A DNA stretch of 45,642 nt from Zetaproteobacteria bacterium CG1_02_55_237 (GTDB lineage Bacteria > Pseudomonadota > Zetaproteobacteria > Mariprofundales > Mariprofundaceae): the NCBI GenBank assembly GCA_001871195.1, contig MNXA01000023.1, positions 1-45,642 of the forward strand, read 5' to 3'. A model generated the notes under the pieces. It did no database searches. It saw only the letters and a program-made list of their open reading frames with translations, and was not told the origin of the DNA. Below, piece by piece: positions 1-45,642 of this stretch (position 1 is the first letter of the stretch; each line of letters begins with the position of its first letter). The position numbers and the translations under genes are program-made.

Positions 1-240
1 AAGCACGAACGCACAGTCAACAAAGACAACACCGTCAGCTTTGAGGGCAGAACCCTGCAAATCCCCAGCAATGAATACCGACACCATTATGTCAAAGCCA
101 GAGTGCGTGTTCACTGCTATACCGATGGCAGCATGGCCATCTTCCACGGGCCAAGAAAACTCGCCGAGTTTCAGCCTCTTCTGAAGCCCAAGGCCAGCAA
201 GCCGGAACTACCACTACCAAGGCTGAAGGCAGCAATATGA
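1..240 (+). CDS. ISNCY-type transposase, C-terminal fragment (5' truncated by window edge)
   Basis: The reading frame is open from the first base and stops with TGA at 238-240, giving the last 79 residues of a protein. Features such as LQIP near residue 20, HYVKARVRVH, DGSMAIFHGPRKLAEF and a basic proline-rich tail match my recollection of the C-terminus of ISNCY (IS1202-group) DDE transposases. The catalytic core lies outside the window, so I cannot tell whether this copy is intact. The N-terminal part of a transposase of the same type, in the same orientation, starts at 45437. Repeats resembling terminal repeats follow directly after the stop codon. Family assignment is from memory of the family, not from a search. 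Confidence 0.8.
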   Translation, partial: KHERTVNKDNTVSFEGRTLQIPSNEYRHHYVKARVRVHCYTDGSMAIFHGPRKLAEFQPLLKPKASKPELPLPRLKAAI

Positions 241-251
241 ACCAAAACCAA

Positions 252-320
252 ACCGGACAACCCTTGTGCTCTAAAACCGGACAACTCTATTTGTTGCCAA
301 CAGCGCTGGCTGGACAACTT
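252..320. repeat. Three copies of ACCGGACAAC at the IS 3' end
   Basis: ACCGGACAAC occurs at 252-261 and, extended by T, at 276-286. A diverged form, GGACAACTT, is at 312-320. The reverse complement, AAGTTGTCCGGT, is at 45361-45372, upstream of the second transposase fragment. The match therefore fits the inverted repeats of one IS family. Which copy is the true outer end, and whether a target duplication exists, cannot be decided here. Confidence 0.6.
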
Positions 321-419
321 GTTGAGGTTATACAAATCGGGAGCCAATCGGACATTGAAGCCGGTTGGAAAGGGGTATGTGTCTTTATGTCGATTCACAA
401 CAGCCTGCCAGGCAGGCGT

Positions 420-1226
420 ATGTCAATGCGATTCAATAGTGATTCCAGCCTTGCATGTGTGCTTGCCGCCATGCTTCTGGCCGGGTCGATCAGTATGCTG
501 CCAGCTCAGGCGCATGCCGAGACCAATCTGAATGCGGCTGCCAGAATATCCTTCGATAACAACGTCAACGGTTCACCCGACTCACCAAGCAAGGCGAATC
601 AACTTAGCGACAGCTACGAAACATTGAGTGCATCCGGGGTGTATTTCACGCCGCTGGATAAAGCGCAGACCTGGTATTTTATCGGGCAGCTCGGTGCGCT
701 TACCACCATTTACAATAAGTACAACAACCTCGACAGCTCCATGCTGGTGGGCAGTGCCGGGCTCTACAAGCAGCTTTCCTCCACCTGGTCCATTCAGGGT
801 ACAGGGCGTGGTTTCAGCCGCATCACCAAGCAGGTTGATCGTAATTCCAATGGCGTGGGCGCATCCCTTGAGCTAAAGAAACAGCTGACCAAAACCATTT
901 GGCTCAAGGGTGTTGGCGACTACGAGGTCAGCACAGCCAATCTCAAAGCCTACAGTTACACAGGCATCACCTGGGGTGCGAATCTCGGCTATTTGCCGTT
1001 TAAAGACACCTTTCTGAATCTCGGCTATAGCCATAACAGCCGCAAATTCAAGACTGCCCAGCTTTTCAAAACAAAGTCGCAAACGCTGTATGCCGAACTG
1101 TCGCAGCGCTTGTCGAAAAACTGGTATTTGACTGGAGGAGTTGCCGGTATGAAGAGCAAGTCGAACTACGCCGGAACAGCTTATACTAATTACATTGAAT
1201 CGATTGGTTTGAGCTTCAGCTACTAA
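420..1226 (+). CDS. Predicted outer-membrane beta-barrel protein
   Basis: From ATG 420 the product is 268 residues. A basic start and a hydrophobic stretch end in an Ala-His-Ala-Glu type signal peptidase I site near residue 33. The mature part is rich in alternating polar and aromatic residues (for example WYFIGQLGAL, GANLGYLPF, TFLNLGYSH). It ends in GLSFSY, a C-terminal aromatic typical of barrels inserted by BamA. The frame is open back to 237 inside the IS remnant, and ATG 387 with AAAGGGG at 369-375 is an alternative start, but the signal peptide favours 420 or 426. It is the first gene of a same-strand group with two repetitive secreted proteins, so it could be their export or anchoring partner (inference). 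No family is recognised. Confidence 0.75.
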   Translation: MSMRFNSDSSLACVLAAMLLAGSISMLPAQAHAETNLNAAARISFDNNVNGSPDSPSKANQLSDSYETLSASGVYFTPLDKAQTWYFIGQLGALTTIYNKYNNLDSSMLVGSAGLYKQLSSTWSIQGTGRGFSRITKQVDRNSNGVGASLELKKQLTKTIWLKGVGDYEVSTANLKAYSYTGITWGANLGYLPFKDTFLNLGYSHNSRKFKTAQLFKTKSQTLYAELSQRLSKNWYLTGGVAGMKSKSNYAGTAYTNYIESIGLSFSY

Positions 1227-1264
1227 AATAAAGATTCCCAAACGCCATCAGGAAGGAGATAGAT

Positions 1265-1705
1265 ATGAAAATCAAATTTGCAGTATTAAGTGTGGCCTGT
1301 GCCTTTTTCTTCGTCAGCGCTGCCTCAGCGGCGGATCAGGACGAATCTATGGGCGGAAGCTCCGGCGCAGCTGAGCAGTCAGCATCCGATCAGGGAGTAG
1401 GTGGCTTTGGTAGCGGTACGGGTATGGGTGCCGGGGGCAGCCTGGCTAGTCCCAGCAGTGTCGGGGGTGGTGTGGGCTCAACCACCGGCAACAGTGGCGC
1501 CGGCGCGCAATCCTTCGGTGGCGGTTTCACCCAACAGCAGGCACCCGGTTCTCTCCTTGCTCCAGCGGCGCCAGCGGCAGCGGGTGGAGCTGGTGGAGGC
1601 GGAGGCGCAGCAGGCGGAGGCGCAGCAGGCGGAGGCGCAGCAGGTGGAGGCGCAGCAGGTGGAGGCGCAGCAGGTGGAGCTCCAGTGACGACGCTGGTTC
1701 CATGA
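1265..1705 (+). CDS. Secreted Gly/Ala-rich repeat protein
   Basis: The product has 146 residues. A clear RBS, AAGGAG at 1253-1258, lies 6 bases before ATG. Residues 1-23 form a typical signal peptide ending in SAASAA. The mature protein has no charge after its first residues and is almost entirely Gly, Ala, Ser and Pro, with a GGFGSG motif near residue 47. It ends in near-perfect GGGAA repeats encoded by 15-bp DNA repeats. No cysteines remain after the signal peptide, and no enzymatic fold is likely. GGFGSG recurs twice in the next gene's product, which supports a shared function, perhaps as a structural or matrix component (inference). Its length probably varies between strains through the DNA repeat. 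Confidence 0.7.
   Translation: MKIKFAVLSVACAFFFVSAASAADQDESMGGSSGAAEQSASDQGVGGFGSGTGMGAGGSLASPSSVGGGVGSTTGNSGAGAQSFGGGFTQQQAPGSLLAPAAPAAAGGAGGGGGAAGGGAAGGGAAGGGAAGGGAAGGAPVTTLVP
1601..1675 (+). repeat. 15-bp tandem repeat, five copies, in frame
   Basis: GGAGGCGCAGCAGGC/T occurs five times head to tail (1601, 1616, 1631, 1646, 1661). The only difference is C or T at the last base. Each unit encodes five residues (Gly-Gly-Ala-Ala-Gly in one phase). Because the unit is a multiple of three, copy-number slippage would lengthen or shorten the protein without a frameshift. Confidence 0.95.
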
Positions 1706-1792
1706 TTCTATAAAAGTTATCTGTGCCTGCGTGTGACAGCCGGAATATGCGTTATTGAATAGATACCTCACCAACGATTGAGGAGAAGCAGA

Positions 1793-3868
1793 ATGGACCA
1801 TCATGATGAGGATTCACCAGGCAACGAAGGAAATAAATCACAGCTGTCACCCCTGATGCGAGCCCTTGTCGCAGGCCTGGGTATGACGGTATGGAGCTCG
1901 ATTGCCATAGCCGGAAGCGTACCGCTTCCCGATATCAAGGTTGTTGTGAGGAAGCATAGCGGTGGCATTGCGCACGTAACGAGAACAAACAAGGACGGGA
2001 TTTATAAATTCACCGGCCTGATGCCGGGAAAATACGACCTGACGATTGTCGGCAAGCGCGTTCAGGCAATCACGGTTGATGAAAAACGAACCATCGCTGG
2101 CATGTTGCGGCGCAATGAAGACGGCTCGATCACCTATACCTTCGATACAGCCCTCGGGCCTCCCGATATCAGCACGGGTACTTTTGGCACCGGCACGATT
2201 GGTCCTGAGGACTGCAATGACCCTGTTTGTGCAACGACGACCACAACGACAAGTACCACAGGTACGGAAACCTTCCACGACAGTACCAAGCACACCGATA
2301 CGGATACCTCGACGCTCACTCATGACATACTTACTCATGGCCCAGACACCATCGGGACCACGGGCACTGAAACCTTCCACGACAGTACCAAGCACACCGA
2401 TACGGATACCTCGACGCTCACTCATGACATACTTACTCATGGCCCAGACACCATCGGGACCACGGGCACTGAAACCGCGACTACCAACCCAACACTTACC
2501 AACCCAACGGATACGCAAACAACGGCCATCACCACGGGCCCTGACACCTGCGCCAAAATGATTGGAGGTACTTGTGGAACTCAGACGGGAACTACGCAGA
2601 CTGATTCCACGGACACCATCACGCGCACCATCGGCACCGACACAACCGGCACGCATACCATCGGCACCACGACCAACGTCACCAAGGCCACCAGCGTGCA
2701 GACCCATGCGGTTTTATTGACAAGTCCTCACACAACGACCACCAACATCACGACTGCTACGACGAGTGGGCCAGAGACCAAGGCCACCAGCGTGCAGACC
2801 CATGCGGTTTTATTGACAAGTCCTCACACAACGACCACCAATACCACAGCTTCTACAACGGTTGGTCCAGCGACCAAGGCTACCAGCGTGCAGACCACAG
2901 CAATCCTTTTGACGAGCGCTCACACAGCGATCACCAGCACCACAGCTGCTTCGACGACAGGCCCGGAGACAAAGGCCACCAGTTTGCAGACCCATGCGGT
3001 TCTGCTGACCAGTGCTCACACAACGACCACCAGCACCACAGCATCTATAACGGTTGGCCCATCAACCAAGGCCACCAGCATGCAGACCACTGCGATTCTT
3101 TTGACGAGCCCTGATACAACAAGCCCTCGCACGGCTGGGACTGATACCAAGGCCACAAGCACGACGGTTACTGGCACGACAGCAGGTACGCACCACACGG
3201 CTGTCCTGTTAACGACTGGATCAAGTCATACGACAGGCCTGATGCAGACGGCGAGCCATGCAACCAAGGCGACCAGCATGCAGACCAATGCGGTCCTTCT
3301 GACGAGTCCTGATACAACGAGTGCTCGCACGCTGGGGGCTGATACAAAAGCCACCAGCACGACGGATAGCAATGCGGTGGGCATGACAGGTACGAATGCG
3401 ACCGGCACAACAGGCACGGCCACCAGCACGGATACAACAGGCGACAACGCAGTGGGAGTCAGTATTACAGGCACAACAACGGGCAGCACAGCGGCTGCCA
3501 CGGGCACTCGCACTTCCGGTGTGATCGGGACCGCTTCCGCCACCAAGGGAGCCCCCGATAAAGCGGATGCAAAAGCAGATCATGAATCTCAAAAAGGGGG
3601 TGATAGCGGCTTTGGAGGCTTCGGGTCCGGTGTTGCTACCAATTCAGGCCCCGCATCTGGCACCGGCTTCGGAGGTTTCGGCAGCGGGCCTGGCCCCATG
3701 AGTCCGCCGATGGGTGGACCCATGGGCCCTCCGGTCGCTGGTCCGCCGGTAGGTGGACCGGCTGGCCCTGGTCCAATGGGTGGTCCGGGCGGAGCTGGCC
3801 CCATGGGTCCGATGGGGCCAATGGGTCCCGGTGGCCCCGGCAGGCCCGGCGGCGCTGCCGGACCTTAA
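1793..3868 (+). CDS. Secreted Thr-rich repeat protein with carboxypeptidase-regulatory-like N-domain and Gly/Pro tail
   Basis: The product is 691 residues from ATG 1793, preceded by AGGAG at 1781-1785. A TTG further upstream is less likely. A long charged n-region, then a hydrophobic stretch ending SIAIAG near residue 43, looks like a signal peptide. Residues about 45-110 resemble the carboxypeptidase-regulatory or Cna-B-like fold, with the typical TNKDGIYKFTGLMPGKYDLTI pattern in shortened form. Residues about 143-585 are extremely Thr-rich, with two exact 34-residue repeats and five imperfect 32-residue repeats. The tail has two GFGGFGSG motifs and then a collagen-like Gly-Pro-Met run. There are few Cys and little aromatic content. 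A mucin-like, possibly O-glycosylated extracellular or surface polymer is a reasonable inference. No named family is recognised. Confidence 0.75.
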   Translation: MDHHDEDSPGNEGNKSQLSPLMRALVAGLGMTVWSSIAIAGSVPLPDIKVVVRKHSGGIAHVTRTNKDGIYKFTGLMPGKYDLTIVGKRVQAITVDEKRTIAGMLRRNEDGSITYTFDTALGPPDISTGTFGTGTIGPEDCNDPVCATTTTTTSTTGTETFHDSTKHTDTDTSTLTHDILTHGPDTIGTTGTETFHDSTKHTDTDTSTLTHDILTHGPDTIGTTGTETATTNPTLTNPTDTQTTAITTGPDTCAKMIGGTCGTQTGTTQTDSTDTITRTIGTDTTGTHTIGTTTNVTKATSVQTHAVLLTSPHTTTTNITTATTSGPETKATSVQTHAVLLTSPHTTTTNTTASTTVGPATKATSVQTTAILLTSAHTAITSTTAASTTGPETKATSLQTHAVLLTSAHTTTTSTTASITVGPSTKATSMQTTAILLTSPDTTSPRTAGTDTKATSTTVTGTTAGTHHTAVLLTTGSSHTTGLMQTASHATKATSMQTNAVLLTSPDTTSARTLGADTKATSTTDSNAVGMTGTNATGTTGTATSTDTTGDNAVGVSITGTTTGSTAAATGTRTSGVIGTASATKGAPDKADAKADHESQKGGDSGFGGFGSGVATNSGPASGTGFGGFGSGPGPMSPPMGGPMGPPVAGPPVGGPAGPGPMGGPGGAGPMGPMGPMGPGGPGRPGGAAGP
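2267..2470 (+). repeat. Exact 102-bp tandem duplication inside the Thr-rich gene
   Basis: Positions 2267-2368 and 2369-2470 are identical over all 102 bases. The first six bases of a third unit (gaaacc) follow at 2471. The unit encodes 34 residues starting at ETFHDSTKHTD. Perfect identity, including silent sites, points to a recent duplication. Confidence 0.95.
2681..3160 (+). repeat. 96-bp imperfect tandem repeats, five units
   Basis: Units start at 2681, 2777, 2873, 2969 and 3065, exactly 96 bases apart. Each encodes a 32-residue repeat beginning TKATS and containing LLTS. Two further degenerate units begin near 3146 and 3263 with altered spacing. Units 1 and 2 are nearly identical at the DNA level and later ones have diverged. 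Confidence 0.9.
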
Positions 3869-3993
3869 TCGGATTCACTTCGGGTTTGTCTTGTGGATGC
3901 AGAAACGAGGGCAGGGGGCTTCGGCTGTCGGTGTCGCCTGAGCGTTGGGGAGCCTGAAAGCTGCCCATCAATGAAAAAATTGGATAGACATGC

Positions 3994-5877
3994 ATGAAAG
4001 CACTATATGTTGGCAAACTTGAATTTATCGGGGACGAACTGCTGCCCATGCTGGAACAGGCCGGCTATGAGGTGGACAGCGGCAATCCCGATCCCACACA
4101 ACATTACGATCTGGTGGTGGACAATGCATCCACCTCGGCTGGCGCAGTGCGCGCCCTTGTTGCCGGCATTGGCCAAAGCAAGGCGCACTACATCCTGATT
4201 TCCAGCAGTCGGGTGTATCCGGGCTTTTTCCGCCTGCGGCCATGGTGCGAGGATGAAGTGGATGTCTGTATTGATCTGTTTCAGTCCCTACCTCCTGCTG
4301 TGCTTGCTGCCAGAGCGACAGAAAGGGAGTTGCGGCTGTTGGCGCGAGGGCGTTTTCCCATCACGATTTTGCGGCCGGCTGGCGTGGATGGAGAAAATGC
4401 GCCGAATGGCATCACCCACTGGTTTGCTGACCGCATTCTGGATGGGGGGCTGATTGTTCTCCCGGATGGTGATCTGCCGACATACCGGCATGTTTCCTCC
4501 ACCGATCTGGCACGCGCGATTGTCACGGTGGCAGGGCGGGATGAAGCCTTCGATTGCGCGCTCAATGTAGCCAGTCAGGCCGTGCTGGGTTATTGGGGAC
4601 ATGCGGCCATGGTGCGCGACGGGCTTGGCGTGCCCTTGCGCTATGGCTATGTGCCAGCATGGTGCTGGCGGGCGGCCGGACTTTCCCTGCCAATGGGCGA
4701 ACTGGCTTCATCCTCATTCATTGAGCCATCGCCGATACTGCATCGTCTGGGTTGGCGCCCCGGCGATACCCTGGAATTTGTCACCAACCTTGCTCGTTAC
4801 TGCGCCGAACACAGGCAGCCTGGCGACAAGGCTGTGATTGAACGTGAACGGCGTGTGCTCAATGAGGCAGGGGGGGTGCCGCTGTACACCCCGGCAATTG
4901 AATCCCAGCCCGTGCCGCCGCACAAAACCCGGCAGTGGGCATTGCGCGGCTTTGGCGGCCGGCCGGCCAGCCTGAGCCTTGAGCGCATCGAGCATGTTTC
5001 ATCCTTCCCTTCACCCACTGTCAAGGTATGCGCACTGACGCTGACCGCTCCGGAGGAACGCTTTCTGCGCGGCGAATATCCGCAATATGGCGAACGCATC
5101 ATTGGTCACAACGCATTGCTGCAAGTGGTTCAACCTGGGGCCTCCGGACTTGATTTCGGTACCATGATGGTGCCGCTTTCGACTCTTCCCTGCGATGATC
5201 CCGAGTGCCCCTTCTGCATGCATCGCCAGCATGCGGTGCTGGGCATCACCTGCAACGGCTATGGCATGGGCATCTGCACCACGCCGCCCTCCCATCTGAT
5301 TCCCGCGCCGGAGGAGTTGGGCATGGCTGTCTTGCTCGCCGACCCTTTGGCAACCCTGCTGCATGCACTTTCAGTCCCGCTTGCCAACGATCAGGGAGCG
5401 GTATGGATTGCCGGACGCACTTTTGAAGCCGCACTTGTTGCATGGCTGGCACAGGATGCAGGCCGCCCGGTTGTGCATGTGGATCGCCGCGTATGGGCTC
5501 ATGCCGAGTTCCGCACACAGGCTGTCGGGGAGGCGCTGAAGCAGGTGCGCGAAGGCACACTCAGCGCACCAACCCTGGCTGTCGATTTTACCGGCTGCGG
5601 CGATGTGACCTGGCCGATGAGTCACGCCCTGGCGGCAGGCTCCTCGCTTTATGTCCGTCGCCGTCCGCTGGGCATTCCAAACAGCATTCACTGGCACGAA
5701 ATGTATGCCGCCGCACCGGTTCGGGCGCGGCTGGAAGAAGCCATCAGCAGACTGGAACAATGGTCCACATTCAGGAATCTGGAAGACCGTGTTGGCCCGG
5801 CCGTGCCGCTGGATATCTATTGGGATGCCTTGCTGCCGTCGCCCTTTTCCCTGCCCTGGCTGGAGGATCAAACATGA
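3994..5877 (+). CDS. Fusion protein: degenerate extended-SDR domain + MDR (zinc-alcohol-dehydrogenase-like) domain
   Basis: The product has 627 residues. Residues 1 to about 290 resemble NAD-dependent epimerase/dehydratases: an N-terminal Rossmann strand, LISSSRVYPG near 68-77, ITILRPAGVDG, and LNVAS. However, the glycine motif is damaged (VGKLEFIG) and residues 75-120 contain no YxxxK catalytic pair. Residues about 315-627 resemble medium-chain dehydrogenases: GERIIGHNALLQVVQPGA, a Cys cluster (LPCDDPECPFC), then a Rossmann-like part with VDFTGCGDV. The SDR half resembles that of the next gene (both begin MKAL, with a conserved AGY), so the two may derive from a duplication. The stop overlaps the next start by ATGA, so they are translationally coupled. 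The substrate is unknown; a sugar or nucleotide-sugar is a guess. The RBS is weak. Confidence 0.75.
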   Translation: MKALYVGKLEFIGDELLPMLEQAGYEVDSGNPDPTQHYDLVVDNASTSAGAVRALVAGIGQSKAHYILISSSRVYPGFFRLRPWCEDEVDVCIDLFQSLPPAVLAARATERELRLLARGRFPITILRPAGVDGENAPNGITHWFADRILDGGLIVLPDGDLPTYRHVSSTDLARAIVTVAGRDEAFDCALNVASQAVLGYWGHAAMVRDGLGVPLRYGYVPAWCWRAAGLSLPMGELASSSFIEPSPILHRLGWRPGDTLEFVTNLARYCAEHRQPGDKAVIERERRVLNEAGGVPLYTPAIESQPVPPHKTRQWALRGFGGRPASLSLERIEHVSSFPSPTVKVCALTLTAPEERFLRGEYPQYGERIIGHNALLQVVQPGASGLDFGTMMVPLSTLPCDDPECPFCMHRQHAVLGITCNGYGMGICTTPPSHLIPAPEELGMAVLLADPLATLLHALSVPLANDQGAVWIAGRTFEAALVAWLAQDAGRPVVHVDRRVWAHAEFRTQAVGEALKQVREGTLSAPTLAVDFTGCGDVTWPMSHALAAGSSLYVRRRPLGIPNSIHWHEMYAAAPVRARLEEAISRLEQWSTFRNLEDRVGPAVPLDIYWDALLPSPFSLPWLEDQT

Positions 5878-8057
5878 AAGCCCTTTTGCTTGGCGGTAAC
5901 CGCTATGTTGGCGTTGAAATTACCTGGCACATGCTGCGCGCAGGGTATGCGGTCACCGTTCTGGCCTTCGATTCCCCGCCGGCCGATATCCGCCCGCACA
6001 TCCGCTGGCTGGTAGCCGATCGCAACAATCAGGCGGCGCTGACCAGTCTTTTTGCCCATGAATATTTCGATGTGGTGATTGATAACATTGCCTACGAGCC
6101 GCAGCAGGTCGCCAGTTTAACCGGAGCCCTGCAAGGCAGGGCAGGGCGTTATGTGCTGACCAGCACCACCGACACCTATCCGCACAATTTTCCGCGCTAT
6201 TACGCCGAGGACCAGACGGAGGTGCGCGAATATGACCTGACCGACATTCCCTTGTCCGATCAATACAACTACGGCAAACGCTCCTGCGAGGCCGTGCTGA
6301 AGAAATCCGGCATTCCATGGACAGCACTGCGCCCCTGCATGGTGACCGGCCCGCGCGATAATCTGAATGGCGCGCCGGGGGGGCGGCGAATCGACTGGTT
6401 CGAGGAATCTGCGCGCAGCCATTTTTGGCCGCAGCGTGTGCTCGATGGCGGACCTTTGCTGCTTAGTCTGGAAGACGAATCGATTTTTAAAATGATCTGG
6501 ATCGGCGATCTGGCTCGGGCCTACACCCATGTGCTCTCGCATCCGGAAACCATCGGGCAAGCCTACAATGTGACCGGTGATGAAATCTGGACCAATGAAC
6601 GTCTGGTGCGTGCGCATGCAGCCGCAGCAGGCATAACACCGGAAATAGTGCGGGTGCCGCATGCGCTTTTTGAACAGGCCGGGCTGGATTATTCGCCCGT
6701 CTTCGGCACCTCCGCCAACTGGACGGTTGCCGATAATGCCAAGCTCAAGGCAAGCGGCTGGAAACCGACCCCCGCCGAACAGTGGCTGCCCTTTTTGCTC
6801 GAAGCCAACGCGCCGCCCAATTCCCGAACCTGGTATCACACCCGCATTCAGGAAATTGCGCTGGCCCGTCATGTGCAGCGCAAACAGGCCCGCGAAAGTC
6901 TGCTGCCTGCCGCCATGGAACAGCAGCCAATCATGCCGGATTTTGACCCAATGCTTTCAGATTCCCCTCTTGCCGGACATCATGAAGCCGAGGCAAGCCT
7001 CATGTGGCAACAACGGGTGATGCAGCAGGTCTCTGGCAATGTTCCCCTGCCGGAATTTTACAAGACCTTCCGTGGTGCGACCGTCAGTGGCATCGGGGTC
7101 GGAACCTGGATGGGCGATACCTCAAGCGCCACCGATGTGCGATATATTGAAACACTCGTGCATGCCGCCAGCCGCGGCATCAATGTATTCGATACCGCCA
7201 TCAATTATCGTCATATGCAGGCCGAACGCTGCGTGGGCAGCGCAGTGCAGCAACTGGTGAAAAGTGGTATTCCGCGGCAGGCCCTGCTGGTGGCCAGCAA
7301 GGGCGGCTACATCACCCATGATGCTGCAGATGCACGCAACCCAAATGATTATCTGCGTCAGGAATATCTGGACTCCGGCCTGATTTCCGAGGAGGAAATG
7401 GCGCGCAGCCATGCCATCAATCCGCAATTCATCCGCCAGCAGATCGGACAAAGCCTGAGTAATCTGAATCTCGAAAGCGTGGATATCTATTATCTGCACA
7501 ACCCGGAAGACGCCTTGGCAGCGCTCGGAGAAAAGGCTTTCTATAAGTTGTTGACGGAAACTTTTGCCGCTCTTGAGGAATTCGTGGCTGCCGGAAAGAT
7601 AGGCTGCTATGGACTGGCCACATGGCACGCTTTCCGTGTTCCCAAAGACGATCCTCGCCATATGTCTATGGCTAAAGCCATCAAGGCAGCCCGCGATGCG
7701 GCAGGCAGCGGGCAGCATCATTTCGAGGTGATCCAATTACCCTTCAATATCAGGGATAATCAGGCGCTGATGCTGCCAACCCAGCGGGTCGGCCGCGTTC
7801 TCCTGCCCGCGCTCAAGGCCGCCGAAAAATTGGGGCTGTATGTGATGAGCAGCGCCAGCGTGTTGCAGGGCGAAGGCATCGCCGATGCCGAAGCGCCGCG
7901 CCTGCTGGCGGCCGCCCCCGGATATACCCTGATCACGGCAGCGCTTCAGGTGGGCCGAAGCACGCCGGGGATCGGTACGGCACTGGTCGGCATGCGCCGC
8001 ATGCACAGCGTCGAGGAAGCCTTGGCTGTAGCGCACATGCCGGTTTTGCAGGATTGA
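5874..8057 (+). CDS. Fusion protein: extended SDR + aldo/keto reductase
   Basis: The product has 727 residues, starting at the ATG that overlaps the preceding stop. Residues 1 to about 330 form an extended SDR: GGNRYVG for NAD(P) binding, TSTTDTYP, the catalytic pair Tyr131 and Lys135 (YNYGK), and RPCMVTGPRD. This is the epimerase/dehydratase type. Residues about 390-727 form an aldo/keto reductase with the expected tetrad: Asp440 and Tyr445 (DTAINY), Lys476 (VASKGG) and His542 (YYLHNPED). Both halves therefore look catalytically competent, unlike the SDR half of the upstream partner. A long linker, about 330-390, separates them. Two reductive activities in one chain suggest channelling of a keto intermediate, such as a deoxysugar (inference). 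Substrate and pathway are unknown. Confidence 0.8.
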   Translation: MKALLLGGNRYVGVEITWHMLRAGYAVTVLAFDSPPADIRPHIRWLVADRNNQAALTSLFAHEYFDVVIDNIAYEPQQVASLTGALQGRAGRYVLTSTTDTYPHNFPRYYAEDQTEVREYDLTDIPLSDQYNYGKRSCEAVLKKSGIPWTALRPCMVTGPRDNLNGAPGGRRIDWFEESARSHFWPQRVLDGGPLLLSLEDESIFKMIWIGDLARAYTHVLSHPETIGQAYNVTGDEIWTNERLVRAHAAAAGITPEIVRVPHALFEQAGLDYSPVFGTSANWTVADNAKLKASGWKPTPAEQWLPFLLEANAPPNSRTWYHTRIQEIALARHVQRKQARESLLPAAMEQQPIMPDFDPMLSDSPLAGHHEAEASLMWQQRVMQQVSGNVPLPEFYKTFRGATVSGIGVGTWMGDTSSATDVRYIETLVHAASRGINVFDTAINYRHMQAERCVGSAVQQLVKSGIPRQALLVASKGGYITHDAADARNPNDYLRQEYLDSGLISEEEMARSHAINPQFIRQQIGQSLSNLNLESVDIYYLHNPEDALAALGEKAFYKLLTETFAALEEFVAAGKIGCYGLATWHAFRVPKDDPRHMSMAKAIKAARDAAGSGQHHFEVIQLPFNIRDNQALMLPTQRVGRVLLPALKAAEKLGLYVMSSASVLQGEGIADAEAPRLLAAAPGYTLITAALQVGRSTPGIGTALVGMRRMHSVEEALAVAHMPVLQD

Positions 8058-8280
8058 ACGATACTCGCTGTGGGGTTGGCACTGATTTCATTGAGTTCGG
8101 TGGCCGTGATTTCCACGAACAGGAAACAGTAAAAATGCGTGCATTGTCCTTGGGTCGCTCAATGTTGGTGCTCTTTCAATTTAAACTTGCTTCACGGCTT
8201 TGCTCTCGCAGGCATGGCCGATGTGCGTGCTTTGTTTCAGGTCCACATGTGCGCTTGTTTCGGGTAAGCTTTGCCGGGGT

Positions 8281-8319
8281 AGTTCGCGAACTTGACCCAG
8301 ACGGCTGCATCACCATAAT
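8281..8319 (+). promoter_or_regulatory. Candidate promoter with overlapping palindrome for the rpmF-plsX-fab operon
   Basis: TTGACC (8292-8297) and CATAAT (8314-8319), 16 bases apart, form a good sigma-70-type promoter. The perfect 12-base palindrome AGTTCGCGAACT occupies 8281-8292 and touches the -35 box, as an operator would. A second TTGACA is at 8341-8346 but has no good -10. The rest of the 370-base gap (8058-8427) shows no convincing gene; the DUF177/YceD gene often found before rpmF is absent. Confidence 0.5.
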
Positions 8320-8427
8320 GCCGCGACCTTTTGCTATGCTTTGACAGGCGGAGTAGGGCGGTTGTACCTGCGTGCAATAGCCCCAATAACTGGTATGTTG
8401 TGCCGGTTGTGAACACAGGAGATTGAT

Positions 8428-8610
8428 ATGGCAGTTCCAAAGAGAAAAACCAGTGTATCCAAGCGCAAGATGCGCCGTGCCCACGATGCAGTTGGCGTTC
8501 CAGCTATGAGTGAATGCCCTAATTGCGGTGAAGTGATGCGTCCGCATCATGCCTGCGGTCATTGCGGCTTCTACAAAGGTCGCGAGGTTGTGGCGACCGG
8601 CGAGGTCTGA
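8428..8610 (+). CDS. rpmF: 50S ribosomal protein L32
   Basis: The product has 60 residues and the classic start MAVPKRKTS. It carries a four-Cys zinc ribbon, CPNC...CGHC, at about residues 29-46, so this is the zinc-binding C+ form. L32 is a component of the large ribosomal subunit. RBS AGGAG at 8417-8421 sits 6 bases before ATG. It heads the operon into plsX, the usual arrangement that ties ribosome and lipid synthesis. Confidence 0.97.
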
Positions 8611-8673
8611 CAACACCTTGCTACATGCTGCTTTGCTGCATGACTATGCACCCCTTAAAAAACGGGATGAGCG

Positions 8674-9678
8674 ATGAGCCGCATTCTCGTTGACGGTCAT
8701 GGCGGGGATGATGCCCCCGGCATTGTCATCGACGCACTTGACCGCATTCATAAGGAATATGGCGACAAACTGACGCTTGGCATCGTGGGTCAACCCGATG
8801 TTCTTCAGCCTGCATTGCAGGAGGCAGGACTTTCTGATGCCGTGCAGCTTGTTGCTGCCAGTGAAATTGTTGATATGTGTGAGCCTCCGGCCAACGCTTT
8901 GCGGCGCAAGAAGGACTCATCCATTCATGTCGGCGCACGCATGGTACGCGACGGTGAGTGGGATGCCCTGGTCAGCGCCGGTAATACCGGTGCCCTGATG
9001 GCTATTTCCAAGTTTATTCTTAAAACCCTCCCTGGTGTGGACCGTCCGGCTATTGCCTCGATGATTCCATCCGAGGGCGGCAGAACCCTGCTGCTTGATG
9101 CCGGCGCTAATGTGGATAGTTCCTCTGAGCATCTCACCCAGTTTGCCATCATGGGCTCCTGCTATATGCAGGCTGCCGAAGGCCTTGAATCGCCGCGCGT
9201 TGGTGTGCTTAATATCGGTTCCGAAGATATCAAGGGAACGGATGTGGTGAAGATGGCCGGGGCAAGTATCTCCGAACTGGATCTGAATTATATCGGCAAT
9301 GTCGAAGGTACCGACCTGTTTCTCGATACCGTGGATGTTGTGGTTTGCGATGGCTTTGTCGGCAATGTGGCTTTAAAGACCATGGAGGGTGTGGCTCATT
9401 TCCTGATGGGCAACCTCAAACGCGAGCTGACCGGTAGCCTGATGGCCAAGACCGGTATGTTGCTGGCCTACAGTGGCATGCAGCGACTCAAAGCACGTAT
9501 TAATCCGTCCGAATACAATGGTGCGCCATTGCTGGGCCTGAATGGCATTGTTGTAAAAAGCCACGGTTCGGCAGATGCGCTGGGGTTTTCCCGGGCTATC
9601 GAGATTGCGCACCGCGAGGTTGAGTCTCAGCTCGGAACGCGTATCGTTGAATCCATGAATAAATGGCTGGAACGTTGA
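8674..9678 (+). CDS. plsX: Phosphate acyltransferase PlsX
   Basis: The product has 334 residues, normal for the family. PlsX converts acyl-ACP and phosphate to acyl-phosphate, the acyl donor for PlsY in phosphatidic acid synthesis, and acts as a peripheral membrane enzyme. The N-terminal VDGHGGDDAPG motif, the SAGNTGALM motif near residue 107 and NIGSEDIKGT are diagnostic. It lies between rpmF and fabH, the standard order. No plsY is seen in the window. The stop at 9676-9678 is directly followed by the fabH start, indicating co-transcription. Confidence 0.96.
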   Translation: MSRILVDGHGGDDAPGIVIDALDRIHKEYGDKLTLGIVGQPDVLQPALQEAGLSDAVQLVAASEIVDMCEPPANALRRKKDSSIHVGARMVRDGEWDALVSAGNTGALMAISKFILKTLPGVDRPAIASMIPSEGGRTLLLDAGANVDSSSEHLTQFAIMGSCYMQAAEGLESPRVGVLNIGSEDIKGTDVVKMAGASISELDLNYIGNVEGTDLFLDTVDVVVCDGFVGNVALKTMEGVAHFLMGNLKRELTGSLMAKTGMLLAYSGMQRLKARINPSEYNGAPLLGLNGIVVKSHGSADALGFSRAIEIAHREVESQLGTRIVESMNKWLER

Positions 9679-9680
9679 GC

Positions 9681-10691
9681 ATGCCGCGCATCCATATCAT
9701 CGGGGTCGGCGGTTATCTGCCGGAACGGGTGATGACCAATAAAGATCTCGAAGCCATTGTCGATACAGACGATCAATGGATTTTCGAACGTACCGGTATT
9801 CGCCAGCGCCATATCATCAGCGAAGGGGAACACACCTCCGATTTGGCTGCAGCAGCTGCCAGACAGGCACTGGATGATGCCGGTCTGACCATTGCCGATA
9901 TTGATGCGTTGATTGTGGCAACCACCACGCCTGACATGATTTTCCCGTCCACAGCCAGCATCGTGCAATCCAAGCTGGGTGCTTCCGGGTTTCCGGCATG
10001 GGATATTCAAGCTGTATGTTCCGGGTTTGTTTATGGTCTGGCGCATGCCGACGCGATGATGCGTGGCGGTATGTTCCGCCGTGTGCTGCTTATCGGTGCG
10101 GAATCGATGTCGCGCATCATGGACTGGACTGATCGTTCAACATGTGTGCTGTTCGGCGATGGCGCCGGCGCCGTGGTGCTGGAAGCTCGCGATGCCGGTG
10201 ATGAGCCGCAGGGCGGTATTATTGGTTCCGTACTCAAGGCCGATGGTTCCTATCGACCACTGTTGATGGCCCGCCACCCGCATCCAGGGGCCAGCCCCGA
10301 TATGCCGGATATGGCTGTGGATGCCGCCGGTGTGGCTGCGGTTGAGATGCAGGGTAATGAAGTGTTTCGCAATGCGGTGAACAAGCTTGGCGAGGTGGTA
10401 GGAGATGTGCTCGCGCATTGTCACATGCAACCATCCGATGTCGACTTGCTGATACCGCATCAGGCGAACATCCGAATCATCAATGCTACGGCGAAAAAGT
10501 TAAAGCTGGGTACCGAGAACATTGCCATTACCGTGGAAAAACATGCCAACACCTCGGCCGCAAGTGTGCCGCTGGCATTGAATACCTATTACCGCGAAGG
10601 TAAGATCCGGAAAGGGCAGGTATTGCTTCTGGAGGCATTTGGCGCTGGTTTTGTCTGGGGTGCCAATCTGCTTCGCTGGAGTAAAGATTAA
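9681..10691 (+). CDS. fabH: Beta-ketoacyl-ACP synthase III
   Basis: FabH condenses acetyl-CoA with malonyl-ACP to start type II fatty acid synthesis. The catalytic triad is visible: Cys in QAVCSGFVYG, His in PHQANIRI, and Asn in HANTSAAS. I place the start at ATG 9681, giving 336 residues with the usual beginning MPRIHIIGVGGYLP. An in-frame ATG at 9663 inside the plsX end would add six residues. The RBS is weak, which fits translational coupling to plsX, whose stop codon ends two bases upstream. Confidence 0.96.
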   Translation: MPRIHIIGVGGYLPERVMTNKDLEAIVDTDDQWIFERTGIRQRHIISEGEHTSDLAAAAARQALDDAGLTIADIDALIVATTTPDMIFPSTASIVQSKLGASGFPAWDIQAVCSGFVYGLAHADAMMRGGMFRRVLLIGAESMSRIMDWTDRSTCVLFGDGAGAVVLEARDAGDEPQGGIIGSVLKADGSYRPLLMARHPHPGASPDMPDMAVDAAGVAAVEMQGNEVFRNAVNKLGEVVGDVLAHCHMQPSDVDLLIPHQANIRIINATAKKLKLGTENIAITVEKHANTSAASVPLALNTYYREGKIRKGQVLLLEAFGAGFVWGANLLRWSKD

Positions 10692-10725
10692 GCATGATCA
10701 CATCTTGGACTGAGGGGAAGAAGCG

Positions 10726-11691
10726 TTGAGCGTAAACAACGGTTCCACTTTTGCTTTTTTATTTCCGGGTCAGGGCTCACAGTCTGTGGGTATGCTGGGC
10801 GATCTCCTGGCTACCGAGGCCGTTGTGGCGCAGTCCTTTGACGAGGCATCCGAGGCTTTGGGTTACGATATGCGCTCTTTGGTTGCCAACAATCCTGATG
10901 GAAAGCTGGATCAGACCGAATACACCCAGCCGGCGCTGTTGACTGCGTCCACAGCGCTCTTGCGCTTGTGGCGTGAGCGTGGCGGAGCAGACGCATCTTG
11001 TGCCGCCGGGCATAGCTTGGGCGAATATTCGGCGCTGGTTGCGGCGGGTAGCATTTCTTTTTCCGATGCCGTTAAGTTGGTGGCATTTCGCGGTCGGGCT
11101 ATGACTGCGGCTGTTCCGGCAGGCGTTGGCCTGATGGCAGCTATTCTCGGCCTGGATGATGCAGCAATTGAATCCCTGTGTGCTGAGGCCAGTAATGCTG
11201 ACACCAAGGTGTGGGCTGCTAATTATAACTGTTCAGGGCAACTGGTTGTCGCCGGTCATGTCGCTGCCGTTGAACGTCTGATTGAGCTGGCTAAAAGCGC
11301 CGGCGCCAAGCGCGCCATGCCTTTGCAGGTCAGCGCACCGTCACATACCCCTTTGATGCAGCCGGCTGCCGATCAGTTGCAACAGCGCCTTGCCGATATA
11401 AGCATCAGCCAGCCGTCCATGCCGGTATGGAGCAATGCCTTGGCTGCTCCCCTGAAAGATGCGACCGCCATTCGTGAGGCACTGGTGAATCAGTTGATTT
11501 CTCCGGTACGCTGGAGCGAAACAATCAGCAAGATGTATGCGCAGGGCGTGAATCAGGCTGTGGAAATGGGGCCTGGAAAGGTTCTGGCTGGCATTGTGCG
11601 TCGCGTGGAGCGTGATATGAGTGTTTCTGCGACGGATAGTACCGATGCCATGCAAAAGGCTATTGAAACTGTGTCAGGAGAAGCCGAATGA
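10726..11691 (+). CDS. fabD: Malonyl-CoA:ACP transacylase
   Basis: The product has 321 residues. FabD moves malonyl from CoA to ACP for chain elongation. The nucleophile motif GHSLGEYSAL (catalytic Ser) and the N-terminal FPGQGSQ are present, with the partner His in the SAPSHTPLM region. The start is TTG at 10726, preceded by GAGGGGAAG at 10712-10720; no suitable ATG exists before the conserved FPGQGSQ. The last four bases overlap the fabG start (ATGA). Confidence 0.95.
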   Translation: MSVNNGSTFAFLFPGQGSQSVGMLGDLLATEAVVAQSFDEASEALGYDMRSLVANNPDGKLDQTEYTQPALLTASTALLRLWRERGGADASCAAGHSLGEYSALVAAGSISFSDAVKLVAFRGRAMTAAVPAGVGLMAAILGLDDAAIESLCAEASNADTKVWAANYNCSGQLVVAGHVAAVERLIELAKSAGAKRAMPLQVSAPSHTPLMQPAADQLQQRLADISISQPSMPVWSNALAAPLKDATAIREALVNQLISPVRWSETISKMYAQGVNQAVEMGPGKVLAGIVRRVERDMSVSATDSTDAMQKAIETVSGEAE

Positions 11692-12434
11692 GCGACACAC
11701 AGAATCGGGTTGCACTGGTTACCGGTGCCAGCAGAGGCATTGGTTATGCCATTGCCGACAAGTTGGCTGCAGATGGTTTTTCGCTGGCTATTTGTGGTAC
11801 ACGGGATGAAACCATCCGTCAGGCAGCAGATAAACTCGCCGCAGCACATGGTGTTGAAGTTCTTCCTGCAGTCGTCAATGTGGCAGACAGGGATGCCATT
11901 CAGGGATTTGTCGCTGATGTGGTAAAGCATTTCGGACGCCTCGACGTACTGGTCAACAACGCCGGCATCACTCGGGACAATCTCTCGATGCGCATGAAGG
12001 CTGAAGAATGGCAGGAAGTGCTGGATACCAATCTGGGTTCAGTCTTTCATGCCTCGCAAGCGGCTATTCGACCGATGATGAAAGGGCGCTTCGGGCGCAT
12101 CATCAATATTTCCTCGGTAGTTGCTTCCATGGGTAATCCCGGACAAATGAATTATTGTGCCAGCAAGGGCGGTGTTGATGCCATGACCCGTTCGCTGGCA
12201 CGTGAAATCGGCTCGCGCGGCATTACAGTCAACGCTATTGCACCGGGCTTTATCGCCACGGATATGACAGCCGAGCTGGGTGACGATGCACATGCCAAGT
12301 TAAGCGAGCAGATACCGCTCGGGCGGCTTGGTTCAGCTGAAGATATTGCTCATGCCGTAGCCTTTCTGGCAGGAGATGGTGCCGCCTATATCACGGGTCA
12401 GGTGCTGCATGTAAACGGTGGAATGTATATGTAA
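11688..12434 (+). CDS. fabG: 3-oxoacyl-ACP reductase
   Basis: The product has 248 residues, a classical short-chain dehydrogenase. FabG reduces beta-ketoacyl-ACP with NADPH in each elongation cycle. Features are TGASRGIG for cofactor binding, NNAGITRD, Ser in NISSV, Tyr and Lys in YCASKGG, and the C-terminal VNGGMYM usual for FabG. It is coupled to fabD by a 4-base overlap. It is followed by 113 bases that hold a dyad and a possible extra promoter before acpP. Confidence 0.97.
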   Translation: MSDTQNRVALVTGASRGIGYAIADKLAADGFSLAICGTRDETIRQAADKLAAAHGVEVLPAVVNVADRDAIQGFVADVVKHFGRLDVLVNNAGITRDNLSMRMKAEEWQEVLDTNLGSVFHASQAAIRPMMKGRFGRIINISSVVASMGNPGQMNYCASKGGVDAMTRSLAREIGSRGITVNAIAPGFIATDMTAELGDDAHAKLSEQIPLGRLGSAEDIAHAVAFLAGDGAAYITGQVLHVNGGMYM

Positions 12435-12476
12435 GTTCGGCATGCGCAGCGTGGCCGAACAGGAAACGAATGCCTC

Positions 12477-12515
12477 GACTTGCAAAACGACTTGTGCAAG
12501 TCTCAGGGCTATGAT
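12477..12515 (+). promoter_or_regulatory. 8+8 bp dyad and -10-like box in front of acpP
   Basis: GACTTGCA (12477-12484) and TGCAAGTC (12495-12502) form a perfect inverted repeat around 10 bases. TATGAT, a good -10 box, follows at 12510-12515, but no clear -35 matches it. The dyad covers the stretch where a -35 box would lie, so it could be an activator or repressor site giving acpP its own promoter. It has no T-run, so it is not a typical terminator. Confidence 0.4.
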
Positions 12516-12547
12516 AGAAGCCGGAATCTTTATTTAGGGAGATATAA

Positions 12548-12787
12548 ATGTCCGCAGAAATTGAAGCAAAAGTAATAAAAATCGTTGCCGATCAGCTGAA
12601 TGTTGATGAGGGCGAAATCAGTTCAGATTCTTCCTTTGTGGACGATCTGGGCGCCGATTCGCTGGATACGGTTGAGCTCGTGATGGCCTTCGAAGAGGAG
12701 TTCGGTATCGAGATTCCTGACGATGATGCCGAGAAGATTCAGTCGGTACAAAACGCCATCGACTATATCGCTGCTAAAGCAGAATAA
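12548..12787 (+). CDS. acpP: Acyl carrier protein
   Basis: The product has 79 residues and is highly acidic. The phosphopantetheine attachment serine is in [12 protein letters not shown] near residue 37. It carries growing acyl chains for the Fab enzymes and donates them to PlsX and to LpxA and LpxD encoded elsewhere in the window. The RBS is GGGAGA just before the ATG. No acpS gene for its activation is present in the window. Confidence 0.98.
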
Positions 12788-12793
12788 ATTCTC

Positions 12794-14038
12794 ATGACAA
12801 GACGCGTTGTCGTCACCGGTATCGGCCTGGTTACTCCGCTCGGTACAGGGACGCAAACCTCATGGTCTGGAATTGTGGAGGGGAAATCCGGTATTCGCCG
12901 GATTTCCTACTTCGATGCCGAAGCCACAGGTATGGCCTGCACCATTGCCGGCGAAGTGCCTGACTTTGATATCGAAAATTATGTGAACCGCAAAGATGCC
13001 CGCAAGATGGATACCTTTATCCATTACGGCATTGCTGCGGCCACAATGGCACTGGAGCAGTCGGGTCTGGAGATTACCGAAGCCAATGCCGAGCGTGTTG
13101 GTGTGATGATCGGCTCCGGCATCGGTGGTATGCCGGCAATCGAGCGCACCATGCGGGCTTATGAAGCCGGTGGAGCACGTAAGATTTCTCCATTCTTCAT
13201 TCCGATGACCATTATCAATATGGCTTCGGGCTGGGTATCCATGCTGACCGGAGCCAAAGGCCCGAATTCCGCTACGGTGACGGCCTGTGCTACGGCAACA
13301 CATGCTATTGGTGATGCCTTTGAAATCATTGCACGCGGCGATGCCGATGCGATGATTGCCGGGGGAACCGAGGCCTGTGTCTGCGAACTGGCAGTGGGTG
13401 GCTTTTCTGCAGCCCGTGCGCTTTCCACACGTAACGATGAGCCTACAAAAGCTTCACGTCCGTGGGATAAGGACCGGGATGGCTTTGTGATGGGTGAGGG
13501 CGCAGGTGTCTTGATGCTTGAGTCACTCGATTCAGCCAAGGCACGCGGAGCGGTGATTCTTGCCGAGGTTGTTGGTTACGGTATGTCCGGTGATGCTTAT
13601 CATATGACCTCTCCGGCACCGGAAGGTGAGGGTGGTGCTCGTTGTATGAAGATGGCCCTTGCGACTGCAGGCATCAACACTGATGAAGTGGATTATATCA
13701 ATGCACATGGCACATCCACACCGGCTGGTGATATCTGTGAAACTCAGGGTATCAAGTCTGTGTTTGGTGAGCATGCCAAAAAGCTGATGGTGTCTTCCAC
13801 CAAGTCCATGACCGGACATCTTCTGGGTGCGGCTGGTGGTATTGAGGCAGCTTTCTCTGTGCTGGCTTTGCATCACGGTGTCGTACCGCCGACCATCAAT
13901 CTTGATAACCCTGATGAAGGTTGCGACCTTGATTATGTGCCGCATCATGCGCGTGAAGCGGATATCCGTGTTGCTATCTCCAATTCTTTCGGTTTTGGCG
14001 GTACCAACGCATCGCTGGTTTTGCGCAAGTTCGTTTAG
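12794..14038 (+). CDS. fabF: Beta-ketoacyl-ACP synthase II
   Basis: The product has 414 residues, starting 6 bases after acpP. FabF elongates acyl-ACP with malonyl-ACP and normally performs the C16:1 to C18:1 step. The active-site Cys is in TACATATHAIG, and the two His residues are in AHGTSTPAGD and MTGHLLGAAG. FGFGGTN near the C-terminus is typical. The order acpP-fabF is standard. It is followed within 42 bases by a strong hairpin that probably ends most transcription of the operon. Confidence 0.97.
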   Translation: MTRRVVVTGIGLVTPLGTGTQTSWSGIVEGKSGIRRISYFDAEATGMACTIAGEVPDFDIENYVNRKDARKMDTFIHYGIAAATMALEQSGLEITEANAERVGVMIGSGIGGMPAIERTMRAYEAGGARKISPFFIPMTIINMASGWVSMLTGAKGPNSATVTACATATHAIGDAFEIIARGDADAMIAGGTEACVCELAVGGFSAARALSTRNDEPTKASRPWDKDRDGFVMGEGAGVLMLESLDSAKARGAVILAEVVGYGMSGDAYHMTSPAPEGEGGARCMKMALATAGINTDEVDYINAHGTSTPAGDICETQGIKSVFGEHAKKLMVSSTKSMTGHLLGAAGGIEAAFSVLALHHGVVPPTINLDNPDEGCDLDYVPHHAREADIRVAISNSFGFGGTNASLVLRKFV

Positions 14039-14057
14039 GCTAAAGGGTATTCCCCGC

Positions 14058-15383
14058 GTGCGTTTTCGCACTGTTTCACAAAAAGGTCGTAAGTGTAGTG
14101 CTTACGACCTTTTTTCATGCTTTCCGGAGAAGTTTTCAGCCATTCTGGAGGATCCTGATGGCTCCGGCGCTCAGCATCTGGTATCGCGCAGCGGCCAAAG
14201 ACATATGCTGGATGCGAACGGTCAGCAGGCTGGCGGGAATTTCTTCGCCATTTGGGAGCGGGAGATAAACGAGCGCAGGTCTTACGCATCACCATGCATC
14301 GCCCATTTGTTTTACGCCGCATATGAAGCTGCCGATTTGATTGAGGATTTGCCGGAGCCGGCAAGCAAGCCGCCTGTATGTATCCTGTGGACATTGCATC
14401 CCGACTGGTCGTTTTGTTTTGCAGGCGAGTCTGTTCATCTGGCTGCTAAAACCGAGGAGTTGCTGGATGAATTGCAGCACATGCTGGATGACGCCCCTCT
14501 ATCCAGCTGCGAAGAATCGAGCGATGTTGCACCTGGTATAAACCTTACTGCCATACAGGTGACCGATGGCACGCAATACAAGAAGCAGGTTGAGCAGGTG
14601 AAGGAATTGATCGCTGCCGGCGATATTTTTCAGGCCAATATTGCCCGCTTCTGGTCATTGCCGTTTGCCACTGAAGGCCTGGAAGCGCTGTACAAGCGTC
14701 TTCGCCAGGTAAATACCGCGCCATTTTCCTGTTTTCTCAGGGTGGAAAGTGAAAGTGATGAGATGCATATCCTCTCCGCCTCACCCGAGCGTCTTTTTCG
14801 AATTTCTGTTGATGGGTTGGTTGATACACGGCCCATTGCAGGCACGAGGCGACGCGGAGAGGGGGAGATGGATACGCTGCTGCGTGATGAAATGCTGCTC
14901 TCGGACAAGGAAAGGGCAGAGCACATCATGCTGGTCGACCTTGAGCGCAACGATCTGGGGCGTGTGTGTGTACCCGGCAGCGTGGAAGTGAACGAGGTCA
15001 TGGTCGTTGAGGGCTATGCCACGGTTCAGCATATTGTATCCAACGTGCGGGGTCGCTTGCGTGACGGGCTCGGTTTGGTGGATGTGTTTCGCGCTATGTT
15101 TCCGGGAGGAACGATCACCGGTTGCCCCAAGGTGCACTGCATGGAAATCATTCATGGCTTGGAAGGGCGGGCAAGGGGGCCTTATACCGGCGGTGTCGGT
15201 TTTTCTTCCTGGGATGGGGCTGCGGATATGAATATCCTGATAAGGTCCTTTTGGCACCACGAAGGAAGGCTAAACTGGGCGGCAGGGGCTGGTATCGTGG
15301 CGGATTCCGATCCTGATGCCGAGTTGACGGAAACCGGGCACAAGGCAGAGGGGATGATGCGGGCGCTGGAAATTCAGGGCTGA
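14058..15383 (+). CDS. pabB: Aminodeoxychorismate synthase component I (PabB-like)
   Basis: PabB makes aminodeoxychorismate from chorismate and ammonia for folate synthesis. C-terminal chorismate-binding signatures are clear: RPIAGTRRRG, ERAEHIMLVDLERNDLG, FPGGTITGCPK and PYTGGVGFSSWDG. The start is uncertain. GTG 14058 (AAAGGG at 14042-14047) gives 441 residues, a normal length, but places the 14080-14115 hairpin inside the coding region. ATG 14205 would lose the conserved-looking DLFSCFPEKFSAILED segment. No ATG, GTG or TTG lies in frame between these two. TrpE is less likely on length and sequence. No pabA or pabC gene is adjacent. Confidence 0.85.
   Translation: MRFRTVSQKGRKCSAYDLFSCFPEKFSAILEDPDGSGAQHLVSRSGQRHMLDANGQQAGGNFFAIWEREINERRSYASPCIAHLFYAAYEAADLIEDLPEPASKPPVCILWTLHPDWSFCFAGESVHLAAKTEELLDELQHMLDDAPLSSCEESSDVAPGINLTAIQVTDGTQYKKQVEQVKELIAAGDIFQANIARFWSLPFATEGLEALYKRLRQVNTAPFSCFLRVESESDEMHILSASPERLFRISVDGLVDTRPIAGTRRRGEGEMDTLLRDEMLLSDKERAEHIMLVDLERNDLGRVCVPGSVEVNEVMVVEGYATVQHIVSNVRGRLRDGLGLVDVFRAMFPGGTITGCPKVHCMEIIHGLEGRARGPYTGGVGFSSWDGAADMNILIRSFWHHEGRLNWAAGAGIVADSDPDAELTETGHKAEGMMRALEIQG
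14080..14115 (+). terminator. Strong rho-independent terminator hairpin after fabF
   Basis: AAAAAGGTCGTAAG (14080-14093) pairs perfectly with CTTACGACCTTTTT (14101-14114) around a 7-base loop, and the right arm runs into T6. The A-run on the left would also allow termination in the other direction. It lies 42 bases past the fabF stop, but also within the open frame leading into pabB, so it may act as an attenuator for pabB. Confidence 0.85.
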
Positions 15384-15405
15384 TGAGTATCTTCCGGATT
15401 TATAA

Positions 15406-16023
15406 ATGAAACATTCTGACAGGCTTGGTCCGAACCGCTTTTTTCGCTGGCTGGGTCGTATGTATTGTCGTCACTGGCAACGATTGGAAGGGGAGATGTT
15501 CAGCTTGCCCGAGGGCCCCTTGATTCTGGTCGGCAACCATCGTGCCGGTGTTGATCCATTGCTGGTGCAGGCTGCGGTGGATCGGCCGCTTTGTTTTTTG
15601 ATGGCGCGCGAGTATTACCAGTCGATGTGGTATGCGCGCTGGTTTTTCGATGCCTTCGGGGTTATTCCGGTTAATCCCGGAGGGGCCAATCGGCATTCGC
15701 TGGCTGCGGCGATTGCCGCGGTTCGCGAAGGTAACTCAATTTGCCTGTTTCCCGAAGGTGCGGCAAATCCGGATATTCCGCTAAAACGCGTGCTGCCCGG
15801 GGCTGTGCTTATTGCCATGGAAACGGGCGCACCGATCATGCCCTTCCGAATCGGTGGAACATGGCCTTTTGACCATGTGCACCTGTCGCATTCCTTTCTG
15901 CGCCGGGGAAGAGGGAAGGTGCGTTTTGGCGCTCCCTTTTCAGTTCCACATGCCAAGGGTGACAGGGAGGTTATTCGTTTAACAACGGCCCTGATGCAGC
16001 AGGCCTTAAAGCTTCTTAGATAG
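15406..16023 (+). CDS. 1-acyl-sn-glycerol-3-phosphate acyltransferase-like protein
   Basis: The product has 205 residues of the PlsC-type lysophospholipid acyltransferase family. The HX4D catalytic motif is NHRAGVDP near residue 45, and the glycerophosphate-binding motif is FPEGAA near residue 117. It probably places the second acyl chain on lysophosphatidic acid at the inner membrane, downstream of PlsX. The protein is short and lacks an obvious long N-terminal membrane helix. Other members of the family acylate lyso-ornithine or similar lipids, so the substrate is not certain. It starts 22 bases after pabB, and its TAG ends 2 bases before the stop codon of the opposing ATPase gene. Confidence 0.85.
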   Translation: MKHSDRLGPNRFFRWLGRMYCRHWQRLEGEMFSLPEGPLILVGNHRAGVDPLLVQAAVDRPLCFLMAREYYQSMWYARWFFDAFGVIPVNPGGANRHSLAAAIAAVREGNSICLFPEGAANPDIPLKRVLPGAVLIAMETGAPIMPFRIGGTWPFDHVHLSHSFLRRGRGKVRFGAPFSVPHAKGDREVIRLTTALMQQALKLLR

Positions 16024-16025
16024 GG

Positions 16026-17117
16026 TTATTCCCGGCCCATGCGCATGGCGAAGTCCTCCGGATTGACAGCATTGGCCAGCGCTTCTTCATATTCGACAAG
16101 GTCATCTTCCACGAGTTTCTGCAGGTGTAGATCGAAGGTTTGGCTGCCGTATAGCGCATGACCCTCTTCCATGGCACGTGGAATCTCACGCCAACGATCA
16201 ACATCAAGCATGAAATGTTTGATCACCGAATTGCGAACCATGATTTCCAGCGCCACGATGCGGCCCTTGCCATTTTTCAGGGGTAAGAGTTTTTGTACAA
16301 TAATAGCACGCACATTTTCAGCCAGACGCTTGCGTACAGTCGCATGCTCATCCTGAGTGAATGCAGCCATAATGCGCTGCATGGCTCCGGTTGCCGTTGT
16401 GGCATGCACAGTCGCCATGACGAGGTGGCCGGTTTCGGCTGCCTGCAGGGCAGATTGAACGACGGCTCTGTCACGCGCCTCGCCGACGACAATGATATCC
16501 GGTGCCTCACGCAAGGCATCGCTCATGCCTTGGGCAAAGGTTCCCACATCGCGCCCGATTTCCCGCTGGGATACAGTTCCCTGTTGTTCATTGCTGTAAC
16601 CGAACTCGATCGGATCCTCAATGGTGACAGCATGTATCGCTCTGTGCCGAACAATGTGATCAAGCATGGCTGCCAGCGTTGTGCTTTTTCCCGAACCTGT
16701 AGCTCCACCCATAAAAATCAGGCCATTGCGGTATTCGGCAATCTTGCGCACCACTTCCGGCAGGCGCAAATCTCCAAAGCTTGGAATTTTTATGGGGATG
16801 ATACGAGCAACCAGACCAAAATTATTCTGGGTTCGCATCACATGAATACGAAAGCGTGCTGTATTTCCCAGATGGTAATGAAAATCAAGATGCTGTAAGG
16901 ATTCCACATCAACGGCACTGTCCAGACTGCTGCTAAGGTGATGGATCATTTCAATGACCTGATCACGGTCGGGGGGTGAATAACGCTCGGCAGAGATGGT
17001 GACAATACTGCCGTGGAGTCGCATACGAATGCGATCGCCGGTGCGAATGATCAGGTCCGAGGCGTTGTTTTTACAGGCAATTTTGAGCAGCTCATCAATG
17101 GAAGGCGCCTCAGCCAT
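16026..17117 (-). CDS. Third PilT-family ATPase (PilT/PilU paralogue)
   Basis: The product has 363 residues and is a type II/IV secretion ATPase. Walker A is GGATGSGKST, the Asp box VTIEDPIEF, Walker B DIIVVGEARD, and the His box VMATVHATTATGAMQRI. All ATP-handling motifs are intact. The AIRNLIRE element of PilT, linked to retraction, is replaced by VIKHFMLD, and the region after it is diverged. It starts at ATG 17117 behind AGGAG with a 7-base spacer and follows pilU by 15 bases. It may be an accessory retraction motor or regulate PilT/PilU hexamers (inference). It belongs to neither PilT nor PilU proper. Confidence 0.85.
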   Translation of the reverse strand: MAEAPSIDELLKIACKNNASDLIIRTGDRIRMRLHGSIVTISAERYSPPDRDQVIEMIHHLSSSLDSAVDVESLQHLDFHYHLGNTARFRIHVMRTQNNFGLVARIIPIKIPSFGDLRLPEVVRKIAEYRNGLIFMGGATGSGKSTTLAAMLDHIVRHRAIHAVTIEDPIEFGYSNEQQGTVSQREIGRDVGTFAQGMSDALREAPDIIVVGEARDRAVVQSALQAAETGHLVMATVHATTATGAMQRIMAAFTQDEHATVRKRLAENVRAIIVQKLLPLKNGKGRIVALEIMVRNSVIKHFMLDVDRWREIPRAMEEGHALYGSQTFDLHLQKLVEDDLVEYEEALANAVNPEDFAMRMGRE

Positions 17118-17132
17118 AATTATCTCCTGTTG

Positions 17133-18296
17133 CTAAATCTTCAATCCCGAGTCACCGCTTCCGGAAAGTTTGTCCAGCGAACTTCCTCCAGATTCTTCAC
17201 CACTGTCCTCAAGTTTGGCCATCTTGATTTTCAGACGCAGGTCATTCACGGCATCGGCGTTACGCAAGGCCTCATCCTCAGCGATGATGCCGTCACGCCA
17301 AAGCTTCAGAAGATGCTGGTCGAAGGTCTGCATGCCATAGGTTCCACCATCGGCCATGGCTTCCTTGATGCCCGAAATATCACCCTTCTTGATCAGGTCG
17401 CTGATGCGCGGGGAGTTGATCATAATTTCGATAGCCGGAGCGCGTTTACCATCCAGCGTGCGTACCAGTCGTTGCGACAAAATGGCACGAATATTCATGG
17501 CCAGATTGAGCACAACCTGATCATGCATTTCACGCGGGAAGAAGTTAAGGACACGTTCAAGCCCCTGATTTGCATTGTTGGCATGCAAGGTGGCCAGGCA
17601 GAGATGCCCGGTCTCGGCAAATTCAAGCCCATGCTCCATCGTTTTTCGGTCGCGGATTTCACCGATCAGAATCACATCAGGTGCCTGACGCAGGGTATTC
17701 TTCAAAGCATTCTCAAATTCCAGTGTGTCAGTGCCTACCTCACGCTGGGTAATAACACTTTTCTTATGTTCGTGCACAAATTCGATAGGGTCCTCAACCG
17801 TGATGATGTGCCCGGCCTGATTGCTATTGCGCCAATCGATCATGCCGGCAAGCGAGGTTGATTTGCCGCTGCCTGTGCCGCCGACCATGATGATCATGCC
17901 GTTCTTGGCCATGATAATGTCCTTGAAGGACTGCGGCAGACCAAGGCTGTCGATGGTGGGGATGGTGGTTTTGATCTGGCGAATCACCATGCCGACGTTG
18001 CCGCGCTGACGGAAAATATTGACCCGGAACCGGCCCATTTCGGGATAAGAAAGGGCGAGGTTCATCTCAAGCAGCTCAGCAAATGCAGCACGCTGCTTTT
18101 CATTCATCGTTGAATTGGCCAGCTGTTCGCACTGAATCGGGTTGAGTGGTTCCTGCTTAAGCGGATAAACCACGCCCTCAATGCGGTAGGCGGGGGGGAG
18201 ACCGGCAGCAATGTACAGGTCAGATGAATCCTTCTTGACCATGACCATCAGCAATTGTTTGATACTTAAAGCCTGTCCAGGTGGGTTGCTGCTCAT
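17133..18296 (-). CDS. pilU: Type IV pilus retraction ATPase PilU
   Basis: The product has 387 residues. PilU is a PilT-dependent second retraction motor at the cytoplasmic base of type IV pili. HIITVEDPIEFVHEHKKS followed by ITQREVGTDT is characteristic of PilU rather than PilT. Walker A is GGTGSGKST and Walker B VILIGEIRD, with the His box CLATLHANNANQGLERV. The C-terminus is a Ser/Gly-rich tail ending SGDSGLKI. It follows pilT by 17 bases with its own RBS, so the three ATPases form one operon. No other pilus genes occur in the window. Confidence 0.92.
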   Translation of the reverse strand: MSSNPPGQALSIKQLLMVMVKKDSSDLYIAAGLPPAYRIEGVVYPLKQEPLNPIQCEQLANSTMNEKQRAAFAELLEMNLALSYPEMGRFRVNIFRQRGNVGMVIRQIKTTIPTIDSLGLPQSFKDIIMAKNGMIIMVGGTGSGKSTSLAGMIDWRNSNQAGHIITVEDPIEFVHEHKKSVITQREVGTDTLEFENALKNTLRQAPDVILIGEIRDRKTMEHGLEFAETGHLCLATLHANNANQGLERVLNFFPREMHDQVVLNLAMNIRAILSQRLVRTLDGKRAPAIEIMINSPRISDLIKKGDISGIKEAMADGGTYGMQTFDQHLLKLWRDGIIAEDEALRNADAVNDLRLKIKMAKLEDSGEESGGSSLDKLSGSGDSGLKI

Positions 18297-18313
18297 ATTC
18301 GTTTCTCCTCCTA

Positions 18314-19360
18314 TTACTGTTCGCCGAATAGCTTACGGTTGCTGCATTTCTCAAGAGCGGCCTGCTGGGTAATCTTGCGAGCCTTAAGCAGCTGTTGAAG
18401 GTTTTGATCCAGCGTCTGCATACCATCGCGCTGTGAAGTTTGCAGTACCGAAACCATCTGAGGAATCTTATTTTCACGAATCAAATTACGTATGGCAGCG
18501 GTGCCAAGCATGATTTCATGCGCCGCGACACGACCATTGCCATCAGCAGTTTTAAGCAGACTCTGTGAAATAACTGCCTGTAGAGATTCAGAAAGCATCG
18601 AGCGAACCATTGCTTGTTCGGCAGATGGAAAGACGTCGATAATACGATCAATTGTCTTCGGCGCAGAGGAGGTGTGCAGGGTGCCGAATACCATGTGGCC
18701 CGTTTCAGCAGCAGTCAGGGCAAGGCGGATTGTTTCAAGATCGCGCATTTCACCAACCAGAATAACATCGGGATCTTCACGCAGGGCGCTACGCAATGCG
18801 TTATCAAAGGATTTCGTATGCGGCCCAAGTTCGCGCTGGGATATAAGGCAACTTTTAGAGCGGTGAACGAATTCGATTGGGTCCTCAATGGTCAGGATAT
18901 GGCCTTTTTCAATCTCGTTGCGATGATTAATCATGGCGGCAAGGGTTGTGGATTTACCTGACCCTGTCGGACCGGTAACCAGACAAATACCCCTGGGTTT
19001 CATGATAATCTCCTTGAAAATGTCAGGTGCCTGAAGTGTCTCAAGAGACAGCACTTCACTGGGGATGACTCGGAAAACAGCAGCCATGCCGCGATTCTGC
19101 CAATAGGAATTAACACGAAAGCGGGCCAGGTCGCCAAGCGCAAATGAAAAGTCCAGTTCCAGGTTCTCTTCAAAATGCTTTCTCTGATCATCGGTCATGA
19201 TGTCATACACCATGGATTGAACGGTGCGTGCATCAATTTCGGGAACCTTGATGCGGGTCATGTCACCATGAATACGAATCATGGGTGGCTCGCCCGCTGA
19301 TATATGCAAATCGGATGCCTTGTTCTTTACCGTGAAGGCAAGCAGCTCGGATATGTCCAT
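18314..19360 (-). CDS. pilT: Type IV pilus retraction ATPase PilT
   Basis: The product has 348 residues, standard length. It depolymerises pili and drives twitching and DNA uptake. Walker A is GPTGSGKSTT, the Asp box LTIEDPIEFVH, Walker B VILVGEMRD, and the His box FGTLHTSSAPKTIDRI. The AIRNLIRE motif needed for retraction is present in full. It is first in the pilT-pilU-paralogue operon. The 141 bases between it and the divergent mazG contain the promoters for both, including an AT-rich palindrome. Confidence 0.96.
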   Translation of the reverse strand: MDISELLAFTVKNKASDLHISAGEPPMIRIHGDMTRIKVPEIDARTVQSMVYDIMTDDQRKHFEENLELDFSFALGDLARFRVNSYWQNRGMAAVFRVIPSEVLSLETLQAPDIFKEIIMKPRGICLVTGPTGSGKSTTLAAMINHRNEIEKGHILTIEDPIEFVHRSKSCLISQRELGPHTKSFDNALRSALREDPDVILVGEMRDLETIRLALTAAETGHMVFGTLHTSSAPKTIDRIIDVFPSAEQAMVRSMLSESLQAVISQSLLKTADGNGRVAAHEIMLGTAAIRNLIRENKIPQMVSVLQTSQRDGMQTLDQNLQQLLKARKITQQAALEKCSNRKLFGEQ

Positions 19361-19465
19361 TCCTGTTTCTCCCTTGGCTGTTCTGACTTAACTGGCAGGA
19401 TAGGCCAAGAGGCAATACCTATGCAAGCGACTAGGGGCCTCCCAGGTCATTTATCTATAGAGTCG

Positions 19466-19481
19466 CATAATGTATATTATG
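19466..19481. promoter_or_regulatory. AT-rich palindrome between pilT and mazG
   Basis: CATAAT-GTAT-ATTATG is a perfect 6+6 inverted repeat in the divergent spacer, 21 bases before the mazG ATG. It contains -10-like boxes on both strands, but I find no convincing -35 partners. It could be part of a divergent promoter or an operator. Confidence 0.35.
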
Positions 19482-19501
19482 TAAAGTTATACGGAGGCGA
19501 T

Positions 19502-20323
19502 ATGCCAGAACGGATTAGCAATAAGGATAACTATTACGATAAGTTGAAAGAGTTAATGAATATTCTTCGACAAGAGTGCCCATGGGATGCAGAACAGACA
19601 CTGGAGTCATTAAGGACTTACACGCTTGAAGAAGTTCACGAAGTGTTCGAGGCCATTGAAGCAGCCGTTGAGCGTGACCAGTGGCAAGCACTCAAGCATG
19701 AGCTCGGTGACCTTATGCTGCAGGTTTTATTTTATGCGCAGATCGCCAGTGAAAATAAGCAGTTCGATCTTGATGATGTTGCACAGTCTCTGATTGATAA
19801 AATGATATACCGGCACCCGCATGTCTTTGCACAGGCAGCTCACGATGATCTGGCACGCCAGTGGGAGTCCCTGAAGGATGCGGAACATGAAGGGCGCAGT
19901 AGCCTGATGGATGAAATGCCCCCTCTCCCTGCCCTTGCTCTGGCGCATAAGATGCAGCGTAGAGCATCCCGGGTGGGTTTTGATTGGGCTGAGGCCAGCG
20001 ATGTCATTGAAAAAATGCATGAAGAGCTTGGGGAATTTGAACTTGAAGTCAGACAGAAGGCGTCTCACGCGCGTTTGCAGGACGAATTCGGTGATGTGTT
20101 GTTCACACTGGTGAACCTGGGACGCAAGCTGGATATCGATGCTGAGCTGGCACTGATGCATACCAATCGAAAATTTTCAGGCCGCTTTCGCGTTATGGAA
20201 CATTTAGCACAGGAACGTTCCCTGAAACTTGATGATATGTCCCTAGATGATATGGAGATTCTTTACGCCGAGGCAAAGTTGAAGCATTCAATGACTGATC
20301 CACAGACCATTCAGCCTCAGTGA
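19502..20323 (+). CDS. mazG: Nucleoside triphosphate pyrophosphohydrolase MazG
   Basis: The product has 273 residues from ATG 19502, behind GGAGG at 19493-19497. The frame is open further upstream into pilT, but the RBS and the family start favour this ATG. MazG hydrolyses NTPs to NMP and pyrophosphate and cleans the nucleotide pool. It has the family's two MazG domains: CPWDAEQTLESL, EEVHE...ELGDLMLQVL at residues about 27-80, and a second EELGEFELE...DEFGDVLFTLVN near 175-205. These EExxE/ExxD patterns bind magnesium. The stop is 1 base from the opposing MatP-like gene's stop. Confidence 0.95.
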   Translation: MPERISNKDNYYDKLKELMNILRQECPWDAEQTLESLRTYTLEEVHEVFEAIEAAVERDQWQALKHELGDLMLQVLFYAQIASENKQFDLDDVAQSLIDKMIYRHPHVFAQAAHDDLARQWESLKDAEHEGRSSLMDEMPPLPALALAHKMQRRASRVGFDWAEASDVIEKMHEELGEFELEVRQKASHARLQDEFGDVLFTLVNLGRKLDIDAELALMHTNRKFSGRFRVMEHLAQERSLKLDDMSLDDMEILYAEAKLKHSMTDPQTIQPQ

Positions 20324-20324
20324 T

Positions 20325-20699
20325 TTATTCGCCGGCTGGTTCTGATGTACCAAGTCTGCGCACAATAAGTTCGGATAGGGTGCAGCCCTCACGCTCTGCC
20401 CAGTAACTGAGCATACCCCATGCATTACGTGACAGGGTCACGGAAACCATATCGTCGACCCTTGCCCGGCGGCGTGCGGCGCGGATGGCATTTTTCAGTT
20501 GCGTCCACAGGGCTTCGTCCAACCATGTCTCACACCATGCATTGAGCTCAGCGGCCGTTTCTTCTCGTTCTGCGAGGTTCTGGTGCGCCTTATAGGTTTG
20601 ATGAGTGCCAAGCCATGCTGGATTGGCCAGTTTGCTTTCTACCCAGCGGCGGGCAAAACTGCTGTCAGCTGGTGTGATGCGGTATTTCGGTCTGGCCAT
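20325..20699 (-). CDS. MatP-like DNA-binding protein
   Basis: The product has 124 residues. From memory, its architecture follows Enterobacterial MatP, which organises the Ter macrodomain by binding matS: a helical N-half, then a segment LNAWCETWLDEALWTQLKNA plus IRAARRRAR (compare MatP's WID...MKQTIRARRKR), then a ribbon-helix-helix end with VSVTLSRNAW and TLSELIVRRL (compare TLSETIVQLI). It is shorter than MatP's roughly 150 residues and lacks the C-terminal coiled-coil tail used for tetramer bridging. Two near-matS sites lie in the gene (20429-20441) and just in front of it (20726-20738), which supports the call and suggests autoregulation. It could instead be another RHH regulator. Confidence 0.6.
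   Translation of the reverse strand: MARPKYRITPADSSFARRWVESKLANPAWLGTHQTYKAHQNLAEREETAAELNAWCETWLDEALWTQLKNAIRAARRRARVDDMVSVTLSRNAWGMLSYWAEREGCTLSELIVRRLGTSEPAGE
20425..20442. promoter_or_regulatory. matS-like site inside the MatP-like gene
   Basis: TTACGTGACAGGGTCACG contains GTGACAGGGTCAC at 20429-20441. Against the published E. coli matS consensus GTGACRNYGTCAC this matches 12 of 13 positions; only the Y is G. It lies in codons for VTLSR of the ribbon strand, so coding constraint could also explain part of it. Confidence 0.45.
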
Positions 20700-20721
20700 T
20701 TGAGACCCCTATTCACTTTGT

Positions 20722-20739
20722 TTACGTGACAGGGTAACG
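20722..20739. promoter_or_regulatory. matS-like site in front of the MatP-like gene
   Basis: TTACGTGACAGGGTAACG repeats the intragenic site with a single base change over 18 bases. It holds GTGACAGGGTAAC at 20726-20738, 11 of 13 to matS. It lies 23 bases upstream of the MatP-like ATG (20699) and just past the thiD stop, a position suited to autorepression. Confidence 0.5.
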
Positions 20740-20740
20740 T

Positions 20741-21487
20741 TTATTGTGGCTTGCTACAAATGGCCACAGCCTTTCTTACTGTGTCGGCAAGGCCGTTGGA
20801 TGCTTTGTTTTGGGCCAGAATAGCAGCAATTGCTGCAGCCAGTCGGCAACCACTGCCATGAGAATTGGATTCGCTCCAGGCCAAGCGTGGATGTTCAATG
20901 GATGTCAGATTACCATCGGGCTCGCACAGGACGTCGATCAGCGTCTCCCCTGCTCCATGTCCACCCTTTAGCAGTACTGCACAACCGAATGACTGGACGA
21001 GTTCACGGCAATCGGCGCGTGCGTCACTCACCGGGCGTCCGAGCAATACCGCCGCTTCATCAAGGTTGGGGGTAAGTAGTGTGGTCATTGGTAGTAATGC
21101 TTTAACAAGCGTTTCAACGGCCGGAGCATCGAGCAGACGGCGTCCGCTGCTGGCCAGCATCACCGGATCGATAATCAGCGTTCCCTGCTTGTGCCGCTGT
21201 TGCAGGGCTGCTGCAACGACAGCAATGTGTTCTGCATCCAGCAACATGCCGGTTTTGACCGCGGCCACGTCGTAATAATCGAATACGGTGTGCAGTTCGG
21301 CATCAAGCTGGGCGAGTGATACAGGCTCAATTCGCGTAATTTGGCGTGGGTTTTGCGCGGTGAGCGCGGTAATGGCCGAGCAGCCTGTTACCCCAAGTTC
21401 AGAAAATACCCGCAGGTCAGCCTGAATGCCGGCACCGCCGCAGGAATCGGATCCTCCGATACTCAGACAGACGGGGCGTTGTTCCAT
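20741..21487 (-). CDS. thiD: Hydroxymethylpyrimidine/phosphomethylpyrimidine kinase
   Basis: ThiD phosphorylates HMP and HMP-P to HMP-PP for thiamine synthesis. The product has 248 residues from ATG 21487 (MEQRPVCLSIGGSDSCGG). The frame is open further upstream inside thiE, but the family begins here. Typical features are SIGGSDSCGGAGIQADL, TALTAQNPR, DPVMLASSG and HGSGC with the catalytic Cys near the C-terminus. It overlaps the end of thiE by 25 bases, so the two are coupled. The other HMP-branch enzyme, ThiC, is encoded upstream in the same leftward run. Confidence 0.94.
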   Translation of the reverse strand: MEQRPVCLSIGGSDSCGGAGIQADLRVFSELGVTGCSAITALTAQNPRQITRIEPVSLAQLDAELHTVFDYYDVAAVKTGMLLDAEHIAVVAAALQQRHKQGTLIIDPVMLASSGRRLLDAPAVETLVKALLPMTTLLTPNLDEAAVLLGRPVSDARADCRELVQSFGCAVLLKGGHGAGETLIDVLCEPDGNLTSIEHPRLAWSESNSHGSGCRLAAAIAAILAQNKASNGLADTVRKAVAICSKPQ

Positions 21488-22113
21488 GCTTCCACCATGT
21501 TGCGGGCACGCTGTTCGATGTTTTCTGCCGCGAATAACGAGGAAATCACCGCAGCACAATCTGCGCCGGCGTCGCGTACCGTCGGTAGCGCCTCCAGCGT
21601 GAGGCCTCCTATGGCGCAAATGTTTGCTGCAGGGAAAATCTGCCTGGCCTTGGCCAACCTGGCTAATCCGATCGGCACAACATCCTGTTTGCTTGTGGTC
21701 GGAAAGATTGCGCCGAAGGATACATAATCGGTCCCTTCTTTGAGCACAAACTGAGCAAAGGCGGCATCGCCCTGACAGGAAACACCAATCAGCAGCTTAT
21801 TCCCGTGCTCGGCGCGAATTGCGGCGATGCTCTGCATATCGCTGCGTCCCAAATGCACGCCATCTGCCTCGCTTTCTCCGGCGAGTTGTAGTGAATCGTT
21901 AACGAAGAGCCGTGCACCGTGATCCTGCGTTAATTTACGCAGGGCTTTCGCTCTTTTTAGGGCTTCTTTGAATCCCATGCCCTTATCACGCAACTGCAGC
22001 GTTTTAACCCCACCTGACAAGGCGGCATCAGCCTTAATCAGCAAGTCGGCTGTATCCAGGCCCTCGGGAAGAATGCCGTAAATGCCGTGGATTCTTCGGG
22101 ATAAATCGGTCAT
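21463..22113 (-). CDS. thiE: Thiamine-phosphate synthase
   Basis: The product has 216 residues. ThiE joins HMP-PP and thiazole phosphate to give thiamine phosphate. The TIM-barrel signatures are LQLRDKG, FVNDSLQLA, DGVHLGRSDM, VSFGAIFPTTSK and ICAIGGLT. The usual IGVSTH is IGVSCQ here, a mild variation. Its start overlaps the gph stop by four bases, and its end overlaps thiD. No thiazole-branch genes (thiG, thiS, thiO) are in the window. Confidence 0.94.
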   Translation of the reverse strand: MTDLSRRIHGIYGILPEGLDTADLLIKADAALSGGVKTLQLRDKGMGFKEALKRAKALRKLTQDHGARLFVNDSLQLAGESEADGVHLGRSDMQSIAAIRAEHGNKLLIGVSCQGDAAFAQFVLKEGTDYVSFGAIFPTTSKQDVVPIGLARLAKARQIFPAANICAIGGLTLEALPTVRDAGADCAAVISSLFAAENIEQRARNMVEAWNNAPSV

Positions 22114-22766
22114 TTAAGCAGGGTTAGCAGCTCGGTGAAATTCGTAAGGCGCATGACCTTACCCTCAAACTCTTCCGGCAGCGCCTGATAACCGTGCTCG
22201 CAGTAACAGACCTTCAGGCATTCTGCGTTGAAGCCTGCCTCGATATCAAAGCGGGTGTCACCAACCATCACTGTATCGGCAGTGGCTACGCCCATCACGC
22301 GGCAGCACTCCACCAGCATGTCCGGCGCGGGCTTCTTGGCAAAGCCATCCTCCGGCGACAGGGCAAGCGACAGATAGGAAGTCAGTCCCAGTGCATCGAG
22401 CACCTTAATGCGCGCCTTGGCCGGCTTGGCTGTTACGCAGCACATCGGAATGCCTTTTGCTTTCAACGTATCCAGCACTTCCATGACACCGGGAAACGGT
22501 CCGCCAAAGTCGGCCGGATGCTGCTCATAGATATCGGCAAAGGCATGGTACAAAGCCATGGTATCGGGGTCATCCATCGGCTTGCCGAGCACATTGGAAG
22601 CCAGTTTCTGTGCACCGCCACCGACATGCGGCTTGGTTTCTTCCAGCGAAAGCTCGAAATCGTAGCCGAGGGATTTTAACGCGCGGTTGGTGTTAGCCCG
22701 GATATCCGGCAGTGCATCCACCAGTGTGCCATCAAGATCGAAGATAAATGCCTTGGGTGTATTCAT
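22110..22766 (-). CDS. gph: HAD-family phosphatase, phosphoglycolate phosphatase type
   Basis: The product has 218 residues of the HAD superfamily. Motif I is FDLDGTLVD (nucleophile Asp), motif II the Thr in CCVTAKP, and motif III the Lys of FAKKPAPDM followed by VMVGDTRFDIEAG. The cap domain is helical, as in phosphoglycolate phosphatases. It removes phosphate from 2-phosphoglycolate, from DNA repair or from RuBisCO oxygenation if the host fixes CO2. Placement between queG and thiE, with 4-base overlaps on both sides, leaves open a role as a thiamine phosphate or other phosphatase. Confidence 0.85.
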   Translation of the reverse strand: MNTPKAFIFDLDGTLVDALPDIRANTNRALKSLGYDFELSLEETKPHVGGGAQKLASNVLGKPMDDPDTMALYHAFADIYEQHPADFGGPFPGVMEVLDTLKAKGIPMCCVTAKPAKARIKVLDALGLTSYLSLALSPEDGFAKKPAPDMLVECCRVMGVATADTVMVGDTRFDIEAGFNAECLKVCYCEHGYQALPEEFEGKVMRLTNFTELLTLLK

Positions 22767-23923
22767 GCTTTTTCCTTTATGGTTCTTATAGTTGTGTTTA
22801 ATTCTTCGCGTACACTTTCATCCAGTTCTGTGGCCAGCATGGTGGAAAAAACATGCAATAAGTCAGCCGCATCGCTGCTGTCACTCAATCTGCCAAGAGC
22901 CCATATGGCATGACCACGAACCACTGCTGAAGCATCCTGCGCCAACGGCCACAGCAATGCTCTCAGGGCGCGATTACCGCTGTTTCCTGCGGCAATACAA
23001 CAATTGCGCACAAAACAGTCACGGCCAAGACGCTTAACCGGGCTTTTTACAAAGCGTGCGCGGAAGGCCGTGTCATCCAGCGACAGCAGACTAGCAAGTT
23101 CCGGCAGACAATTCTCCCCTCGGGGTGCAAGGAAATCCCTATCGGGCGTTCCGGTTTCATGATTCCAGGGGCAAACCATCTGACAGTCATCACAACCGTA
23201 TATGCGATTGCCCATCAGTGGTCTTAGATGATGCGCTATAAAGCCCTTATATTCGATGGTCAGATAGGAGATACACAAACGCGCATCCACAACAAATGGG
23301 GCGACAATGGCGCGGGTCGGGCAGACATCAATGCAGGCCGTGCAGCTTCCACAGTGAAAGCTCGCCTTCTCGTCCGTCTCGATTTCAGCGGTGGTAAACA
23401 GTTCGCCAAGGAAGAACCAGGATCCCAGCTGTCGGTTCAGGGTCAGTGAATGCTTGCCTTGCCAGCCGAGCCCCGCGTTCTCCGCCAGTGCATGTTCCAG
23501 CACTGGAGCCGTATCGACATACACCCGCTGCTCATGTGGCCCCAGAAGCGCATCCAGATCGCGTGCCAGCGCTTTCAGGCGCTTCTTCATCACTTCGTGG
23601 TAGTCGTCGCCTTGTGCATAGGAGGAAATGACACCGTGATCCTGCAGCGCTGCCGCCTCATCCAGCGAATACGCTGGCTGCGAGTAGCGCATTGCCACGC
23701 TAATGACCGTACGCACGCCCTGCAGCATGGATTCAGGCTTTTGTCGCCGCAGAATACGGCTCTCCTCGGCCATCCATGCCATATCGCCCTGCATGCCTTG
23801 CTCCAGCCAGTCATCCAGTGCTGAACAGTGCTTTGCATTCATTTCCGGCTGTGAGAAATGGCAGCGCTCGAAGCCGTGCTGCAGAGCTGTCTTGCGAATG
23901 CTGTCAGCCAAATTCTCTTGCAT
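22763..23923 (-). CDS. queG: Epoxyqueuosine reductase
   Basis: The product has 386 residues from ATG 23923 (MQENLADSIRKTA). An in-frame ATG at 24013 would add 30 residues that look non-homologous. QueG performs the last step of queuosine tRNA modification using cobalamin and two 4Fe-4S clusters. Ferredoxin motifs are CGSCTACIDVCPTRA and CDDCQMVCPWN. VYVDTAPVLEHALAENAGLGW is the typical B12-site region (Asp). The C-terminus has a HEAT-like repeat (VVRGHAIWALGRL). The gph start overlaps its stop. The other queuosine genes are not nearby. Confidence 0.95.
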   Translation of the reverse strand: MQENLADSIRKTALQHGFERCHFSQPEMNAKHCSALDDWLEQGMQGDMAWMAEESRILRRQKPESMLQGVRTVISVAMRYSQPAYSLDEAAALQDHGVISSYAQGDDYHEVMKKRLKALARDLDALLGPHEQRVYVDTAPVLEHALAENAGLGWQGKHSLTLNRQLGSWFFLGELFTTAEIETDEKASFHCGSCTACIDVCPTRAIVAPFVVDARLCISYLTIEYKGFIAHHLRPLMGNRIYGCDDCQMVCPWNHETGTPDRDFLAPRGENCLPELASLLSLDDTAFRARFVKSPVKRLGRDCFVRNCCIAAGNSGNRALRALLWPLAQDASAVVRGHAIWALGRLSDSSDAADLLHVFSTMLATELDESVREELNTTIRTIKEKA

Positions 23924-23969
23924 ACATGTACTCTGACCTAGGCTTGCAGGCTTGTCATTTGCTTGGGGT

Positions 23970-24392
23970 TTATGGCGTAAGCTCAGCCAAGCGGGCTTCC
24001 AGATTGTCCTCAACGCATTGCAGGCTTAAATGGATTGTTTCATCAGGTAGCAGATCCAAAGCGCGCTCAGGCCATTCGATGAGACATATCCACGGTGACT
24101 GGAAATACTCGCGCACGCCGATGGCTTCCAACTCATCCGCGCCTTCCAGACGATACCAGTCCATATGGGCAATACGGCAGCCCCTGCCCTCGTATTCCTG
24201 AATAATCGTATAGGTTGGGCTGGGCAAGGCTTCATCCATTACGCCCAGAGCACGCATGACGGCGCGCGCCACCACGCTTTTACCGGTACCCAGATCTCCA
24301 CTAAGAGCCAAGACATCGCCCGGCTTAAGCCGGGCCGAAAACTCCTTTGCAAAATCAAGGGTTTCCGCCTCGTTGTTCAGGCGTTTATGCAT
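23970..24392 (-). CDS. tsaE: tRNA t6A biosynthesis ATPase TsaE
   Basis: The product has 140 residues. TsaE works with TsaD and TsaB to make threonylcarbamoyladenosine on tRNAs that read ANN codons. Walker A is GDLGTGKSVV near residue 32. SPTYTIIQEY and HMDWYRLEGADELEAIG are the family signatures, followed by WPERALDLLP. It lies 18 bases after the CBS-domain gene and 46 before queG, a small tRNA-modification pairing. Confidence 0.93.
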   Translation of the reverse strand: MHKRLNNEAETLDFAKEFSARLKPGDVLALSGDLGTGKSVVARAVMRALGVMDEALPSPTYTIIQEYEGRGCRIAHMDWYRLEGADELEAIGVREYFQSPWICLIEWPERALDLLPDETIHLSLQCVEDNLEARLAELTP

Positions 24393-24410
24393 AGATAATG
24401 GAAGAAGTGA

Positions 24411-24872
24411 TTACTGAGGTTGGCGGCGGGCCAGGGCGCGAATCACATCGTGCTGAGTAATCACACCCTCAATATTGTCGCCATTTACCACCGGCAGGCA
24501 ATGCACATCGCCATCATGCATCAGGGCGGCAATATCATTGAGCCCTGCATCAATGCTGACAGTCGTTGCAGGGCCGCCAGTCATCAGATCGCCCGCCGTG
24601 AGCGCCTGCATGCGTTCGAGTTCGCGCTCAAAGCGCCCTTCACCCAGAGGAATCACCATATCAAAGATGGCGATGGCCGTTGGCACATGCAGTCTGGCTT
24701 GCTGATCGATCAGGTCGGATTCAGTAATAACGCCAAGCAGGCGTTTATCTTCATTCACCACCAATAAGCCGCTAATGCCTTCATCGGCAAAACGCCGCGC
24801 GATTTCGCTCAGCGGCGTATCCAGATCGCAATATGCGGGTTTGGCATTCATGATGTCGCGCGCCTTTAGCAT
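24411..24872 (-). CDS. Tandem CBS-domain protein
   Basis: The product has 153 residues and consists only of two CBS domains: about 1-60 (LSEIARRFADEGISGLLVVNEDKRLLGVITESDL) in shortened description, and about 90-150 (GLNDIAALMHDGDVHCLPVVNGDNIEGVITQHD). Such stand-alone Bateman modules bind adenine nucleotides and regulate partner proteins. No partner can be named from the context. It sits between thiC and tsaE in the leftward run, 48 bases after thiC. Confidence 0.88.
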   Translation of the reverse strand: MLKARDIMNAKPAYCDLDTPLSEIARRFADEGISGLLVVNEDKRLLGVITESDLIDQQARLHVPTAIAIFDMVIPLGEGRFERELERMQALTAGDLMTGGPATTVSIDAGLNDIAALMHDGDVHCLPVVNGDNIEGVITQHDVIRALARRQPQ

Positions 24873-24920
24873 TTGCCTGTCTCCTCGGGTGCTTTGAATG
24901 AATTCTATTGCGATTATAGC

Positions 24921-26852
<1,932 letters not shown>

Positions 26853-26859
26853 TTACGCC

Positions 26860-27822
26860 ATGTTTATTCCATCTCTTTCGTCGCAATCCGCAGAGCAATT
26901 GCTACAAGGGCATATTGTTGCCGAGCGTAGTTGCTGGAGCGTTCTCAAGGCATCCGGGGATGGTTTGCGCGACTATCTACAGGGACAGATTACGCAGGAT
27001 ATCACCCGCCTCAAGCCTGAACAGGCCATTCATGCATGTTTATTGACGCCGCAGGGCAAGGCGATCACTGAGTTGTATATCTGCCAGGGCAAGGGCGATG
27101 AGCTGATTATCCTTACTCCAGCGCATGTAGCAGTAGAAACCGTTGCGCGTCTGCGTCGTTTTTCCCTGGGTTATCAATTGCGTATCGGCGTCGTTGAGGA
27201 CTTTGGTGTTTTTTCGCTGCAGGGAGCTCACGCTGGCGCGGCCCTTGCCAAGCTAGGCCTTGCTGAGACACATGATGATACCTGGCTCGCCTGCAGTCGG
27301 GATGAGCAGGGAGAAACATTTGCCATGCTCATACCCCGGGAGCCGCGCGGTTTCTGGCTGATCGGCAGGAAACAAACCCTTGTCGCGCAATTGCCTGTGC
27401 AGATTGCTGAAGAACAATGCGAGGCCATGCGCATTGTTCATGGCCTGCCCCGTTTCGGTGTAGAATGGGATGCGAGCCTGCATCCGCTCAATGCCAACCT
27501 GATTGAATTCGACAGTGTATCCTTCGATAAAGGTTGCTATGTCGGGCAGGAAGTGACCAGTCGCATGCGTTGGCGGGGTGGCATCAAAAAGAAGCTGTAT
27601 CGCGTGCAGTTACCCGAGACAAGGCAGAATGCATCGCCCTCTCTCCCCTGCCCTGTGCTGCATACAAACCTGCGTATCGGCGAGATACGTTCACTGGCCT
27701 TTGATGCCGATGGTCAATGTTTTGGTATTGCCTTGCTGCCTATCGAGTCGGTGAATGAAGTGACGCCATTGCATCTTGAAAACGGAGAATCCATAAGTGT
27801 TATCGAGCCATGTCATGCCTGA
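26860..27822 (+). CDS. ygfZ: YgfZ family iron-sulfur cluster assembly protein
   Basis: The product has 320 residues. YgfZ is a folate-binding GcvT-like protein that supports assembly or repair of Fe-S enzymes, including tRNA MiaB. The hallmark KGCYVGQEVTSRM with its reactive Cys lies near residue 225. The N-terminal DYLQGQITQDI and LTPQGK are usual for the family. It is divergent from thiC, an Fe-S enzyme, which is a sensible neighbour. Confidence 0.93.
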   Translation: MFIPSLSSQSAEQLLQGHIVAERSCWSVLKASGDGLRDYLQGQITQDITRLKPEQAIHACLLTPQGKAITELYICQGKGDELIILTPAHVAVETVARLRRFSLGYQLRIGVVEDFGVFSLQGAHAGAALAKLGLAETHDDTWLACSRDEQGETFAMLIPREPRGFWLIGRKQTLVAQLPVQIAEEQCEAMRIVHGLPRFGVEWDASLHPLNANLIEFDSVSFDKGCYVGQEVTSRMRWRGGIKKKLYRVQLPETRQNASPSLPCPVLHTNLRIGEIRSLAFDADGQCFGIALLPIESVNEVTPLHLENGESISVIEPCHA

Positions 27823-28150
27823 TTCGGATACGAGCCTTACTTCCAGGGGACAAAAAACCGCCTTCATCTGGTATCACGCTGATGCGCAACTGATTGATGT
27901 TTTGCAGACATGGGTGGGGCAAATGGGTCAAACACTGAACATTCCATCAAGGCTCATGGTGCGTAGTCAGCCGGAGCGAACAACCTTTATGGAGATTTAC
28001 GAAGCCTCGGGAAGCATAGGGCTGGAAGATATTCTTGAGAGCATCGAGAGAAATGCAGCAAAGCAACCCTGGTTCGCCCAGCTGCAAAGCTCGAGAAAGG
28101 CTGAAATCTTTGTCGAGGTTCAAGCGCAAGCAACACCCTCAGCATCGTAA
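27815..28150 (+). CDS. DUF4936-like small protein
   Basis: The product has 111 residues from ATG 27815, overlapping the ygfZ end by 8 bases; an in-frame ATG at 27797 is an alternative. FIWYHAD near the start, a central RLMVRSQPERTTFMEIYE and a final helix fit the DUF4936 pattern (short ferredoxin-like proteins often next to ygfZ), as far as I recall. Function is unknown. It is probably cotranscribed with ygfZ. Confidence 0.65.
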   Translation: MPDSDTSLTSRGQKTAFIWYHADAQLIDVLQTWVGQMGQTLNIPSRLMVRSQPERTTFMEIYEASGSIGLEDILESIERNAAKQPWFAQLQSSRKAEIFVEVQAQATPSAS

Positions 28151-28205
28151 ATCATTGCTCTTTCCGGCAGATGCATTCATTGCCCCAGACTTCTAGGATG
28201 GCCCC

Positions 28206-29186
28206 ATGAGACGCTATCTGCTCAAGCGACTGGCCGGCATGATTCCGCTGCTGTTCGGCATCACCATCATTTCCTTCGGCATCATGCATGTGGCGCCGGG
28301 CGAGCCGGTGGTCATCGGGCAAGAATTCAATCCCAAGGTGTCGGCAGAGGATATCAATCGCCTGCGTACCTACTACGGACTCGATAAACCGCTGTACGAG
28401 CAATACTGGAACTGGCTCCAGCGACTGGCTGTGCTTGATTTCGGCGAGTCTTTTGCCTCCGATCACCGCCCTGTTCTGGACAAGGTGCTGGAGCGCCTGC
28501 CCATTACTATCTGGATCAATGTGCTGGCCATGGCCTTTATCTTCGCCATCGCCATTCCCATAGGCGTGCTTTCAGCTGTCAAACGCGATTCATGGTTCGA
28601 TCGGGGTATGACGGTATTTGTGTTCATCGGCTTTGCCATTCCATCCTTCTGGCTTGGCCTGTTGCTGATGATGGCCTTTGGCGTACAACTTTCCTGGCTA
28701 CCCATTTCCGGTATCCATGACTACGACTGGAAACAGATGGGCTTCTGGCAACAGCAATGGGATCTGGCGCAGCATCTGCTGCTGCCTGTCTTTGTTTCGG
28801 CTATTGGCGGTCTGGCCGGCATGAGCCGATTCATGCGCTCGGGTATGCTGGAGGTGATTCGTTCCGACTACATCACCACGGCCCGCGCCATGGGCCTGCC
28901 GGAAAATACAATTCGTTATCGCCATGCCCTGAAAAATGCCATGCTGCCTATTATCACCCTGCTCGGTCTTTCTGTGCCCGGCCTGATTGGCGGTTCGGTC
29001 ATCGTTGAGCAGTTGTTTTCCATTCCCGGTATGGGGCTGTTGTTTTACGGTGCGGTGTTGGCGCGTGATTATCCCCTGGTCATGGGGATTACTGTGATTG
29101 GCGCGGTACTGACCCTGCTGGGCAATCTGCTGGCTGATGTGGCCTATGCATGGGCCGACCCGCGTATCCGGCATGGTGGCAAATGA
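28206..29186 (+). CDS. ABC transporter permease, dipeptide/oligopeptide type (DppB/OppB-like)
   Basis: The product has 326 residues. The start MRRYLLKRLAGMIPLLFGITIISF is the classic first membrane segment and is followed by the HVAPGEP motif. About six transmembrane segments follow. The EAA loop for ATPase contact is in RAMGLPENTIRYRHALKNAMLPIITLLG. It would form a heterodimer with the next gene's product in the inner membrane. The binding protein and ATPases are not encoded in the window, so the substrate (peptide, nickel or other) cannot be told. Confidence 0.9.
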   Translation: MRRYLLKRLAGMIPLLFGITIISFGIMHVAPGEPVVIGQEFNPKVSAEDINRLRTYYGLDKPLYEQYWNWLQRLAVLDFGESFASDHRPVLDKVLERLPITIWINVLAMAFIFAIAIPIGVLSAVKRDSWFDRGMTVFVFIGFAIPSFWLGLLLMMAFGVQLSWLPISGIHDYDWKQMGFWQQQWDLAQHLLLPVFVSAIGGLAGMSRFMRSGMLEVIRSDYITTARAMGLPENTIRYRHALKNAMLPIITLLGLSVPGLIGGSVIVEQLFSIPGMGLLFYGAVLARDYPLVMGITVIGAVLTLLGNLLADVAYAWADPRIRHGGK

Positions 29187-29995
29187 AGCGCCCGCTGATG
29201 CTGGCCGGCGGAGCCATTGTGGGAACGGTTGCTATTCTCGCCGTTCTTGCCCCTTGGATTTCCCCCTTCGATCCCAACCTCATCAATGTGAAATGGATAC
29301 TCCTGCCCCCTTCGCTTGAGCACTGGTGTGGCACCGACACACTCGGGCGCGATGTCCTGTCGCGCATGCTCTACGGGGCACGCGTATCGCTGGCCGTGGG
29401 ATTTGTGGCCGTGGGTATTGCCATCGCCATCGGCGTCATGCTCGGTGCACTGGCCGGTTACGCCGGAGGTCGGGCCGATGCCATCGTCATGCGCGCCACG
29501 GACATGGTGTTGTGCTTTCCCACCTTCTTCCTGATTCTGGCCGTTATTGCTTTTCTTGAGCCGAGTATCTGGAACATCATGATTGTCATCGGCTTAACCT
29601 CGTGGATGGGCGTGGCGCGACTGGTGCGCGCCGAACTGTTGTCGCTGCGCAAGCGTGAGTTCGTCATGGCGGCCGAAAGTCTGGGGGTACCCGCCATGCG
29701 ACTTGTCTGGCGCTACCTGCTGCCCAATGCGATGGGTCCGATACTGGTGTCTGCAGTGCTGGGCATAGCCGGTGCGGTGTTGATCGAATCCGGCCTGTCA
29801 TTTCTGGGCCTCGGCGTGCAGCCACCGGATGCTTCGTGGGGCAATATTCTGACCGAGGGCAAGGACAACATTCAGATAGCCTGGTGGCTGTCCTTCTATC
29901 CCGGACTGGCCATCCTGATCACCGTGCTCGGCTACAATCTGCTTGGCGAGGGTCTGCGCGATGCCCTGGACCCCCGCCTGAGGGATCAGCATTGA
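29183..29995 (+). CDS. ABC transporter permease, dipeptide/oligopeptide type (DppC/OppC-like)
   Basis: The product has 270 residues from ATG 29183, which overlaps the partner's stop as ATGA. An ATG at 29150 in the same frame is less likely. A single N-terminal membrane segment, then HWCGTDTLGRDVLSRMLYGARVSL, the signature of DppC-type permeases. The EAA loop is AAESLGVPAMRLVWRYLLPNAMGPILV. It ends DALDPRLRDQH, typical for the family. Same comment on missing ATPase and binding protein as for its partner. Confidence 0.9.
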   Translation: MKRPLMLAGGAIVGTVAILAVLAPWISPFDPNLINVKWILLPPSLEHWCGTDTLGRDVLSRMLYGARVSLAVGFVAVGIAIAIGVMLGALAGYAGGRADAIVMRATDMVLCFPTFFLILAVIAFLEPSIWNIMIVIGLTSWMGVARLVRAELLSLRKREFVMAAESLGVPAMRLVWRYLLPNAMGPILVSAVLGIAGAVLIESGLSFLGLGVQPPDASWGNILTEGKDNIQIAWWLSFYPGLAILITVLGYNLLGEGLRDALDPRLRDQH

Positions 29996-30003
29996 ATCCT
30001 GAT

Positions 30004-30465
30004 ATGGATGCGCACTACATGAGCCTTGCTCTGCAACAGGCTGAAATCGCAAGGGAAAATGGTGAGGTTCCTGTGGGCGCCGTACTGCTGTTGGGGGACG
30101 GTTCGCTGCACGCCGCACACAATGCGCCGATCAGCCTGCATGATGCCTCGGCGCATGCCGAGATGCGTGCTATCCGTGCTGCCTGTAAGGCCAGCAACAA
30201 CTATCGTCTGGCCGGCAGTACGCTGTACGTCACGCTTGAGCCCTGCACGATGTGTGCTGGGGTGATCGTGCATGCGCGCATCAGTCGCGTGGTGTACGGG
30301 GCCACAGACCCCAAGACGGGTGCAGTTGAATCTCTCTACAATATCCTCTCTGACAAGCGACTTAACCATCAGCCGGAAATAAGCGGCGGGTTCATGGCCG
30401 ATCAGTGTGGAGCCTTGTTGAAAGACTTCTTCCGCAGTCGTCGAACAGGTAAAGCGGTTTCCTGA
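30004..30465 (+). CDS. tadA: tRNA-specific adenosine deaminase
   Basis: The product has 153 residues from ATG 30004; TTG 29992, overlapping the permease stop, is possible. TadA converts A34 to inosine in tRNA-Arg(ACG). Zinc and catalytic residues are in HAEMRAIR (His, Glu) and PCTMCAG (two Cys). VYGATDPKTGAVESLYNIL and LNHQPEISGG are the usual TadA substrate-loop features. It is in a run with the permeases and trxC. Confidence 0.95.
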   Translation: MDAHYMSLALQQAEIARENGEVPVGAVLLLGDGSLHAAHNAPISLHDASAHAEMRAIRAACKASNNYRLAGSTLYVTLEPCTMCAGVIVHARISRVVYGATDPKTGAVESLYNILSDKRLNHQPEISGGFMADQCGALLKDFFRSRRTGKAVS

Positions 30466-30466
30466 T

Positions 30467-30901
30467 ATGAGCGAATCCCTGCACATCGTCTGCCCGCATT
30501 GCGATGCCGTGAACCGTATTGCTACAAGCAACCTGGGAAAATCGGCCAATTGCGGAAAATGCCACAAGGCTCTGTTTACCGCCCAACCGATTGAGCTCGA
30601 TGCCGCACGTTTCGAACGGCATTTGGTGCGCAGTGATATTCCGCTACTGGTTGATTTCTGGGCTCCGTGGTGCGGTCCGTGCAAAATGATGGCACCCTGG
30701 TTTGTTGAGGCAGCGATTCAACTCGAACCGGGGATGCGGCTGATCAAGGTGAATACCGAGGCTGAGCAGATGCTCGGGGCGCGTTTCAACATCCGAAGTA
30801 TTCCCACCATGGCGTTGTTCAAAAGCGGCAAGGAGGTCAGTCGCGTCTCCGGTGCCATGGGCTCTGCAGATATTGTGCGCTGGGTGAAGAGCCAGCTCTA
30901 G
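30467..30901 (+). CDS. trxC: Thioredoxin 2-type thioredoxin
   Basis: The product has 144 residues. An N-terminal zinc-ribbon has CPHC near residue 9 and CGKC near residue 29, followed by a thioredoxin fold with WAPWCGPCKMMAP and the cis-proline RSIPTMALFKSG. This zinc-ribbon plus WCGPC architecture is that of TrxC, a cytoplasmic disulfide reductase often linked to oxidative stress. It starts one base after tadA. Its TAG stop shares the tetranucleotide CTAG with the stop of the opposing lpxB. Confidence 0.93.
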   Translation: MSESLHIVCPHCDAVNRIATSNLGKSANCGKCHKALFTAQPIELDAARFERHLVRSDIPLLVDFWAPWCGPCKMMAPWFVEAAIQLEPGMRLIKVNTEAEQMLGARFNIRSIPTMALFKSGKEVSRVSGAMGSADIVRWVKSQL

Positions 30902-32031
30902 CGGGATTCCCCGGCCATATTTGCAGCCATGCGGACCACGCCGGCAGCCGGGTCCATATCACCCAGCAAAGCACGCAATTCGGCAAAATCCCTTCGCTGC
31001 ATCGAGCTGGCCTCTGTACCGTCCAGTAGTTCTTCGACTCCGCTAACGATGGCTTCCGTACTGGCCTGCTCCTGAATCAATTCAGGCATGGCGGTTCTAC
31101 CCAATAAAAGATTGGCAAGCCCGATGTGTTCCAGCTTCACCACGCGCCGTGCCATAAACACCGTAAACGGCGAAGTGCGGTAGACCAGCACTGTCGGGAT
31201 GTCCCAAAGAGCCAGTTCCAGGGTTGCCGTGCCGGATACGGCAATGGCTGCATCGGCATACAGCCGGTAGTCGTTCTGCATGCGCTGAATCAGGTGAACT
31301 CCGCCCTGTTCGGACAGCGGAGCAAGCAATGTTTCATCCACCCCCGGTGCCAGTGGAATAATGGCGCAAAGCTCTGGATACAGGCTGTGCAACTGTTTCC
31401 ACGCGGCGGCCAGCAGCGGCACATGATGGGTCAGTTCCGATGGTCTGCTGCCCGGCAGAATGGCCAGCAGCTCCACATTATCCTGCAGGCCGGCGTGCCT
31501 GATGAACTCTTCCCTGCTCCAGCCATCGAAGCTTGTTGCGGCACTCGGATTGCCGACGTATTCAGCCTTGATATCGTGCTTTTCAAACCATTCGGGTTCA
31601 AAAGGCAGGATACTGGCCAGCCTGTCCTGCGAAGCACGTAGTTTTTTGGCTCGCCATGAGCCCCATGCCCAGAGCTTCGGGGCAATGTATTGCAGCACCG
31701 GAATGCCCATCTGCCGTATGCGACGACCGATATTGATATGGAAGCCCGGGAAATCGACAAGAATCACGACATCGACAGGGTTGGTGGCAAGATATTCAAG
31801 TACCCGACGCCGAACCTTCTGAATGCGCGGCAGGGATTTCAGCACATCCACCACGCCCATGACATTGAGCTCGTGCATGCCGGCAATTTCACGGCAGCCG
31901 GCCTGCCGCATGGCAGGTCCTGCAATGCCACTGATATCTGCCTGCGGGTACTGCTCCAGCAAGGCTTCAATCACAGCTGCAGCATGCATGTCGCCGGAAG
32001 CCTCACCGGCAGAAATGAATATCTTCTTCAT
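30898..32031 (-). CDS. lpxB: Lipid-A-disaccharide synthase
   Basis: The product has 377 residues. LpxB joins UDP-2,3-diacylglucosamine and lipid X to the tetraacyl disaccharide of lipid A at the inner membrane face. It begins IFISAGEASGDMHAA, and contains GIAGPAM, LVDFPGFHINIGR, YIAPKLWAWGSWR and LPGSRPSELTHH. It is the last gene of the long leftward envelope cluster, 12 bases after lpxI. Confidence 0.96.
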   Translation of the reverse strand: MKKIFISAGEASGDMHAAAVIEALLEQYPQADISGIAGPAMRQAGCREIAGMHELNVMGVVDVLKSLPRIQKVRRRVLEYLATNPVDVVILVDFPGFHINIGRRIRQMGIPVLQYIAPKLWAWGSWRAKKLRASQDRLASILPFEPEWFEKHDIKAEYVGNPSAATSFDGWSREEFIRHAGLQDNVELLAILPGSRPSELTHHVPLLAAAWKQLHSLYPELCAIIPLAPGVDETLLAPLSEQGGVHLIQRMQNDYRLYADAAIAVSGTATLELALWDIPTVLVYRTSPFTVFMARRVVKLEHIGLANLLLGRTAMPELIQEQASTEAIVSGVEELLDGTEASSMQRRDFAELRALLGDMDPAAGVVRMAANMAGESR

Positions 32032-32043
32032 GGCAGACCTTGC

Positions 32044-32883
32044 TCAGGCTGCTTCAGGACGGCAACCGTAGACACTGATGCGATAACGTTTGGCGATTTC
32101 GGCTATCCTGTGGCGCTCAATCATCAGGGTGATGCCGGCATCAACCGCCAGGGTGCGGCAGCCCGAAGCATGCATCGTTTCCAGCGTATCCGGGCCGAAG
32201 GCCGGGACGTCAAAACGCAGGTCCTGCTGCGGCTTGGCTACCTTAACCACCGTAGCCTTGCCATTGCCAAGCGCACCTCCCCTCCGAATTGCTTCGTCGG
32301 TACCTTCGATAGCCTCCACGGCCAGCACGGCGCCCTGCTGAACGACAACTGTTTGACCGATATCAAGTGCAGCTATGCCTGCTGCCTGCGTGTAACCGAA
32401 TCGGATATCCTTGATGCTATCGGCAGAGGGCTTCGGCCCGAATAAATGTCCCTCTCCGGCCAGCATTTCGCCGGCAAACTCAACCTGCGGGCGCACCTCG
32501 ATGCCGGCCTTGGCCAGCAGGCCGACAATGGCATGCATAATAGTATCGTCGCGGCGGTCGGGCAGTAGGGCCAGTGCCTTGATGGCGGTCAGGTCGGGCC
32601 TGAAATTACGAAATAAATGAAGTTTCTGCACCTTGCCGGCAAAGATAACGGAATCAACCCCGGCTGCTTTAAATGTCTTGATCATGCCGCCAAGCTGGCC
32701 GACATGCAGCCAGCATGTGGAGGCGGAAAAGGTCTCAATTTCCGCAGAGGTTTCCTCGCGGGCCGCCACGGTATGCACCTCTATCCCCTGCTTTTGCAGG
32801 GTCTCAGCCAGTTCAATCGGGAAAGCACCGTAACCTGCAACCAGACCAAGTCTGGCTGGCAGGGACCTATTCGTCGTTGTCAT
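32044..32883 (-). CDS. lpxI: UDP-2,3-diacylglucosamine diphosphatase LpxI
   Basis: The product has 279 residues from ATG 32883, overlapping the lpxA end by 17 bases. LpxI (DUF1009) makes lipid X from UDP-diacylglucosamine and is the alternative to LpxH in many alphaproteobacteria and others. Features are LGLVAGYGAFPIELA, FAGKVQKLHLF, LLPDRRDDTIMHAI, GKATVVKVAKPQQDLRFDVP and TLAVDAGITLMIER. The place between lpxA and lpxB is the usual one for lpxI. No lpxH is in the window. Confidence 0.94.
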   Translation of the reverse strand: MTTTNRSLPARLGLVAGYGAFPIELAETLQKQGIEVHTVAAREETSAEIETFSASTCWLHVGQLGGMIKTFKAAGVDSVIFAGKVQKLHLFRNFRPDLTAIKALALLPDRRDDTIMHAIVGLLAKAGIEVRPQVEFAGEMLAGEGHLFGPKPSADSIKDIRFGYTQAAGIAALDIGQTVVVQQGAVLAVEAIEGTDEAIRRGGALGNGKATVVKVAKPQQDLRFDVPAFGPDTLETMHASGCRTLAVDAGITLMIERHRIAEIAKRYRISVYGCRPEAA

Positions 32884-33670
32884 CTCGCCTGTGCATGACA
32901 AGACCGCGCTCAGCCTGACGCACAAAATCAAGCAGTTCACGAGTGACAGGGGCATCATCCAGCTCCTGCTCGGCCCGGCTGATCTTGTCGGCCATCTTAT
33001 CTGTGCCTTGCAGAAGGATGCGATACGCCTTTTTAAGGCGTGCTATATCCTCAAGAGAAAATTTACGCCGCTTCAGGCCGACGATATTCAGGCCGACAAG
33101 TCCCGGTCGGTAGCCGCCCGCAGTCAGACAAAATGGCGGTATATCTTTTGTGATTCCGCTCATGCCACCGATCATGGAAAAGCGTCCGATGCGCACGAAT
33201 TGATGGATGGCGGACATGCCGCCGATAATAGCCCCGTCGTTGATGGTGATATGCCCTGCCAGCGTGGCGCAATTGGCCATCACTACTTCGTTGCCGACAT
33301 GACAATCATGGGCAATGTGTACATAAGCCATGAGCAGATTGTTGTTGCCCAAGCTGGTGTTCATTCCGCCACCTTCGGTGCCGCAGTTAACGGTCACGTT
33401 TTCGCGAAAGGTGTTGTTGTCCCCAATCTGCACCGTCGAAGGCTCACCATGAAACTTCAGGTCCTGCGGCTCCATGCCGATGGCAGCGAAGGGAAAGAAA
33501 CGGTTCCCCTTGCCGATGCTTGTACGGCCGCCGATCACCACATGCGACATCAGTTCCGAATCGTCACCAAGGCTGACATGCTCGCCGATGACGCAGTACG
33601 GGCCAATTTTTACATTCTCGCCAATATTGGCCCCGTCAGCGATAACAGCTGTCGGATGGATCATTCTCAT
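32867..33670 (-). CDS. lpxA: UDP-N-acetylglucosamine acyltransferase
   Basis: The product has 267 residues. LpxA adds the first 3-hydroxyacyl chain to UDP-GlcNAc. Left-handed beta-helix hexapeptide repeats fill the first about 190 residues. The catalytic His is in AYVHIAHDCHVG. A C-terminal helical domain (LKKAYRILLQG) follows. Start ATG 33670 or 33664; it overlaps the fabZ stop by four bases. Confidence 0.96.
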   Translation of the reverse strand: MRMIHPTAVIADGANIGENVKIGPYCVIGEHVSLGDDSELMSHVVIGGRTSIGKGNRFFPFAAIGMEPQDLKFHGEPSTVQIGDNNTFRENVTVNCGTEGGGMNTSLGNNNLLMAYVHIAHDCHVGNEVVMANCATLAGHITINDGAIIGGMSAIHQFVRIGRFSMIGGMSGITKDIPPFCLTAGGYRPGLVGLNIVGLKRRKFSLEDIARLKKAYRILLQGTDKMADKISRAEQELDDAPVTRELLDFVRQAERGLVMHRRDDNDE

Positions 33671-34116
33671 ACTTCATCCCGCGGCATCAAGGTGGCCATC
33701 AGCTCACCTTCGCAGACCAATTGTCCGTCCACCAGCGCCTCACCGTGAAATTTCCACATCAGTCCCCGACGGCGCAGCACGGTCAGATTGAACACAATCT
33801 GATCACCTGGACGAACCGGGCGACGGAAACGCACCTTATCGATGCCAGTGAAATAAACCAGATACTCGCGATCCCTTGGGATGGACTGGAAAGCCAGAAT
33901 GCCGCCAACCTGGGCCATGGCCTCGACCATCATCACGCCCGGCATGACCGGATGATCCGGGAAGTGGCCCATAAACTGAGGCTCATTGTAGGTCACGTTT
34001 TTGATGGCGCTGATCGATTTTTCCACTTCAAAACTCAACACCCTGTCCACCAGCAGAAAGGGGAAACGGTGAGGAAGCAGCTTCATAATATCATCAATAT
34101 TCATCAGTCCGGACAC
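33667..34116 (-). CDS. fabZ: 3-hydroxyacyl-ACP dehydratase FabZ
   Basis: The product has 149 residues. FabZ dehydrates 3-hydroxyacyl-ACP, competing with LpxA and LpxD for the same pool. The hotdog-fold motif is FMGHFPDHPVMPGV with the catalytic His, and the Glu lies in MVEAMAQVGGI. The start is GTG 34116, preceded by GGAGG 8 bases upstream; ATG 34104 is an alternative. It lies 24 bases after lpxD. Confidence 0.96.
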   Translation of the reverse strand: MSGLMNIDDIMKLLPHRFPFLLVDRVLSFEVEKSISAIKNVTYNEPQFMGHFPDHPVMPGVMMVEAMAQVGGILAFQSIPRDREYLVYFTGIDKVRFRRPVRPGDQIVFNLTVLRRRGLMWKFHGEALVDGQLVCEGELMATLMPRDEV

Positions 34117-34140
34117 AATTCGATCCTCCGTTATTGTCGT

Positions 34141-35157
34141 TTATTTGAAACCAAGAGCGGAAAGTTTACTCCATAGAGCAGGCAGGCGCGGCAACATGGC
34201 CGAGACCTTAAGCCAGACCCTGTGGGGCATCACCGGAATTCCGGCATAGGTGCCACCCGCTTCCAGATTTCCGGCAACACCGCTTTTTGCAGCTATCTTG
34301 CAACCGTCACCAATCACAATATGCCCTGCTGTGCCAACCTGTCCGCCAAACTGGCAGCCTTGGCCAACCGTTGTGGAACCGGAAATCCCTACCTGACTTG
34401 CCATGATACTGAAGGCCCCGATCTCCACGTTGTGGCCGATCTGGATAAGATTATCCAGCTTCACGCCACGGTGAATAATGGTGTCGCCAATCGCACCACG
34501 ATCAATGCAGGTGTTGGCGCCGATTTCGACATCATCTTCCAGAATAACCCGGCCGATCTGGGGAATTTTCAGATGTTCGCGACCACTCCAGGCGTAGCCG
34601 AAGCCATCGGACCCAATCACCGCGCCTGACTGAACAATCACCCTGTCGCCAAGCACACACGATGCACCGATGGTAGACCTCGAATGCAAAAGGCAGTTCG
34701 CCCCCAACTGCGCGCCATCTTCAATCACGCAGCCAGCGCCAACTCTGCTGCCAGAAGCGATAGATACATTTGCGCCGATGACTGCCTGTGCACCAACATC
34801 AACATCCTCTGCCAATTGGGCGGTGGCATCGATTACTGCTGCGGCGTGGCGCTGGCCAGAGGCTTGCGTATCAGGATAGAAGTGCTTTTGCAGGATGGCA
34901 AAAGCAAGATAAGGGTCTTTGACACGAATCAGGGGGCGGGATGCTTCAGGGAGCATATTTTCAGCCAGCAGAATCACCCCTGCCTTTGAGGAGGAAAAGT
35001 CTTTGACGTACTTCCTGTTGGCAAGAAATGAAGCATGCTCCATATCTGCCTGAGCTAGGGTTTGGACACCGCTAATCAGTGCGTCGCTTGAAGCATGGAG
35101 CAGCTCTCCCGACACCAATCGGGCGGCATCACCAAGGGACAGTGCCCTGCTGCTCAT
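34141..35157 (-). CDS. lpxD: UDP-3-O-(3-hydroxyacyl)glucosamine N-acyltransferase
   Basis: The product has 338 residues. LpxD adds the N-linked acyl chain in lipid A synthesis. The N-terminal uridine-binding domain (about 1-100) is followed by a hexapeptide beta-helix. The active-site His lies in NLIQIGHNVEIG, and GSDGFGYAW is diagnostic. It begins 3 bases after skp, usual order skp-lpxD-fabZ-lpxA. Confidence 0.96.
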   Translation of the reverse strand: MSSRALSLGDAARLVSGELLHASSDALISGVQTLAQADMEHASFLANRKYVKDFSSSKAGVILLAENMLPEASRPLIRVKDPYLAFAILQKHFYPDTQASGQRHAAAVIDATAQLAEDVDVGAQAVIGANVSIASGSRVGAGCVIEDGAQLGANCLLHSRSTIGASCVLGDRVIVQSGAVIGSDGFGYAWSGREHLKIPQIGRVILEDDVEIGANTCIDRGAIGDTIIHRGVKLDNLIQIGHNVEIGAFSIMASQVGISGSTTVGQGCQFGGQVGTAGHIVIGDGCKIAAKSGVAGNLEAGGTYAGIPVMPHRVWLKVSAMLPRLPALWSKLSALGFK

Positions 35158-35160
35158 GGT

Positions 35161-35673
35161 TTATTTGCTTTCGTCGAGCAGTTTGGTTACCTCGGCCGTT
35201 ACGTCATGCACGGGTTTGACATAAAGCACCGAAGGTTTGGTCAGGATATAGTCATAGCCCTTTTGGACCGCGAACTCCTGAATCTTCTCCCCGAACTTGG
35301 TGTAAACACCCTGCAATAAACGGTTTTTCTCCAGCTCCATGGCGCGCTGGGCGTCCTGCAGTTTGCGCTGAAAATCAGTTTTCAGATCATCCACTTCCTG
35401 CTGTTTCTGGGAAAGCTTTTCCGGTGACATGGCCATGGACTGGTTCAGCAGGTCCTTGTCCATCTGGTTGATTTTGTCGCGCAGCCCTTCCAGTTCCTTC
35501 TGCTTATTATTCTTGATGCTCTCAAGGTGTTGCAGGCCGTCGCGGAATTTTGCGGTGTTCTCAATGGCGCTCTTCACATCGACAAACACCACTTTGAGCT
35601 CGGCTGCGCTAACCCCGGACGTTGCCAGAAGACTTAGTGCCATCATTCCAGGGATTAACATGCGAATCTTCAT
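35161..35673 (-). CDS. skp: OmpH/Skp family periplasmic chaperone
   Basis: The product has 170 residues from ATG 35673 behind AAGGAG. A signal peptide ends SGVSAAE near residue 24. The mature protein is mostly charged helices (about 45-135), the tentacles of Skp trimers, with a hydrophobic C-terminal strand (YDYILTKPSVLYV). It holds unfolded outer-membrane proteins for BamA. It lies 26 bases after bamA in the classic bamA-skp-lpxD order. Confidence 0.92.
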   Translation of the reverse strand: MKIRMLIPGMMALSLLATSGVSAAELKVVFVDVKSAIENTAKFRDGLQHLESIKNNKQKELEGLRDKINQMDKDLLNQSMAMSPEKLSQKQQEVDDLKTDFQRKLQDAQRAMELEKNRLLQGVYTKFGEKIQEFAVQKGYDYILTKPSVLYVKPVHDVTAEVTKLLDESK

Positions 35674-35699
35674 ATATACTCCTTTGCAGATATTCATCA

Positions 35700-38018
35700 T
35701 TAAAATGCAGTTCCTAAAGCAAATTCGAATTTCTTGCGCAGATCACCCTGACGGTCTCGCAGCACAAAACCCCATGATACCCCAATCGGCCCTACCGGGG
35801 AAAGCCATTCAATTCCTAAACCTGTTGCAATGCGTGTTTTGGCAAAGCTAAGGTTCTGGTTGAAATCGGCAACCTCTCCGGCATCGGCAAAAGCAACACC
35901 ACGGAAACCTGAAGTGCGCATATAAGGTAGCGGAAAAAACAGGTTCAGGTTAGCCGTAGCCGATTTATTACCACCCAGCAGGTCATTGGTCAACGGATCG
36001 CGAATGGAGATACCTGCCGAGTCAAAGCCGCGTACTGATCCGATACCACCCAGAGAAAAACGACGGTTGATGGGAACGTTCCGACCACCATAACCTTTGA
36101 TATATGAAATATTCGCTCCGGGATTAAGCACAAAGCCCTCACCCAAGTCAAAATAGGAACGGGCCTCAGCAGATGTGGTGATAAACCGATTTTTTCCACC
36201 CAAACCGGCAGCACCCATACTACCGGTAATGACCGAGCCACTGCTAGGGGTGAGAGAGCTATTACGGGTATCCCAGGTCAGGCCTTGGGATAACTCACCA
36301 GTAGTTTGTTTGCCAACCTGAGAAAGCAACACGGCTGAGGCCGGAAGAAGAACATCGAAAATGGTCGTCTGGGTGAACTGATAAGCCAGATTGTAGGTCA
36401 GGCTCTCTATAATCGGCACACCAAAACCAACCCCGCCGCCGTAGCTGTTTTCTTTATATGAAGTGATGGTTTGCAAGCGGGACTGGCGCTTGAAAGCGTT
36501 CATCGAGGCGCTCAAATCTTCACCGAGAAAATAAGGATCGGTAATGCTGGCATCAAAATTCTGTGTTTTGGCACCGATGTCACCGGACAGGCTGGTGGCA
36601 TAACCCTTGCCCAGAAAGTTATTCTGCTTGAGGGAGCTGCGGAAAAAAATCTTTTCAAGTTGTGAGTAGCCGACACCAAAAGTCCATGAGCCCGTCGATT
36701 TTTCATTCAGCCCGAGCTTTAGATCCACCTTGTCGGGAGAGCTTCCCCTCGGCATGGAAACACGCACATCGTCAAAAAACCCAAGTCGCCCGATGCGCTT
36801 TTTACTGGTTTCAAGATTGCTGCTGGAGAAACGGGCACCCTCCAGTTGGCGCATTTCGCGTCGCACGACTTTGTCTTCGGTCTTCAGATTGCCGGTTATT
36901 TCGATGCGCTCCACATAGACCTCGCGGCCTTTTTCAACATCCAGTGTTATATCCACCCTTTTCTGTTCAGGGAAACGCTGGAACAGTGGGGTTACGGTGG
37001 CAAACGCATAGCCTTCATCACCGACACGGGTGGTAATATCATTGATGCTGTTGCGCAGTTTTTCCAGCGAGTAAAGTTCACCTTCCTTAAGCTGCATCAA
37101 CGCCATCAGCGTTTCCCGGTCAGGCACCAGATCGCCCGATACATTGATGGCACTTACCTGATACTGCGGACCTTCATGGATGGAAAACGTGACATAGAAC
37201 CAGTGCTTGTCAGGGGAAAGGGCAAGCAGTGTGGATTCAACCCTGGCATCGAGAAAACCTTTGTTCATATAGTGCTGTAGTAACATCTGCCTATCGGCAT
37301 CCAGACGTTTACGATCAAATACGTCGGTATCCTTGAACCAGGCAGCAAGGTCGGTCGTACGCGAGGCAATGGCCTCGGCGAGCTCAGTATCATCAAATGC
37401 TTCATTGCCAATAAAGTGAATGCGTTTGATGCGGGTCACCTCACCTTCAATGATCTTCATGGTCAGATCAATACGTCCGTCCTCACGCATTTTCTGAATC
37501 GGCTGTATATCCACCTGATAATAGCCCTTCTTCAGGTAAGCTTTGCGCAGCGAGGTAATATCGGCATGCAGCTCTGGGTTGTTGAAAATATGACCTGCTT
37601 TGAGCTTCGTACGCTGCTTAACGTCCTTTTCCTTAAGCTCATTCATGCCGTCAAATTCAAGTGTGGCAATCACTGGATTTTCAACCACGCGAATGGTCAG
37701 GTGCCGCCCGTCAGCCTTAACCACGCCGAGTACCTGAACATCCTTGAAAAAACCAGTTGCATACAGCTTGCGTACATCGCGACTGATGCGTTTGCGATCC
37801 AGCTTCTGTCCCACCTTGGTCACCATGCGCTCCAGAATTGCATCGCTTTCGACTGCCTTGTTTCCGGAGACATCAATGCTGGCAATGATATCGGGAGCTG
37901 AGCCGTCTGCCTGTGAAGCCGTCATTGCTTCTTCGGCAAGTCCCTGCCCTATGCTGCAAAACAGCACGATAAGCATCGCAAGTGTTATATATGAAGTTTT
38001 CTTCAACACGCCAAACAT
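35700..38018 (-). CDS. bamA: Outer-membrane protein assembly factor BamA
   Basis: The product has 772 residues. It has a signal peptide (to about residue 28), five POTRA domains (about 45-440) and a C-terminal 16-strand barrel. The lid-loop motif is GSVRGFDSAG, and the end is FEFALGTAF with the terminal Phe. BamA is the core of the BAM complex that inserts beta-barrel proteins, probably including the 420-1226 product (inference). It is followed by the chaperone gene skp and preceded by rseP. Confidence 0.97.
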   Translation of the reverse strand: MFGVLKKTSYITLAMLIVLFCSIGQGLAEEAMTASQADGSAPDIIASIDVSGNKAVESDAILERMVTKVGQKLDRKRISRDVRKLYATGFFKDVQVLGVVKADGRHLTIRVVENPVIATLEFDGMNELKEKDVKQRTKLKAGHIFNNPELHADITSLRKAYLKKGYYQVDIQPIQKMREDGRIDLTMKIIEGEVTRIKRIHFIGNEAFDDTELAEAIASRTTDLAAWFKDTDVFDRKRLDADRQMLLQHYMNKGFLDARVESTLLALSPDKHWFYVTFSIHEGPQYQVSAINVSGDLVPDRETLMALMQLKEGELYSLEKLRNSINDITTRVGDEGYAFATVTPLFQRFPEQKRVDITLDVEKGREVYVERIEITGNLKTEDKVVRREMRQLEGARFSSSNLETSKKRIGRLGFFDDVRVSMPRGSSPDKVDLKLGLNEKSTGSWTFGVGYSQLEKIFFRSSLKQNNFLGKGYATSLSGDIGAKTQNFDASITDPYFLGEDLSASMNAFKRQSRLQTITSYKENSYGGGVGFGVPIIESLTYNLAYQFTQTTIFDVLLPASAVLLSQVGKQTTGELSQGLTWDTRNSSLTPSSGSVITGSMGAAGLGGKNRFITTSAEARSYFDLGEGFVLNPGANISYIKGYGGRNVPINRRFSLGGIGSVRGFDSAGISIRDPLTNDLLGGNKSATANLNLFFPLPYMRTSGFRGVAFADAGEVADFNQNLSFAKTRIATGLGIEWLSPVGPIGVSWGFVLRDRQGDLRKKFEFALGTAF

Positions 38019-38025
38019 GCAGTGA

Positions 38026-39384
38026 TTACCCCTTCAACCAGCGTGAAATATCGTTATAGAAGGCAAAAATCATCAATGCGGCAATCAGGACAATGCCGAC
38101 AATTTGCGTGCGTTCCATAACCTTGGGCGATAATGGTGCACCACGCAGCTTTTCGATGCCCAGATAAACCAGATGTCCACCATCCAGCACAGGAATCGGT
38201 AACAGGTTCAATACGCCCAGATTGACCGATATCAGCGCCAGAAAGGAGATGAAGGCAATAATACCCAGCTCGGCTGTTTTACCTGCAATCTGTGCAATGG
38301 CAATCGGCCCGCCAAGATTTTCCGGTGAAATGGCTGCGGTCAGCATCTTACCCAGCACTTCAAGCGTCATGGAGGTCATTTCCCAGGTGCGCACAAAACC
38401 GTACTGGATGCCTTCCACCGCTCCCATATGATAAATCTCAGGCGGCAATGCCGAACGGGCCGTCATTTTGGCACCGATACGCCCATGTCCGCTGTTATCT
38501 GCCTGTGGTGCTATATCAAGATTTACCACCACTTCGCCGCGTTGCACGCTCACCGAAATCGTCTTGCCTGCCTGCGCACGAATCTCGTCGATGAAACCTG
38601 AAATGCCGGATACCGGATTTCCCTCGATGTCGAGAATGACGTCGTCCGCCTTCAGGCCGCCCATATCCGCAGGCGAATCCTTCACGACTTCAGCCACCAC
38701 AACCTGCGTGCCCGGACCCATACCGATGGTGTCCGCAGCGACGTTAACGAGCAAAGGATCGCGCTCCGGCAGCGGAACATTCAGATCAACATTGCGCTCG
38801 CTGCCACCACGGTCGACAAGCAATGAAAGATTTCCACCGACCCGTGTCTTGGCGATCTCCTCTACCTGCTGCCATGAATGCACTGTTGTGCCATTGGCAG
38901 CCACAATGCGATCCTGTTCCAGCAAGCCTGCCTGCTCGGCAATTGAGGCAGGGGCAATCTGACCAATGACCGGCGGCAATACCGACTGGCCACCCCAGCC
39001 AATGACCATATAAGCCACGATAGCAAAGAGAAAATTAAACAGCGGACCAGCCACGGCAATCGAGGCGCGTTTCCAGACAGGTTGCACATCAAAGGCGCGC
39101 TTCTTGTCAGCCTCAGATAACTCCACCTTGGTTTCCTCGCCCTGTTCATCAGGGTTTTCGCCGAGCATCTTGACGTAACCACCCAGCGGAATGGCGGCAA
39201 TCACATACAGCACTTCCTGATCGCGGCTGCGCCATTTCAACAGCGCCGGACCGAAACCGATAGAGAATTTTTCAACCTTGACTCCAAGCTTGCGGGCAAC
39301 AATAAAGTGCCCGAATTCATGCACGGCAATCAGCAAGGCAATGGCAACAACAAAGGCTGCCACGGTATGCAGGGTTTCGATCAA
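38026..39384 (-). CDS. rseP: RseP family site-2 protease (zinc metalloprotease)
   Basis: The product has 452 residues from TTG 39384. The RBS GGAGG (complement of 39390-39394) is formed by the final glycine codons of dxr, and dxr's stop lies one base before this start; the upstream ATG of the open frame would lie deep inside dxr. It is an inner-membrane protease with HEFGH (zinc ligands) at about residue 20, two PDZ domains in the middle, and LDGGHLVYLGIE near the C-terminus. It cleaves anti-sigma factors in envelope stress and signal-peptide remnants. Confidence 0.94.
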   Translation of the reverse strand: MIETLHTVAAFVVAIALLIAVHEFGHFIVARKLGVKVEKFSIGFGPALLKWRSRDQEVLYVIAAIPLGGYVKMLGENPDEQGEETKVELSEADKKRAFDVQPVWKRASIAVAGPLFNFLFAIVAYMVIGWGGQSVLPPVIGQIAPASIAEQAGLLEQDRIVAANGTTVHSWQQVEEIAKTRVGGNLSLLVDRGGSERNVDLNVPLPERDPLLVNVAADTIGMGPGTQVVVAEVVKDSPADMGGLKADDVILDIEGNPVSGISGFIDEIRAQAGKTISVSVQRGEVVVNLDIAPQADNSGHGRIGAKMTARSALPPEIYHMGAVEGIQYGFVRTWEMTSMTLEVLGKMLTAAISPENLGGPIAIAQIAGKTAELGIIAFISFLALISVNLGVLNLLPIPVLDGGHLVYLGIEKLRGAPLSPKVMERTQIVGIVLIAALMIFAFYNDISRWLKG

Positions 39385-39385
39385 A

Positions 39386-40543
39386 TTATCCTCCGAATTT
39401 CTGGATAATGGATTCCGCTTTGACACGACTTTCGCGGTCGCGGGACCATACCTCATCCAGTGTCTGAACGGAAACATCTTCGCAGCCCTGCATGACCTGT
39501 TCAACCAGACTCACAATGTCCATAAAGCCGATGCGCCGGTCGCGAAAAGCCTGATTGGCCACTTCATTGGCTGCATTGAAGGCAATAGCCAGCGAATCGG
39601 CACCGGCAAGCACAGCCTTCACAAGTCGCATAGCTGGAAAACGCGCCTCATCCACAGCCTGGAAATCAAGCCGCCCATGTGCAGCCAGATCAAGAAAGGG
39701 AATACCGGAGGCAAGCCGCGGAGCCATTTGCAGGGCATAGGCGATGGGTCCGCGCATATCGGGTTCGGCCAACTGGGCAACCACCGAACCATCCGTATAT
39801 TCCACCATGCCGTGCACGACGCTCTGCGGATGGATAACGGCAGACAGCTTGTCGGGGGCAACACCGAATAACCAGCGCGCCTCAATCAGTTCCAGTGCCT
39901 TATTCATCATGGTTGCCGAATCCACACTGATCTTGGCGCCCATATCCCAGTTGGGATGGGCTATCGCCTGTTCCGGTGTGATATCACGCATCGTCGAGAC
40001 ATCCCGGTCACGGAACGGGCCCCCGGAGGCAGTCAGGATAATGCGCCGTATCGAGCCTTTGTCGTGTCCGACCAGACACTGATGCACGGCTGCATGCTCT
40101 GAATCCACAGGTACCACATCCGCTCCGCTTTCGGCAGCCTCCTGCATAAATAGACGACCGGCGGTAACCAGACATTCCTTGTTGGCCAGCGCCACCCTCT
40201 TTCCAGCGCGTACAGCAGCCAGGGCTGCAGGTAATCCAACTGAGCCGACCATGGCCGCCAGTACGATATCAACCGATGCATCCGTTGCCGTGGCAATGGC
40301 TGCATCCATATCACAACCGAGTCGGGTTCCTGTCGGCAGCTTGTCTTTCAAAGCAGAAGCAGCCTGTGCGTCGGTCATCACCACCCATGCAGGCTTAAGC
40401 GCATGGGCCAGTTCAAGCATGCGACCATGATTGCGATGTCCAACCAGCGCATGCACGGCAAACTGGTCGGCATGGCGAAGCACCACATCGGCCGTGCTGG
40501 CACCGATAGAGCCTGTTGCCCCGAGGATGGTGATGCGCTTCAA
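39386..40543 (-). CDS. dxr: 1-deoxy-D-xylulose-5-phosphate reductoisomerase
   Basis: The product has 385 residues. Dxr makes MEP from DXP with NADPH, committing carbon to isoprenoids and so to the lipid carrier made by UppS. The N-terminal ILGATGSIGAST binds NADPH. LANKECLVTAG, PVDSEHAA, LTASGGPFRD and MGAKISVDSATMMNKALE are diagnostic. It overlaps the cdsA stop by 4 bases. Confidence 0.97.
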   Translation of the reverse strand: MKRITILGATGSIGASTADVVLRHADQFAVHALVGHRNHGRMLELAHALKPAWVVMTDAQAASALKDKLPTGTRLGCDMDAAIATATDASVDIVLAAMVGSVGLPAALAAVRAGKRVALANKECLVTAGRLFMQEAAESGADVVPVDSEHAAVHQCLVGHDKGSIRRIILTASGGPFRDRDVSTMRDITPEQAIAHPNWDMGAKISVDSATMMNKALELIEARWLFGVAPDKLSAVIHPQSVVHGMVEYTDGSVVAQLAEPDMRGPIAYALQMAPRLASGIPFLDLAAHGRLDFQAVDEARFPAMRLVKAVLAGADSLAIAFNAANEVANQAFRDRRIGFMDIVSLVEQVMQGCEDVSVQTLDEVWSRDRESRVKAESIIQKFGG

Positions 40544-41352
40544 AGCCCTATCCCCAGGATCAGAGACATATACAGAACGCCGGCTACGGCAACAGCAGGC
40601 ACGAGTGCATCAACGCGGTCGAGCAAGCCACCATGTCCAGGAAGAAGATTGCCGCTGTCTTTGACACCAACCGCCCGCTTGATGGCGGACTCGCCAAGGT
40701 CGCCCAGAATGGCAGTCAGCACCAGTGCCAGGCCAATTGCCAGAGCGGCAGGCAGGCCGAGCCCGGCATATGTCACCCATATCCAGCCTGCAACTGCGAT
40801 GCCGCACAAGGCACCGGCAACCGCGCCCTCAATGGTTTTCCCCGGACTGATCGGTGCGCACAGTTTGTGCCTGCCAAAGGCTCTGCCGGCAAAATAGGCG
40901 CCGATATCCGCCGCCCACACAGCAACGAAGGCACCAAGCATAAAGGCATGGCCGGATGGCTGCTGATGCAGCATGCCGAGCACCCAAACGAAAATCAGAA
41001 GCCAGACCATCAGCCAGTAAGCCAGTCCAAAGCGGAAGGTTTGCTCAGCAATCGGCGTATCTGTAGCTGATCGAGCGCTCAGCATGAACACACCCATCCA
41101 GACAACCCCCAGCAACAAAATCGCCGCTATGGCTTGCTGTGTCAGTAAAACCATAGCAAAGGCAGCTGCTCCGCTGAGCACAAATATTACGCGTCCCGGT
41201 AGTGCCAGCATGACGATCAGCTCAAACAACGCCGCCACGCCCAATAAGCCGAGCAGGGCTTCAAACCACGGCGTCGGCGAAAACATCAACCACCAGACGG
41301 CCAGTGGAGCAAGAATCGATGCGGTCAGCACCCGCTTGAGGAGTTCGCTCAT
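40540..41352 (-). CDS. cdsA: Phosphatidate cytidylyltransferase
   Basis: The product has 270 residues and is a polytopic membrane protein with about 7-8 hydrophobic segments. CdsA makes CDP-diacylglycerol from phosphatidic acid, the product of the PlsX and PlsC steps. The family signature is SAIKRAVGVKDSGNLLPGHGG followed by LLDRVD, given here in shortened form at about residues 218-245. It overlaps uppS by four bases. Confidence 0.96.
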   Translation of the reverse strand: MSELLKRVLTASILAPLAVWWLMFSPTPWFEALLGLLGVAALFELIVMLALPGRVIFVLSGAAAFAMVLLTQQAIAAILLLGVVWMGVFMLSARSATDTPIAEQTFRFGLAYWLMVWLLIFVWVLGMLHQQPSGHAFMLGAFVAVWAADIGAYFAGRAFGRHKLCAPISPGKTIEGAVAGALCGIAVAGWIWVTYAGLGLPAALAIGLALVLTAILGDLGESAIKRAVGVKDSGNLLPGHGGLLDRVDALVPAVAVAGVLYMSLILGIGL

Positions 41353-42104
41353 GTCTTCTTACCGGATTGCTCGGGCAATTGCTCACTGATAAGTCCAAAA
41401 CGCCTTTCGCGACGCGCATAATCATCGAGAGCTGCAAGGAAATCGGCTTGCTCGAAATCGGGCCAGTAACGCTGGCTGAAATACAGCTCGCTATAGGCCG
41501 CATCCCACAGTAGAAAATTGGATATGCGATACTCTCCGCCTGTACGGATCAACAGATCAACAGGAAGTAGATCATCGCACCATAAAAAATGTCTGAATGT
41601 TGCGACATCCATAGAGGCCAATGCGGCTTGGGGGTCATCCTGTGAAGAAGCCCATTCGCACAGTTTTTTTGCACCAGCCAGCATCTCCTGCTGTCCGCCG
41701 TAATTAAGGCATAAAACCAGATCAATATGCGTATTTCCTGCAGTTTCCCGGCAGGCCCGCTCAATGGCCCGCTGTGCTTTATCGGGTAGCGCACTGATGT
41801 CGCCCAGGGCCAGGACTCGCACCCCCTGCTTTTGCATAGCGGGAATTTCACGTGGCAGCAACGTGGCCAGCATGGACATCAGGCCGCGCACTTCCATTTT
41901 GGGACGTGACCAGTTTTCAGTGGAGAATGCGAACAGGGAAATCTGTTTCACGCCCGCATCCGCAGCCCATTCGACGATCTGTCTAGCCTTCGCAGCTCCG
42001 CGACGATGCCCCTCAAGGCGCGGCAGACCCTTGGCTTTGGCCCAACGGCCATTGCCATCCATCACAACAGCGACATGGCGCGGCAGCATCGGTTTGTTCG
42101 TCAT
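41349..42104 (-). CDS. uppS: Undecaprenyl diphosphate synthase
   Basis: The product has 251 residues from ATG 42104. UppS makes the C55 carrier for peptidoglycan and O-antigen. VAVVMDGNGRWAKAKG holds the catalytic Asp, with GHRRG next. FAFSTENWSRP, LCLNYGGQQEM and DLLIRTGGEYRISNFLLW are diagnostic. It sits 40 bases after frr. The RBS is weak. A longer frame upstream (to 42200) runs through the frr end and is not needed. Confidence 0.95.
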   Translation of the reverse strand: MTNKPMLPRHVAVVMDGNGRWAKAKGLPRLEGHRRGAAKARQIVEWAADAGVKQISLFAFSTENWSRPKMEVRGLMSMLATLLPREIPAMQKQGVRVLALGDISALPDKAQRAIERACRETAGNTHIDLVLCLNYGGQQEMLAGAKKLCEWASSQDDPQAALASMDVATFRHFLWCDDLLPVDLLIRTGGEYRISNFLLWDAAYSELYFSQRYWPDFEQADFLAALDDYARRERRFGLISEQLPEQSGKKT

Positions 42105-42144
42105 CGGATGTTGGATTCCGCCATCAGGCGATAGGGAGCCCACA

Positions 42145-42687
42145 TTAGACGGTAAGGATGTCCTGCTCTTTGCGCTCCAGCACATGCTCAACTTCGGCAA
42201 TGTACTGATCCGTCAAATGCTGGATTTTATCTTGCTGGCGCTTGCTTTCGTCTTCGGGAAGAGCGTCGTCCTTGACCTGTTTCTTCACATCTTCATTGGC
42301 ATCGCGTCGCACGTTGCGTATGGCAACACGGGCTTTTTCGCCAATCTGTTTGACCTGTTTCACAAATTCCTTGCGCCGGTCTTCGGTCAATTCAGGCAAG
42401 GTCAGGCGGATGATCACGCCGTCATTACTTGGTGTCAGGCCCAGATCAGAGGCAAGAATTGCTTTCTCCACTGCACCCAGCATGGTTTTTTCCCAAGGTG
42501 CAATGACAATGGTACGCGGTTCCGGTACTGAAAGATTAGCCACCTGGCCGAGCGGCACATCGCTGCCGTAATAGGCCACGCGAATGTGATCAAGAATTGA
42601 AGCATTGGCACGACCGGTGCGAATCCGGCTAAGCTCTTCCTTCAAAACGCCGATGGTTTTTTTCATGCGTGATTCAATATCGTTCAT
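42145..42687 (-). CDS. frr: Ribosome recycling factor
   Basis: The product has 180 residues from the second ATG of an ATGATG pair (42690 or 42687). GGAGG lies 7 bases before the 42687 ATG, which favours it. Frr, with EF-G, splits post-termination ribosomes. Typical features are IRTGRANASILDHIRVAYYG, VPEPRTIVIAPWEK and VAIRNVRRDANEDVKK. It starts 13 bases after pyrH in the standard tsf-pyrH-frr order. Confidence 0.97.
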   Translation of the reverse strand: MNDIESRMKKTIGVLKEELSRIRTGRANASILDHIRVAYYGSDVPLGQVANLSVPEPRTIVIAPWEKTMLGAVEKAILASDLGLTPSNDGVIIRLTLPELTEDRRKEFVKQVKQIGEKARVAIRNVRRDANEDVKKQVKDDALPEDESKRQQDKIQHLTDQYIAEVEHVLERKEQDILTV

Positions 42688-42700
42688 CATTATTCCTCCC

Positions 42701-43456
42701 CTACTCCCGTACCAGTGTGCCGACCTGCTCACCCTGCACAGCACGCAATAGATTCCCGGGAGTATTCACATCAAACACAATGATTGGCATATCGTTGTCG
42801 CGGCACAGAGACAGGGCCGTGGCATCCATAACACCCAGTTTAAGCGTCAGGGCATCGGTAAAGGAAACCGTGTCGTAACGATGCGCCGTTTTGTCTTTCT
42901 TCGGATCTGCAGAATAAACACCATCCACCTTGGTGCCTTTGAGTACGACATCCGCACCAATTTCCATGGCACGCAGGCTGGCTGCTGTATCGGTGGTGAA
43001 ATATGGATTGCCTGTACCCGCGGCAAAAATAACGATGCGCTCCTTCTCCAGATGGCGAATGGCGCGTCTGCGGATATAGGGCTCGGCGACTTCACGCACA
43101 TGCAGTGCTGAAACCACACGTACATATGCACCGTTACGCTCGATGGCATCCTGCAAACCAATGGCATTCATGATAGTTGCCATCATGCCCATATAATCAG
43201 CACTGGCCCGGTCCATACCGCGCGCTGTGCCGGTCATGCCGCGGAAGATATTACCGCCGCCGATCACCACAGCCAGTTGTACACCGGATTTGTGAACCTC
43301 GATCAACTCAAGAGCAATCCGTTCGATGGTCTCCGGATCGATACCGTAGTCGGTGTTTCCCATCAACACCTCGCCGGAAAGTTTGAGCAGCACCCGCTTA
43401 TACGGGTGCTGCTCTCTTTTCTGTATCGTCGAGGTGATATCCGGAGTGTCAGCCAT
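42701..43456 (-). CDS. pyrH: Uridylate kinase
   Basis: The product has 251 residues from ATG 43456, overlapping the tsf end by 8 bases. PyrH phosphorylates UMP to UDP as a hexamer regulated by GTP and [44 protein letters not shown] and [16 protein letters not shown] are diagnostic. An N-terminal extension of about 18 residues before [10 protein letters not shown] is slightly longer than usual. Confidence 0.97.
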
Positions 43457-44342
43457 TGATCTGAGCAGCCACCTCTGCGGCAAAATCGCTCTCTTTCTTC
43501 TCGATGCCTTCACCAAGCTGGAAGCGATGCATGACCACAACCTCGGCATCCGCCTGCACGGCCTGCACAGCCTTACCGACTGTCAGATCACCGTTCATGA
43601 CGTACTCCTGCTCCAGCAGACAGACCTCGGAGTAGAACTTGCTCATCTGACCACTGACAATCTTGTCGATGATGTTGGCTGGCTTACCGGAACCGGCAGC
43701 ACGCTCAGTCAGTACTGCACGCTCACGTTCGACAGCGTCTTCCGACACCTGATTGCGGTTGATGTACTGCGGATTTACGGCAGCCACATGCATGGCCACG
43801 CCGCGTCCCAAGTCTTGCAACTCTGCGCTGTTACCACCGGAAATACCGATGAGCACGCCGATCTTGCCGGCGCCGTGCACATAAGCAGAAACCACACCGC
43901 CCTTCACCTGAGCCAGCTCATAGCGACGGATCGCCATGTTCTCACCGATGGTGGCAATCAGCTTGGTCAGTGTTTCCTGTACGGTTGCGCCATTGAGATC
44001 AAGAGCCTTCAGGGCCTCCACATCCGCCGGTTTCTTCGCCAGGGCAAGCTCGGCAACAGCATTCACAAAGGATGTGAACGTATCGTTTTTGCTGGAGAAA
44101 TCAGTTTCTGCATTCACCTCAATAACGATGCCGGTGTCGCCCTCGGACAGGGCTACAACCATGCCTTCAGCAGCCACGCGGCCGGCCTTCTTGGAAGCAG
44201 CAGCAAGGCCATGTGTGCGCAGGTAATCGACAGAAGCATCAATATCGCCATCGCATGCAGCCAGAGCCTTTTTGCAGTCCATCATCCCTGCTCCGCTCAT
44301 TTCTCTAAGTTTCTTTACATCAGCAGCCGTAATCTGGGCCAT
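43449..44342 (-). CDS. tsf: Elongation factor Ts
   Basis: The product has 297 residues. It exchanges GDP for GTP on EF-Tu. The N-terminal UBA-like domain has [25 protein letters not shown] (shown here in part) and [13 protein letters not shown], the TDF contact motif with EF-Tu. It lies 38 bases after rpsB, the universal order. Confidence 0.97.
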
Positions 44343-44380
44343 TTATTCCTCCATCCAGGATCAATTAAGTATGTATTGGC

Positions 44381-45178
44381 TTACTTTGCTGCAGCCTCTG
44401 TTTCGTCGTCGTCCTTGGCAGCGAGCTCCTCCAGAGGAACGTCGTCAACCAGACCGGTGGCTTCAATTTCAGACTCATCAGCATTCTCAAGACGCCATGA
44501 TTCGCCGCCTTCAAGCAGCGCATCGGCCATCTTGCTGCAGAACAGGCGAATGGCGCGGATTGCATCGTCATTGCCCGGAATGATGTAGTCGACACCTGAG
44601 GGATCGCAGTTCGAATCGACAACAGCCACGACCGGAATACCAAGGCGCTTGGCTTCAGCAACAGCCAGGGCTTCCTTGCGCAGGTCGATAACGAACAGGC
44701 AGTCCGGCAGGGCCAGCATATCGCGGATACCGCCGAGCGAGCGCTCCAGCTTCTCCAGCTTGCGCTCCAGATCCAGAGCTTCCTTCTTGGTCAGCAGATC
44801 AAGCACGCCCTCTTCTTTCTGGCGCTGCAGATCCTTCATCTTGCGCACCGACTGCTGCACGGTGGCGAAGTTGGTCAGGGTGCCGCCCAACCAGCGGTGA
44901 TTCACATAGTACTGTCCGGCGCGTGCGGACTCTTCGCGGACCGCATCGCGGGCCTGGCGCTTGGTGCCGACAAACAGCACGCGACCGCCGGCTCCAGCCA
45001 GTTCGCGCATGAACTGATAGCCTTCGTTGGCCATCTTCAGGGTTTTTTGCAGATCGATAATATGGATGCCGTTACGCTGGCCGAAAATGTACGGTGCCAT
45101 TTTGGGATGCCAGCGGCGGGTTTGGTGGCCGAAATGAACACCGGCCTCAAGCAGTTGCTTCATGGTAAATTGAGACAT
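44381..45178 (-). CDS. rpsB: 30S ribosomal protein S2
   Basis: The product has 265 residues. It begins [21 protein letters not shown], typical of S2, and contains [18 protein letters not shown] and the [17 protein letters not shown] region. The C-terminal tail after about residue 225 is acidic and Ala/Glu-rich. It heads the long leftward cluster. Known bacterial S2 operons are autoregulated through the mRNA leader; the 180-base leader region here is discussed separately. Confidence 0.98.
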
Positions 45179-45360
45179 TACGTCTACCTCCGATTGTTTG
45201 TTCCCTCCACCGCCCGGTACCGGTTAAAACTGCGACCGACACAATCGTTATGTGGGGCGGTGTGTGAAGTGGCGCGCTTTCTACCCAAACAACCCTTTAG
45301 AAGCAAGTAAAAAATGCTATCGTGTCGGCAGCACATAACCTGTCCTCATCAGTAGCTCAT
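45179..45360 (-). promoter_or_regulatory. rpsB leader and promoter region
   Basis: This 182-base gap should hold the promoter and 5' leader of the 15-gene leftward cluster. A weak sigma-70 candidate reading leftward is TTGCTT, 17 bases, TAGAAA (within about 45264-45306). The short palindromic stretch CCGGTACCGG at about 45214-45224 could fold in the leader. I see no match to a named riboswitch. No gene is evident. Confidence 0.35.
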
Positions 45361-45372
45361 AAGTTGTCCGGT
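45361..45372 (+). repeat. IS left-end inverted repeat candidate
   Basis: AAGTTGTCCGGT is the reverse complement of the repeat seen three times at 252-320. It sits 65 bases before the transposase start. GATTACC (45378-45384) and GGTAATC (45390-45396) next to it form a perfect 7-base hairpin in front of the gene, possibly shielding the transposase RBS from outside transcripts, as in other IS elements (inference). Confidence 0.6.
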
Positions 45373-45436
45373 CTGAAGATTACCCGAGAGGTAATCAGAG
45401 ATGAGACGAACGACAGTGTTACAGGAGGTCAGGAAG

Positions 45437-45642
45437 ATGAGATTTGATGAGGCATATGGTGGTTGGCAGAGAGGCCAGTTGACCCAGGAAGAGGCGGGAC
45501 GACTGCTCGGCATGAGCGAGCGTAACTTCCGGCGTTATGTAGAGCGTTATCAGGGGGAAGGCGAAGCTGGGTTGATGGACAAGCGTTTGACGCAAGCATC
45601 CAGCCGGTGTGCCCCGGTGGACGAGGTGTTGCGACTCACCGA
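45437..45642 (+). CDS. ISNCY-type transposase, N-terminal fragment (3' truncated by window edge)
   Basis: ATG 45437 with AGGAGG at 45423-45428 opens a frame to the window end, 68 residues. It contains a helix-turn-helix (TQEEAGRLLGMSERNFRRYVERY) in shortened description, then GLMDKRLTQASSRCAPVDEV, which matches the start of ISNCY-family transposases as I recall them. Orientation is the same as the C-terminal fragment at 1-240. The two fragments are non-overlapping parts, so identity between copies cannot be measured here. Confidence 0.8.
   Translation, partial: MRFDEAYGGWQRGQLTQEEAGRLLGMSERNFRRYVERYQGEGEAGLMDKRLTQASSRCAPVDEVLRLT

Follow-up and report, generated by a model that had tools for sequence, protein, structure and literature searches.

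A conserved five-gene cassette encoding a predicted outer-membrane barrel, two putatively exported low-complexity proteins, and two fused oxidoreductases: a probable cell-surface coat module

The window that we analysed is an entire contig (positions 1–45,642) from the 2.33 Mb genome of Zetaproteobacteria bacterium CG1_02_55_237. Near its beginning lie five intact open reading frames on the forward strand (426–8057, +), located upstream of a plsX-fabH-fabD-fabG-fabF run in which plsX was assigned by Pfam and fabH, fabD, fabG, and fabF were recognised from sequence. The first gene (426–1226, +) encodes a predicted outer-membrane beta-barrel protein with a signal-peptide-like N-terminus, 12 predicted strands, and a C-terminal aromatic residue; the second (1265–1705, +), preceded by the RBS-like sequence AAGGAGAT, encodes a small, putatively exported protein that is rich in Gly and contains a GFGSGTGMG block; and the third (1793–3868, +) encodes a putatively exported Thr-rich protein comprising an N-domain, a Thr-rich middle, and a GFGSG/Gly-Pro-Met tail. 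These are followed by two fusion enzymes: fusion 1 (3994–5877, +), in which an SDR-like domain is joined to an MDR domain, and fusion 2 (5874–8057, +), which combines an epimerase-type SDR with an aldo-keto reductase (AKR) and the start codon of which shares an ATGA with the fusion 1 stop codon. The initial annotation had described five same-strand genes at 420–8057, and these are real; position 420 lies two codons upstream of the Met at 426, where the orthologs begin. It had also placed the genes next to an IS end. The corresponding segment at the contig end (1–237, +) is a candidate C-terminal fragment of a transposase-associated protein, being 51–56% identical to hypothetical or unannotated plasmid pieces with transposases no more than about 1 kb away; an IS end is therefore plausible, but unproven, given that the fragment matches no Pfam or PHROG family. 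Elsewhere in the window, three tandem type II/IV secretion (PilT/T2SSE-type) ATPase genes, coding for 363, 387, and 348 aa, occupy 3.3 kb on the reverse strand (16026–19360, −).

A scan of 84,980 species genomes with fusion 1, sensitive to close relatives only, recovered three loci in Sulfuritalea metagenome-assembled genomes (MAGs) at 77% identity, along with one spurious match in Lamprocystis (L008), where a chance peptide (GYWGHAAM) falls within a hydrogenase gene region. One of the Sulfuritalea loci (L006, 5847–14085) contains the complete five-gene set in the same order as in the window. In the other two (L005 and L007), the contig end falls inside the Thr-rich gene, probably because of tandem repeats like those in the window copy, and each MAG concerned has a matching half at the end of another contig (L035 for L005, L023 for L007), from which we infer that the respective halves belong together. 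The search thus bears out the proposed co-occurrence of the five genes in order, which is retained in Sulfuritalea, a different genus in a different class. Between the window and Sulfuritalea, the enzymes are 71–77% identical and the barrel 61–63%, and the ATGA overlap between the two fusion genes is kept in all eight loci. Four regions (the barrel, the N-domain of the Thr-rich protein, and both enzymes) gave dN/dS values of 0.09–0.33 between genomes, with dS near saturation in the widest comparisons. The five genes are a real cassette, with an order kept in distantly related bacteria, and this cassette is under purifying selection.

Within the window's class, the barrel turned up in a single genome of 78, and fusion 1 is in none of 60 relatives, so that, judged by distribution, the cassette looks horizontally acquired. 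Its GC content (0.51–0.65, vs 0.54 in the remainder of the contig) is no clean outlier, and we found fusion 1 on no plasmid and neither fusion 1 nor the barrel in any virus. We also considered that these might be stalk genes of iron oxidisers, a reading that is unsupported: the barrel is rare in the class, and the published stalk candidates are the xag genes (PMC4643136).

The assignment of the first gene product as an outer-membrane barrel is backed by structure prediction. The best of five AlphaFold2 models, built from an input of only four sequences, has 12 strands, with pLDDT 80.8 and pTM 0.72 (the other four models scored 25.5–62.9), and describes a closed, even-stranded barrel behind an N-terminal export signal, the signal peptide being recognised by eye. 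Foldseek comparison of this model with the PDB retrieved many outer-membrane barrels, with E-values down to 2e-9, in generic matches only, with TM ≤0.61 among the first matches by query length, and no family stood out clearly; Pfam, PHROG, and NCBIfam likewise yielded no named barrel family (in NCBIfam, only a sub-threshold chance match). The protein therefore resembles OmpG, CymA, KdgM, and EspP in being a single transmembrane barrel, with 12 strands predicted, but differs from them in its limited structural similarity (the same TM ceiling among the listed top matches) and in belonging to no sequence family. The resemblance of plug-less single-domain barrels to substrate-specific porins such as OmpG, CymA, and KdgM, which appear in the Foldseek list, raises the idea of an uptake and conversion module, in which the barrel would act as a porin admitting a polyol or a sugar-like compound, the Thr-rich and Gly-rich proteins would capture this substrate at the surface, and the enzymes, whose MDR and AKR domains most resemble glucose and galactose dehydrogenases, would oxidise or reduce it. 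We regard this as improbable: the set includes no inner-membrane transporter or periplasmic binding protein, the catalytic motif of the MDR domain is altered, and a receptor role sits poorly with a low-complexity polymer.

The Thr-rich protein has a tripartite organisation. Its N-domain (1913–2155, +) is probably a beta-sandwich of the CarboxypepD_reg/SdrD_B type (SdrD_B E 1.1e-5) that scores 26 bits in the window copy against a curated Pfam cut-off of 29.7; homologous paralogs exceed the CarboxypepD_reg cut-off (54.9 and 59.6 bits), and the domain is 64–71% identical to those of two cassette orthologs. The middle contains tandem repeats (2255–3120, +) with units of 102 bp (2255–2476, 97% matches) and 96 bp (2681–3120). 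Threonine makes up 35–43% of the middle in the four copies, and BLAST found no alignment between the window copy and that of L006; composition is conserved and sequence is not, as in mucin-like segments. The tail (3620–3868, +) contains FGSG blocks at 3620–3631 and 3677–3688 and a Gly-Pro-Met-rich end. Earlier it had been called collagen-like, a description that we abandoned: the longest Gly-X-Y run in the window protein is 8 (shuffle P 0.0175), whereas in the L006 ortholog it is only 5 and is located in the Thr-rich middle, outside the tail, so that long Gly-X-Y repeats are not kept. The protein as a whole is akin to secreted CarboxypepD_reg/SdrD_B proteins (PF13620, PF17210) through its N-domain, as are the paralogs, but differs by the mucin-like segment and the GFGSG/Gly-Pro-Met tail, with no LPXTG-type anchor seen.

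Additional secreted proteins of the CarboxypepD_reg/SdrD_B type, with a similar Gly/Met/Pro-rich tail, are encoded upstream of the barrel in L023 (2605–3993, −) and L034 (5056–6603, +). Such extra N-domain paralogs are found in both cassette-bearing Sulfuritalea MAGs, and a profile of the N-domain gave no strong match in any other genome among 250 from the family of Sulfuritalea; matches in Rhodocyclaceae outside one of these MAGs, Sulfuritalea sp. bin.273 (G061), were judged generic, involving very long open reading frames and marginal scores.

The Gly-rich protein was originally characterised as a Gly/Ala repeat protein. A Gly/Ala tandem repeat is indeed seen at 1597–1679 in the window copy, but it is specific to that copy and absent from the orthologs. 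The motif said to be shared with the Thr-rich protein proved more durable: a GFGSG block, the FGSG core of which lies at 1406–1417 (+) in the Gly-rich gene, is common to both proteins in all four gene sets, and a variant, AFGSG, occurs in one extra paralog. Within single proteins, FGSG is not rare for such a composition (shuffle P 0.007–0.07), and the case for the block accordingly rests on conservation. All three surface proteins keep signal-peptide-like N-termini in Sulfuritalea, as read from sequence, in line with the export originally proposed.

The two fusion enzymes show no export signals in sequence. Their N-terminal SDR halves are about 27% identical, pointing to an old duplication. 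Of the four oxidoreductase domains, the two in fusion 1 no longer have their catalytic motifs: inspection of the alignment shows that YxxxK is absent from the SDR-like half, and in the MDR half GHE is replaced by GHN in all eight homologues. The latter half is closest to archaeal glucose 1-dehydrogenases of the MDR superfamily (profile E ~3e-4), from which fusion 1 differs by this substitution and by the placement of the domain behind the motif-less SDR-like one. Fusion 2 retains both of its motifs. Its SDR half matches Pfam Epimerase (40.6 bits vs a cut-off of 20.9) and keeps YxxxK, with Y131 and K135 invariant; its C-terminal half, which begins at about 7056, matches Aldo_ket_red (86.2 bits vs a cut-off of 24) and has an invariant D440, Y445, K476, and H542 tetrad. 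In keeping this D-Y-K-H tetrad, it resembles L-galactose dehydrogenase and Kv-beta type AKRs, but it differs from known aldo-keto reductases in being fused behind an epimerase-type SDR, in a gene overlapping fusion 1. The papers searched held no description of four oxidoreductase domains paired in two overlapping genes, and a keyword search of one library for a related described system returned nothing relevant. Separately, an AKR 36.8% identical to that of fusion 2 is encoded on a plasmid of Nostoc sp. NIES-3756 (L009, 7926–9131), inside a non-ribosomal peptide synthetase cluster.

A profile search for fusion 2 in 398 genomes of the phylum identified it, at about 60% identity, in four genomes of genus g56, from another class, at full length in three and truncated at a contig end in the other. 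In all four, fusion 1 precedes fusion 2 with the ATGA overlap preserved; in G823, fusion 1 does not run in one open frame, its N-terminal part lying outside. These four genomes yielded no barrel homologue, a weak barrel-like match on contig C495 of G823 being an autotransporter-like protein that we judged unrelated. The enzymes, then, serve some function for which this barrel is not needed. As read from sequence, the pair is divergent from polyhydroxyalkanoate-synthesis-like genes in three of the four genomes, and in two it is followed by a secreted DUF3472 gene (recognised by Pfam in one and by similarity in the other). In G823 (L058, 1–3358), the pair lies near genes for an Ala-rich repeat protein (at least 788 aa), the C-terminal part of which resembles, by eye, a type I secretion end, and for a secreted DUF3472 protein.

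These stand-alone pairs lend weight to the possibility that the cassette comprises two functionally separate modules, a surface trio and an independent cytosolic redox pair with a metabolic task of its own, which were linked once and then spread together. The pair occurs alone in g56, in three of the four genomes beside the polyhydroxyalkanoate-synthesis-like genes, and the enzymes are more conserved than the barrel across the same genomes. Conversely, the five genes stand together and in order in all copies with a readable neighbourhood, across two classes, and an envelope link is possible in g56 itself, considering the secreted DUF3472 gene in two genomes and the Ala-rich repeat protein in one; the enzymes may contribute to surface layers in both settings. 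We consider two such modules a real possibility, though one that we place slightly behind a single surface-coat module.

The g56 genomes also weaken the claim of the initial annotation that the enzymes serve the Thr-rich polymer, which we find unsupported. In its specific form, the enzymes would produce a (deoxy)sugar for attachment to Thr residues, a scheme that the conserved composition of the Thr-rich middle, the catalytic motifs kept by the epimerase-type SDR and the AKR, and the co-transfer of the five genes would suit. However, the cassette encodes no glycosyltransferase, oligosaccharyltransferase, or nucleotidyltransferase, half of the oxidoreductase domains are without catalytic motifs, and the enzymes are present in genomes that yielded no barrel homologue; we give this scheme little credence.

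Our favoured explanation, held tentatively and at somewhat less than even confidence for the whole, is that the cassette is a horizontally transferred surface-coat module. The combination of three proteins with export-type N-termini and two non-exported fusions, travelling as a five-gene unit, probably builds an unusual cell-surface coat. The Thr-rich protein would be a mucin-like extended surface polymer, with the beta-sandwich N-domain and the GFGSG/Gly-Pro-Met tail as its assembly ends; the Gly-rich protein, sharing the GFGSG block, might co-assemble with this polymer or cap it; and the barrel would export, anchor, or nucleate it in the outer membrane. To this same envelope layer, the two enzymes would contribute a modified sugar or another small building block of that kind, a coupling that we infer and that is the least certain step, since the pair also occurs independently of the barrel. 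Support for the surface-coat module comes from the complete synteny of L006 and two further copies with matching half-loci, from purifying selection and the barrel model, from the conserved N-domain and tail flanking an unalignable middle of conserved composition, from the GFGSG block shared by two different exported proteins, and from the extra N-domain paralogs in the cassette MAGs, with no strong match elsewhere in the 250 genomes. Against it stand the enzyme pair in four genomes without a barrel homologue, the likeness of the barrel to no known exporter beyond the general fold, and the lack of a glycosyltransferase, secretion ATPase, or polymerase within the five-gene set.

A bolder version, which we think unlikely, is a new and mobile Gram-negative system for surface polymers: a dedicated 12-strand barrel would recognise exported low-complexity proteins by a shared GFGSG-type tail, and two redox fusions, with half of their domains pseudoenzymes, would provide a specific modification. 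If the shared tail and the barrel do act together, they would offer a compact means of exporting or assembling surface polymers. Two of the cassette proteins match no searched family and the third exported one matches no more than a general domain; the question can be put to the test with the intact Sulfuritalea locus and the enzyme pair that stands alone. The MAG that contains the intact locus (G061) carries two cassette copies, L006 and L005+L035, in different neighbourhoods, belonging to one cell or to two strains; their fusion 1 copies are 82% identical.
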